DNA of 64,000 bases from Apus apus (lineage: Eukaryota; Chordata; Aves; Apodiformes; Apodidae). Of the stretch, positions 1 through 64,000 are shown piece by piece (position 1 is the stretch's first letter; each line of letters starts with the position of its first letter). Where the stretch lies: positions 115,383,008 through 115,447,007 of the forward strand of contig NC_067285.1 of assembly GCF_020740795.1 (NCBI RefSeq), read 5' to 3'. Made by a program: the position numbers and the translations under genes. The notes beneath the pieces are model-generated. The model was not told where the DNA came from, did no database searches, and saw only the letters and a program-made list of their open reading frames with translations.

Positions 1-2700
1 GTGGGGCCCCGGGGCAGTGGGGGCACACGGGGCCTCCCCCATGGAGCCAGGGCCTGGGGCAAGCGGCAGCTCGCGCCAGCCAAGGGAGCTGCACTCATCT
101 CTATTTAGGTCACTGGCTGAAGTGCTCTGGAGGAAAATTAGTCACTCTCCCAGCCACTGGGCCCGGGAGAAGGCTCTTGTTGCCTGGTTGGAGAAGGGAG
201 CCCCCCAACACCTGCCTTCTGCAGTGCCAGCACCCCTGGGCACCCTGCGGGCACCTCTCCAAGCTGCCTGCACTCCCAGCTGCCCTCCTCATGGCTACTG
301 CCCCATGGATGGGATCCCACCAGTTAGGGAAGCAGCATCCTCCTCCCAGCACGCAGCCCTGTGCATTGCTCCTCTCCCTTTCAACTGCAGATGAGCTGGT
401 GCTGTCAGATGGAGACTTTACGTGGTCAGGAGGCACAGTGAAGTACAAAGCCTTCCCACAAAGCCTGCAGAAGCCTGCAGAAACCAAATTATTCCTCTGT
501 CTCCCATGGATGCTAATACGGCTGTCATGACAGTTGTGTCTCTGTTCTACCCATTTGCTTTCCCACCCCTCTTTGCCAGGCAGAGGAGCACGGATATCAC
601 CAGTTTAAATGACATGAAGGGCTAGGATGACCTACCCAGGGGAGCATGGGCAGCCCACGGCAGACATCCTGTATGGAGCAGGATGAGATCCCGGGTAGTT
701 TGTTTCACATCCCCAGGCTTCCCTCCTCCATAGAGGAGCAGGCAAGTGTCCCTGGCGCAGGCTGCAGCACCTTCTGTGGTGGTACAGAGAGGCCACTGCA
801 GGGGGAGGAAAACACCTGGCTTGGCTGCATCCTTCCCACTGAACGTGGCATGGGCAATAGCATGTTCCTCCAAGTCCTGGAGACACTGTGTGGTGCTACA
901 TGGATGTGGGAAAACACCTGACATGGAGATCCAGCCAGGAGAGCAGAAGAGCCCAGGCAGTGCCCAGCATGGAAGCACCACAGGCTCTGCCAGTGGCTCC
1001 AGCACGGGCTGTTCCCACAGTGATAACAGGACAAGGGAAGTAGGACACAGCCCAGAGACTTTCGGGCACAGGAGATGCAGCTCATCACAAGACTTCCTGC
1101 AGCTCCAGGCTTCCCTGGGGAGGGACATCTCACCTCTTGGAGAAGAGTGCCCAGGCACCCATTGGGAGCCAAACTGTGCCGGAGAGCAGAGCAGCCAGCC
1201 AGGCTGGGGAGCCCTGACAGACGGGGACTCCGTGTGCTCCTCCACATGCCAGGAATCTTGTTAGAAAGCCACAAGCTGTCCACAAAGCACATTTCTGGAA
1301 AAGGCTGGAAAGGCTCTGCTGCACAGCACAGAGGCAGCACCGCCCGGGTTGACCCTGTGAGACTCCGGGCAGCAGCTCGGCCCTGGGCAGGGGCAGTGCC
1401 CCCCCAGCGGCTCCCTCACCCCCGGGCAGCCCCCTCCCCAGGGCGCTCGCCCAGCCGCGCTCCTGGCAGCCGGCACAGGAGCCTCTGCAGCCGCAGCCTC
1501 CCAGCACAGAGAGGGAGAATGTCTTTTCAGAATACAAATTCCTGCCTCTAAGTGCATTTCCAATCCAGCAGCCACCCCCACCTCCCCCCCCCCTTTATCT
1601 TGAGGTGCTTTAGACAACGCTGGCTACCAGGGGAATTTCGGAATTAGCAAGTGTCTTTCCTTGCCGTGTGCCTCGGTTTCCCCACCCACCAAACAGCCGG
1701 GATGATCTGGACCAACAAGCAAGAGCAACCCTGTCCAAAAGCACCAGTCAGGTCTGGAATGGTATTGTTACTACGGATGGGAATAGAGCCACTAATTATT
1801 TGTGGCTCCTGGATGCTACCATACAAATAAACAATTATAATAATTATAATTCATAAAGAAGACAACCTCAGCCTAAAGGAGCTTCTGCGTTTAAATGCCC
1901 TCCACATCTCTGAGCACGCTGGACAGACTGCACGCTTCCCACAGAAGCCAGAAGACATGCCAGGAAAGGACAGCAGGTGCCAGCCAAAGCCCAGCTCTGC
2001 CCGGGGGTCTCTTCCCGGCCCCTCTCCTCGAGCAGCACCAGCAGGCAGGGAGCACAGCAGGCAGTCCCCAGCGTCCCCTGCCACTGCCGCTGTCCCAAAG
2101 GGCTCACTCCCATGTCCTCAGGGAGGTGCCGAGTATGGAGACAGCCGGGAGCTGCGAGCAGCCCGGGAGCACCGTGTGCCAAGAGCCACAGGCAGCCAGT
2201 GGCTGTCCCCGTGCGGGGACACGCTGGCAGAGCCCAGGTCCCGGCGGTTACTCATCTGTGTCCACCTGCTCGCAACTGGAAAACGGCTCCATGGAGATCT
2301 CCAGGCTCCCCCCGCACCTCTGCGAGGAGCTGTGGCTCTAACTGCGTTTTGTCTGTGCTCCCCCGGGGAGGAGAGGGACTGGAGCAGCCCCAAAAGCTTT
2401 GCCTCCCGATTTCAGCGGGAGCAGCCGAGGCTGCGCCCAGCCCCGCTCCCGCCTCGGCGGCTGCCGAAACCGCCCCGGCAGACACAAAGGCCTGAAGGCA
2501 GAGCACGGCACTGGGAGTTGCTGGGAGCAACGTGGGCTGCATCCCTCCAGCGCCAGCAGCCGTGCCCTCAGCCGGCGTCACCGCGGCGTGCGGTACCCAA
2601 AGTGACATCCCTGGGATCACGCGTGTGCGTGTGTCAGACAAACGCAGCCCTGGCTGATGGACGCGTCTCCTGAGGAGGGGGAGCAGCGCAGCAGGCAGCC
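1..2700. other. No gene recognised (probable intron or intergenic)
   Basis: No stretch here matches a protein family I know, and no run of splice-bounded exons could be built on either strand. The DOCK gene to the right lacks its N-terminal half in this window, so this may be part of a long upstream DOCK intron. An AT-rich patch lies at about 1795-1860. A short open stretch after a CTGCAG at about 391 looked exon-like but matches nothing I recognise. Confidence 0.5.
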
Positions 2701-4250
2701 GGGCTGAGCGAGGCCGCCGGTTCCCGGCGTCCAGCTCCCTGCCCGTGTCTCCCACTCGGAGCTGCTCGGCAGGCGGAGGTGCCACGGGCCGGGGCGGCAC
2801 AGCAGGGCAGGGCAGGGGGGGTGCAGCACAGGGGGCCCCAGCCCTCGAGGGGCTTTGACCCCTCTAACACAGCAGCTCTCGGCACAGCATGGCCTCCAGC
2901 ACGGTCGCGTTCCCCAGAGACCCCCACCAAGGCAGCCAGTGGCTTGCTGGGCGCGGGGTGCCACCAGCCACCTCGGCGCAGGGTGCCCAGTGTAGGGTGC
3001 CGGGCACAGGGTGCCCGGTGTGGGGTGTCACCGGCCACCTGGGTGCCACCGGCCCCCAGAACGCGGGTGCCCCGTGCCCCCCTCGCTTCCCCGGGCAGCT
3101 CCTGCCCGGCGGCGGGGCAGAAGAGGAGAGGACCCGGGGGGGGCTGCGACCCCCGGCAGTGCTGGGGGGGCCGGGCACCGCACACCGGCGGCGGGGAGGA
3201 ACGGGCACCCTACAGAGCACTCCCGATCCCCCCGCTCCAGCCCAGCCCCGCCCGCCTCCCTGCCCCAGCCCCGCCGGCCACCACGCATCCCACCGATGCT
3301 CGTACCGCCCCGGCACCCCCGGGATCCCCGCACCGCAGCGGGGTCACGGTTTCGGGGCTCCACGCACCGCTCCAGCTCCCCTCCCTGGTCCCTGCGCCGC
3401 CCGGGGTACCGGTTCTGGTCCCGGTGCTGGTCCCGGTGCCGGTCCCGGCCCGGCTGCCGCGGGGCTCCCGGTGCAGCGAGCGGCCGCTGCAGGGTCGGTA
3501 CCTGCAGAGCCCAGCCCGGCCCCGCTCCCAACCCGCCCGGTACCTGGTGCTCGGCGGCGGCGGCGCAGGCGGCAGCGGCGGGCGCGGGGCTCGGCGGGGC
3601 GGAGAGAGGCGGGACCGCGCGGGCTCCCGGGACGGGGGCGGAGCCGGCGGGGGCGGGCTGAGGCGGAGCCGCTGTCGCTGTAGGGGCCGGTGGGACGCGG
3701 GGTTCACGGTGCCTGGGCGGAGCTCCGCGGCGGGGAGCACGGGAGCCCTGGTCCCCCGGTCCCTCCTGGCCGGGCCGGGCTCCCCGCACCGTGCGGTGGC
3801 TGCACGCCCGGCACCGCGCGTCCCCGGCACCGCGAGCACCAGGCAGGGCCGGTCCGGACGCAGCGCCCGTCCCTGGGGTGCAGGCACCATGGCCGGTCCG
3901 GTGCTCGGAGCCGGGCACACGGTGGGGCACAGCCCCAGCCCCCCGCCAGCCCGCGGCCCCGCAGCCTCGCTGGGCCCGGCAGCAGCTGCACGGGGCCGGG
4001 ACGGACCCGCACCAGGGCTGGGGGCACAGCGGCCGGGGCACCTGGGAAGGAGCTGGGCAGGAGTGCTGCGTCTCCCCGGAGACCCCAGACCCTCCTCTCC
4101 AGCCTTGAGCCTGCAGCCCTGCCGGTGTCCTCGCTGTCCCGGAGCCGGTGCGGTGGCTCCGGGCTGTGGCTCGGCTGGGGGACTGTCTGGCACCGTTCCT
4201 GTCTCTGGCCACCCGGTGAGTCTGGGGACTGCGGCTGTGCCCGGCTCCCC
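2700..4250. promoter_or_regulatory. CpG island, probable promoter
   Basis: This stretch is very GC-rich and dense in CpG, with several GC-box-like GGGGCGG or CCCCGCC strings around 3590-3670. On the minus strand a good 5' splice site (CACCAG|GTACCG) ends a possible non-coding first exon at about 3544-3680. The arrangement suggests a TATA-less promoter firing leftward, with downstream exons outside the window. It could instead be an internal promoter of the DOCK gene. Long open frames run through it on both strands, but they are a by-product of GC content, with low-complexity Pro/Ala/Arg/Gly translations. Confidence 0.45.
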
Positions 4251-5084
4251 TGGGCCCGTCCCCAGGGACACACGCACAGCGCAAACCGCATCCCCGTGGG
4301 CAGCAGCGCCGGGCTGTGCGTCCCCGTAATGCAATTTACATGTAAATACCGCTTCCCTCGCAGCAGGTGTAGCAGGCGGGGCAGGGAGTTCACCTGAAGC
4401 TTATTCCAGTTGCCACCAGAGCAGCTGTTTTCAGATGACTGAACTAATCCCGTCGAATTCCCAGGACAGGCTGACTTGCCGCTCAGGTTTTCTCGCATCA
4501 CCTTCCTGCCGTACCCCACGCTCCCCGCGGGGCGGTGCCGGTCACGCAGGGCTTCCCTCTGCCGTGGTGGTGGGTGACACCCCTCCCCCCGGCTCGTGCT
4601 TGAGAAACGCCCCCCCTGACCTCAGAGAAGGCTCTGCCAGTCGGGAAGGTGACCCCAGCTCCCGCCCCGGGGTCCCCCCGGACCCCAGGGTTCTGTGGCG
4701 CTGCACAGGGACACTCAGGAACACAGGTGAATTTGTGGTGCTTTCTCTGCTTTTCCGGCGCTCGGTGTGTGATCCCGGGCACGCAGAGCATCCCCTGCCC
4801 TCACAGGAGGGGCCCTGCACTGTTACCTGTGTGACCTCCCCAGCGTCACGGCAGGACTGGAGGAGGGAAGGCTGGCTGCAGGAGCTGGGACAAGAGGAGA
4901 GGTCTGAAGAGCCAGGGAGGAGGGGGCTGGGGAGGGCAGAGGACCCCCAGGGCAGCTGGGACTGGGGGTTACAGACCTGCTGGAGGAAATCAAAGCAGTG
5001 CCAGGCGTGAGGGGACCCTCACCAGAACACCCTGCAGTGCAGCCGTGGGGCCTCGGCAGGGCCTGATCAGCCTCTCTCCCCCAG
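4250..5084. other. Non-coding stretch upstream of first visible DOCK exon
   Basis: No exon is recognised. A perfect 14-bp palindrome, ATTTACATGTAAAT, lies at 4334-4347 and holds the forkhead-like core TGTAAA on both strands. The stretch ends in a polypyrimidine tract and the acceptor CCCCCAG at 5084. Confidence 0.4.
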
Positions 5085-8000
5085 AGTCACTACGTGGCCT
5101 GCATGGCTGCCATCCTGAGCCAGATGGACAAGGAACACTACAAATCCTACATCAAGGCTTTCCCCTCCCGTCCTGAGCTGATGGTGAGTGCTGCCCCACG
5201 CAGTGACCTGGACCCTCTGTCATCCCACTGGTCCCAGTGCACTGCCTGGTGCCCCCTGCCCTGGACCTGGCATAGCCTATGTCCCTGCTCCACCCAGCTC
5301 CAGACATCTCCTCCTCCCCGGCAGGACTTCCTCATGGAGACCTTCATCCTCTTCAAGGACCTGATTGGCAAAACAGTGTACCCCTCTGACTGGATGGTGA
5401 TGAACATGGTGCAGAACCGGTGAGGACCTCTGGGCTGGGAGGGACCTGTGGATGTTGGTGCTGTCTGTGAGAACCTGGGGAGCCCTGCGGGGGCCTGGGC
5501 ACCAGTGGTGCCCCCGTGCCCTCTGCCCAGGCCTTAGCCCCTTCCAGCCCTGCCTCGGACAGCCCGGGGGCTGTGCCTAGGCTGGCTCAGGGAGCTCCAG
5601 GTCCTCCCTGCTCTGTCCCAGGACAGTCTGGCCCCATCTGGGAGATGGGTGGCAGAGCTGTTCTCATGTGCTTGGGGGTGCCCTGGGAGGCAGCAGGGAG
5701 CCAGCACCACTCCCCCTGGGGATGCTGGGTGTGAAGGACCATGCCCTGTGCAGCATTTGGAGCCCCGCGGTGGGCAGGAGGGAGGGGGCTGGTGGGAGGG
5801 GGCAGGGCAGGGGCAGCACAGCCACCCCCTGCTCAGTTCCCCATGGCCTCTCACCCTGCAGTGAGTTCCTCCGTGCCATCAACCAGTTTGCCATGACCTT
5901 GACTGAGATGTTCCTGAGAAACAGTGACTTTGAGCTGCAGGTGAGAGGGTGCTGCCTGTGCCCTGCAGGGCTGGGGAGGAGACCCAGACTGTCCCCAGCT
6001 CCCTGAGCCACCCAGCCTGGCATTCATCCCCCCCCATGTTTTCACTGCAGCTTTGGAACAACTATTTCCACCTGGCCGTGGCTTTCCTCACCCAGGACTC
6101 CCTGCAGCTGGAGAACTTCTCCCAGGCCAAGCGCAACAGCATCCTGACCAAGTGAGTTGCCCTCCTGGCCCTCCCTGCCCAGCAGCACCTTGGGGCTGAG
6201 CTCTGCAGCTTGGCTTCAGGTTCCTGCTCCAGCCTGCTGCCATGCCGTGGGATCAGGGATTTTGGGATCATAGAATCATAGAACTACTCAGGTTGGAAAA
6301 GCCCTTTGGGATCACCGAGTCCAACCATCATCCCTACTCTACAAAGTTCTCTCCTAAACCATCTCCACCACCACCACATCCAAACCACCCTTCAACACAT
6401 CCAGGGATGGTGACTCAGCCACCTCCGTGGGCAGCCCTGTTCCAGTGTCTAACCACTCTTCCTGTGAAAAAATTTTTCCTAATGTCCAGTCTGAACCTGC
6501 CCTGTTGCAGCTTGAACACATTCCCTCTTGTTCTGTCGCTAATTACCTGTGGGAAGAGACCAACACCAACCTCTCTACAATGACCTTTCAGGTAGTTGTA
6601 GAGACTGATGAGGTCTCCCCTCAGCCTCCTCTTCTTCAGACTAAACATTCCCAGCTCCTTCAAGTGTTCTTCATAAGATTGATTCTCTAGGCCCTTCACC
6701 AGCTTCGTTGCCCTCCTCTGTCCCCCTCCAGCACCTCGAGATCTCTCTTGAATTAAGGTTTCTAAGGTCCAGCCAAAGGTCCCTATTTAGCCAGGCTGGT
6801 CTCCTACCCTGCTTCCTGTTTTTTTGGCACATGGGGACAGCCTGCTCCTGTGCCTTTAGGACTTCTTTCTTGAAGTATGTCCAGCCTTCCTGGACTCCTT
6901 TATCCTTCAAGGCAGCCTCCCAAGGGACTTTGTCAATCAGTCTTCTGAACAGGTCAAAGTTTCCCTCCAGAAGTCTAAGGTGGCAGTTTTACTGAGCCCT
7001 CCTTGTTTCTCCAAGGATCAAAAACTAAATCATCTCATGATCATTGTGCCCTAGATGGCCTCCAACTTCTACTTCCCCCACAAGATCTTCCCTGTTCACC
7101 AGGGCACCCTCCCTGGTCAGCTCACTTACCAGCTGTGTGAGTTTTCTTCCACACATTCCAGGAACCTCTTGGAATGTTCCCTCTCTGCTGTGTTGCATTC
7201 CCAGCAGATGTCTGGGAGGTTAAAATCCCCCACAAGAACAACAGCAAGTGACTGGGAGGTTTCTCCCAGCTGCTTATAGAAAGCTTCATCCACCTCACTG
7301 TTTGGTTGGGAGGTCTCTAGCAGACTCCCACAGCGTCACCAGCTTTATTGGCCATTAACCTCATCCAAATACTCTCAACCTCATCATGACTACACTTGAT
7401 TTCCAAGGTCTCATGGCATTCTCTAACAGACAGGGTCACTTCACCCACTCTCCTTCCCTTTCTGTCCCTCCTGAAGAGCTTGTAGCCATCGATTGTGGCA
7501 GTCCAGTCGTGTGATGCATCTCACCATGTTTCTGTGACAGCCACTATGTCATAGTTTCCCTGGTGTATCATGGCTTCAAGCTCCCCCTGTTTGTTGCTCA
7601 TACTGCATGCATTGGTATTGATGCACTTCAGATGAGCTAATGATTCCAACACATTTTTTCCACTGTGGCCTCCATTTCCTACCAGACCCTTCTCGGGTGC
7701 TTCCATGATTTCTACACATCTATCCTTTCTCTCAAATGAAACAAGAGTGATGAACCAGTGGGGCTGTGCTTGGTGCCTTGGGCTGGATGCTGAGCTCTGT
7801 CTGCAGAGCAGTGCTGACCAACATCTGTCCCAGCAGGTACGGGGACATGAGAGCTGTGATTGGAGCTTCCATTCGGGACATGTGGTACAACCTGGGTGAG
7901 TTGCAGTGAGGACTTGGCAAGTCTCTGCAGGCTGGTGTTCATCAGCTGGGGAGGGGGGTGTTGCTGGTGTGGAGCGTGGGAGCCTGCAGGGGTAAGCAGG

Positions 8001-11000
8001 GAATATGAGCCTGCGGGCATGAGCCTGTAGGATGTGCAATCTGTGGGATGCTGTGGGATGTGCAATCCATGAGATTTGTAAGCCCATGGGATGTGCACAC
8101 CTGGAGGTATGCAAGGTGCTGGGCTGTGCTACTGGGAGCATCCCAGGGCCAGCCAGGCAGGGAGGATCCAAAACTTTGGTTCTGTGCCCCCCACCCTGCT
8201 CCAGCAGAGAGCAGGAAGCTGTATGGGTGGTTCCCATGCACCAGGGCCTCCAGGACACCAGCACAGCCCCAGCCATGGTCCCACAGCCAAGTGTTTCCAT
8301 GCTGTCCTGGCCACATGGCATCACCTGCCCACCAACGTGGCTGCCCTGAGCACCTTGTGGTGCTGTGGTCTATTCCCAGCACCAACCCTGCTCCTTTTCC
8401 ATGTGTTGCTGCCCGTTTGCAGCCCCCAGGCTGCAGTCTCCAGCCTCTCCTGTTCTCTCCAGGCCACCGCAAGATCGAGTTCATCCCGGGCATGGTGGGC
8501 CCCATCCTGGAGATGACGCTGGTGCCGGAGCTGGAGCTGCGCAGATCCACCATCCCCATCTTCTTCGACATGATGCTGTGCGAGTACCAGCAGACCAGGA
8601 GCTTCAGCCGGGTGAGTGCCCAGGGCTGCAGCTCCTCAGCTGGGATGGAACGTCCCTGCCGGGGTGGGTGGAGGTGATGCTCATCCTCCCCTCTCATCCT
8701 GGGTTGTGGGGCTGCAGGAGGGAGGAGGGACAAGGGACAGGGCCAGACACCTGGCAGGACATGAGAAGCAGGGGCAGCTGGGTGACACAGAGGGTTTCCC
8801 AGGGAGGAGCAGGGAGAAGGTCAGGTTGGTCACCTCCTCAGCTGGTCCTGGCACTGCTGGCAATGAGCACATTGGGAGGGGGTGGCTGCATAAGCCTCTG
8901 CATTCCCACTGCTCTTCCCCTGTGGCTGTGAGGTTTCCACATGCAAAAGCCTTTTTCAGCTTATGGTGAGGTGGCATTAGTCTCTTTCAAGCTGGAAACC
9001 TTACACTCTGTTGGGGTCTCCCATGGGAGGAGAAGAGCTGGGACTGCCCTCGGAGCCTGGGTGACATGGATCCTGCTGGTCCCCTGCCCCAGCCCCTTGC
9101 GCACACCCGGGTCTGTCCCACAGGGGAGCTGCCCTGGAGGAGCCGTGTGGCCACCTGAGCCATTCTGCCGTGACACAGGGGCTCTGTGGCTCAGGAGCCA
9201 ACCATCACAGTGCCTCTGGCCCAGGGGGATAAGGTTCCCTGAGTTTGGGGTGTTCAGACCCCAGAGGGACCCAGCATGGAGGCAAGGGATACCCAGGGGT
9301 ACCAGCAATTAGGTATCTGCTACAGATGCCCCCATCCTGTGCAGGTGCAGGGTATCCCTGGCTCTTAGGTCCACTGGCTGCAGCCAAAGCATAGATCCCA
9401 TGGACTTGAGGGCTGAGCATCACCAGGGAGGTGGGGGACCCTGGGCAGACAGAGCCCTGACCAGGCCCAGACTGCTGGGGACCAGCAATGAGGCCAGCAC
9501 AGAAGCAGGGCAGGGACCTGGGGAGCAGGGCAGGGACAGAGAGCAGGATGGGGCCCTGTGGGTGCTGGGGCAGTGTGGGGACTTGTCCCCAGCAGGGAGC
9601 AGGAATGGGGGGGACAGTCTCCATGCAGCCTGGGCTGCACTCACACATGTCTCTGCAGTTTGAGGACGAGATCCTGAGGAAACTGGACAGCGAGGTGGAG
9701 GGTGGCCGGGGAGATGAGCAGTACAAGCAGCTTTTTGAGAGCATGTGAGTGTGCGGAGACATCCACGACCCTCTCCCTAGGGCATGGCCCTTTGCTGCCC
9801 ATCGTGCTCCTGCCCTGCTGAGCCTCGGCCACCCAGCTCCTCTTTACACTGGGCTCTGCCCCAGGCACCTCTCTGGGGGACCAAGACGTGGAATTAGGAG
9901 GGCTGTGGCCCTGGCAGCATCATGTCCCCCTTGTGCACCCCAACTGCCTGGCCAGCCTGCCCCTGCCTGCCCCCAGCACTGCCACTGGCCCAGGAATTAT
10001 CCCTGCTCAGCCCCAGGTGATGCCCCTGCCCTGCCCAGACTTTGCTCTTGCCCAGTGGTGCCCATCACAGATTTACATGCTGGGCAGCAGGAGCCATCAG
10101 GTCTCTCCCCCACTCCTGATGTTCCCTGGGGGACAGCACGGGGCTTGCTCTGTCTCGCTGCAGACCAGGAGTTGCTTTTTGCCTCTTGTTGGAGGGGCTG
10201 GGCCACCCCACATCTCCCTGCACTTTGGGTGAGCTGAGCTGGGGCGGTGGTGGGAGGTTGTGGAGCTGAGCACGCAGTGAGAGCTGTGACCTCCCCCTCC
10301 CCAGCCTGCTCAGCTGCTGCCGGAGACACCCTGAGCTGGCTGAGCCTGGGGAGAACTTCATCACGCTGGTGACCGGGCTCCTGGAGCGGCTCCTCGACTA
10401 CCGGGCCGTTATGAACGATGAGAACAAAACCTACAGCATGAGCTGCACCGTCAACCTCTTGGTGGGCACCTGCCCCGCATCCCCAGCTCCCCCAGGGCTC
10501 CACCCCCATATCCCCCCAGGGGTTGTGGTGCCCCTGGGACAGCAGAGATGGGGGGCACAGAGTGCAGCCCTGGTGTCCCTGGGGGGCACTGTGCAGCTCC
10601 CTGCTGCCCAGGGCAGCCCCTGTGTGGGGATGGTCCCAGCAGCACCATGAGCCAGAGCAAGGCATGGGAGTGGGGGGCTGTGGGACATGTCCCTTTCTGG
10701 GGCTACTCAAAACAGCTTCATCTGCTCTTCCCCAGAACTTCTACAAGGAGATCGACCGCCAGGCCATGTACATCAGGTGAGACCAGGAGACCACCCATCA
10801 CACCGGGTGGGGGGGTTGCAGGGTCCCGAGCTGCCCCAGTCCCTGTACCCCAGCCCCAGACACATGGGATGGATGGTGGAGGAACTGGAGGGGCAGGCAC
10901 TAGGTGCTCTGCCCCCCCACCCAGCAGGGGACACCAACCCATGGGTGGGCACAGGCCGGACCTCGAGCTGCGCTGGCCTTCCTGCCCCACAGACTGTACC

Positions 11001-14000
11001 CCTGCTCCCAGGTACCTATACAAGCTGAAAGACCTGCATGTCAGCTACGAGAACTACACAGAGGGAGCCTACACCCTGCTGCTGCATGCCCGGCTCCTCA
11101 AGGTAGGGCATGGAGTTGCCAGAGGGACCCTGGGGGTCCCCCAGGTGGGGCTCGGGGTGATGGGCTCCCCTGTGTCTGTGCAGTGGTCAGAGGAGGCCAA
11201 CGCAGCCCCCATGCAGGGCTCACACAGCCCTCACCTGCACACCCAGCGCCAGCTGAAGGAGCTTCTCTACAACCAGATCATCGACTACTTTGACCAGGGC
11301 AAGGTGAGTGTGTCCCATCCCATCCTGTCCTATCCCACCCCAGCCTCACCCGTCAGCCCTGGCACTGCCTGGGGGCTGGCAGCCAGAACACCCCAGGAAA
11401 GGGGCTTGCTTGGGAAGGGGTCTCAGATGCTGGAGACAGTGGGAATCTAAGTCCTGCTGCAGTTCAGCTGGAGTCCCACTGGCACCCAGCTGGACCACCA
11501 GCCCACAGGGGGAGAGCCCACCCCTCCTCGCTGAGGAGCAGGGATGCAGGTGCCCTGCAGATGAGGCTGGTCTCCTCTGGGAGCCCCCAGAGTCCCCCAC
11601 CCCAGCTCACCCAGCCCCGTGGGACCCCTGCCCATCTCCCGCAGATGTGGGAGGAGGCCATCCTCATCTGCAAGGAGCTGGCGGAGCAGTACGAGAGTGA
11701 AGTCTTCGACTATGAGATGCTGAGTGACATCCTGGTGAGCACCTGACCGGGCCTGGGGGCGCCCGCTGGGGACACTCTGAGAGGGATGGGGGGTCGGCAG
11801 GGCCCCCCTCCCCACTCACGCCCCTCTCCCTCTGCAGCAGCGGGAGGCCAAGTTCTACGAGAAGATCCTGAAGGTCCTACGGCCCAGCCCGGACTATTTT
11901 GCAGTGGGCTATTACGGGCAAGGCTTCCCCACCTTCCTCCGGGTAAGCGGCTGCCCCGTGGCCGGCGCCGTGCCAGCCCCGCCCCCGGGAGCCGGGGGGT
12001 CCCCAGCCCCGCTCCGCAGAGCGCTGGCAGGGGCTGCCATCGTCCCCCCCCACAGAACAAGGTCTTCATATACCGGGGCAAGGAGTATGAGCGCCGGGAG
12101 GACTTCGAGATGAGGCTGCTGAGCCCCTTCCCCAACGCCGAGAAGCTGAAGAGCACGTCCCCACCTGGCCAGGACATCATGGGCTCCCCGGGTCAATGTA
12201 TCCTCTGAGCATGGGGAAGGGGCTGGGAGGGCGGCTTGTTCCCTGTGCCTTCACCGTTCCCTGTGCCATCACTGCTCCCTGCCCGGATCCCGCAGCCCTT
12301 CCCCTAGGGCTGTCCCCCTGTCCCCCGCAGCCCTGTCCCCCGCTGTGTGCCCGTGGCTCCTTCACTCCCGCAGATATCCAGTGTTTCACCGTGCAGCCGG
12401 TGGAGGAAGCCAGGGGCCGTTTCAAGGACCGGATCATCCCGGAGCAGATCACCAAGTGAGTGTCCCGGCGCAGAGCAGGGGATGTGCCCGCTCTGCCCCC
12501 GTGGGAGGGGGCACAACAGGGGACCCTCTTCCATGGTCTCCCCCTTCCCTCCCCTGCAGTTTCTATAAAGCCAACCATGTCCAGAAGTTCAGCTACTCAC
12601 GGCCCTTCAAGAAAGGCCCAAAGGATCCAGACAATGAATTTGCAGTGAGTGCTGGTGGGGGCTGCTGGGAGCCCAGCTGGGAGGCAGGGGGAGAGGCGCG
12701 GGGGAGGGGTCTGTGGGGAGCCAGGTGTGCAGAGGAAAGGGGATGCAGGAGAGACAAAGAGTTCCCCAGTCCCGGAATGGGGAAGGTGGCCCATGGGAAG
12801 GGGAGGTAGGAGCTCCCTGCCCCACGGGGCTGCTGAGGGTGTCCCAGGGTGATGGGGAGGGGGGCAGTGGGATGAATGTCACTGTCCCCACAGACCATGT
12901 GGATTGAGCGGACAACCTTTGTGACAGCCTACCCCCTGCCCGGCATCCTGCGCTGGTTCGTCGTGACTTCCACCACCACGGTGAGGAGGTGGCGAGGGGG
13001 TGTCCGGGGGAAGTGAGGGTCTCCCAGGCCATCCCATCCCTGAGCAGCATCGCTAACCCCAGATCCAGGCTAAGATGCTGTCCCCAGACCCCCTGCCCAG
13101 TCTTCTTAAACTCAAATGTCTCAATCCACCTGGTGCCCTGGCTGAGCCCCTGCCCTGGTCCCTCGTCCCTGTCAGTCCCTGCTCTCAGTGCAAACCTGGT
13201 CCAGCCCAGCCAGCAGGAGCCAGGGTAGACCAGCCTGGTGGCTGGGTCCACCAGCTGCTGACCTCGCTCCCTCCCTCCCTCCCTGGTCACAGACCATCAT
13301 CTCCCCCCTGGAAATTGCCATTGAGACCATGATGAAAACAAATGAGAAAATCATGAGCGAGATCAACCGGCACCAGAACGACCCCAGCCTGCCCATCAAC
13401 CCGCTCTCCATGCTGCTCAACGGCATCGTGGACCCTGCTGTCATGGGTGGCTTCACCAACTACGAGGCGGTGAGGACACACGGGCACTCCTGGGGTCAGC
13501 AGCCATGGGCACCAGTACCTCGCAGCACCGTCCCTGCCTGTGTGGGGCTGAGCCACCCACCAGCAGGACTGAGAGGGGTCGTTTGCAGGCTTTTTTCCAG
13601 GCATCCTACCTGCAGGAGCACCCCGAGGATGAGGGCAACATCGAGAAGCTGAAGGACCTGATCGCCTGGCAGGTACAGCCCGCAGCATCCCTTCGGCAGC
13701 GGGAGGGGATGGCTGGTACCATCCCGGGGCTTCCCCACCATCCCAGGTGGACCTAACCCCCTTCTCCTGCAGATCCCGCTGCTGGCAGAGGGAATCCAGA
13801 TCCACAGGCGGAAGGTGACGGAGGACCTGCGGCCCTTCCACGAGCGCATGGAGCAGTGCTTCCTGCAGCTGCGGGCCAAGGTGGAGAGCCAGTACGGGGT
13901 GCGGGAGATGGTGAGTGCCGCGGGGGGGGAGCAGGGTGCAGCCCCACGGCTGGGGTGTGGCACCCAGGGGGTGATGCTGGAGAAGCCAACACGGCTGTGG

Positions 14001-15801
14001 GGCAGCCCTGTGGGGCCACAGCTGCAGCAGGATCGGGGTGAGGGGCACGGTGCATGGGTGACCCGGGGGTTCCTGCCCTGGGTGGGGGGACAGCGCTGCC
14101 GCTGGCACAAAAGCAGGACCCAGCAGAGGGCAGCGCTGGCCCTGGCTGAGCCGCGGGATGGAGAGGGGAAGCTCTGCACTCCCACCCCTCCTGGCTCTCC
14201 CTCAGACTCTTCCCGTACTCTCAGGTCTGCTCTGAGGACCGGCGGAGTGGACGACCCCGATCTATTGCCTGGGGACCAGACTGGGACCGTCTGAGCCATT
14301 CTGAAGACAGGCAAGTGCTGTGGTGGGGAGCACTGGCCTGAGCCACCCCCTCGGGTGCCCTCACCCCTCCCTGCTGGCCCCACATCCCTGAACTGTCCTC
14401 ACTCTCCTCCACCCCAAACGCATCCCTCCCACCTGCCTTTATGCCAAGCTGCATCTCAGGGGTCCATCTGCTGTGCCACCACGATGTCCCTGTCCCCGTG
14501 GTGGGGTGTGGAGCACAGACACCCCACGTGCAGCCCCTCATGACAGCGCTGTCACCTCAGCCATCAACACTTGTCTGGCTTGTTCCTCTCCCCCAGCACC
14601 CACTGCGGGAGAGGTGCTGGTGCTGGGCTGAAGGTGGCCGCTGCTGGCCATGGCCCCCCGGCCCACGGCCTGGCCTTGCCCACCCCTCACCAGCAGTTGC
14701 TCCACAGCTCGGAGACGCCCCGCACCTCGTGGCCCGCCCCTCGCCCCTCGGAGGGGGAGGACCGCAGGGGCGAGCGCAGGGAGAACAACCGCTCCAGCAC
14801 CTTCTTCGGGTCCCGGTGGCAGGAGCTGCGCCAATCCATCTCGGAGCCACTGGATCCCAAGGTGATGCTCAGCGCAGCCTTGGTGCTGTCCCCCTCCCCA
14901 GGGACCCACCCGTGCTCCCCCAGCCCAGAGCCAGGGCTGTGGGCAGGGGCTGCCTTTGGAGCATCACACCCTGCGAGAGGCTCCAGTGTTCCCGGGGCGG
15001 GGGTGCTATGGTGGGGAGCTGCAGTGCAGCCCCGGCCCCGCCGAGGTGCTGACCCTCCCCTCTGCACCCCAGGACGAGAAGCGGAGGCTCTCCTGCAACA
15101 TGAGTGAGGGCAGCTCCGAGGGGAAGCAGCTCCCGCCGGCCCGAGACGCCGCTGCAGCCCAGCCCAGCGCCGCAGGTACCGCCCCCCCAGCTCCCCAGCT
15201 GCGCAAGCACCAGCACCCCCCACCCTGGCACCCCCACCCTGGCACCCTCACCCCCTCCCCACAATGGTGCAGGCACGACCAGGGGCTTTTGGTGATATGG
15301 GCAGACCCCAAGGGCCTCAGGTCCCCCACCAAACACTCCCTGTGCAGCTGCCAGTGATCACTCCTGGATCAGCTCCCAGGAGCTAGCCCCCCACTCCTAG
15401 CTGGGTACCCCCAGACCCTCTGCTCAAGGCTCCCGCAGGCAAGAGTCAGCCCTGGCACCCCCAGGGCCCCCCAGATGGGTGACCCCAGCCCATCTCCCTG
15501 CCTATGCAGGGCTGTCCCTGTCTCCCACCGGCTTTGGAGGCCGGGTGAAGAGCGCCAAGGCTCCGCCGCTGCCGCGCAGGATCAGCCCCGCCGTGTACGA
15601 GACCTTCCTGGAGCAGAGCGACGGCGCCGCCGCTGGGAAGGTACGGCCCGGCCACGGCCCCGCTGCGCCCCCGCCGCCCCCCACCCCGGTAACAGCCCTC
15701 TCCCCTTGCAGGCATCCGCATCCCAAACGGCAGATGGGAATAAAGGACTGAAGTCACCACCTCCTCCACCAGCCAAGTCCAAGCGAGTGTCCCAGCTGTG
15801 A
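5085..15801 (+). CDS. DOCK-A family Rac guanine nucleotide exchange factor, DOCK2-like (C-terminal part)
   Basis: DOCK-A proteins load GTP onto Rac through DHR-2 and work with ELMO and Crk adaptors at the plasma membrane. Twenty-five exons encode 876 residues to a stop at 15799-15801: 5085-5183, 5325-5419, 5862-5940, 6051-6151, 7837-7895, 8463-8611, 9659-9744, 10305-10461, 10736-10776, 11012-11102, 11184-11303, 11645-11734, 11838-11942, 12056-12197, 12374-12455, 12560-12644, 12894-12980, 13293-13469, 13589-13672, 13773-13910, 14225-14310, 14708-14861, 15073-15175, 15510-15640, 15712-15801. All phases agree. Family landmarks are [70 protein letters not shown] and DLIAWQIP. The end of DHR-2 (YGVREM, then DRRSGRPRS) favours DOCK2 over DOCK1 or DOCK5, though [11 protein letters not shown] resembles DOCK1. 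The tail holds APPLPRR and [10 protein letters not shown], plausible SH3 ligands. The N-terminal half (SH3, DHR-1) lies left of the window. It is probably a lineage-retained DOCK2-like paralogue rather than DOCK2 itself, because DOCK2 has other neighbours in human. Confidence 0.92.
6267..7740 (-). mobile_element. CR1 LINE, internally deleted
   Basis: The left end reads ATCATAGAATCATAGAA, the reverse of a CR1 3' end, so the element points left. Minus-strand translation gives CR1 ORF2 pieces: the endonuclease start ([20 protein letters not shown]) near 7530-7600, a linker piece ([19 protein letters not shown]) near 6840-6890, and the C-terminal tail ([15 protein letters not shown]) near 6570-6640. 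Most of the reverse transcriptase between linker and tail is missing and stops interrupt the frames, so it is dead. It sits in the DOCK intron between exons 6051-6151 and 7837-7895. Confidence 0.85.
12198..12373 (+). other. U12-type (minor spliceosome) intron in DOCK gene
   Basis: The 5' end is GTATCCTCTG, matching the U12 donor GTATCCTT at seven of eight positions. CTCCTTCAC, close to the U12 branch site TTCCTTRAY, lies 8 bases before the acceptor CCCGCAG. Joining at these sites restores the family sequence SPGQYIQCF across the junction (phase 1). Confidence 0.75.
14311..14707 (+). other. GC-AG intron in DOCK gene
   Basis: The donor is AG|GCAAGT, the usual context for functional GC donors. 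Using it keeps the frame from DRRSGRPRS into the exon at 14708, whose RSSTFF and following text resemble the DOCK2 tail. A GT four bases further in would shift that exon into an unrelated frame. Confidence 0.7.
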
Positions 15802-16259
15802 GCCGGTGCCTGCCCATGGGGACGGAGGGGCTGGCGCTGCCCCTGCTCCCTGCAACCGCCCTGCTTGACCCTCGCCCCCTGGGACCGCCCCTCGCCCCCC
15901 CTTGCAGCATTTCCACCAGACACACCCCGCGCGGCCACGGGGCTCCCCGCACGCCCCGGTACTCGGGTGGCACAGGGCATGGCCAGCCTGTGACCAGCAG
16001 GTTTGGGCACTGCCACCTCCAGGTGATCCCAGGGACCCTCCGGTCCCTCCCCTGCTCCACCAGCCCGTGCATGGGCTGAGCTCTCCCCTCAGCTCTGGTC
16101 CCTCGGCCCCCACCCGTCGCTGTGACTGCACTGGAGCCAGCCAGGCCTGCCAGCGGCGCCGGGCAGTGCGGGGCCAGCTCTGCTGCCAGACCCCGGCGGT
16201 GCTGCTGCCTCAGCCGGCTGCCCCGGGCCCTGCCCTGCCCCCTGCAGCAGCCCACGGCC

Positions 16260-16265
16260 AATAAA
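16260..16265 (+). terminator. Poly(A) signal of DOCK gene
   Basis: AATAAA on the plus strand lies about 460 bases after the DOCK stop codon. It marks the end of a short 3' UTR and faces the convergent BNIP3-family gene. Confidence 0.75.
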
Positions 16266-16514
16266 GCACCAACACATCAGCTGGGCACTCTGCACCGGGG
16301 CTGAAAGCCCTGTCTGACCCCAGCACCCTCCCCTGCCCACTCACAGCCCCACTGGGGGCCCTTCCCCGGCCGGGCACCACACTGGCACGGTTCCCCAGGC
16401 CCCCAGAGCAGGGCTGTGCCCCCCGAATTGCTTGCAGCCCCCTGGCATAGAAAGGCAGGGGCACCCACGAGGGCAGCCAGGACACAGCTCTGCCCCCAAG
16501 CTGGCACAGGGCTG

Positions 16515-16520
16515 TTTATT
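16515..16520 (-). terminator. Poly(A) signal of BNIP3-family gene
   Basis: TTTATT on the plus strand is AATAAA on the minus strand, 288 bases past the stop of the BNIP3-family gene. Confidence 0.75.
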
Positions 16521-16807
16521 TGCAGGCTCAGGAGTCGTATTTACAGTCTTGTGTTAAAGAAGAGGAGGAAGCTGGACCCGTAACCAAGGGGGTGGGGAGG
16601 GCAGGGGCGGCCATCAGAGGGTTCCTGTCTAGGTGGGAGGGTGGTATCAGCTCCCTCAGCCAGGGATGAAGAAGGGACAAGGGGAGATGGCGCCTTGTGC
16701 CACAAACATGAAGTCTGGGAGCAGAGGGGCTGTGGTGGTGCCTGAGCTCCCTGGGTGCTGGTGGAGGAGCAGGGCAGCGCAGCCCCCGTCTCGCTGAGCC
16801 CAGCTCT

Positions 16808-18376
16808 TCACAGCGGGTTTGCCGAGGAGGCCGCCAGCCGCTTCCCAATGTAGATCCTGGGGGGCAGAGAGCAGCTGTAAGGCACCCGCCCCAGGGCAGC
16901 CTGCTTGGCCTTGGCGAGCCAGAAACCATGCAGGACAGCACCCGAGGATGAGCAATAACCCCAGGAGCACCCCTCCCATTCCCTGGGGACCGCCCCCTGG
17001 GTCGGGGCAGGTGAGACCTCCAGACAGCCCCAGACCACACGGACCTGGGGGGCCAGTTCTGGCCAAGGCTGCCCAACAGCATCAGTCAGACCCCTCAAGA
17101 ACTCACCCCAGTCCCAGGGTCAGCAGGTGGCTAAGCAGCAGCGAGGGGATGAAGAGCAGCAGCAGCTCTGAACTGAAGAGTCTCTTCTTTCTCCTCACTG
17201 CACCTCCCTGCAGGCTCCACAGCACCGGCTGGGGGGAGCACACAAAGGCAAACTCCCTGGGAAAAGTGCAGGGTTAAAGGGGGCACGAGGGCAGAGCACA
17301 GAGGGGACAGGGACAGCAGGACATGCTGGTGGGGGACATGGGCCTTACTTTGGAGACAGGTGCTGGGAGGGGCGGGCCCAGCCCAGGGGCGCTGTCAGGC
17401 GTCGCTCCCTCCACTTGGCTTCCTCCGGCAGGTCCCGCTGGAAGGAGGAGCAGGGCTGGTGAGGCCGGGCAGGGTGGCACGGGGCACAGCGTGGGGGCAG
17501 CTCCTTACCTGGCAGGGAGGGGGGCAGCCCGGCTGGGGCTGGCTGTGCGGCGGGAGCAGCTCACCCTCCCCAGGCTGCTCGCTTGCCAGGCTGGCTCCAT
17601 CCACATCCCAGGCCGCTGAGCTCAGTGCGAGCAGGGCCCTGCAAACACAGCCCCTGGGTCACCCAGCCCACACTGCCCCCCGGACCCCCCCGACATCCCC
17701 CCCTGGCCAGGCCAGATCCCGGGCTGCTCCTCGGGACTCACCCCTCACCGCTCTCCGTCTCCAGCTGTGCCTCCAGCAGCATCCGCTCCACGTCGGCATG
17801 GCAGGAGGAGAACCGGGAGGGCACCGGCTCGGGCTCGGGGCAGCCTGGGCCACACCACAGCTCCACCCAGGAGCCTGCGGGGACCGTCAGCCCCGCGCCG
17901 GCCCGGCCCCGCTGGGACCCTCCCCGGTGCATCCCGCACCACCGCACAGGGACCACGGGAGCAGCGAGTGCAGCCCCTGAGCCGGGATGTCCCGCACACC
18001 GCCACCGGCCCAGGGCAGCTCCTCGCCGTGCCCTGCTCCCCCCGGGCCCCCCGCCTTCCCTCCCGGTGCGCGTCAGCCCCCCCGCTCCGAGACCCCCGTT
18101 GATCCACCCCACCCCGGTGCACACCAGCCCAGCCGGGACCCCGCGGAGCCGGCCCCCCTGGTTCACGCCGGCGCTCCCGGGACTCCCGTGGACCCAGACC
18201 CGCTCTCACGTGCACACCAGCCCGCCCGGGACCGCCGCGATCCCCGCTCACCCAGACCCTGCGGGACACGCCAGCCCCCCCGGTGCCCGCCAGCCCCCCG
18301 GGACCCCCACCGCCCCGCCCCGCCCGCTGCCCCTCGGCCCCCGCAGCCCCCACCGACCGTCGTCGCCGCCCGCCAT
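16808..18376 (-). CDS. BNIP3/NIX family mitochondrial outer-membrane protein (BNIP4-like paralogue)
   Basis: BNIP3 and NIX are tail-anchored mitophagy receptors that bind LC3/GABARAP and can promote cell death. Six exons give 189 residues: 18358-18376, 17742-17874, 17509-17638, 17349-17437, 17107-17256, 16808-16856; all phases agree. The start MAGGDDG|SWVELWC keeps the LC3-interacting motif WVEL at residues 9-12. DVERMLLEAQ matches the conserved region after it. Residues 124-189 carry KEFAF, a basic RRKKR, and the membrane anchor about 153-178 with PSLLLSHLLTLGLGIYIGKRL. In the anchor dimer motif, His167 and Gly174 are kept but the usual Ala is Thr170. The WIWDW-type tryptophan motif before the KEF box is reduced to LGWARP, so WIPI binding may be lost. 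The length is close to BNIP3 (194). Sequence differs from both BNIP3 and NIX, suggesting a third paralogue like fish bnip4; that naming is my inference. The exon 1 donor (GTCGGT) is weak. Confidence 0.9.
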
Positions 18377-18480
18377 GACCCCGCGGGAGCCGCCGCGCAG
18401 CCCCCGCCGCTCCGCCAGTCACGTGACGCCCGCGAGCCCCATGTAAATAAAACCACCGGCACCGGCGTCTTAAAAGGGCA
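18358..18480 (-). promoter_or_regulatory. Promoter region of BNIP3-family gene with CLEAR/E-box
   Basis: A perfect palindrome GTCACGTGAC at 18418-18427 matches the CLEAR element bound by TFEB, TFE3 and MITF, and its centre is an E-box. It lies 41 bases upstream of the ATG. TATA-like strings on the minus strand are TTTTATTTA (18444-18452) and CTTTTAAG (18469-18476). The surroundings, about 18000-18900, are CpG-rich. Confidence 0.5.
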
Positions 18481-18782
18481 CCGGCCCCGCGCTGTGGGGC
18501 CCGCGCGGCCCCCACCCAGGCGGCAGCGCCGGCGGGGACCGGATCCCCGCGGGGTTGGCCGGGAGCGCCGCCCCGGCAGCGCGGGCCCCACGCACCGCTC
18601 GCCCCGCGCGGGACGCGCCGGCCCCGCCGCGTTGCCCCTTGAAGCGGCGCCTACGTGCGGCGCGCGAGCGGGCGGCGGCTGCCGCGCGTGCCGGCCCGCA
18701 CGGAGCCGGGCTGGCCCCGCCCCCTCCCGCGGAGCCCCGCCCCCCGCGCCCGCACAGCAGAGCCCGCCAGACGCTGCCGCTG

Positions 18783-18788
18783 TTTATT
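18783..18788 (-). terminator. AUP1: Poly(A) signal of AUP1
   Basis: AATAAA on the minus strand lies 95 bases past the AUP1 stop. Only about 400 bases separate it from the start of the next minus-strand gene. Confidence 0.7.
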
Positions 18789-18883
18789 GCCGCCGCCGCC
18801 AGGGGGCGCCCGCCCCGCCCCGCGGCCACAGGGGCCGCCGGCCCGAGCCCCCCGGGCCGGGGCTGCGGGGCCCGATGCCCCGG

Positions 18884-21800
18884 TCAGGGGCTGCCGCCGG
18901 CCCGCGCTGCCCCCTGCTTCTCGGCGAACCGCCTGCGGGAGGGAGGAGAGAGAGAGAGAGAGAGAGAGATAGAGGGAGCGCATCAGCACAGCCGCCCGGC
19001 TGCTCCTCCCCTACACCCCGCGGGGGGAGCCCCGGACCGCAGGACAAGGCTGTGAGGGTCCCTTCTGCCGCCCGGCCCCAGCCCTTGGGACCACCCAGGC
19101 CCCTGGCCAGCTCAGGCCCAGCTTTATTTCCAGCTCGTGCAGAGGCTGAGGGGCCAGGGGAGCCCGGCCCACCGTGCCCGGCCGAGCACTGACTGAATGT
19201 GGGCTGAGTTGGACCCAGCTGCGAGGGGCTGCTGGAGACCACCAGCAGCAGCTCCAGGTCCAGAGCAGGTCATAGCCTGGCGTTTGGGACAGGTTTCCCA
19301 GCCAAGGTTTCCTGACAAGATGATTCCCACAAACTGCCCTGCCAGCAGGGCCCCTGCCCAAGCAATGTTCAACCAGTCCAGGCAATGGTAAAAACCAGAC
19401 AGAAGTGGTGGGGGCTGCTGGTAAGAAGCTACAATTGTCCCCAAGCAGGGGGCCATGACAGCTAAGCCTTGCACATCTGTTTGGATAAGGCACACTCAAC
19501 ACTCCAGGCCCTAGAGCCAGTAAAAGGTGTTAGACCAAAGACAGACTCTACTGGGAGAAGAGAGGTGACCCTGTAGAACCAGCAGACCCCCAAGACCAGT
19601 GCCCTGAAGTGACAGACACCATGTCCTGTCTGCACTGCCTCTGAACACCAGCACGGGGGAACAAACCACACTGGAAAAGCAAGATCCTCCCCCAAGAGCA
19701 GCCCCCCCTCTCTGTGAATGGGCAGGACAGCCTGGGCAGGGGCTGTACAAACATCCCAAGCTCAGCAAACTTTGAGCTGGGAGCCCTTTCTGATCTTGAG
19801 ACGGCCGAGAGGCAGGGGCTGCTGCTGCCCCCCAGCCCTGGAGACAGCACGGAAGGCCCTTCTGGGGAGTAAAGGAGGTGAGGAGACAACAGACTTTCCA
19901 AATCTCACTGGGATCCTTTTCACAGAGATCACTATGGTACCACCAGAAAAGCCTCAGAAAGGGGACATAAAAGATTGGCAGGCAGAAGAGCAGCAAAGCC
20001 AGGTGGGGTATCCACAGGAAAGGATTTCCACCCCCTTTCCTTGGCTGTGGAACAGATCATGCCTAGTGGATCCAGCCAGAGCCCTCAGCCACCTCTGTGC
20101 TCAGGTTAAAAGCTCTGGGAGACAGCTCTGAAGACAGTCTAACATCCTGCATGGCACAGGACTATTCCAAGATGAAATTCCTCTAAACTGAAATGATCTT
20201 CCAGCAAAACAGACCTGTTTAAATAATTCTTGATGACTGAGAGCTGCCCAGTCGGGCTGGGCCAGCCCTTCAGCAAGGGGCACCTCTGTGCAGCCTGTCT
20301 GCCCACAGCTCCTCCCAGCAGCTCCTACTCTGCTTCCTCTGCCAGATGAAGCAGCCCTGTAGAACTTGGTCCCTTCACCCAGACCTGCACACCCTGTGCC
20401 ATCTGATTTACAGGAATTTAACAGACCTGGCTTACTCCCCAAACTCAATCTGGATTTTCTGCATCTTTTCTATAAAAAGACCCAGGCACCAGAGCTGTGC
20501 ACTCGTTCCAGTATTTGCCTCATCAAAACCCTGCACAGAGGTCGAACTCGCTCCCTCTTCTCTGAAATTCTCCACTTACACTGAGGAAAATTAACTGCCC
20601 TGTCCCTGTTGCCAAACAGCAAACCTCCCTCCAGAGGAGTGTTCCACAACACTCACACTGATTTCAGAGACCTGTCACTCCACAATGACTTCTGTCAGCC
20701 AGGTCTGAAGAACCAGATGAGGTTTGTTAAGCCCCACACCTCAGCAGCTGCTTCTGGCAAACAGCTTCTGTCCCACCTTGTCCTCAGCCCCAGAAGCCTG
20801 GTGGCAGTCCAGGGAACAGGGTGGCTCCTGGGAATGACAAGGGCCTGCGTGCTGAGAAGAGGCAAGGCAGACAAACCCCTGCCTCCTCTCTCCTTCAGCC
20901 ATGGCTAACTGCCTTGGTCCTGCTGTCCTGGGCCAGAGGGGAGGGGGACAGGAGGGCACGAGGTGAAGCATGGGCTGACCCCTGCTTGGGGCAGGTCTGG
21001 GCACTGCAGGGGACAGGGCCTGGGGATGCTGCCAAGGTGGGGGGGACTCTCACCTCCTGGCATAGTCGTACAACGCTCGTTTCCGCTCCTGCAAGGACAG
21101 GTGCCGCTCCACAGGGGACTTTGCAAACTGCTTTGTAGCTGTCTGGAACAGAAAGCACCAGAGCCATGAGGACACAGCCAACCAAAGCCAGGAGACCCCC
21201 TCAGTGGCTCTGTGAGGACCCCACGTGCCAATTCAGTCTCCAGTTTCAAATGCTCCATTCCCCTGACACCTTGGCTCATCCTGAGCACAGGCCAACCCGT
21301 TTTGGCTGCAAGCCCCCGAGCAGAGGAGACAACACCACCAACACAGGTACCTTGGAAGAAGGCACAGCCACGGAGCCCTGGACACCAGCAGCAGCTGCAG
21401 CCTGGGAGGTAGACGGGGCGAGCGGGTCAGTACCAGCCTCATTGCTTCCAGGGAAGAAGGGAACTCTCCCCTCCAGCAAGTTGGCAATGGTGGTATCCAC
21501 ACAGTTGGTTTGGGCTGTGGGAACAAAGAGGATCTGTGAGAGGGAGCTGCTCCACCAGACACTCACCCCCTTGCTGTCGTGTGCTCCACAGTGCAGCAGG
21601 GATGAGGCTTCTGCTTTCAGGAATCACAGAGACTTGGCCCAGGAAGTGGCCCTGTGGACACCCAGGCACTGCTCACCCAGGTCTATCCTGATAGCCTCCA
21701 GAGGCACGTAGGGAAGCACCTCCTTGACCTGCTGAACCATGGCCGTGATCCGCACATCCTCGGGAGCAGCGCCAGCTGGGCGGGAAAGCGTCCTGGGCCT

Positions 21801-24800
21801 GGCTGCCTGGGGCTGGCTGGAGGCTGCAACACAGGAAGGTGACCTGAGGGTGCACGGCCTCCAACAGCTCGTCTCCCCTATGGACTGACACAGTAGGAAA
21901 GCTGGAATTCCTGCACAGAACTGTCATCTCTGTGCTCAGGAGGGGTGGTCCTTTCCCTGCCACCTCCCTACGACCTGCATCCCAGAGGCACTGGGAGCCC
22001 CTGCTCCCCAGGGGGATATGGAATGTGCCTTCCCCTCTCCCTGCACACAGGAGCCAAGGGCAGACTCTGGCCTCCCTCAAGGCAAAGCCTTTGGCAGCTC
22101 CACAGCCAGGACACCACCCAGGACACCCACCTGAGGCAAAGGGGAGGCGCGACGTGTGTCTCAGCCTCTTCATGTGCTCAGTTTTATCTGCTGCAGTGAG
22201 CCGTGTGGATACCACACCCAGCTCCATGGCCAAGAGCTGCAGGAATGCAGAGAAGAGTCACACCTATGGACCTGGAGTGCACAGGGCCCCGGGAGCTCCA
22301 GGGGGTGCAGCAGAGGTACAGGCCTGCCCGGAGCCACGGTGAGGGCAGGAGGACTGGGAACTGCTCCAGGGCCTCAGTGGTGCATTTCAGTGTTGCATGG
22401 AGCACATGAAGGACCAGGAGTAGGTACTATCATCCCGCCAAGACAGGCTGACAGGGAGATACGAGATCTTTGGTACAGGAGCCATGAAGCACCCAGCACA
22501 TAAGGGAAAGGTGGAGAAACAATCACTTCATCTGATATGTGGCATCATGAGAAGGGAGCGAAAGGCTGGAACTAGATGGGGAGAGCCTTGATAACTGGCT
22601 GAAGGGATAAACGGGGGGTAGCAAACAGGCCATGGAGAAATGGAATAATTATAAAGGGCAGTAAGTAGGGCCAGAGTTCCCACATACAAATGCACCCATC
22701 CAGAGGCACCCCTTGCTCTCTGCCTGCACCCTGCTCTCCTGTGGCATCCCAAACCCACAGCCCTGCTCTCCCCTCTCCCAGCCACCTCCTACCTCCTGAA
22801 CTCGGAGCGCAAAATCCTCACTCGGCTCTTCCGCGCGCCTGGGGACAGAGGGCAGCCACCTGGGTGGGGACAACAGCGCTGGGCCGACCGCGTGGCAGCT
22901 GCTCTGGGGCAGCAATGACACCTGCTGCCCCCCACCTCTCCCTAAGCACCCCAAGCCTCTCCCCACAGCTCAAGGCCAGCTTGCAAAGCCAGGGACAGGG
23001 CACAGCTCAGAGAGCAGAACTGTCTCTTTGAGGCTGTCTTAGCACTCGGGGCTAAGGTGTGAACTGTCTCCTGAAGCTCCCAGAAAGGCCCCAAACAAGG
23101 AGCTGTTGCCATGAAAGTATAAAACAGATTGAGCCAGATTCAGCCAGGGGAAGATCCAGCCCTCTTCCTTACCGAAATACCTCAACCCCTAAATTTGACA
23201 CCAAGCCCCTTCCACTGCCTGTGGACCATTATCACACCAACACTACACGGCCAGTCTGGGCTCCCCTGGACCCTGGGCAGGTGTCTGAACCACCTCTGCA
23301 GCTCACAAGGGACTGCAGGGACAGGACAGGCACCAGAGGACTGAGATGCCCACAGAGATTCTCCTGGGGTGAACCACAGCAGAGCAGCTGGCCTCAAAAA
23401 CAGACCCAGAAAACTTGACATGAAAGCCCTGAGACTCCTCTCCTTTGCCACCTGAGCACAGGAACCAGGAGGTCTCTCCACTTCAGAAGCTGCTGAAGCG
23501 GGTCCAGAAGCTGGACCTGGAGTGGACCAAATGGGGCTGCACCAAGCCCAGCTGGTGCCAGCGTGAGGGCAGAGGGTGGCACGGACCAAGAGATGTGCCA
23601 ACAGTGCCAGGCTCTGCACCCACCCAAACCCTGCCCCAAATGAAAGAGAGAGGGATACTACCTTACTTGATAAACTGTGAAGGGAACAAAGAAGGTCCAG
23701 AGGAGCTCTGTGATCCAGGAGGAGTCAGCCACACTCTGGGGAAGAGAGCATAATGAGAGGAGCTGGTTGGTCTGCAGGGGAGGTGGGCAAGCAGGGCACA
23801 GCAGAGTCAGGTAGCGAGGTGTGCAGGGCTGGGAAGGAGGGAATGGGAAACCCAGCACACACAGAGGGCAACCCCCAGGCAGATCCCCCTTCACTGGTCT
23901 TCACCAGGCAGAGCAAGACAGTCAGGGACTCCACTGCTTCGAGTCACCTTTTCCTCCCACCAGGACAGCAAGAATTTCCCTCCATATCCCCACGTTCTCT
24001 CCTAGACTGTGCCTTTAGAAAGGATCAGAAATGCCCCAAAACTTACTGGTGCTTCCTGAGAATCATGAGCAGCCCTCCCTTATCCTGATGGGAACAACCC
24101 ATGTCATGTCTCAACCAGGATTCCCCACTTCCAAACAGGCTGCACTGTGAAGCGCCCAACTCTCCTTGTTGGAGATAAATCATTAGAGGTGAGCTCTAAT
24201 TCATAACTTTCTTCCTATTTCCAAAAATCAGGACATAACCCTTCCCAGGCAGCACTGTGCTGCTGCCAGCAGCGAGCCTTGGAGCCAGTGCTCTCCATCC
24301 TTCCAATCAGGATACAGCCTGAGCAGCTGGACCACGTTCAGAATACAGTTGGACTGAGAACAGAAAGCTGAAGTAGAGACCAGAGGTTGCCCCCAACCTA
24401 CATTTTTCAACAGTTCTTTAGAATTTGCTATAGAATGGACATTGTTCCTAAATTTTTTGCAGTTATTTTCTCCTGCAGTGCTCAACCTTCCCACAGGCTA
24501 GGGAGAACCCCTCAGGATCCACAGCTCCCAGGAAGCTGCCTCAGCTCCTTTTACACCTGGCTGTGTCCTGGACCAAGGCAGCGTGGCCCCAAGAGAGGCC
24601 TCCTGCCTGGAGAGAGGTGCTATACATGAGAGAAACACCCCCAAACCACGGCCACCAAGGGCGCCGTGGGTTGCACAAGGAACCAACATCTCCTAGGCAA
24701 ACAGCTCGAAGAAACCTACAATGAAACATCTTGCAGCAACGCAGCCAGACCCTGGCTGTGCTGCCTCGTGCCACAGAACACCCCTCCTGCTCCAGCCAAC

Positions 24801-27800
24801 TGCAGAAGACTCCTCCTTAAGCCCAAATCTGGTGGTTTGTTCAGCCCAGGGCCTGGTGTATCTCACCAGGTGTCCAAGAAGGCTTTCTGAGAAGCACTGA
24901 TCGAACCGCTCAGGGTGTCACATCTCCAGAGCTTGGAAGTTTCTGACAGCTTGAAATTCCCTAAGAAATCCAGGGGGATTCACTTGGCCAATCTGCACGA
25001 AGGGCAAAACTCCTGCTCAACCTCTGCAGGTGAGAATCTGAGCCAAGGAGAGACCGTGACCAGCATCCTCAGCCAGACCTGCAGCTACGTGCCTGCTGCT
25101 CTCCCTGACGTTTGTGAAGAAAAGGATGCACACACATACAACCTGTCATGTCTCAGAATTTCTCTGAGGAGCCAATTAACATATTCATTGTAAGCAGTCC
25201 AGCTCTCCCACTTCCCTGGACCAGTGATTCACAGTCATTCAAAAGCTGAACATATCCTCCCTGTTAGAAAACTGCATCTTAACCCAAAACCAAACGGCGT
25301 GGTGCCAGCACCGGTCCCAGCACTTCCAGAGGCTGCTGCTCCAGGCTTTCTTGGGAAAAACACCAGAATTCCCCACTCAAACCCCTTCTCCAGCAGCTCT
25401 CCACAACCTCTGCCTGGTCTCTGGCAAAAAAAAGCTGGTTAGGCTGAGTGCCTGCAAGTTTTGCTCCCTGGATTCTGCATCATGCTTGTGGCCTCCAGGG
25501 GCTCTCCCCACTGCTGCCCCTTCACAGAACCACGGAATTGTCAGGGCTGGAAGGGCTGGAGATCACCCAGTCCAACTTCACTAGAACAGGATTGCCTGGA
25601 GCACATTCCACAGGACTGCATCCAGGGGGGTCTGGAATGTCTCCAGAGCAGGGTACTCCACAGCCTCCCTGGGCAGCCTGTCCCAGGGCTCTGTCATCCT
25701 CGTAGTGAAGTTTTTCCTTATATTTAAATGGCACTTCCCATGTTCCAGCTTGTGGAACAAGGGAACTACTGGAACGAGTCTGGCTCCACCCTCCTTGCAC
25801 CCCCTGTAGATGCTTATAGGTATTAATAAGGTCTCCCCTCAGCCTTCCCCTCTCCAGGCTGAGCAGTCCCAGCTCTCTCAGCCTTTCATCAGGGAGATGC
25901 TCCAATCCCTCAACCATCTTTGATGTCCTTCCAGGCATCAGGGTTACCAGAGCTTTGTTCAACCTTCCAGCAGCACTTTCCTCACTGCACACCTGCAGGC
26001 AATACCCTGTTCCTCACCCAACCAGACTCTCCTCTGGTTGTGCACACACATACAGACCCACAGCTGCCTGGCTGGCAGCTCTCAGCAGGCCACTGGGCCA
26101 CCACCAATAACCCAGCTCCTTCATTATTCACTGATCTCAGACCTGTCCTCTGCAGCCCCAGTCAAAGCACAGACAAGCACTGGCAAAGAACCAACCCCTG
26201 GCAGAATCTCACTTCAAGAACACCTGCTGCTGACGCAACACGGGCAGTGCTTTACATCCACCCACTGTGTCCTGCTGCCTTAAAAAGACTGACAATAAGG
26301 AATCAACTAAAAGGCCTCACAAATACAAAATCTAAGTGTCTTTTTAGTCAAGTAGATCTATAAATCCTACCAGGAAACAAGAACTTCAGCAAAATCTCAC
26401 TCTGTAAACAGGCCAAGAGCAGTTTATTGCAATCTGCCCAGCAGCACCAGTGTTACCCCCATGAACTCTGACACGTCTGGAGCTGATGTTGCATCATGTC
26501 CCACATCTGCGCTGGGGAGACATGAACTCCAGAACCCTATCCAAAAAGCCTTGCACAACCTTTGGAACCTCAGCTCCTCCAGGGTGACCCAAGCTACTCC
26601 CCCACAGCACTTATAAAAAGTGGTCTAACAGAGGGGAAATGGGACATGGAGATGGTCAGAGAAGCCAGGTGGCACCCTCAGACAGCTGAACCACCAGAGC
26701 TGTTACCAAACTTCCAGCATGCCTCAAGGAGCACTGACCCAGCAGAACCTCCCTGGGAAGGGCACGTGAGAAACACAAGTGTGAGCACAGAATCACAGAA
26801 TTCTTGAGGCTGGAAAAGGCTGGAAAAGACCTCTGAGATCATCAAGTCCATCTTATGACCCCACACCACCACATCGACCATGGCACCAAGTGCCACATCC
26901 AGCCTTTCCTTAAACACCCTCAGGGATGGTGCCTCCACCACTTCCCTGGGCAGTCCATTCCAATGTCGGATCACCATTTCCATGAGGAAGTGCTTCCTAA
27001 AGCACTGAGAAGCTTGGTGAGAGGACACAAGGCCGGGCTGCACTGCCCACGGGCTGGGAAGCAGAAGCAGAACCAAGGGCACAGCCAGGGCTGTGGCAGC
27101 ACATCCCCTGCCTCCCCTCAGCGCCCCCCCCAGCTCCCTCCACCTGCAGCCCCTCACTCACCACAGTGACCAGCGGCCTCTGAACCTGTAGGGCGACCGG
27201 CTGGACCACGTCCACGATGGAGAAGGGCCAGGAGCTGGAAGAGAAGAATTCGGCAGCGTGAGGCCCGGCGCGGCCCGGCCGCCCCGCGGCGGGAGCCCCG
27301 CTGCCAGCACCTGAAGCGCAGCAATCCCGCGCGGCCGTTGGTGGCTGCCTCCTCCGGGAACAGCAGCAGGGGGGGGTTTCCCCCGTGGGACGAATACACC
27401 TTCAGGGAATCCACCAGCTCCGCTCGGCTCCCGGTCACTCCCAGCTCCATGAATCCCCGTGACCAGCAGATGAAGCCAGGGGCGCCGTTCAGGGCGGGCT
27501 GTGGGGAAACTGGGGTGAGGAGGAAGTGCCGCCCTGTGCCCCCCAGGGACAACATTCCCAGGGGACACAGTTCCTGCTTAGCACCAAAAACGCCCCTGGG
27601 GGCACCGTGCACGCTGACAGCACTGGTAGCAGAGAACACCACTGCCAGGCTCCAGCAACTGCTCTGGCCCCAGTTCCCAAAAAATTTGATTCCCAATCTT
27701 CCATTTCGACTGTGCTCTCTGCCCCCCGACCCTGCGGGACAACCCCGTTCCCTGCTCTCCAGCAGCTGCTGACATGCTTGGCAGAGGACACACACACAAC

Positions 27801-29495
27801 TTCCTCAGTCACCTTCCTCCAGGCAGAGAGCAAATCGACTGCTGTTCAGGGTATAGGTCCAGCCAACTCACTCCCAGGTACATTTGGAAGGTGCTTATTG
27901 TGGAACTCCATAACCCAGGAATTTCACAACAGTCCAGGGAAAGCTGCACAACAACCACTCAGCACAGCTCCCCCAGCACCACTGCCCCCCACACAACGTC
28001 CCCAGCACCCCTCTGCACCCCCATGCACAGAACTGGCACCCAGTGCTGAGGGAAACCCCCAACCAGCCCTGCTTCTGACACCACCTCTCTAAAAGGCCAG
28101 AAAAAGAGAAAGACATGAGGATTTGCTCACTCTCTTTCCATAACATCGACACCTGCTGCAACACCTCCTGTTCTCCCTCACCCCCTTTCATTTTTTCATG
28201 CAGAGCCTAAAGCATGACACCAAATCACAGAAAAAACCTCAGGGCTTGTGCAACCCCAGGTTGATAAATAAGACCTGAAGCAGCCCAGGGCTGCAGCTAA
28301 ATCCCAAAAGCTTCTCTTGGAAAGAGGTGCGTCCACCCAGCCCGGCCCCAGGTCACTCACCGTGTTACAGGAGGTCAGGAGGCTGATAATGTTGTGGTCA
28401 AAGTGTGTGAGGTGGTTGGAGATGAAGACCCGGGCGCTGCCCTCGCGCAGCCGGGGGTCGCTCTCCCGCACAAACAGCCCCAGCACCGAGCACATCACCC
28501 GCACGATGAGCCTGGGGGGGAAGGGGCGTCCTCAGGTCCTGCAGCCTCAGCCATCGCTGCCTTACGCAACCAGGACAGAGGTCTGGGAAGGCCTGTGACT
28601 TCCTAAAGGAAGCTGGTAAGAAGTGGAAACGGTTCGGCAGGTGCCTGGGGCAGGAATGTCTGGGGGCTGCAGCTGGGGCTAAAGGCTGCCCGCAGAGCTG
28701 AAGCTGCAGCAGGAACTACGGGGCAACAAGCCCCCCACGGTGTGTTCACAGGACACCCAGCTGACCCCAGCACGTCAGATCAGCCCCTGAGTGCTCCAGG
28801 GGCAACTGCCAGCTTTGGTGTTAGCCAAGGAGGCACCTCCGTAGGTCCCGGGGACAAAGAGTCCCAAAAGCAGAGCTTCCCACCTCCCTCTGCCCGAGCC
28901 AAGCCTCCGCAGCACGGGCGGCGGGTGAGGGCAGCTCCCCCCTGCCCCTCAGCAGCCCCCGGTCCCGGCAGCCCACGCACCGCCGCAGCAGGCTGTCGGG
29001 CAGGGCGCAGCTGACCAGGAAGACGTGCACGCCGATGAAGAGGCGCAGGACGAGCAGGCAGAGCCCCACGGGCGCGTAGAGGAGCAGGGCCAGCAGCAGG
29101 AACCCATCGGTCGGAAACCTGCGGGGCCAAAGAGCAGCAGAGCCTGAGCGCGGGGCAGCCAGACCCGCCCCTCCCAACGGCCCCACGGGCCCTGCCCGGG
29201 ACCCCCCCGGGACCCCCGCCCCGCCCAACGTCCCGCCCGCCCCGCCTCTCTCCGCGGGCCCCTCGAGGACACCCTGGACCGCCACTCGTCCCCCCACGGG
29301 ACACCCCGACTTTCCCCACAGGGCTCCTTCCCCCAGCGAGCCTCCGGGCCCCCCCCGGGCCCCCCCCGACCCCCGGGCCTCCCCGGGCAGCCCGAGGCCG
29401 CTCCCGCCAGGCACGGCGCCACGCGCAGCCCGCCGCAGCCCTCACCGGTGCGAGTCAAAGAGCCGCTCGGGGCCCGGGGTCGCAGGAGGCTCCAT
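18884..29495 (-). CDS. AUP1: AUP1, lipid droplet and ERAD factor
   Basis: AUP1 sits in the ER and lipid-droplet membrane as a hairpin and recruits the E2 enzyme UBE2G2 for ER-associated degradation. Twelve exons give 431 residues: 29446-29495, 28981-29118, 28361-28511, 27311-27498, 27162-27234, 23662-23735, 22793-22859, 22131-22236, 21677-21823, 21351-21514, 21054-21142, 18884-18932. All phases agree. The start [17 protein letters not shown] fits the family. Residues about 18-55 form the hydrophobic hairpin ([19 protein letters not shown]). A PlsC-like acyltransferase domain follows with an HX4D motif (His96-Asp101) and FPEE near 160. The CUE domain is about 304-347, and the UBE2G2-binding helix is about 402-421 ([17 protein letters not shown]). 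The exon at 22793 uses the acceptor CCACCCAG, which restores RWL after VYQV; the nearer CCCCAG would drop about nine residues. Confidence 0.96.
18933..21053 (-). other. AUP1 last intron, non-coding
   Basis: This 2.1-kb intron shows no coding exon. It contains a second minus-strand AATAAA at 19123-19128 and, next to its acceptor, the GA/TC microsatellite. Nothing else stands out. Confidence 0.5.
18946..18969. repeat. (GA)n microsatellite at AUP1 acceptor
   Basis: About twelve GA units. On the minus strand they read TCTCTC and form part of the polypyrimidine tract before the final AUP1 exon, about 14 bases from its acceptor. Confidence 0.85.
25522..25985 (-). mobile_element. CR1 LINE 3' fragment
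   Basis: The left end TCACAGAACCACGGAATTGTC is a decayed reversed CR1 3' tail. Minus-strand translation contains the CR1 tail text [20 protein letters not shown]. It lies inside an AUP1 intron. Confidence 0.8.
26786..27010 (-). mobile_element. CR1 LINE 3' fragment
   Basis: AATCACAGAATTCTTGAGGC at the left end and the usual CR1 3' text (cctccaccacttccctgggc) identify a short CR1 end pointing left, in the same AUP1 intron as the copy at 25.5 kb. Confidence 0.8.
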
Positions 29496-29879
29496 CCCCG
29501 CCACTTCAGGGCCACCCGCCGCCCGCCGCCATCTTCCCCGCGGCCGCCCGCCTGCCCGCGCGGGGCAGCCTGGGAGGCGCGGCGCGGGGCACGCCGGGAC
29601 GGCGCGGTCCCTTCAGGGTCCCCTCCGCTCGCCGCGGGCTCTCGGCGCCCGGCGGGGCGGGGAGAGCGCTCGGTGGGCCCGGCGCTCCCGCCGCGAAGCT
29701 CCCCCGACCCCCGCGGGGCCGCAGCTGCCGGCGGGGCTGCCGGCGGGACTACAGCTCCCAGCGTGCCCCGCGGCAGAACGCAGCTTCCGGCAGCTCTCCT
29801 CCCCAATGACTACAGCTCCCAGCGTGCCCCGCGGCGGGACCGCGCCTCCAGGGGGCGGGGCTTCCGGCTCCGCAGCAGC
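29496..29879. promoter_or_regulatory. Bidirectional promoter, AUP1 and HTRA2
   Basis: The two start codons lie 384 bases apart, head to head, inside a CpG island reaching about 29150-30150. The same arrangement is known in mammals. Two ZNF143/Staf-type sites and ETS-like CTTCCGG strings (29784, 29859) lie on the HTRA2 side. No TATA box is seen. Confidence 0.85.
29748..29834 (+). promoter_or_regulatory. Paired ZNF143/Staf binding sites
   Basis: ACTACAGCTCCCAGCGTGCC occurs at 29748 and again at 29809, each followed by CCGCGG. This closely matches the long ZNF143 (SBS) consensus, ACTACAATTCCCAGCATGCC. The copies are 61 bp apart and identical over 26 bases. Confidence 0.8.
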
Positions 29880-32800
29880 ATGGCGGCCGCGCTGGGGCGC
29901 TGGGCGCGGGTCGCGCTGCGGCCGCGGCCGGTCCCGGGCAGGGCGCGGTGGTGCCGGGCGCTGTGCGGGGCTGCCGAGGCCCCCGAGACGCCGCCTCCTC
30001 CTCCCTCCGGCGGGGGCCGGGCGCTGGCGGCGGCGCTGGGCGCCGGGGCGGCGGGGCTGGTGCTGCTGTGGGCCCGGCAGGGTGAGGGCCGCCGGCCCGC
30101 CCGGCCCGCCCTGCCCGCCCTGCTCGCCGCCGTGCCCGCCCCGCCCGCCCCGCCGCCCGCCTCGCCCCGCGCCGCCTTCAACTTCATCGCTGACGTGGTG
30201 GAGAAGACGGCGCCCGCGCTGGTCTACGTGGAGATCGTGGGCAGGTACCGGCACGGGCAGGGCCCCTCCCGGCCCCCTCCCGTCCTGCCCCCCACGAGGG
30301 TCTGATCCCCTCCTCCCCACGCTCCCGGGGGGGATCCCCCGGCTCCTCTCCCAGCCCCCGCCATCCCGTGCAGCCTGAGCCGCGCACAGCTCTCGGGGGG
30401 GTCCCCAAGTGCTGCGGGGAGGTGGGCCGGCCCCTGGTCCCGCTGCCCGCACGCCCCATCGGCCGTGGCCGCGGGGACACGCACCGCCGCGTCCTCCAGG
30501 ACCGCGTCGGCAGAGCTGCCTTCGGGGCTGCAGCTCCTGTTCCAGGGGCAGGACTTTGCGTTTGCCTTTGAGCTCCACCACGTTCCTGACAGCCTCTTAG
30601 GGCACCTCTGGATGGCTGTGCCCTGCAGCTGGTGCTGTTGCCTCCAGCCTGGTGTCACTGCAGCCTTGCTGAGCACGTGCAGTGTCTCCTCCAGTGCACT
30701 GGTCACTGTGTCTGGTGCCGTGGAGTTGTGCATATCCAGTTGGTTCCAGCGATCCCTCCCGTCATCTTCCATGTCGTGCTGCCTTCCCACAGGCTCTGCC
30801 TCGGGGCACAGGGGCTTGGGAGGCCCAAGGATCAGGGCAGACAAGCACTGGTCCCCTCAGCCCGGTGTGTCTGGTGTTGCTGGGTCTCTTGCCTCATGCA
30901 GCACCAGCCCTTTCCCCACAGGTCAGGGTGATGGGTGTCCCCGTGGGGACCGGGGCCTGCAGCTGTGAGTCTTCCTCTGCCTGTGCAAGAGGAGATGTCC
31001 CAGCTGGTTGTTACCTGCTCCAAGGCAAGGCTGCATGTGTTCAGGATACTTTGCATAGATCGCAGCCCCTTCCTCCTTGCTGCTCTCTCCCACAGAGCCA
31101 GTGCCATCCATTGCAGCTCTCCACTCACATGAGCTTCCCACTGTGCCTCTGTGGTCCTGCTGGGATCAGACCTTTGCCATCGTGCACAGGCTCTGGATTC
31201 TTCCTGCTTGTTCCCCTGTTCCCTGTGTGTTTGTGTGGACTCTCGAGAGGGGGAAGTGTAGGAATCTCCCCATCCTGCTGTTGCCCTGATATCCCCACTC
31301 TCTCCTGAGTCTTTCCAGACCTACCAGCCTGGACCACCCAGTCTACCCAGCCCCTGCCTCACCCCCCAGAGCCTCCACGAGTCCCCTTGGGGGTCCCTGC
31401 TGCCCTTCCCTGACCTGTGCCCTCCTTGCAGGCACCCCTTCTCGGGCCGTGACGTGCCCATCTCGAACGGCTCGGGGTTCCTGGTGTCCCCGGACGGGCT
31501 GATTGTCACCAACGCGCACGTGGTGGCCAACCGCCGGCGCGTGCGGGTGCGCCTGGCCAGCGGCGAGCAGTACGACGCCGTGGTGCAGGACGTGGACCAG
31601 GTGGCAGATATTGCCACCATCAGGATCAAGCCTAAGGTGGGCCCTGCGGCCGGGGGGACCCCCTGCCTCCCTCCTCCCCCCGGCCTGCCTGCTCACCGCC
31701 CTCCTCTCTTGCAGCACCCGCTGCCCACCCTGCCCCTGGGCCGCTCCTGCGAGGTGCGGCAGGGCGAGTTCGTGGTGGCCATGGGCAGCCCCTTCGCCCT
31801 GCAGAACACCATCACCTCGGGCATCGTCAGCTCGGCGCAGCGCGGCAGCCGGGAGCTGGGCCTGGCCGCCTCCGACATGGAGTACATCCAGACCGACGCC
31901 GCCATCGACGTAAGGGGGGAGGGGCTGCCGCTGTGGGGAGGGGGCAGCTGGGGAGGGGCTGCGGGGGCCGTGAGGTCGGAGGAGGCTGGACACAGAGCGC
32001 TGGGAGGCAAAGGGGTCCTGGCCGGTCACGTGGGCGCTGTGTTTCTCCCCTGACCCTGTTCTCTGGACGCTGCCCCGTGCCGCAGGTCCCGCTGTGCCAG
32101 GACGGGCTCTGATGGCCTGTTCTCTCCTCTTTCCTCTGCTGCAGTTTGGGAACTCCGGGGGGCCCCTCGTCAACTTGGTGAGTGCTGCTGTTCCCTCCCT
32201 CCTGCCTCCGCTCCGTGTCCGACTGCGGGAGGGAGGGACTCTGTGTGCCCCAGGCTCCTTGTGAGGAGCAGCTGGTGTGGGACCCCTGTGCAGGGTCAGT
32301 TTCAAGGAACCCTGAGCCAGTGGGGCTGGGGCAGGGCTGAGGGTTTGGGGGTGCTGCAGCCATGGCATCAGCCCCTGCCCAGCCCAGCAGGATGGGGAGG
32401 GATGGGCAGTTCCCCCCTCATCACCACAGCGCAGGCTGGACAGCACAGTGCCCTTGTCCTGCAGGATGGAGAAGTGATCGGGGTGAACACCATGAAGGTG
32501 ACATCAGGCATCTCCTTTGCCATCCCCTCAGACCGGCTGCGGAAGTTCCTGCAAAAGGAGGAGCAGCGGAAAAGTGAGTTGGGTGCCTCCCTGCTGGGGT
32601 GCTGGGGATGGAGGCCAGGAGGAGGGTGGAAGAGGGAAGCTCTGGCACAGCTGGGCTCCAGGCCCTTCTGAGCAAAGGGACAGCAGAGCAGGAGTCGTCT
32701 TTGGGGGCAGGAAGGTTCTCCCATCTGGCATGAAACCCCTCTGCCACCAGGAAGCTGTGCAGGGACCTGATCAACTGCAGCCCAGGTGAAGACTTTCAAG

Positions 32801-35800
32801 TGTCCCAGGTAGCTTGCACTTAAGTCCTCAGGACTAGGTGAGGATTTTGGTGGTGTTTTTTTTTTGTCTGTTGCTACTTTTCAGTAGATCTCAGTAGATG
32901 TGAAAATCACCGTGGATCATCTGTTGGTATTCAAAAATGGACAGAGTGATTTTGGAACTAGGAGCTACTTGTGTGCACTCATGGAAACACAGGTGCAGGA
33001 TTCAGCTGTATCATGAAGCTGTGTTAGCTGTGTCGAGTCCCCACCGCTGGAGGGGTTTCCCAGCCCTTTAGATGTGGTGCTGAGGGACATGGGGCAGTGG
33101 GGGCCTTGGCAAGGCTGGGGAATCGGTGGGACTGGATGATCTTAAAGGTCTATTCCAAACCAAAACAGTTAGATGGTTCTATAAAGGATGGGTAGTTCAT
33201 TTGGTTCTGTCCATGGGCTCTTTCTCTTCCTTTGTCTTTGAGGTAACTTATTTAATGCAGATTCTTGCTTTCTGGTTCTGCTGCTGACACCATGGAGTGC
33301 TGCTCTCAGTCCAAAAATCAGCAGCTCAGGCCAGGGAAGCAGAGTGTGCTGTGCCTGCAGAGCTCCAGCTCAGGCCCTGGCACTGCCGGGCGTGCCCGGG
33401 TGCGTGTCCCATTCCAGGGAGTTTGCAGCTTTCCCCCTGGTCCTTCCCTCCTGCAGGCTCCTGGTTCGGGAACGCAGAGACGAAGCGCCGGTACATCGGG
33501 GTGATGATGCTGACCCTGACACCCAGGTGAGGGCTCTGGGGTCGACGGGTGGGTCATGGTGGGGCAGGGGGGCTGTGTGATGGGATCTTCCAAACTCACC
33601 CACAATGCCCAGTTTGGGGAGGATTGTGCTCATGGCTTATGCATTTGCTGTCAGATCTCTTTGTGCTCACATTGTGCTTGGACTCTGGGCTGTGTCAGAG
33701 GTAAATCAGACACTTGCAGGTTTCTACACTTCTGGCAGAATCCAGAAACAGATAAAAAGTTCCTGAACCTGCCCCCCAGAGTGGCAGATGAGGCTGTAGT
33801 TGTCACTGAGGGGAACTGGATAAGGAAGCCTTGCAACACAGCATGAATGAAAAGCCACCAGAAACGTTGTGTAATTGATAGATGTGCAGGGCACCAGCTA
33901 AAAGGTGTGATGAAACCATGGGGTGAGTTGTGCTCTCTGGAGGAGGGGTCTGTCCAGTGGATTCCTCTGGTTCAGAAACAGCTCTGGAATATGGCACTTT
34001 GGGAGTAAGAAATGGCAAGTTTTCCTGCAGTGGTCAGGCAAGGGAGGAGGTGAACCTGTAGGAGAGCAGGATGTGGTGGCACCCAGAGGGTGTTGTGAGG
34101 CTCCTGGGTGTCAGGAGCAGGGCTGGGTGCTGCTTCTGGAAATAAGTCATCATGGTGGTGATGAGTACAGCACTGGCAGGAGGGAAGAGGATGACTCCTT
34201 GTGGGTCTGAGGGTCTTCACCCTCCTGGCTGTGGCTTGGGAAGGGCATTGTGTTGGTTGTGCATCTCAAGGGATGCACTGGTCAGCGGAGGACTGCAGAC
34301 AGACAACCTGCTGGGCTCTGACAGAAGTGTCACCTGCTGCCCTTGCTGCAGCTGGTCCCCAAGATGTGCCTGAGGCCTTGGTGGCCAACTGAGCACCGAG
34401 ACAGGTGCCCTGTAGGCAACAGGAGTGTCCCCAGTCAGGCCTGCCTGGAGGGAACTGCGGGAGGAGCCAGACCTGAAGGCCTCCAGCAGCCTCCTGGACG
34501 CAGCAGGTGTGTGACAGGAGTTCCTGCTCGGGGGCCTGGGCTCCTGCAGCAGCTCTTAAGAGCCCTTTACCTGACCCTGGGGCTTGGCTGCTCCTGGGGG
34601 TGGTGACAGTAGCAGCAGGAAGGCCTCTTGGGGCCGTGCTCTGCCTTTGCTGCAGCTCCCGTGTATTGGGGTGCACGGGCTGCCCCCCTCTGGGCACCGC
34701 GAGCAGGCTCAGGGGTTCCTGCCCGCGGCACAAACCGAGAGGCAGATGCTCTGTGTCCCCTGAGACCGGGGCAGTGGAGTAGGGTGGGTGGGGGACAGTC
34801 AGCATTGCTAGCATGCCCAGTAGATGGTGCTGGTAGTCAGGAAAACCGGCGGGATGTGGGAGCCAGACGTTCTCCCTCTCCACGGGAACAGGCGTGAGGG
34901 ACCAAGTCTGTCGGGGAAGAAGTGTGAAATGTTTTGGACGTGGCTCCTGGGAAGCGGGTCCAGCTTCCCCAGCCAGTGAGTGAGCAGTCTGGCAGCTGCT
35001 CCTGGGCAGCGAGGTGTGTTTGTGCCCAGTTGCTGGGATCATCCCCCAAGGAGGGGTTGCTTGCCTTGGAATCGGGTGATGACACTGGCTGAACATGCTC
35101 GTTTGAAAGGTCAGAGCTTATTCTGGCACAGGAAGAACGAGAAGCTCCACGTTGCGTGCAAGTTCTTTGCTGCACAGACTGTCTGGCAGGCAGGACCTCC
35201 GGAGACACCAGGCCTGCCTGAAGGGAACAAGCTGTGCCCGTGGCTTTGAGCTGCGTGGAGCTCGTAGGCACCCTCACCTGAAAGCCACAGGGAGAGACAG
35301 GGCCTGGCTAACACAGCCCTCTGCAGTCATCCCACAGCAGAGGAAGTGGGACAGAGCAAAGGACTTTGGAAACAGCAAAGGAAAAGACACTGATTATTGG
35401 GAACAGTTACAATGAAACTGCTCCTGAGTGTGTTACTGGTCAGGGTCTTACTAGAGGGACATCCAAAACACGGGCTGGCTCTTCATGCAGTGTGTGGTAG
35501 AACTTGCTGGTGGCTTTTGTTCTGGGTCCTACCTGCCAAAGCAGACAAGTGGAGCCACCACCACCACCAAAGCCACAAGTGGTGTCTGGTGGTCTGACCT
35601 GCTCAGACAGGTGGTGACCTGTGTCCCCAGCAGTCCTGACCCAGCTGACAGCTGTTCTGGCAGTTTCCAGCACTCCCTATCCTGTTAGGACTTCTCTCTT
35701 CTGTTTTTTGACAGGAAGATGGTGGTGTCTGGGTGCCTCTGGGGTGTGCAGCTGTTCTTTTGTCCTTAGCAGTGTGCAGGGATGCAGGAAGAGAAGTTCC

Positions 35801-36451
35801 GTGCCGCAGACTCCGAGCCCAGGCAGCCGTGGTGGGGTGGGAGCCCTGCTCTGCCCCCAGCTCCTGACCCTGATGCTGATTTTCACTCTGCAGCATCCTG
35901 GCTGAGCTGAAGCTGCGTGACCCCAGCTTCCCTGATGTCTCCTATGGAGTGCTGATCCACAAGGTGATCATTGGCTCCCCTGCCCATCAGTAAGTGCTGC
36001 CCTGTGCCTTGGGGGGTGTCATGAGGGAGCAGCTACGCAGGATGGGATGTAATTAGCTCCAAGTGCTTTGCTCCAGAGCAGCAGGGCTTGTGCTCCACAG
36101 CCATCAGTCTGCAGCAGAAACCCACTGGTGACATCCTGCCCTGGCTCGGTGTCCTGTTGGCCAAGACACCCGGGTGGCCAGAGGAATGCCCAGTGCAGCA
36201 GCCCAAGGCTCCCAGAGCTCCCGGGAAGAGGAAGCTGAGTGCCTGCTCCACCTGCTGAGCATTCCTGCCGTGGTTCTCCCCGCAGGGCAGGGATGAAGGC
36301 AGGGGACGTGGTGCTGGAGATCAACGGGCAGCCGTCGCGTCGCGCCGAGGACGTGTACGAGGCGGTGCGGACGCAGCAGAGCCTGGCCCTGCTGCTGCGG
36401 CGCGGCCACGACACCCTGCTGGTCAGCGTCGTCCCCGAGGTCACCGAGTAG
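29880..36451 (+). CDS. HTRA2: HTRA2 (Omi), mitochondrial serine protease
   Basis: HTRA2 is a trimeric serine protease of the mitochondrial intermembrane space; once cleaved and released it also blocks IAP proteins. Eight exons give 412 residues: 29880-30244, 31432-31636, 31715-31909, 32145-32177, 32465-32573, 33457-33526, 35894-35989, 36286-36451. All phases agree. The N-terminus is Arg-rich (mitochondrial targeting) with a hydrophobic segment near residues 50-64. The expected processing site exposes AVPA (84-87), the avian form of the human AVPS IAP-binding motif. The catalytic triad is His151 (TNAH), Asp181 (ADIATI) and Ser259 (GNSGGP). A PDZ domain fills about 310-412 ([15 protein letters not shown]). 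Human HTRA2 has 458 residues; the shortening is in the N-terminal presequence region. Confidence 0.96.
30245..31431 (+). other. HTRA2 intron 1, non-coding
   Basis: No exon is recognised in these 1.2 kb. Short open frames exist but lack family similarity. Confidence 0.5.
33035..33188 (+). mobile_element. CR1 LINE 3' end fragment
   Basis: GGACTGGATGATCTTAAAGG followed by TCTATTCCAAACC and GATGGTTCTATAAAGG is the decayed 3' end of a CR1 in plus orientation, in the HTRA2 intron after exon 5. Confidence 0.75.
33527..35893 (+). other. HTRA2 intron 6, non-coding
   Basis: This is the second largest HTRA2 intron. No exon, repeat family or RNA gene was recognised. Base composition is less GC-rich than the flanks. 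Confidence 0.5.
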
Positions 36452-36632
36452 CGCTGCCGCTGTGGGAGCACGGGCTGGCCCTGCCGGCCCAGGGCACAGG
36501 ACACAGGACCGAGCTGAGGCTGGACTGCTCAGGGAGAGGCCCAGAGCTCATGAGGGGCTGGAAGGGGCCGGGCCGGGGGGCCCGGCCCAGTGCTCAGGTG
36601 GACTCGTGGTGCAGCCATTCCCCTCTGTACCC

Positions 36633-36638
36633 AATAAA
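36633..36638 (+). terminator. HTRA2: Poly(A) signal of HTRA2
   Basis: AATAAA about 180 bases past the HTRA2 stop codon. Confidence 0.8.
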
Positions 36639-37066
36639 GCACTTTTCTAGGGACCCCACGGCCACATCACCTTCTTTGCGCACAGCATGGTAGCTGAGGG
36701 GAGGCTGGGCTGTGTGAGACCCTGCCTGTCCTGTCAGTCACAGAGGCACAGGATCACACCTCCTCGGGGTCAGGCAGAGGTGTCCTGCCACTGCACCAGC
36801 TGGAATCCAAGCCTTCTGTCTGGGAGCACCTGAGGGGCACCCCTCAGGCTGTGGCTCCTGAGGCCACCCTTGCAGTGAGCGTGGCCCTGGAGCTGCTCCA
36901 GGGCTGGCTGTGCTGTGGTGGCTCTGCCTGGTGTCTGGGTGAGCTGGTCCCTGGCAGTGCTGGCTGCTGCGGCCGTGCCCGGGGGGCCGCAGGGACGTGG
37001 CCAATGTCTGTCCCACCACGCGGCTTCCCCCGGCAGCTGCTCCAACAATCGTAAGAGTCGTACAAC

Positions 37067-37275
37067 AGAATCATAGAATCGTCCTGGTTGGAAGGGATCT
37101 TGCAGATCATCAAGTCCAACCATAACCTAAATCCCCCTACCATAACCATAACCTGATTTACCTGTACAGTGCTTAACTCACGTCCCTAAGCACTGTATCT
37201 ACGTTTATTTTAAATAGTTCCAGGGCTGGTGACTCCACCACCTCCCTGGGCAGCCTGTTCCACTGCCCAACCCCC
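37067..37275 (-). mobile_element. CR1 LINE 3' fragment
   Basis: AGAATCATAGAATCGTCCTGG followed by TTGGAAGGGATCTTGCAGAT is a well-preserved reversed CR1 3' end, extending to the CACCTCCCTGGGCAGCCTGT text. Confidence 0.85.
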
Positions 37276-37974
37276 GAGGTCTGACTCCACGTCCGCACCC
37301 GTGGGGCCGCGTTCGGGCTCTGGCGACAGGGCTGTCACCCCGGGCTCTGCGGTGGCCGGGGCAGCCTCTTCAGGAGTCCCGGGGCTGGGAGCCGGGCCCG
37401 GGGCCGCGGTGCGGGGCTGGTGCTGCGGGTCGCTCCCAGCCCGTCTGCCCCGCACGCAGCCGCGGGACCGGCCGGGCCTCCCGGCGGCTCCTGGCACAGC
37501 CCCAGCCCTGCCCCGCGGCAGGAATGTGTGCGCGGGGCCCGGCCCTGCCCGGGACGGGGCTCCCGAGCCCTGCCTGTTATTTTTAGGAGATGAAAGACGC
37601 TCAGTTCCTCGGGGCGCTCCCGCCAGGGGCAGCTCCCCGCCCCGAGAACAGGCCTCCTTTCAGCCCGCCGGGCCCCGCCAGAGGAATTTGCTCCCCCGGC
37701 AGGGGAAATAGCTGGGAGGCCGGCAGCGTGTCTCGCATAGCTGCCGCGCAGCTCCCGCCGCAGCCGTTTCCCCCGCCGGGGCCCGCCCCGGTGCTGCTCC
37801 CTGCGGCGGGGCCGGGCTGCGGGAGCGGGGCTGCCCCTCCCGTGGCCCTCGGCTCATGTCCTGCTCTGCCCTGCGAGTCCCCGGCCCTGCCTCTGCTCCC
37901 TCCACACCCGTCGACGCAGCCCATGTCTGCTGTGCGACTGCAGTCCCCGTGGGTCACGGCCCCGTGGTGGGATT

Positions 37975-38468
37975 TCACCAAAGTAATGGTTGGATAATAA
38001 GATCATCATGTCCAGCCCTTCCCCCAGCCCTGCCAAGGCCCCCACTGCCCCATGTCCCTCAGCACCATCTCCAGGGCTTGGAAACCCCTCCAGGGATGGG
38101 GACTCCCCCCTGCCCTGGGCAGCCTGGGCCAGGCCCTGACAACCCTTGCCAGGAAGGAATTGTTCCCCAGATCCAACCTCAGCCTCCCCTGGCACAACTT
38201 GAGGCCGGTTCCTCTTGTCCCATCCCTTGTTCCTGGGGAGCAGAGCCCGACCCCCCTGGCTCCAACCTCCTCTCAGGCAGCTGCAGAGCCAGCAGGTCTC
38301 CCCTCAGCCTCCTTTGCTCCAGGCTGGACACCCCCAGCTCCCTCAGCTGCTCCTGCTTAGACTGGTGCTCCAGCCCCTTCCCCAGCTCCCTTGCCCTTCT
38401 CTGGACACGGTCCAGCCCCTCCATGTCCTTCTTGTCACGAGGGGCTCCAAAACTGCTCAATAACATTT
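37975..38468 (-). mobile_element. CR1 LINE 3' fragment
   Basis: Minus-strand translation contains the CR1 ORF2 tail ([20 protein letters not shown]). The left edge, near GGTTGGATAATAAGATCATC, is the decayed 3' terminus. The insertion lies about 400 bases from the LOXL3 poly(A) signal. Confidence 0.8.
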
Positions 38469-38860
38469 GCATTGCTTCTGGTGTGGGAGAATCAGCACTT
38501 CACCACATCCCTGCCGCACCAGGGTGGCTGCATCTGTCCCCTCCAGTGGAGTAGCTCCTGACGGCCCCTTCCCCTCACCCTCATGGGCTCCTCCCAGATG
38601 GACTGGACTGGCACTGTTCTTCTCTGGCCCAGCAGAGGCTGAGGGGTGGTGCAGGCAGCTCCTGGGGTGCTGGTGTGGGGCTGGTCCTTGATGGGCAGGG
38701 GAGAGCGTCCTTGCTCCAGGTGGGTGCAGGGGGTGGGGACAGGGCCATCTCCCCTGCTCAGCCCTGCAGCTCGAGCTGTGCTCAGCATCCCAGTCCTGCC
38801 AGGCTCCTTGTCCCACCCCAGTGAAGAGCCAGCAGCCATCGGGGAAACAGAACTGACAAC

Positions 38861-38866
38861 TTTATA
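38861..38866 (-). terminator. LOXL3: Probable poly(A) signal of LOXL3
   Basis: TATAAA on the minus strand, a known variant signal, about 550 bases past the LOXL3 stop. No AATAAA was seen closer. Confidence 0.45.
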
Positions 38867-39417
38867 GAGAAAAAATTACAACTAAGAGATGGGTGTGGGA
38901 GCCACTGCCAGGCAGGGGGAGGCAGCGCTGCCAGGGCAGGGGCAGCCACACAGTCCCTGGGGACAGGGGGGGTTCCCGGGGCTGGGCCGGGGCCAGGAAG
39001 GGCTGTGACCCCCTGCGTGGGTGGGTGGGGGGTCCTCGGCTGAGGGCAGAGCCCTGGGGGAAGCATGGGGGCAGGAGGAGTCGGGGCAGGATGTGGGAGC
39101 AGGAGGTGGGGTGCAGCTGGGATGGCAGGGGCTGGGAGCTGAGGGGGCAGAGTGGGGGTACAGGACCCTCCAGGCTGTACCTTGTGGGCGCAGAGTCTTC
39201 TGGCCAGTGGCTGGGGTGGTGGCCCCGGCTGGGAGGGCAGGTCTGTGGTGCCTCCAGCACCAGCTCCCGAGGCCGGGAAGGGCAGAGGGGGCAGCAGAGC
39301 CCCGGGCAGCCCCCAGCAGGGCACGGTGGCAGTGCCGGGCATCAGGCTGCCCTGCCAGCCCCCTCCCGGTGGTGCAGGCAAGGGAGGGAGATGCCTGTCT
39401 CCCCAGGGGCTGTGGCC

Positions 39418-42400
39418 CTATGAAATCTGGTTGTTGAGCTGCCCTGGGTACTGCTCAAACCGCTTGTTGGCCTCCTCACTGAGCGCATCACCTGGGTGGG
39501 CAGAGGTGAGAGCTGCTGGCTCCGGCACTCCCCTGTGCCCCTGCGGCGGCCCCCAGAATCCCAGCCCCTGCCTCCCCATGCCAGCCCATCCCCGGCGCCA
39601 CAGCCTGCCCCCAGCCCCAGTGCCCTCCTCCTGGTCCACCCCAGCCAGGACACCCCCGCCCCAGTGCCCCTGGCCTCCTGCACCGCACCCCAGGGCTGTT
39701 ACCGATGTGGCAGCTGTGCACCCAGATGCGGTGCCCGTCGTACTTGCAGTTGCATTTCATGGCATTGTTGGTGAAGTCGCTCTCTGCCACCTCAAAGTTG
39801 GGGTTGATCACGACCTGTGGGGCACTAGCAGTGAGGGTGGCAGCGCCCTGCCCACACCTGGCAGCCCTGCAGCAGGGCAGCTTGGCTTTCCAGTGGAGCT
39901 GCTGCCTGCAGCACGGCCCTCAGCACCCCCAACCCAGCAGGACTTGTCTCCCAGCTGCAGTGGGATGTGCAGTGGGGCTCTGAGGAGCTGGTGGCTGCCA
40001 CTGTGGTCGGGTGGCCTGTCAGCGTGCCCCATATGCCAATGAGCAGTGTGGCTCAGGGCAGGAAAACCCGGGCTGAAGAATGCCTGAGCAGATCCCACAC
40101 AAGCCCAGCACATCCCCAGGCAGGACAGGCACAGCCCCACAGCAACACACACCCCACCAGCCCCACAGTGCGGGGGAGCAGGGCTGAGAGGGCCAGGCAG
40201 CTGGGGACACGGGGAGCTGGAGGGGCAGAAGGGGAGGTGCAGGCGGGGGGCTGCAAGAAGGGCCAGGTTGCTTGGCTGCAGCACCTGCAGGATGTAGTTG
40301 CCTGGTTTGACATCAGTGATGTCGATCCACTGGCAGTCGATGTCGTGCCGGTACAGGTCCCAGCAGCCCACTGTGATGCCCTGCTCCCCAAAGTTGGCAC
40401 ACTCGTACCGCTTGGCCACATCTGAGGGAGGGAGAGCACAGCTTGTCCCTGCTGCTCCTCTGCACAGCCCCTGTCACCCCCCAGCCTGGCCCCAGAGGCT
40501 GCAGTGGCCAGGCACAGGCAGCCCCACAGCAGGGACTCCTGGCACCCACCTTCCTCACACTCGGTGTCCTCGAGGCAGAAGCTGGCCTTGTGTCCCTCTG
40601 CCACCTTGGTGCCATTGGGGGTCAAGATGTCGTAGTGGGTGAAGATGTCCATACTGTGGTAGTGCCTGCAGGAGGGAGCCCACAGCGCCCCAGCTGCACC
40701 AGTGCCCGACACTGGGAGCTCGGGAATGCTGGGGGCGGGGGGGTCCCACGGAGCAGAGCAGAGGCTCACCCTGCCCTGCAGCATGCCCTCCGCCCCCTGC
40801 CCGCCCCTCGCTGCTGGGGAAGGTCCCCTCAGCCCCTGCCCTGAGGCCGCAGTGCTGTGAGGTCAGGCTCAGCTCTGTCCTGACCTGGGAGGGGACATGG
40901 TTGTCCCCAGCCAGGTGGCCCAGGCCAGTGGGGGGCTCAGTTGCAGGACACAGCCTGCAGCCCCATTCCTCCCTCCCAGGGCCCCCAGACCCAGCACTGC
41001 TCATCCAGGGAGAAGTTCTGACCCAAAGCAGGCAAAACTGGACACTGGCAGCAGAAGGTGCCTCACCCAGTGTCACCCTTACCCAGTGTCACCCTTACCC
41101 AGTGTCACCCTCACCCAGTGTCACCCTTACCCAGTGTCACCCTTACCCAGTGCCACCTTTGCCCAGTGCCACCCTTGCCCAGCTCATCCCAGCAGCACCA
41201 TCCCCCTCTCCCCACCTCTCTGACCCCCAGCCCAGGCTATTCCCCAGTCTGTCCCTGTCCCTGCTGTGCACGCACCGGTGGCACTCGTGCCAGACCCAGG
41301 AGTGCCGGCCGGCCTTGGGGCGGAAGTCGGCGCGGCCGTTGTTGTGGATCTGGGAGGAGAAGCGGAGCAGGCGGCGGTGCCCGTAGGGCCAGTTGGCCAG
41401 GCGGGCCGAGCTGGAGAGGCAGTTCTCCTCGGCAGCACAGTACAGCATGTGCAGAGGCCGGTCCTCGATGTATGCTGTCTCCTGCACCAGCGGGGCGTGC
41501 AGCAACAGGTCGGAGGCAGCTGGGGAGCAGGCGGCTGCTCAGGGACAGACACTGCTGCCCGGCCAGCAGCAGGGACAGGGCAGGCAGCAGGAATGAGGCA
41601 GGAAGCAGGGATGGGGCAGGCAGCTGGGATGGGGCAGGAAGCAGGGATGGACCGGGCAAGCCCCCAGTGCAGGCAAGGCTAAGCCAGCTGGGGGAACTGC
41701 CTGCCCTCCCCATCCGCTGGGCACAGGCTGACCCTGCAGCCCTGTCACCTGCAAACCCCATTGCCTCCAGCCCCATTGCTCACAGCCCCTTTCTCTGCAG
41801 CCCCTGGCGCCACAGTGCCACTGCCCACAGACCCCACCACCTGTAGATCCTCTTGCCCACAGACCCCACCACCCACAGCCCCCCTGGCTGCTCACTCTCG
41901 GAGCAGATGACTCCGGCAGCAAAGCGTGTGCCCGTCTTCCTGCAGTTCAGGCTGGTGCCGTGGTGCTGGCAGTGGTTCAGGGACATCTCGTGGCCAGCAC
42001 ACTTCACCCCGCTCAGCACCATCTCTGTCACGTTGCTGGCGTCCCAGTACCACGTCTCCTGGGGACAGGGAGACAGGCTGGGTGGCCAGGCTCGCTGTGG
42101 GCTCCCCAGCTGACATGCGCCCAGGCTGTGGGCAGCATCCAGCCAAGGCACAGCCCTCTGCCCACCTACCCCGGGTCCATCCCACGCACGGAGCGGCCGC
42201 ATCCCTTTGCCCCGCACAGCCCTGCAGCCGCCAGAGGCACCGGCGCCCGCGCTCTCCAGGCTGTCACCGGGTCCCGCCCCGCTGGCACCTACCGTCACCG
42301 CGTGCAGGGAGTAGCCCAGGCCCAGCTGGCGACAGGCCACCATGGCCTCCTTGGTGGTCCAGCCATCGCTGCACACCGTGCCCCACTTACTGCCTCGCTT

Positions 42401-45400
42401 CACCTCCACGCGCCCCTCGGACGCCGTCCTCCCCCCGGCCAGCCGGATCTGCGGGGAGCCCTGGGGCCGTCAGCCGGTGCCCCGCTGCCGCCTCCCGCCC
42501 CTGCGTCCCCGTCCCGTGTCCCCGTCCCTCTCCCCGCGGGACGGCGCTGGTGGCGGCTCGCTGCCCTGGCCAAGCTGGCGCCGGCACCTACTTGCAAGCC
42601 GTGGTTAGCGAATCCCAGCCCCAGCTGGCGACAGGCCACCATCGCCTCCAGCGTACCCCAGCCTTCGCCGCAGACCAGGCCCCAGCGGGGCTCGGCCCCC
42701 TCGACGGCCCCCACCGCCACCTCGACCCGCCCCTCGAAGCGGCTGCGGCCGCCGCTCAGCCGGATCTGCGGAGAGAGGCGGTGGCAGCGCCAGAGTCACC
42801 AGAAGCGGTGCCGGGGGGGCTGCGACCCACGGAAGGGTCCCGCCTGGCCCCAGCACAGCCCCGACGGGCCTCGGGCCGGGGGCTGCAGGGCGCAGAGGGA
42901 GCTGAGCAGAGCCAGGCACAGCTTTTGTCAGCAGGGACCTTGCCAGAAGTGGCAGGTTTGAGGCCAAGAGACTGCTTGTGAGTTTGGAAACTGTCTCACC
43001 AAAGCAGGGAAAATGGTTCATTTTGAAATGGCATTCTCATTTCAGAAATGAGAGTTATGAGAGACTCCAAAATTATTAAAAAGCCCAAAGTGGATGAAAT
43101 GACAGGCCAGGGCAAACAGGAGCACATGGCTTCATTTGCTCATTTCATCATCAGTTAAAAAAAAATATCTCTTGGTTGGACCACAGTGATTTTTTTTTTT
43201 CTGGTGCTTTGGCTGGGGAGCTGGCATGGGTGGGCAGCAGGGAGAGCAGGAGGGTGCAGCTTCCCCACACTGCCCCACACAGCAGGGCCCCACAGGGCAC
43301 CCAGAGTCCCCACAGCCTCCCTCCCACCTCCTGCCTCATGGGAGCACCTTGAGACTCCCCCCCACAACATCCCCAAGCCCCCCAGGGCAGCCCTTGCCTC
43401 AGACCGTGGGGAAGTGTGTGGGCGGCAGAAGAAAGATTATGGCAGCACCCTACAGTGGGTCCCATGGGCCCCCCAAGCACCCCACTCCAGGGTCCCCAAC
43501 ACCAGGAGCCCCCAGGCACTGTGCCCCCCAATGCCAGCAGCCCCCACGGTGCTCACCAGGTTCTCGTAGCCCATGTAGGGGATGTTGCAGCGGACAGCCG
43601 CATCCTCCGTGTGCTTGCAGTCCTCCCGCGTGATGTTCCTGTAGGGGCAGCTCCAGAGGGACTTCTCTGTGCCCAGGCACTGCACCTCATTCAAGTGGAT
43701 GGGCCCTGTCCCTGCAGGGGACAGCGGGGCTCAGGGCCCAGCAATGCAGGGACAGCCGTGGCCATCTTGCCCTCATCCCCCAGGGTGCACCAAGGCAGCT
43801 GGGAGCGCCCCTGGCCCCACTGTTGCTGCCTGGGGCTGAGTGGCTGTGGCCACCAGGGCTGCTTGGGGCAAGCCAGGAAGGAGACAAGCCCAGCCATGGC
43901 CCCCCCAGCCCAGCAGAGCCTTGTGCCCGGACAAGTGCCTCACGGGCAGCCCCGGGAGGGCAATGCTGTCCCCCCCCCAGCACCCTCACCTTGGCCCATG
44001 CGTGCCCCGGTCAGGGCCTCCTTGGCACTGCCGAAGCCCAGCTCCCGGCACACCACGCTGGCCGACTGCAGGTTCCAGCGGTCGTCGCAGATCGTGCCCC
44101 ACTCGCTGCTCCTGAGCACCTCGACACGCCCCTCACCCACCTTCGCACCCCCCTTCAGCCGGATCCGCGCCTGCAGGGAGCGGGTCAGGGCACGGCGGGG
44201 GACATGGGACACATGGTGGGGGTCAGCATGGTGTGGGACATGGGACAGCATGGCAGGAGACACGGGACATGTGGCAGGGGACATGGGACAGCACAGTGTG
44301 GGACAGCACAGTGTGGGACATGGGACACATGGTGGAGGACAGCACGGCGTGTGACACGGGACAGCATGACATGGGACAGCACAGCCTGGCACGCCACAGT
44401 GCAGGACAGAGGCTGCCAGCCATGACTCCCGGGATGTGCAGGGACAGGACACTGTCCCCATCTTCGGCCCCATCAGCTGGTCCTTTTGGGAGCCGCACAT
44501 GTCTGGGGTGCAGCCCAGGGGACAGAGCCCGGCACAGCCCCCAGCGCCCACCCCGGGGGCTCACCTGGCCCTGCTGCTGCTGCCGCTGCTTCCTCTTGTG
44601 GCCGTTGCCGCTGGCGAAGAGGGGCCCGGGCACGCAGCTGACCACGGCGGGCATGCCGGCCCCGCAGGCGGCGGAGGCGTTGCCGCGGTAGAACTGGAAG
44701 GCGCAGAGGGACAGGTGCACCTCTGTCCCCGTGCAGGACACCGAGTGCAGGCGGTAGTTGAGCTGCTGCCGCTCCGTGAAGAGCCTGCGAGGAGAGAGGG
44801 CCCTGAGCGGCCGGCAGGGCAGGTCCCATGGCCACCCCGCCTGTGGCTGCACTGGCTGCCCAAGCCCCTTGCTCTGCCCCGGGGGGGGATCTCCAGCCCC
44901 TCGCTGGCTCCTGCCCCGCTCCCCGGCACCACAGGGACACGCCGGGCCCCGGCGGCACTGGGCGGGGCTCCTGGTGCTCGGGCTCTGCCCTGGAGCCATT
45001 TACCTCTTCTTGGACCCTACGTCCTCCCTGCGCTTTTGTTTAGGCTGAGATTTGGAGGCCAGCCTGGAAAACAGAACAACTGTGAAGGAGCCCGCGGCCT
45101 CAGGCTGTCACCTTTGGCAGCTGCGGTGACACAGGGAGCACAGCCTGTCCCTGCAGACTGAACCGGCCATGCAGGAGCCCCAGGGAGACTCATGCACGTC
45201 CCCTTGATGTCATGCGTGAATGCACCAGCATCATCTGCTGCCAGCAATGTGACAACTGCCCTCCACAGCAACGATGCAGTTTCCTGCCCACATCCCACCA
45301 GGAAACTGCGCCGGATGCAGCAACATCCCGTGTGGCTTTGTCACACAGCAGATCAAACACCACCAGCAACGATTTGATCTGTCGGGTACAAGTGAGGTGT

Positions 45401-48400
45401 GCCCATGTCCTTGTTCAGACACCAGACAACATCCCTGCCCTGTGCTCCCAGGGGAGCAGGACGCACGGCACCAAGCAAGCAGCGCAGGCGGGTGCTCTCC
45501 CTTGTGCCACGGGGCACGGTGAGATTCCCTGCAGGCTCACAAGGACCTACTGCCAGCACGGGGAGCTTCCCGAGGGAGCGGGGAAGGAGGCTGCCCCAGG
45601 CCTGGCACACATCTCATCTGGGTTTGGTCCCAACATGCTCAAGGGCTTTGCTGCACTCAGGGGGGGGAGATGCTGAGCAGGGACAAGACTGCATGGACCA
45701 CAAGAAGTGAGGAGTGGGGTGTCCCAGACCAGGGCAGGGGACGGACACCCACTGGGACGAGGCAAAAGCGAGGCTGGCAGCTGGGCCTGCAGAGCCCCGC
45801 AAGCCCCAGGACACAGCACGGGGATGCCAGCAACTGGAGCCCAACGTCCAGCCAAGGACACCAGCACCCAGTCAAACCACACAGGGATCCTGCACCCAGC
45901 CCTGGGCCCCAGGACCAGACAGACACCAGCCAAGTGGTGCAAGACCTGGGGGGACACCGAGACTATGGGGCTGGGGGACAGCTTGGGGGTGCAGGGCAGC
46001 CCCAACCTGGGGCTGGGAGGACTTCAGGGGGCTCTGGCAGCATCTGACCTGCACCTGAAGGGGCTGTTGGGAGCCAGAGCCTGGATATTCCAGTCATGGG
46101 AGGGGAAAAGCATGAGAGAAAACAGGCATGATTGGTGTAAGGAAAGCTCTTTCTCCACATGGGCTGTTCAGCATTGGAGTAGAGGCCACGAGGCTGTGGG
46201 ATCTCCATCCTCGGAGCTTTTCAACTGGATTAAGTCCTGGGCTGACCCAAAGCTGGCCCTGCTCCATGCAGAGGGTTGGATCAAGATGTCCCTTCCAGCT
46301 TGGATCAGCCTGTGACCCCACGTATGACTGCAGCCATGCAGCCCCAAATGGCTCAGCCCTGACAAACCAGCTTGTGGCCTTCAGGAGACAACTCCTGCTC
46401 CAGGCAGAGGAAACAGAGCAGATCCCAGTGCTCCAGGGGAAATGCCCACTCCTTGGAAAAGGGGCACAAAACCAGTGAGCACAAAAGCAGACATGTGACA
46501 GGACCCTGCAGTGAGCAGGACCTGTGAGCAGGGGATTGAGGAGACCCCAAGGGCTGACCCTGTCTGGGTCTCTATCACCAGTGCAGGCACAGATACGGGA
46601 GCTGGCGAGGATGCCTGTTGGGGACAGAGCTGGGAAATGTCACAATGAAGAGCCTGGGATAGGTCCAGAATGTGGGGTACCTTTGGCACCAGGGAAAGTG
46701 GTAGGACCAGGCAAGGTTGTGTGCTGGGTGCAGAGAAAGTTCTCCGTGTGGCAGTGGGCTCAAGCGAGAGTTGCCATCCCTGAGCCCAGCGAGGACGGGC
46801 TCTGGATGGCTGACTGTCCCTTGGGACAGGCAGAAAAGCAGCAAGAGCGAGTGGGCAGAGGGTGCAAGAGACCCTGAGCAGATGCAGCACTGAGGACAAG
46901 ACCTGCCAAACCGTGCCCATCACTCCAGTCCCCAGCACCGCCGTGCCCAGCCCCCCGGAGCCAGGCGCCCCTGAGCACAGGCTCTCCTGCCTGCGCCAGC
47001 CCACCCTGCCAGCCCACCCTGCAGGGAATGGAGGGTGCTCAGCCTTTCCAGCTTCCCCACTGCTGCTTCCTGCAGAAAGCAGCCCATCTCCACAGCTCTC
47101 CCTCCCCATCCGCCAGGAGAGACGGCTCCACTCCGAGGCCTCCTGGTCCCAGCGGGGCTGCAGCACAGGATGCTGCAGCCCTCTCCATGCCTCCCAGGGG
47201 ATCCTGACCCCCACTCCTGCCTGGTGTGTGGGATGAGGGCTGCTCTGCTGGGGCATGGCTGGCCTGGGAGAGAGATTGTCTCTCGTGGGGGACAGGGCAC
47301 CCTGGCATGCACAGCAGGTCCCACCAGGGTGGGGTTCCTGCCTGCCCAGCACAGCCCCGGCCCTTGGCCTGCTCCGTCCGGATCCGTGTGTGCCAGGATC
47401 CGTTCCGATGGCAGGGACCGGTGGGGCCGGGCAGCCCAGCTCTGCCCAGGGCTCAGCAGATGGGGCACCCGGCCCTTTACCTGCGGCCCAGCCTGGGGCT
47501 CCAGCCCTTCCTCCGGGCTGCGCGTTTCAGCCGCCTGCGGGAGCAACACGGCGCTGCCCAGTGAGGGGCACGGCTGGTGCTGGGCAGCACCTGGGCAGCA
47601 CCTGGGCAGCACGCCATGGGCGGTGCATCCATGCCCACAGCCCTGGGCCCCTCACTCAGGCCATGCTGGATCATCCTTGCTTGGCTTGGCCACAAACATC
47701 CCCTGAGATCGGGAACCCCCACGCTCTGCACCTGAGGGAACTGTGGAGGTGCAACACGGCCAGGGAGCAAAAGCTGCCCTCTTGGAGCACCCCCTGCAGT
47801 AGTGCCTGGGGACACAGCCCCCCAGCCATGCCATGGCCCCTTGATCGGGTTAGCAAGTGCCCGTATGGCCATCTGGGATAGAACTGGTGAGCAGCAGGGA
47901 TGGGAGGGATGCTGGGGAGCCAAAACACCCAACAGCGTGGCCCCTCCCATGCCCCCAGCACTGCTCTATGTCCCTGGCACCGTCCCCAGCTCTGCCCCAG
48001 CCCCATGCCCCCAGCTCTGCTCTGACACCCCAGCCATACAGGCTCCCTGATGGCCTCACTCACTTGTAGAAGTTCCTGTTGACCTTCTTCTCCGCAGGGA
48101 AGCCCATCATGCCACAGACAACGCGGCTGTTGTGGGTGTCCCAGCCCTGGTCACAGATCTGTGCCCAGCCATCCTTGTAGCGCACCTCCACGATGCCCTC
48201 AGTCACTGGCAGCTGCCTCCGGGCCCCGGACACCACCGGCCGCAGACGGACCTCCTCCACGTGGCTCTGCTCGGTCTGCAGGGCACAGATCAGCCTGGCT
48301 TGCACCATGTGCCACTGCCCTGGCTCCCTGCCTGCCCTGTCCCAGAGATGCCCCAAGGATGCCCCAAGGATGCAGGCACCTGCGGGGAATGCAGTCCACA

Positions 48401-49991
48401 CTCCCAGGTAGGGAATGGGGACAACTGGGTCCTGTGTCCCTGCAGCCCATATCTGATAGCCCTGGGTGGCCAAGGACATAACCCCATCAGCACCCCACAT
48501 CCACCTGAACTCTGGGGTGCATCTCCTGGGAGCACAGCCAGGAGAGCTAGTGCTGCTGTCCCATCACCTTGGGACCCTGCACCCAGAGGGAGAGTGCCCA
48601 GACCACCCCACACCCAGGCACCCCCACAGAGCAGGGCAGCACCAAGAGGGGCTGGGACACTGGGCACAGCCCACAGGACATGGCCTCGAGCCCTGTCGCC
48701 TCGCAGGAGACCTGCTAGCCCATGCCCAGACCTCAGCCATGTCCCCACACCCCAGCCACATCGTCCTCCACAGACACGGCAGCTGCGGGAGACAGAGGCC
48801 CCAGCCAGGAAGACAAGGGCAGCCATTGGAGCTGGTCTGAGAAACAGAGCCTGGAAGAGAGACAGAGGGAGAGAGGACAGCAGGTGGAGAAGCAGGTCTG
48901 GGACTGAGGGTCACTGGCAGGCAGGAGAAAGAAAACAGGCTGCAGAGGTGCAAGACAGACTCCCTGCCTCCCAACTGCTCAGGGAGGCCTGAGGCCAGGC
49001 TGGGCTGTCCCATGGCAGGGTCCTGGCAGCTGGCTCTGCGGGATGCTGGGCAGCACCAGCTGCCATCCTGGCCAGCAGCTTCCTCACCTCAATGACATTG
49101 GAGTCCTTGAAGCCTGGGATACGCTCATCCTTACAGATGACGCCTGCATCTTCCTCGTGGCTGCAGTCACTGTTCCCCCAGCCCCGGTGTTTGCAGTCCC
49201 CAATGCTCTTCTCGCTTCCAGCACAATTCACATTGTCCAGCCAGATCCGCCCTGCCAGACACGGGGGCCAGGACTGAGGAGGGGCCGAGCCCCAGCAGCA
49301 CCCCCGGGAGCAGTGGAGGTGCCCGTGGAGCATGGCAGGCACACAGCAGGAGTGGGGATGCTGGGCTGGGGGCAGCCCCCCCTCAGCACAGAGCTGCAGC
49401 ATCTGACCTGCAGCACAGCCCGCACAGCTCTGCGCCACATCCCCCCACCGCAGCCCCCCCACAGCACCCCGGGGCACTCGCGGTGTCCTGCGCCCCGGGG
49501 GCGTGCACAGCAGCTCACACCAGCCCGCAGAGCTTCCACGGGGACACATGCCCACGCGCACACACACACACACACCCCCCGCCAGGCACTCAGCAGAGCC
49601 TGCCCTGCAGGGAGCAAGCACCCCGTGGCCCCCCGCGGCCCCAGCCCGCAGGCTGGGGGGCAGCCCCCGCCCCGCTCTTACCGACGCCTTTGCCGTACTT
49701 GGCGCTGTGGGCCCAGCCCGCGGCAGCCGCGAAGCCGAGGTGCCGGCACAGCACGTGCGCGTTGGCCAGCGTGAAGTCGTCGTCGCAGATGGTGCCCCAC
49801 TCCTCGTTGTAGAAGACCTCCACGCGGCCCTCGTTGTGCTTGCGTGGGTAGCCAGCCAGGCGAAACTTCAGCTGTGACCCGGGGCTGTGCGTGGGGCCCG
49901 GGGGGGTGGGCTGAGCTGCGCCCACCCCCAGGCACAGGCTGCTCAGCAGCACCAGCAGCTCCTGCCAAGCCCGCCTCCCGCAGCTTCCCAT
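39418..49991 (-). CDS. LOXL3: LOXL3, lysyl oxidase homologue 3
   Basis: LOXL3 is a secreted copper amine oxidase that oxidises lysines in collagen and elastin. Coding exons: 49682-49991, 49088-49251, 48064-48275, 47481-47534, 45004-45063, 44565-44784, 43990-44170, 43557-43711, 42592-42765 (10A) or 42293-42448 (10B), 41896-42058, 41276-41519, 40550-40665, 40285-40421, 39703-39814, 39418-39491. All phases agree. With 10A the protein has 791 residues, exactly 38 more than human (753), explained by the two small exons at 47.5 and 45.0 kb. The ATG at 49991 begins a signal peptide ([16 protein letters not shown]) and follows a splice acceptor, so the first exon is non-coding. Four SRCR domains ([40 protein letters not shown]) precede the oxidase domain, which has the copper site [12 protein letters not shown], then [13 protein letters not shown] and [10 protein letters not shown], holding the expected Lys and Tyr of the cofactor. 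Confidence 0.97.
41065..41182. repeat. 16-bp minisatellite in LOXL3 intron
   Basis: About seven copies of ACCCAGTGTCACCCTT with few changes, between the exons at 40550 and 41276. Confidence 0.85.
42293..42448 (-). other. LOXL3: LOXL3 exon 10B, alternative first half of SRCR4
   Basis: A 156-nt exon, phase 0 at both ends, with acceptor CCCCGCAG and donor ACG|GTAGGT. It encodes 52 residues starting [16 protein letters not shown] and ending [19 protein letters not shown], a complete SRCR half with its cysteines. It is a diverged copy of exon 10A, 143 bases downstream. There is only one second half (ETWYWDASN at 41896), so 10A and 10B should be used one at a time. Confidence 0.8.
42592..42765 (-). 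other. LOXL3: LOXL3 exon 10A, canonical first half of SRCR4
   Basis: A 174-nt exon, phase 0 at both ends, acceptor CCGCAG and donor CAA|GTAGGT. It encodes 58 residues with [20 protein letters not shown] and ends GFANHGLQ, matching the known LOXL3 sequence at this place. Confidence 0.9.
44200..44410. repeat. GGGACA-rich minisatellite in LOXL3 intron
   Basis: Irregular tandem copies built from GGGACATGG and GGGACAGCACAGTGT units, between the exons at 43990-44170 and 44565-44784. Confidence 0.7.
45004..45063 (-). other. LOXL3: LOXL3 basic micro-exon 2
   Basis: A 60-nt exon, phase 2 at both ends, acceptor TTTTCCAG and donor AAGAG|GTAAAT. It encodes [19 protein letters not shown] plus a split Arg. 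It is absent from human LOXL3 and can be skipped without frame loss. Confidence 0.75.
46070..46320 (+). mobile_element. Old CR1-like 3' fragment (tentative)
   Basis: Text such as GTGGGATCTCCATCCTCGGA, followed by GTTGGATCAAGATGTCCCTTCCAGC, resembles the 3' region of an old CR1 in plus orientation, strongly decayed. It lies in a LOXL3 intron. Confidence 0.5.
47481..47534 (-). other. LOXL3: LOXL3 basic micro-exon 1
   Basis: A 54-nt exon, phase 2 at both ends, acceptor CTCCCGCAG and donor CGCAG|GTAAAG. Joined to NFYK it reads [17 protein letters not shown], very rich in Arg and Lys. Human LOXL3 goes straight from FYR to LLAQRQQ. Confidence 0.75.
49559..49579. repeat. Short (CA)n microsatellite
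   Basis: Eight to nine CA units in the LOXL3 intron between the first two coding exons. Confidence 0.8.
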
Positions 49992-50086
49992 GGCAGCCCG
50001 GCTCTGCAAGGGCAGAAAGGCTCCGGGTATGCGGATGGACCAGCTGTGCTACAACACCAGCTCCCTTCGCCCAGCTGGTTGACTGT

Positions 50087-50150
50087 GCTGGTTAACCACG
50101 CTGCTTAACCCTGTTGGTTAACCACGCTGCTTAACTGTGCTGGTTAACCC
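50087..50150. repeat. 26-bp tandem repeat with GTTAAC cores
   Basis: About two and a half copies built on GGTTAACCACGCTGCTTAAC, placed 80-150 bases upstream of LOXL3 exon 2 in the inferred first intron. GTTAAC resembles half of an HNF1 site. Confidence 0.75.
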
Positions 50151-51599
50151 CCTCCTCACAGGCAGCTCCGCTCAGCAACAGCCCATCCGCGTGTCCCATC
50201 ACTGCTGGAGCCGGCTGCTCTCGCTGCCCACCCGGGGGCTTCCGCACGGCCCCCGGCACAGCCCCGCACCCCGGGGCTTCCCCCGCACCCCGGCACAGCC
50301 CCGCACCCCGGGGCTGCCCCCGCACCCCCCCCCGGCAGCAGCCACCGCTGCAGCCCCCGCGCGAGGCAGCGAGGGCAGAGGGTCCCGGGGCTGTGCGTGT
50401 CCCCCAGCAGGGCGGGGGGCAGTACCAGAGGGGAGGGGCTGGGGCAGGACCAGGGCTGCCGGCCGGCCCAGGCTCCCGCCCCCCGCCAGCGAGCGCCGCC
50501 GGAGCCCTCGCCTTCCTCTGCCGCTTTTCTCCCGCCCTCCAACACCGTCTGTGGCTCCCTGAATACCTGAGGGAGATGTGGTATTCCTGCACCAGCCGAG
50601 CCGGCAAACAATGGTGAAAAAACTTCTCTGTGAACCCTTCTCTGCCCCATTCCCGCTTATCCCATCAGGGACCACTTTAACCCCTCGGGTGCCGCAGCAG
50701 CCCAGGCAGAGCAGCAGGGTCAGCCCCGCTCCAGGCTGTCCCGATGGCAAAGCTGTGATGCTCACCCAGCACCACCAGCACGGTGACCTGCCTGTCCCAC
50801 AGCACACCCCAGCCAGCCCCCCCCAGGGGGGGAAGCACACCCACCACCCCTGAGGAAGGGCTCCCACAAAGGCCAGGCTGACAAGAATGTGCCCTGCTCC
50901 TGCTCTGTTCACTTTCCAGATGATGGGGCCCAGGTCACCCCTCCAGCCTCTGGGCCTCAAGCAAAGACGAAACAGGACAGTGTCCAGAGACAGCCCCTTT
51001 TCCATGCCCTTGGCACCAACACAAACCCCTGACAGGCCCCAGCTTTGCCCCTTAGGGCATGTGCCATCTCGGAGGTGCCACCAAGAGCAGGGAGTCCCTT
51101 GCGGTCAGCCCCTGGTACCCACAGGGATGTTCAGGGAGAGGGTGAGGGGTAACAAGGACCAACAGAACCAGTCCAGGTGTGACACCTCGTGACAATCACA
51201 TCAGCACCAGGTCTGGGTCCCTCCTCTCTCACAGCCTGGGTCACGGGAGACACCAGAGTGCTGATGGAGACACAGCAGCAGCAAGAATGTGCCCCAGCTC
51301 AGGGCAGCCCACGAGCCCTGGGGTTGGTGGGAGCTCAGCTGCCTGCTTTGGCACCGTGAGAACAAAGCACAGCCCAGCAGGAGGCATATTTGTGGGCAGG
51401 CAGCAGGGAAATGCTTTGCTGAACCTTTTAATCAGCCTGTTATGGCAGGAAAAAGAGGAGGGCAGGCACAAAGAGCCACCCCAGCCCTGCCAGCTCCTCG
51501 AGCAAGGAGGTCTCTGGGCTCAGCCAGGTGCAGGCAGGACAGGAATGCTCCATCCACATCTCTGCTCTGTCTGGAAAGCAGCAAAGGGATGAGTTTACC

Positions 51600-52090
51600 A
51601 CCTCACAGCAGGAATAAAACACTTCTTATTCTGCCCATCAGTCACTGAGGGAATATTCCCCCTGCCCAAATGAAGCATTATACAAGTCTGTGCCCTCTCT
51701 GTGCTAATTGTAACACACTTTGGGAGACAGTGAAAGATGCAAGCACATAAGGACTCAAGTTCAGCAGCACTTCCACTGAAGGAGCAAGACCTTCTCTACT
51801 GACAGGGGCTGAGAGCAGCCCGGGCTGCTTTGCAGTGGGGTCAGTGCTTCGCTCTAAGACAGCAGCACAATTAATACCAATCTCCAGAGTTCTGCAGAAA
51901 TAGCCTGTGTCAGAAAGCTGGCTTGACCTTTTATGAGATCACAGGTTTGGTTAATTGGAGTAACTGTGTTGATATAACAGCCTAAGACTGGAAGGCATTC
52001 AATTCATCTTGCACCACCTTTTAATGAATAATTAGCACTCAACAAAATCAGTGCGCCTTCGACTAAGTGGATTAAAACTGGTCACCTGCT
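51600..52090. promoter_or_regulatory. AT-rich candidate enhancer in LOXL3 intron 1
   Basis: Composition drops sharply to AT-rich within very GC-rich surroundings. It holds homeobox-like cores (TAATGAATAATTAGC, TTGGTTAATTGG), TGTTGATATAACA and CTTTTATGAG. No open frame or repeat family explains it. Function is inferred from composition only. Confidence 0.35.
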
Positions 52091-55000
52091 GGAAAACATG
52101 GTTACAATGGAGAAGTCACCATTCAGTGGGCTTTCTGGTGAGGATCACATGCTTTTCAAAGCAAACCTGTGTCCGGAGGAGAAAAAAGTCCTCTCCTCAT
52201 ACTGTCTGCCAAGACAGAAAGGGAGTGTGCAGCACAGGCTGGTGCGAGGTGCCAGGCCAGTCCTGCAGCCATGTGGGGCAGTCCCACAAGTGCCTGTGGT
52301 CTCACAGCCCTGCCAGGCCAGCACCTGGCCCCACGTCTGCCTGGGCTTGGGGTGCAGCCAGGAGAGCCAGTGCTGGGAGAGCGTCCAGGTCCTGATGCCG
52401 TGGTGCTCAGGGCGGGACCTGCAGGGCTGTGTGAGGCTGCCACAAATGTCCCCCAGCCCAGGACTCCAACCCCTACAGCAGTGACACAGCCCACTGGGAC
52501 GGGGCAGTGATGTCCTCCTGATGCCTTCCTCTTTCACCCCCAGCTCAGCTACCTCAGCCTCCAGATTTAAAAGCTCACTGTGGATTTCTCTTCCTCACAG
52601 TCCTTCAGTTTCTTCTGAATCTGCTCAAACTTCTGCCATCCATCTCTGCATTAACCCCAGCTTGCTGCCACCCCCAGCACACTCCTCCTGGGTCATGGCT
52701 TTCTTCTGCTCAGGCTCCAACATCCATCATTCCCACTGAATTCCCTCTGCCCTTGCAGCTCAGCCTGTCCTCAGCTTCAGCTGCTTCTTGGAATTTCCCA
52801 GTGAAATGCCCTGCTGAGGTCTGCACAGGCCACAGCAGTTCCCACATCCAACCTGGGACAGCTGTCGTGCTGGCAGTGTGAGCTCCCTGGGGCACAGCAC
52901 GAGCCATGTCCCCATTTCTGTTCTCCCTCCCTCTCTGAATGTGCCCTGAGTCCAGCTGCCGGGGAGCTCAGGCTAACAGGGCTCTCATTGTCCCCATCAC
53001 TTTTTCCACACTCGGAAACGCCGGCAGCGCGTTTGCCCCTCTCCTGCCGTGTGACGCTGCCCAGCTTTCCTGCTCTGCTGCCAGGCTCAGCTTTGCAGGC
53101 TGGCGATGGGGCCGATCCCTGAGCAGCATCTCCTGGTTTCAGCCCAGGGCCCCTTCCCCTGACACAGCCGAGAGGGACCCAGCAGGACAGCACAAGACTG
53201 TGCCAGGGCTGGGGCTCTTTGGCTGGGACAGACAAGCCAGGAGTCCCTCCACCCTGGAGGGGCTGATCAACCAGCACCAGAGTCCCAGGGGGGAATTTTC
53301 CATCTCTTCCACCTCTGAACAGAGGTGCCCAGCCTGGCCTGCCCCAGCGCCCCGCAGCCCTGCTGCCTGCCCCAGCCAGGCACTGGAGATGCTGCCACGG
53401 CCACCGGGCTGTGCCGCGCTCAGTTCCCTGCTCCGAGGCACCGCAGCTCCCGGGGGAAAGGGCTCGGGAGGACGGGCTGGCCCGAGCGAACGCTGGGCGT
53501 GGGAGCCGGAGAGCAGCCCAGATCCTCACCACTGCCCAGGAAACCTCAGGAATGTCCTGGCCGGGAGCGGGCAGGGCCCCGAGCCACCCCCAGCCCACGG
53601 CAGAGCAGGGCATCCGAGAGCCTGACAGGGCCGGAGTCCCGGGGCTCCCCACAGCCCCGGCCTCAGCCTGCACTGCTTGCTCAGCCCGGCAGGGGCACAG
53701 GGACCCCCCGGGGCAACGGGCAGCCCCGCGCAGGAGCAGGAGCCGCAGCGCCGCTCAACCTGCTGCCACGCCAGCCCCACCGGCCCTGCCTGTCCCAGGG
53801 GCAACGGGAGCTCCCATGTCCCCTCCAGACACGCTGGCAGGGCCTGCAGCACCCCCACCATCACTCCACTCCCCTGACTGTGCCTTGCACAGGGGCTGTC
53901 CCTCCTGGGGTGGCCTGGCAGTGTCAGAGGGGTGAGTGGTGCAGAGGAGGGGTGCCTGGAGTCTGGGGGGAGCTGCTGTGCTGGCACACAGGAGCTGTGT
54001 GAATCTGATGTGCCTCTCACCAGGCACTCAGAAGGACATCGGTCCATCCCAGCAAAACCCAGATGAATGATAAACAGATTTGGAGAAAGGGCAATGCCTG
54101 AAGAACAGGGGTCCCTGGCACGTTAGGGTGTTTGATTAGCACATGTTATGGGCAGCCAGGAATGGGGCATCCTTGTGGCACAGGGACAGCATCCCAGGCA
54201 GCAGCAGCAGGGAAGGGCCAGGCCATGGCAGGCCCCACAGGAACATGCTTTCTCAGCAGTGGCCTTGGACGCATGCACAGGGACATGGAGCAACCCAGGC
54301 ACTGACAACAGGGAGGACTCAGAGAAGAGCAGCAGAAGTGACCGAAGAACTGGGAAAGCCGCCAGCACAAGGAGGATGTTCCCTCTGTTTATCCTTCCTT
54401 GGGAAGGTTAAGGGCTGACACGGTCACACTCTGCCAAGGCCCACACCAAGACATCCCCGAGAACACAGGTCATGTCCCTGCACTGGGGGCAGGAGAAGGT
54501 CTGGCGGGTCCCATGGCTTCAGCCGCTGGGCTCCATCCCTCCCCTTCTCCCCAGAGCCTCAGCACACACAGCCCAGTGCCGGCCCTTTCGCAATCCCGGC
54601 TGCCTGGATGGGCCTGCTTTGCTCTTCCAGCTTCCTGGCAGTGCTGGGAGCACGTGTGCATGAGCTGGGGGAGCCCTGACACCCCCACCCCGCTCAGGCC
54701 AGGACCAGCCGGCCAATGACTGCAGAGATCCCATGGGATTGCAGCTCTGGGGTGGGCACAGCCAAGCTCTGGAGGGCCGCATGGGTCCTCAACTGGGCTG
54801 GTCCTGGGGCAGCCCAGGGCCATCACAGCAGCCTGGCCACCCCAGCAGGCTTGGTGACACCTCCCACACCACCCAGCTCCTGCTGGCTGGGAGCTCACAC
54901 CACCCCGCTGCATGCCCCCTTCCCAGGCAGTGACAGGGACACTGCTGGGGACAGCACTCAGCTCCAGGACTGTCAGGGCATCAGCTGGGGCAGAGCACTG

Positions 55001-55723
55001 GCATGCCAGGCCATGCTTCCCTTCCCCTGCTGACTCTGGGTCTAGTCCCACTGGGCTGATGTCCCCCTGTCCTGCTGCCACCCTCTAAGCCAGGGCAGGT
55101 CACAGTACAGCTCTTTGCAGTTCTCCTGCCACCCACTTTCCCCAGAACACAGTGGGGCCCTCAGCTCTGCCAGGGGCTTGTTTGCTCTGGGGTACCCTGG
55201 GCTCTGGAGGGGCAGCCCTGGGAGGAACCAGCTGCAAGCAGGAGGGAAAGACCCCGGAGGAATGTGCAGACACTGCAGCCATCAGCCACACGGTCTCAAC
55301 AGCCCAGACAGGCTGAGGGGCAAGTGATGTGTCTGGGGGGCCCAGGCACCCCAGAGCAGAGTGGTAGCCTGCTTGGAGCTGTTGGGAGATGGGTGACCTG
55401 CTCCATTGCCTGCCTGTTCCTCTGGAGAGCACTGGGAAGATGCAAGGCTAGCAGTGACAAGAAAGTGCCTCTCCAGCCTCCCCAGACCTCATACCTCACA
55501 TCCCTTCATTCATCCTCTTTTCCAAGGGCTACAGCAAATTCCATTTTTCATGGAAATCCTGAGGCTCCACTGGCCTCTGTAAACCACAGCTCATCAAACA
55601 AGCCTCCTGAAGCCCACACACAGCACATTCATCCACACAGCCCCAGTATGGCACCCACAAACCTGCTGAGTCTGCTGAGCACCCATCGAGCACCTGGGAC
55701 ACGTGCTGCCCACACCTTCTCAC

Positions 55724-55790
55724 CCTGCACAGGGACACCCTGCACAGGGACACCCCGCACAGGGACACCCCGCACAGGGACACCCCGCAC
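55724..55790. repeat. 15-bp minisatellite
   Basis: Four to five copies of ACACCCCGCACAGGG, the first ones with T in place of the third C run. Confidence 0.85.
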
Positions 55791-55939
55791 GCTCCCGGCG
55801 TGGCACAGCCTCCCCGTGCATCCCGCTGCCGGCTGAGCACACGGCGCCAGCTGCCTCACCAAACACCGGCCACCCTCCCGACAGCCAGGGGAAGGCACAG
55901 CCCTCGCCAGCACCCCACGGACACCCCACGGACACGCTC

Positions 55940-56720
55940 TGACAGCCAGGGGTTTGGGGCTATGACACCGCCCCCCGCACGCTCACACAGCCCGTTCTGC
56001 TCCGGCGGCAGAGACTGCACAACCGGACACGCGGCCCCCCCAACCGCCCCGGGCACCCCCAGCCCCCGGGCACCCCCAGCCCCCGGGCACCCCCACCCCC
56101 AGCCCCCGGGCACCCCCGCCCGCCAGCTCCGGCTCCCGCACCCCCGCCCGCGCACCGACGCGGCCAGACGGGCTCCGCGGGTGCCGGGCACGGGTCGGCG
56201 CATCCAGCCCCGCCGCTCCCGGGCTGGGGCCAGGCCGGTCCCGCTCCGCTCCGCCGGGCGGTACCTCTCGTTCCCGCGGGCTGCGGGACTCCGGCAGCGC
56301 CGAGCGGAACGTCCAGCCGAGTGTCGGTGAGGCCGGGCCGGGCCGAGCTGAACCGAGCCGTTCGGAGCCGAGTTGTACCGAGTCCTGCCGAGCCTTTCCG
56401 ATCCGAGTCGTGCCGAGCCCTTCCGGACGGAGCCGAGCGGAACCGAGCCGTCCCGTTCCGTGCCGTGCCGGGCCGTGCCGCCCCTCTCCGCCCCGGCCCG
56501 CCCCGCGCCGTGCCCAAGTGTCCGGGGCCGGCCCATGCCGAGCGGCCCGGGTCCGGCCCCGCAGCTGGTACAGCGAAAGACGGGCCCCCGCCCCGGCTGG
56601 GCTCCGCTTCAGGGCTGGCACCGGCCCCCCGGGACGGGGGTTCTGGGGCTGCCCCGCCGCTCCGGGGGCGGTGGGGGGGTTGGAGCTGCCCACTGTGGGG
56701 GTCAGCCCCTTCCTCCGAAC
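55940..56720. promoter_or_regulatory. LOXL3: CpG island, probable LOXL3 promoter
   Basis: The stretch is CpG-dense. A minus-strand donor, CGAGAG|GTACCG, ends a candidate non-coding exon with lower edge 56265. The nearest gene starting leftward is LOXL3, whose coding exon begins with a splice acceptor. Within the island, 56335-56500 is a degenerate run of CCGAGC/CCGTGC units, and 56043-56120 has copies of GGCACCCCCAGCCCCC. Confidence 0.5.
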
Positions 56721-57352
56721 GGCCCAGCCCTCCCCGCCCGCCTGCCGAGTGTCCCTGCTCCGCGCCCCATCTGGGTCACCCACGGCAGCCCTGGGTCCGG
56801 GGACAGGGCTGCTGCTCCCTTCGGAGCGGCACAGTCAGCCAGAGCGTCCTGGCAAGGCCAGGGAAGGGCAGGGCAGCCCGGGTTCCCCCACTCCTGGTCT
56901 CTTGGCCACTCCTGCCTCAACCTCCCCCTCACCCCTGGAGTCAGGGGCAGCTGGCTCTGGACCTTCCATGAGGATTTGCTCCTTCCAGCCCTCCCTCCCA
57001 GCTCTTTTCCAGAGGCTGCGGCAGGATGTCTGGATGGATGTTCCCCCTGTGGCCAATCCTGCCCATCCTGGACATGCAGCAGCCCCCAGACCCACAAGGC
57101 AGCCATGACCACAGGGATGGCCCAGGCCCAGGGGTCCCATCCTGCAGAGCTGAAGGCTGGTGAGCAGCTGGAGAGGTGGATGTGTGGGGGGAGCTGCTTC
57201 ATTTGAGGTTCCACAGGACTGGCTGTAACCACAGCAGTGTGAGGTGGACAGACAGGGCTGCCTGGACAGTGGACAGGAAGGCGTGAGAGGGACATGCTGG
57301 TACCCCAGTACTTCCCCCAAGAGATGGACCGTAGTGAGAGCCCAGCAAATAC
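56720..57352. other. Intergenic, LOXL3 promoter to OGA-like 3' end
   Basis: No gene, repeat family or RNA recognised. Confidence 0.5.
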
Positions 57353-57358
57353 TTTATT
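57353..57358 (-). terminator. Poly(A) signal of OGA-like gene
   Basis: AATAAA on the minus strand, 582 bases past the OGA-like stop codon. Confidence 0.7.
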
Positions 57359-57940
57359 GCCAAGGACAGCACTTCCCTCAGCCCCTGGGCGGCAGATACG
57401 GAGGTTGCCCCACTGTGTCCCACACCAGATGGGTACATAGAGACAAGAAGGTCCTGGGTGCCAAGAGCCAGCCCCAGCACCGGCTTAGGGCCACAGAGGG
57501 GATGGAGAGAGCAGGACAGCCCAGCCTGTGGGACAGAGACACTTCCCTACTGCTAATGCACTGTGCCATGCTCTGAGACCACCACCCCAAATACTGCCCA
57601 TGTGGCTCCCCCTGGGCTTGGTGGTCTGCAGACAGCCTGGGGATGTTGCTGGCTCCCCAGGAAAGATAAAGGGTACTCAGGAAGCAGGAACAGTTGGGGG
57701 ATGAGAGGAGGAGCCCTGATATCCAAATCTCCTGAGATGGCAAAAATACCCCTCCATTGCTCAAGGACCCTCATGGCCCTGTGCCCTGCACATGTCTCAG
57801 TGACACCCAGCTTACCCCAGGCCATGTCCCCCATCATGGGTACCTGCCCCTCTGCTCCCACTCCCTGGGGCTGATGCTGCCTGGGATGAGGAGTCTGCCT
57901 GTCCCGTGTCCGTCCTGTGCCCGCCCCCAGCGCAGCCTGC

Positions 57941-60900
57941 TCAGAGGAGCCGTCCCAGGAGCAGAGCGCCAGGGGAGTTGCCCCAGGCCACTGGCAGAGC
58001 AACGAAGCCCAGCTTGCTGTAGAAGTTCAGCTGCTGCCGGTCAGAATCGCTGACCTGGCAAAACACTCCCCGTGAGCCTGTAAGGGAGGTGAGAGGTCAG
58101 GCCTGGCACTGGAGACTCAGTGCTGGGGGCAGTGGGACCCCCTGCACAGGGGTGCCAGCCTCTCCACTGCCCTTTGGTGCCAGTGTGATGCCTTGAGACA
58201 CAGATCTCTATGTCCCCAGTGCAAGGAGAGGTCACAGTCCATGGCAGCTGGGGCCAGAGTGTGTCAGAGAGGTAACAGGAAGCCCCAGGGAGGGCTACCC
58301 CAGCCCCATGGGGAGAGGTGGGGTGCAGGTGGGGCCAGCCCCTGGCTCTGGGGCAGGCAAGAGAGCAGCTGGGACAGGGCTGTGCTGGACCAAGGGGTCT
58401 TCAGTCCCCCGGCCTGGGGCAGTGGTGCTCACCGTTGGCCCGGAGCGCGCTCAGCAGGCAGATGGCCAGGCTGCGGCTGGGCCCCGCGTCCAGCACCCGG
58501 GGCGCCGTGCCCAGCTGCACCAGGGAGGGGAAGCGCCGCAGCACCGGCGGGGGCACGGCCGCTGGCTCTGTGTGGAAGAAGAGCAGTGCTTCCTCCAGGG
58601 CATCCTGCAGGTGACAAACACAAGTGAGGGCACACACGCCACCCCCCCACCCCGTGCCCGCTCCCCTCTGCTCCAGGTGTCCCCTCACCTGTCCCAGAGC
58701 TGGGGCTCCTGCGCCCAGCTCTCGGGGGTACTTGTGCCGCAGGGCCGGCAGCCAGCTGCTGTCCCGCTGCTGCAGGAAGCCTTCAGCGCAGAGCGCGCCA
58801 GCTGCGTAGCCGCACGGACCATCCTCATCCTCCAGCACAAAGGTGTACTCGGGGCTGAGGCTCAGGAAGCTGCCCAGCAGCCTGCCAGCCAGAGCAGGAG
58901 CAGGGCTGAGCTGCACCCGCAGCCAGCCTGTCCCAGGGAAAGCTCACACCAGCCTCCTCCTGCCCCGGTGGGACAGCACCCTGGCATCCATCAGACCATC
59001 CCTTTGAGGCCCCCCAGGAGAAGCCCTCAGCCAATGGCAGCCACCACAGCAGGTCCATCCCCACAATGGCTGCCCCAACCCAGCTGGACATTAGGGCAGT
59101 CCCTGCCCTCTCCCACAGGGTGAAGCCATGGCCACAGTGGTGCTGGTTCCCATGGGGAGGGAAGGAGAAGCCCCTGCCCCACACCACAGCCCTGCATGGC
59201 CCATGGCAGGGTCAGCACAGGCCTGGCAAGAGGGAGCCCCAGAAAAGCCACATCTTACCTGTCACCAAGGAGATCGGGATGTGCCGCAAGGATCTCTGCA
59301 ACTTTGGGGTCACAGTCCAAACTCTCCCGACACATTCGGTAAAGCTCTCCCTGGAAGACCCAGATCCACCTCAGCCCTAGCTCTACCTGCCCAGCCCAAT
59401 CCCTGCCCCACGGCTGCCCCTCAGCTGCCTGTCCTGGGCTGTACCAGCAGCTGCCCCAGGTGACCATAACGAGGGACCAGGAGCAGGGCCGTGGCCTCCC
59501 GTGTGTCCTGGCCAGGGGAAGGTGCTTCAGCCGTCCAAGGACGCAGATGTCTGTGCCAAGGGATGCACCGTGCAACAGCTCCTGCTGGCTCTGGGGCTTG
59601 TTGCCACAACATGGCAAGACTTCAACACAAGAAATTGCCATTCCAGTCAGGCATCCCAGAGCAGCAGCTGCTGAGGAAATACGGCTCAGCCCCCAAGCAG
59701 GGCGTGCTCCAAGCAGCCAGAACAGCCGTGAAACCAGTGCTGACACTCAAGTCCCCACAGAGCTTGTGCAAAGTGGGACATCTCAAATCTTCCTGTCTTG
59801 ATCTGGTTTGATTTTGCTGCTGCTCACAGCATCAGTGAAAAGAACATCCCCCTAAAAGCACTGCTTCCCAAAGGGAAGGCTGCCCCCATCCCTGAGGGAC
59901 AAGGCAGGACAGTGCACTTCTGAGCTCCACTCCCAGCAAGGGCTGCAGTGCTTAGCTGGGATTTTCTGTCAGAATTTCAGTGGACACAGATACTCAGCTT
60001 GGCCTGATCAGCTGAAATGTGACAACAGGCATTTGAAAACAAGCTCTTGCAACAGGAACTGCTGGCAGCTGCAGTCTGGCTCTATGATCAGCTCTCATGG
60101 GCCTGCAGCTGCTCCTCTGCTGTTGACAGGCACTGCAGCTGTGCATCCCGGGTCTGTGTCCAGCAGGGATGTGTGGCTGTGCCCGTGGGGCTGGATGTGC
60201 ATTTCCTTTGGTTAGGAGGGGCAGCAGTGTGAGGGACTAGGGTGTTTCCTGCAGATGTGGGGAACCCAGAGCCCAAATGGATTTGGGAGCAGTTTAGCTG
60301 GTGTGTCCACCAGCCTCCAAATTCTCCCTTTCCCTCCCCATCCCACTGAACTGCTGAGATGTCAAACAGGTCAGGGGGCTGGCAGCAAGCAGGTCATAGC
60401 TGACAGAGGCTGCTGTCTCTCCAGTGGGGAATCATCCTGTAAACTAGATGAGTGTTTGAAGAAGGGACTGTTTTGGAGATGAACCTCAACAGGCAGTGCC
60501 TAGAGCTGCAGAGTGATGAAGGCTGCAGGAGGTCACCATCCACACTTGTCCTGTTTTGGATCTTTCCTGTCATCTTCCACAACAACTGCTCTCCAGCCCA
60601 GGGGCCTGACACACAGCCCTGGGTGACCTGCCCCAGGCTGGTCTGCTCTGAGCAGGGGCTGGACCACAGGGATCCCTTCCCACCTGGATCACCCTGCCCT
60701 GCAAGCTCTGCCTCGGGGTCAGCAACAGATGAGCCTGTATCCTGTGAGCAGCTCTGGGCCCTGTGGTGCAGGTCACCCCTTGGGGCTGTGGCTCTCACCT
60801 TGTCCAGGGGCAGCAGTGGGCGCAGGAGGTACACCTGGCTGGACGGGAAGAATGGAGGTGGGTGGTAGAAGAGGTCACAGCTGTTCCCCACAGGCAGCAG

Positions 60901-63900
60901 GGCCTGGAAGAGATACAGCCCAGCAAGGAGCAGGTTGTCCTAGCTCCAGACCTTGCCCCTGGGGCAATAGGAGGAGGAGGGTCTCTCTAAGGCACCCTAA
61001 ACCCCAGGAGCCACAGCCTAGACACAGGGGCCCAGGGCAGCTTTGCCTTCCCCATCTTGCAGCAACCCTCTGGCAGAGCCAGGAGCAGCACCTGGGATCC
61101 TGGCTTCCCAATGGCTCCTTCAGACCCCAAAGACACAGGTACACTCTCACCTGCAGCTCTCCAAAGAGGCCCCCACGACGCGCCCAGGGCTCAGCATCCC
61201 CCCCCAGCAGGATCGGGGCAGTGGTGCTCTGGCACCCTGGAGACAGCAGGAGACAGACACGTGAGGTGAACAAAAGCCTGCTGGGCCAGGAGGAGATCAG
61301 CCTCCACCACGCTGGTCACACAGCGAGAGATGGTGAAAGCTGCTCCGACGACCGCCCCGTCCCCAGCAGCAGCGTCCCATCTGCTGCCGTGGGTCAGGGC
61401 ATGCAGGGCTGCCAGGCTTGCCCCAGCCATTCCTGCTCTGCTGGCTGCTGCTGTGGGGCTGGAGGTGACAGAGGGCAGCAGCCAGGGCCCCACTGCCCGG
61501 GAGGGTGAGCCAGGGCTGACTGGTACTTACAGCCAAAGCAGCTTCCCCAGGTGCCCTTGGGGCCGGGGTCGCAGAGCAGGTGGCCATCTGCAAGGAGGGG
61601 AGGTGGTGAGCGCGGGGCACGGCCCAGCGGCGGGGAAGGTGTCAAGGAAAGACCCTGGTACCCCCAGCTGGACACAGGGACCCCAGACCTCTCTGAGGGG
61701 GTCCCAGACACCTCCAGCTCTTTAGGAGGAGGAGCAGCGGGTCAGCACAGGACGAGCCTCAGCTCGGGGCTGGCACCAGACACCCACCCAGCCAGAGGAC
61801 CAAGGCGCCGGCCGCCAGCAGCACGTTGCGGATGTCCCAGAGGTAGGGGTGGAGGTCGTAGAGCAGCGCCCGGCCGGCGCGGCTGGCGAAGCGGCTGTGC
61901 AGGCGGCAGGTCTGGGCGCAGAGCAGCTGGAAGGCCTGGGCCCGGCCGCGCCACCGCGCGCCCTGCGGACAGACCCGCCTCAGCGCGGCCCCGGGGCACG
62001 GCCCGAGGCGCTGCCGGCAGCAGCCTTACCCCGCAGGCGTCGGGCGCCGTGGCCGGGACCCCCACGCTGAGGCTGTTTGCCCACAGCCAGCGGAAATGCT
62101 CCAGGAGGTGCTGCGCCTGTGGCCCGTGGTGGTAGGGCAGGTAGAAGAGCTCCACCAGCATCCGCACCTCCTCCAGAGTCAGCGGGGCTGTGAGGCTGGA
62201 GCTCTCCTCCGTGAGGGTCAGCAGCACCGAAGGGGTGGACCCGGCCTCCTCCGAGGTCACCGGTGCTGTAGGGGGGCACTTGGCCTCCTCCAGGGTCACC
62301 AGAGCCATGGGGATGGCCCTGGCCTCCTCCGGGGTCGTGGGTGCTGTGGGACTGGACATGGCTTCTTCTGGGGTCCCTGGTGCCATGGGGCTGGACCCGG
62401 CCTCCTTGGAAGTCAGTGGTTCCGTGGGGCCAGACCCAGCCTCCTCCAGGGTCAGCAGGGCCATGGGGCTGGACGCAGCCTCCTCTGGGGCTGGTGGTGC
62501 TGGGGGACCCGGGCTGCCACCAGCCCCATCAGAGAGTGGTGCTGGGGGGCCAGGGCTGGTGCCAGCCGCAGCCCCTGGGGGTGTCTGGGGCACGTCAGCC
62601 TTGCTGGCCTCAGGCTGGGTGCTGCTGGGGGGTTGGGGGGGGCTGCCACCCCCAGTCCTGGCACTGCTGGTGGGCAGGGGAAGGTTCTGGCTGGTGCTGG
62701 CCCCAGTGCTGCAGCACATCACGGGGGCTGGGCTGGGGAGGGGCTCGGTAGCCACTGGGGCTCCCGCAGTCTGGGCACTGCCCGCCGTGCTGGGCAGAGC
62801 AGAGGGCTCGCAGCTCCCCCTGCTCCGCCTGGGCAGCTGGTCCCCAGCCCCTCTGGGGCTTTGCCAGCCGCCAGCAGAGGTCTTGCTCCCACTGCCCTTC
62901 TCCACCTCCGAGGTCACCTTCCTCCTGCCACCCCCTGGAGCCACACTGCAGGGCTCAGGGCCATGCTGGTCTGCCCCGCCGGGAACAGAGTTGGGCTGGG
63001 GGGCTGGCATGGCCTCCTGTCCTCCCGCTGTGCCAGGCTGCAGCCTCTTTCCTCCCTTGCGGCTGATGCTGGGGTGTCCCGGGGTCCTTCCTCCTGGCAG
63101 AAAGGAGCAAGGGCGCAGCCCCTCTGGCACCTGCATGGAAACTGCTGCCCATGGGACAGGACAACCCTGGCACTGGCTGGGAAGCTCCATCTCCAAGCTG
63201 GCAGGGACTGGGGAGCTGCTGAGACCATGGGCTGCACATCACTCTGTGCTCAGTTGTTAGGGCCTCTGTGCCTGGTGAGGCCACAGGCTTTACAGAGGCA
63301 AGCAGCGTGAAACCCTGATCTTGCTCCTGGCTAAACCCCCTCTCCCAGAGCCATGCCATGGCCCACGCTCCCACGCTGCCAGCTAAGGACATTCCCTCCA
63401 GGATGTGGCCAGGACAGGAGAACCCCTGAGGCAGCACAGCGCACTGGACACCCACAATGGCCCCCCAGGACACACAGAGACCCCACAGCACCCCATCCTA
63501 AAGGGCATCACGGGGCTACCTCAGCCTGCCAAGCTCCCAGCAGAGCTGTCCAGTGCTCTGGGGGGTGAGGGGTCCAGTGCTCTGGGGTGAGGGATGCTGC
63601 ACAGTGCAAGTTCATCCCCTACCTGTCTCCAAGGCCTGTCGGTTTATCTCAGCCACCCAGTCAAGCAGCGCCAGCTCCAAGGCTTCCTGAGGGCTGTAGC
63701 TCCCCTCCGGTGGGCCTTGGCTGTCCCCCAGGGCTGCCACAGTCTCTGTCCCTGAGGAACCAGAGTTTATCAGCCTGGGCAGCCCCACTCTGGGCTTGGT
63801 GGAGCTCTCCCATGCCACACTGAGGGTGGGAAGCTCCCTGCCCCAAGGAGACATCATCCAGAGCTGCCTGGGGCCCTGGGGCCAGGTACCTGCGTGCTCA

Positions 63901-64000
63901 AGGTGGGCACAGATCTGCAGCTCACTCTGAAACCAGCTGCCCAGCGTGTGTATGGGGATGAAGTTGGCCTGGAGCTCGCAGTTGGGGTTGAGGAGCAGTC
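57941..64000 (-). CDS. Protein O-GlcNAcase (OGA) paralogue, C-terminal part
   Basis: OGA removes O-GlcNAc from nuclear and cytosolic proteins through an N-terminal GH84 domain, which lies beyond the window here. Visible exons: 63890->64000, 63623-63751, 62030-63093, 61788-61962, 61151-61236, 60799-60903, 59259-59350, 58689-58881, 58433-58604, 57941-58077; all phases agree. Matches to human OGA include PNCELQANFIPIHTLGSW, TLEEVRMLVELFYLPYHHGP (stalk), LLYDLHPYLWDI, WLG|CQSTTAPILLGGDAEPWA, DLFYHPPPFFPSS, YTFVLEDEDGPCGYAAG, and the C-terminal NFYSKLGF and LLLGRLL of the acetyltransferase-like domain. OGA itself is far more conserved among vertebrates, so this is a diverged paralogue. The large exon encodes a low-complexity region with an eight-copy repeat. 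Whether glycosidase activity remains cannot be judged here. Confidence 0.92.
62175..62486 (-). repeat. 39-bp coding minisatellite, 8 copies
   Basis: Within the 1064-nt exon of the OGA-like gene, eight 13-residue units of form EEAxSxPxAxxTx follow one another in frame (EEAASSPMALLTL, EEAGSGPTEPLTS, KEAGSSPMAPGTP and so on). The last unit runs into the conserved TLEEVRML segment. Confidence 0.85.

Follow-up and report, generated by a model that had tools for sequence, protein, structure and literature searches.

Anatomy of the exon pair in LOXL3

On the minus strand of the window, i.e. the whole stretch of 64,000 nucleotides of Apus apus DNA analyzed here, two adjoining exons of the collagen-crosslinking gene LOXL3, designated 10A and 10B, each encode the first half of SRCR domain 4 (SRCR4). 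The relevant features, in the order of transcription, are as follows:

43557..43711, minus strand, upstream exon with the second half of SRCR3 (start taken from the DNA letters; identified by sequence match)
42592..42765, minus strand, exon 10A, canonical first half of SRCR4 with NHGLQ at its end (174 nt, 58 aa)
42449..42591, minus strand, intron between 10A and 10B (143 nt)
42293..42448, minus strand, exon 10B, alternative first half of SRCR4 with LHAVT at its end (156 nt, 52 aa)
41896..42058, minus strand, exon 11, sole second half of SRCR4 (begins at 42058; identified by sequence comparison)
41276..41519, minus strand, first catalytic-domain exon (start taken from the DNA letters; identified by sequence match)

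The upstream exon ends in phase 0 at 43557 with the donor CTG/GTGAGC. Both 10A (acceptor CTCTCCGCAG, donor CAA/GTAGGT) and 10B (acceptor CTCCCCGCAG, donor ACG/GTAGGT) have open frames, phase 0 at either end, and the AG and GT dinucleotides in place. The 143-nt intron contains a single yTnAy branch-point motif, with its A at position -22 and 122 nt away from the donor, as well as an alternative, in-frame AG located 12 nt upstream of 10B; the intron following 10B is 234 nt long. The translations reveal two cysteines in each first half and four more in exon 11, which would be joined to whichever twin is used. The sequence-only reading of this DNA had proposed two full first halves with differing loops and only one second half. 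The coordinates, phases, splice dinucleotides, open frames and cysteines were indeed as it described, a single second-half exon starts at 42058, and the loop of 10B is six residues shorter than that of 10A, with an unlike tip. A tblastn search of the flanking introns for a third copy yielded only one chance-level match (28 aa, E 0.13, at 43694-43774), and scans of the window for Rfam families and tRNA genes returned 0 and 0 hits.

Homology of 10A and 10B and comparison with other LOXL genes

The two exons share 33 identical residues over 52 aligned amino acids, while one third of the aligned bases differ, and 10B was recovered by tblastn with 10A as the query with an E-value of 2.6e-18 (in a small database composed of the window and two loci). 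Against the Pfam SRCR profile PF00530 (curated cut-off 26.1 bits) 10B alone scored 54.3 bits, and the full domain, composed of one twin and the second half, passed with either exon (81.7 bits with 10B, 70.6 with 10A). The twins also have splice-flank sequences in common, GTAGGTGCC[G/A]GCG at the donor and CTC[T/C]CCGCAG at the acceptor; beyond the splice sites, the alignment of the flanking introns showed no significant similarity (shuffle fractions of 0.948 upstream and 0.096 downstream). As judged from the sequences, this similarity is not due to chance and 10A and 10B are tandem duplicates of one exon, so that the duplication claimed in the sequence-only reading is borne out by the homology and by the near-identical flanks. 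The net charge (K+R minus D+E) is +4 in 10B versus 0 in 10A, and the loop of 10A, GAVEGAEP, is unusual.

In the same genome, LOXL2 and LOXL4 have one SRCR4 first-half exon each, and within the introns read a search for a second copy gave only chance-level matches. As in LOXL3, two exons make up their SRCR4, with the division at the same point; their matching exons, however, carry donors of the GTGAG type (CAG/GTGAGG in LOXL2, CAG/GTGAGC in LOXL4), in contrast to GTAGGT in the LOXL3 twins. Human LOXL3 presumably includes only the NHGLQ form, and 44 of 56 residues of 10A are identical to the human exon sequence used for comparison. The same restriction of human LOXL3 to the NHGLQ form had been supposed in the sequence-only reading; it agrees with both this human sequence and the eight exons, 2 to 9, reported to encode the four human SRCR domains in the review PMC6678131. 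The splice variants described there, sv1 and sv2, drop exons 1, 2, 3 and 5, or exons 4 and 5. They resemble the bird twins in that the SRCR content is alternative within the same gene, but neither is described as exchanging one SRCR4 half for another.

Age and origin of the duplication

The divergence between 10A and 10B is approximately that of the LOXL2, LOXL3 and LOXL4 paralogues. In the phylogenetic tree, 10A, 10B and the SRCR4 exons of LOXL2 and LOXL4 were separated from the SRCR3 exons with support of 92/91 (95 in a second run, 100/98 in another tree). Derivation of 10B from SRCR3 rather than SRCR4 was thus thought unlikely, given this grouping and the splice flanks common to the twins. 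There is a counter-signal, namely the warning of the tree program that long branches meet between 10B and SRCR3; besides, when taken alone, 10B is a better match to SRCR3 of human LOXL2 (5ze3, chain 9-60) than to SRCR4. The SRCR4 of 5ze3 was matched by 10A alone (chain 118-172) and by 10B together with the following exons (118-310). When the human exon sequence was included, 10A grouped with human LOXL3 and 10B fell outside (92/97; 84/98 in another tree), but constrained trees that placed 10A and 10B together (p-AU 0.142), or both with the human LOXL3 exon (p-AU 0.305), were not rejected. The best reading is that the duplication is probably old, or even ancient.

Selection on 10B

In a codon model of four exons, omega = 1 on the 10B branch was rejected on all three topologies (2dl 13.4-15.7), the value of omega itself being poorly estimated because synonymous changes were saturated. 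We also simulated the neutral decay of 10A. With all of the divergence placed on the 10B branch, none of 20,000 runs matched the observed amino acid identity under either base composition, and with half of the divergence on that branch the fractions were 0.00025 and 0.00010 under the two base compositions. The frame stayed free of stops in 0.27 to 0.33 of the neutral runs, thus an open frame by itself is weak evidence. Purifying selection acted on the 10B branch taken as a whole; the coding constraint found in this way concerns 10B.

These results bear on the possibility that 10B is a relic, i.e. an old duplicate now passed over by splicing, whose frame is still open by luck or because the exon died recently. 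The modest pyrimidine tract of 10B would fit such a fate, as would human LOXL3, which seems to manage without this exon, according to PMC6678131. On the other hand, neutrality of its branch was rejected, no neutral run in either of the two settings reached its amino acid conservation with all divergence on its branch, and 10B outscores 10A against the SRCR profile. Since neutral evolution of 10B is rejected, it was not a defunct copy over most of its history; the tests are blind to a recent loss of function, and we consider a relic unlikely.

Splicing signals and mutual exclusion

The donors of 10A and 10B scored 2.7 and 3.7 bits, respectively. Seven further donors of LOXL3 were scored for comparison; among them, exons 11 (1.4) and 14 (-0.1) fell below both twins, and exon 12 (3.0) came between the two. 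Within LOXL3, a modest donor hence does not single out an alternative exon. The pyrimidine tract had 10 of 17 pyrimidines in 10B, 13 of 17 in 10A and 14 of 17 in exon 11.

Because both twins together would insert a surplus half-domain, mutual exclusion of 10A and 10B appears to be a sound deduction from the single second half. Enforcement by the reading frame was rejected, as 174 and 156 nt are both multiples of three, and double inclusion and double skipping would each preserve the frame. Enforcement by a short distance between the donor and the branch point was likewise rejected, this distance being 122 nt. As to RNA pairing, when the 180 nt preceding 10A were paired with the intron between the twins, only one of 142 control windows was at least as strong, but this fraction rose to 0.170 (of 141 windows) for a 395-nt upstream version. 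Pairing with the intron after 10B was less marked (0.049 of 142, and 0.645 of 141 in the 395-nt version). The z-scores from dinucleotide shuffles of three intron pairs were -4.5, -3.2 and +1.9, and no single stem in these upstream/intron pairings was exceptional in comparison with the control windows. A docker-selector type of RNA pairing at the twins may be regarded as a weak lead.

Exclusion could also be less than strict, with one twin acting as a cassette exon and with transcripts that include both twins (and a surplus half SRCR) or neither made in amounts that matter. No mechanical bar to the joining of 10A to 10B was found, given the lengths divisible by three and the 122-nt spacing. However, a second first half without a partner, which brings two extra cysteines, would be likely to upset the disulphide-bonded fold, and the twins agree in phase and in the arrangement of their cysteines, as is typical of substitutes. 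We thus regard this arrangement, too, as improbable.

It is still harder to accept that 10B alone is used in this lineage and that 10A is a fading copy. This would be in keeping with the better SRCR profile score and slightly better donor of 10B and with the unusual loop of 10A, but it is at odds with the identity of 10A to the human exon, its open frame and its better pyrimidine tract. Finally, an assembly artefact or a copy misplaced from another gene was rejected and is hardly credible, as no point in its favor was found, a third of the aligned bases differ (hence the twins are not a falsely split allele), the best match of 10B outside itself is LOXL2 with 70% identity, and both twins lie in order within one LOXL3 gene.

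A candidate isoform switch next to the catalytic domain

The reading we prefer, with a probability of about two in three, is that an old tandem exon duplication occurred in bird LOXL3 and that 10A and 10B have been retained as alternative exons. Both twins would be spliced, one per transcript, each transcript picking 10A or 10B ahead of exon 11. The outcome would be a pair of LOXL3 isoforms, identical except for the first half of SRCR4, the domain adjoining the catalytic domain. Since neither frame nor spacing forces exclusion, the choice would require regulated competition between 10A and 10B, mediated by trans-acting factors or RNA pairing. The shorter loop, the charge of +4 instead of 0 and the different loop tips of 10B may alter substrate docking or enzyme stability. 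Most likely, the twin exons would give the cell two alternative shapes of the SRCR domain next to the catalytic core. That such a switch lies beside the catalytic domain, as the sequence-only reading held, gains support as far as LOXL2 is concerned: its SAXS and EM data were best fitted with SRCR4 alone rigidly attached to the catalytic domain, according to PMC6629125.

Tandem-duplicated mutually exclusive exons of vertebrates, such as 4a/4b of OGDH and those of PKM, ACTN1 and ACTN4, are likewise adjoining homologous exons, each of which completes the same domain. The LOXL3 twins share several features of this class, namely adjacency, homology, similar length (58 and 52 aa), the same phase and intact splice sites. 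The intron separating OGDH 4a and 4b is short, 118-131 nt in birds and mammals according to PMC7969005, compared to 143 nt in LOXL3. In OGDH, exclusion is enforced by branch points near the donor, whereas the sole yTnAy motif of the LOXL3 intron is 122 nt from it. Human substitutions of tandem-duplicated exons are mostly ancient, with the most important residues kept, as stated in PMC9741552. LOXL genes are absent from the main texts of PMC9741552, PMC5740500, PMC7969005 and PMC9013439, our literature search found no report of such an exon pair in LOXL3, and the peptide strings had no match in papers. A search for vertebrate sequence in the prokaryote and viral collections GTDB and IMG/VR gave two bacterial loci and 0, respectively, none of them vertebrate. 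The LOXL3 pair is best read as a probable further case of known tandem-duplicated alternative exons, in a gene without such a report in the literature searched. If this is true, switching isoforms in an SRCR domain held against the catalytic domain would represent a new means of controlling what the enzyme does, and work on mammalian LOXL3 would miss a state found in other vertebrates.

More speculatively, and with rather low confidence, a two-state SRCR4 switch by exon choice may have existed in early amniotes or earlier vertebrates, with birds having kept it and mammals having lost one state; the two states could tune how substrates dock next to the active site, and possibly also processing by proteases. 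The human motif GDD, which has been proposed as a BMP-1 site, falls in the exon for the first half of SRCR4. BMP-1 prefers Asp after the cut. At the position of GDD, the bird exon 10A has GEG and 10B has SDG; thus, of the twins, only 10B keeps Asp after the presumed BMP-1 cut.

Layout of LOXL3 and the twin exons

LOXL3 was located in the Apus apus genome (1.1 Gb; window at C5:115383008-115447007) on the minus strand, at ~50.0 to 39.4 kb of the window, by exon-by-exon matches to an approximate human LOXL3 probe, to which the catalytic exons were 70 to 96% identical. Matches to this probe gave two exons each for SRCR1, SRCR2 and SRCR3, and SRCR4 was found to have three, numbered here as in the sequence-only reading:

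42592-42765, minus strand, exon 10A, first half of SRCR4, 174 nt
42293-42448, minus strand, exon 10B, first half of SRCR4, 156 nt
41896-42058, minus strand, exon 11, second half of SRCR4

The sequence-only reading had described both twins as open, in phase 0/0 and with the first-half cysteines, and this was borne out: both are open, with phase 0 at each end and both Cys kept. For human LOXL3, a review counts 14 exons and assigns the four SRCR domains to eight of them, exons 2 to 9 (PMC6678131); the Apus apus gene has nine SRCR-coding exons. An in-frame AG upstream of 10B (window 42449-42460) offers an alternative acceptor, which would add four residues, GSPQ. A LOXL3 intron also carries a short tandem repeat at 41075-41175, by eye ~GGGTAAGGGTGACACT on the minus strand.

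No such pair appeared in titles or abstract starts, among the matches listed, in the literature on LOXL3/LOXL2 splicing, SRCR variants and exon duplication or in that on zebrafish loxl3b, LOXL processing and chicken isoforms; LOXL is also absent from the main texts of PMC9741552, PMC5740500, PMC7969005 and PMC9013439, on exclusive or duplicated exons. Public annotation may already list both twins as predicted isoforms.

Origin and age of the duplication

When aligned, 10A and 10B are identical at 33/52 residues and at 66.7% of bases. Direct repeats between them, covering 106 nt with 75% identity and 58 nt with 74%, reach ~10 to 13 nt past the exon edges into intron sequence, and the twins have in common both the acceptor, CTC[T/C]CCGCAG followed across the junction by ATCCGGCTG, and the donor, GTAGGTGCC[G/A]GCG. 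The twin donors read GTAGGT (42592, 42293), in contrast to CAG followed by GTGAGG in LOXL2 and by GTGAGC in LOXL4 at the matching single exons. Because of these repeats and common splice flanks unlike those of LOXL2 and LOXL4, 10A and 10B are most simply copies of one LOXL3 exon. However, when 10B is compared by itself with human LOXL2, SRCR3 is a closer match than SRCR4, and the exon was drawn towards SRCR3 as a long branch, according to a warning from the tree program. LOXL2 (contig C27) and LOXL4 (C5, 14.86 Mb) each have one first-half SRCR4 exon, with no second copy found between it and the second half. A 23-nt run, ATGGTGGCCTGTCGCCAGCTGGG, is identical in the twins (minus strand, 42321-42343 in 10B and 42620-42642 in 10A) and includes a TGT codon despite GC3 of 0.90 and 0.92 in the two exons; the run may reflect gene conversion, or a splicing element common to both.

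First-half exon identity was 0.635 for 10A-10B, 0.679 for 10A-LOXL2, 0.661 for 10A-LOXL4, 0.679 for LOXL2-LOXL4, 0.635 for 10B-LOXL2 and 0.558 for 10B-LOXL4. As a bird-mammal yardstick, bird and human LOXL2 (PDB 5ze3) agree at 44/56 positions of this exon (0.786), and 10A and an approximate human LOXL3 exon sequence equally at 44/56. Since the twins fall below this yardstick, the duplication would predate the bird-mammal split, given equal rates; rates may have risen after duplication. In the tree, 10A grouped with human LOXL3 at 92/97, a lead only, because that row is approximate, while a 10A+10B clade was also compatible with the data (p-AU 0.142).

Constraint on exon 10B

Joined to exon 11, 10B scored 81.7 bits against PF00530 and 10A 70.6 bits; bird LOXL2 and LOXL4 scored 78.2 and 75.6 bits. 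With a GY94-type codon model written for the purpose (four exons, three topologies), neutral evolution along the 10B branch (omega 1) was rejected in 3/3 topologies (2dl 13.36, 15.73, 15.65). The omega estimate itself, ~0.05, is unreliable as a number, since branch lengths reached their bound and dS was therefore saturated.

Neutral decay from 10A was simulated at observed or half divergence (20,000 runs in each of two settings). At the observed distance, 0.27 to 0.33 of runs were stop-free, the fraction that stayed open and free of frameshifts while keeping both Cys and both Trp was printed as 0.0000, and 0/20,000 in each setting reached the observed identity. At half divergence, 0.008 were open and intact, and 0.00025 and 0.00010 met the identity threshold. 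By these tests, 10B was under protein selection through most of its history, though the exon could have died recently.

Proposed choice of exon

The donor of exon 9, the preceding exon (5.2 bits), would join 10A or 10B, and the chosen twin would then join exon 11. Scored with an approximate matrix, the twin donors reached 2.7 (10A) and 3.7 (10B) bits, the 0.94 and 0.98 quantiles among 567 GT sites in the gene. Among seven other LOXL3 donors, those of exons 11 and 14 were weaker than both twins and that of exon 12 lay between them; modest donors therefore do not set the twins apart.

The reading frame (174 and 156 nt) forces no choice between the twins. In OGDH, exclusion of exons 4a/4b is attributed to branch points near the donor (PMC7969005); this device was not found in the 143-nt intron between the LOXL3 twins, because the donor lies 122 nt away from its single yTnAy motif, at -22. 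Among human clusters, one survey reports potential steric interference in just 57 cases, 9% (PMC5740500). Regulated competition between 10A and 10B would thus be the default explanation.

RNA pairing across 10A is possible. The 180 nt upstream of 10A are predicted to pair with the 10A-10B intron with a strength matched in 1/142 control windows and 0/43 GC-matched controls, and for a 395-nt upstream region the fractions were 0.170 of 141 controls and 0 of 29 GC-matched ones; these values come from trials of several pairs of regions at two sizes, and the strongest single stem was ordinary.

Expected consequences for SRCR4, and other SRCR sequences

Compared with 10A, 10B has six residues fewer in the loop before the RWG/KWG motif, a different charge (K+R 8 and D+E 4, vs 6 and 6) and a C-terminal end of LHAVT in place of NHGLQ. 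The position of SRCR4 beside the catalytic domain, claimed in the sequence-only reading, finds support for LOXL2, where the best SAXS and EM fit had SRCR4 alone rigidly connected to the catalytic domain (PMC6629125).

A putative BMP-1 site, GDD, is predicted at 446-448 of human LOXL3 (PMC6678131). The bird exons have GEG (10A) and SDG (10B) at this position. The site presumably lies within the human counterpart of the twins. We give the difference little weight, because the site is itself a prediction and Asp is common there in the SRCR domains seen here.

On the same contig as the window, eleven SRCR stretches of nearly equal score (125.5-125.9 bits) lie in tandem over ~28 kb (C5:4659798-4687812), probably a recent repeat expansion. 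Two bacterial metagenome-assembled genomes encode SRCR stretches with 58 and 61% identity to 10B, which would represent either animal contamination or SRCR in bacteria.
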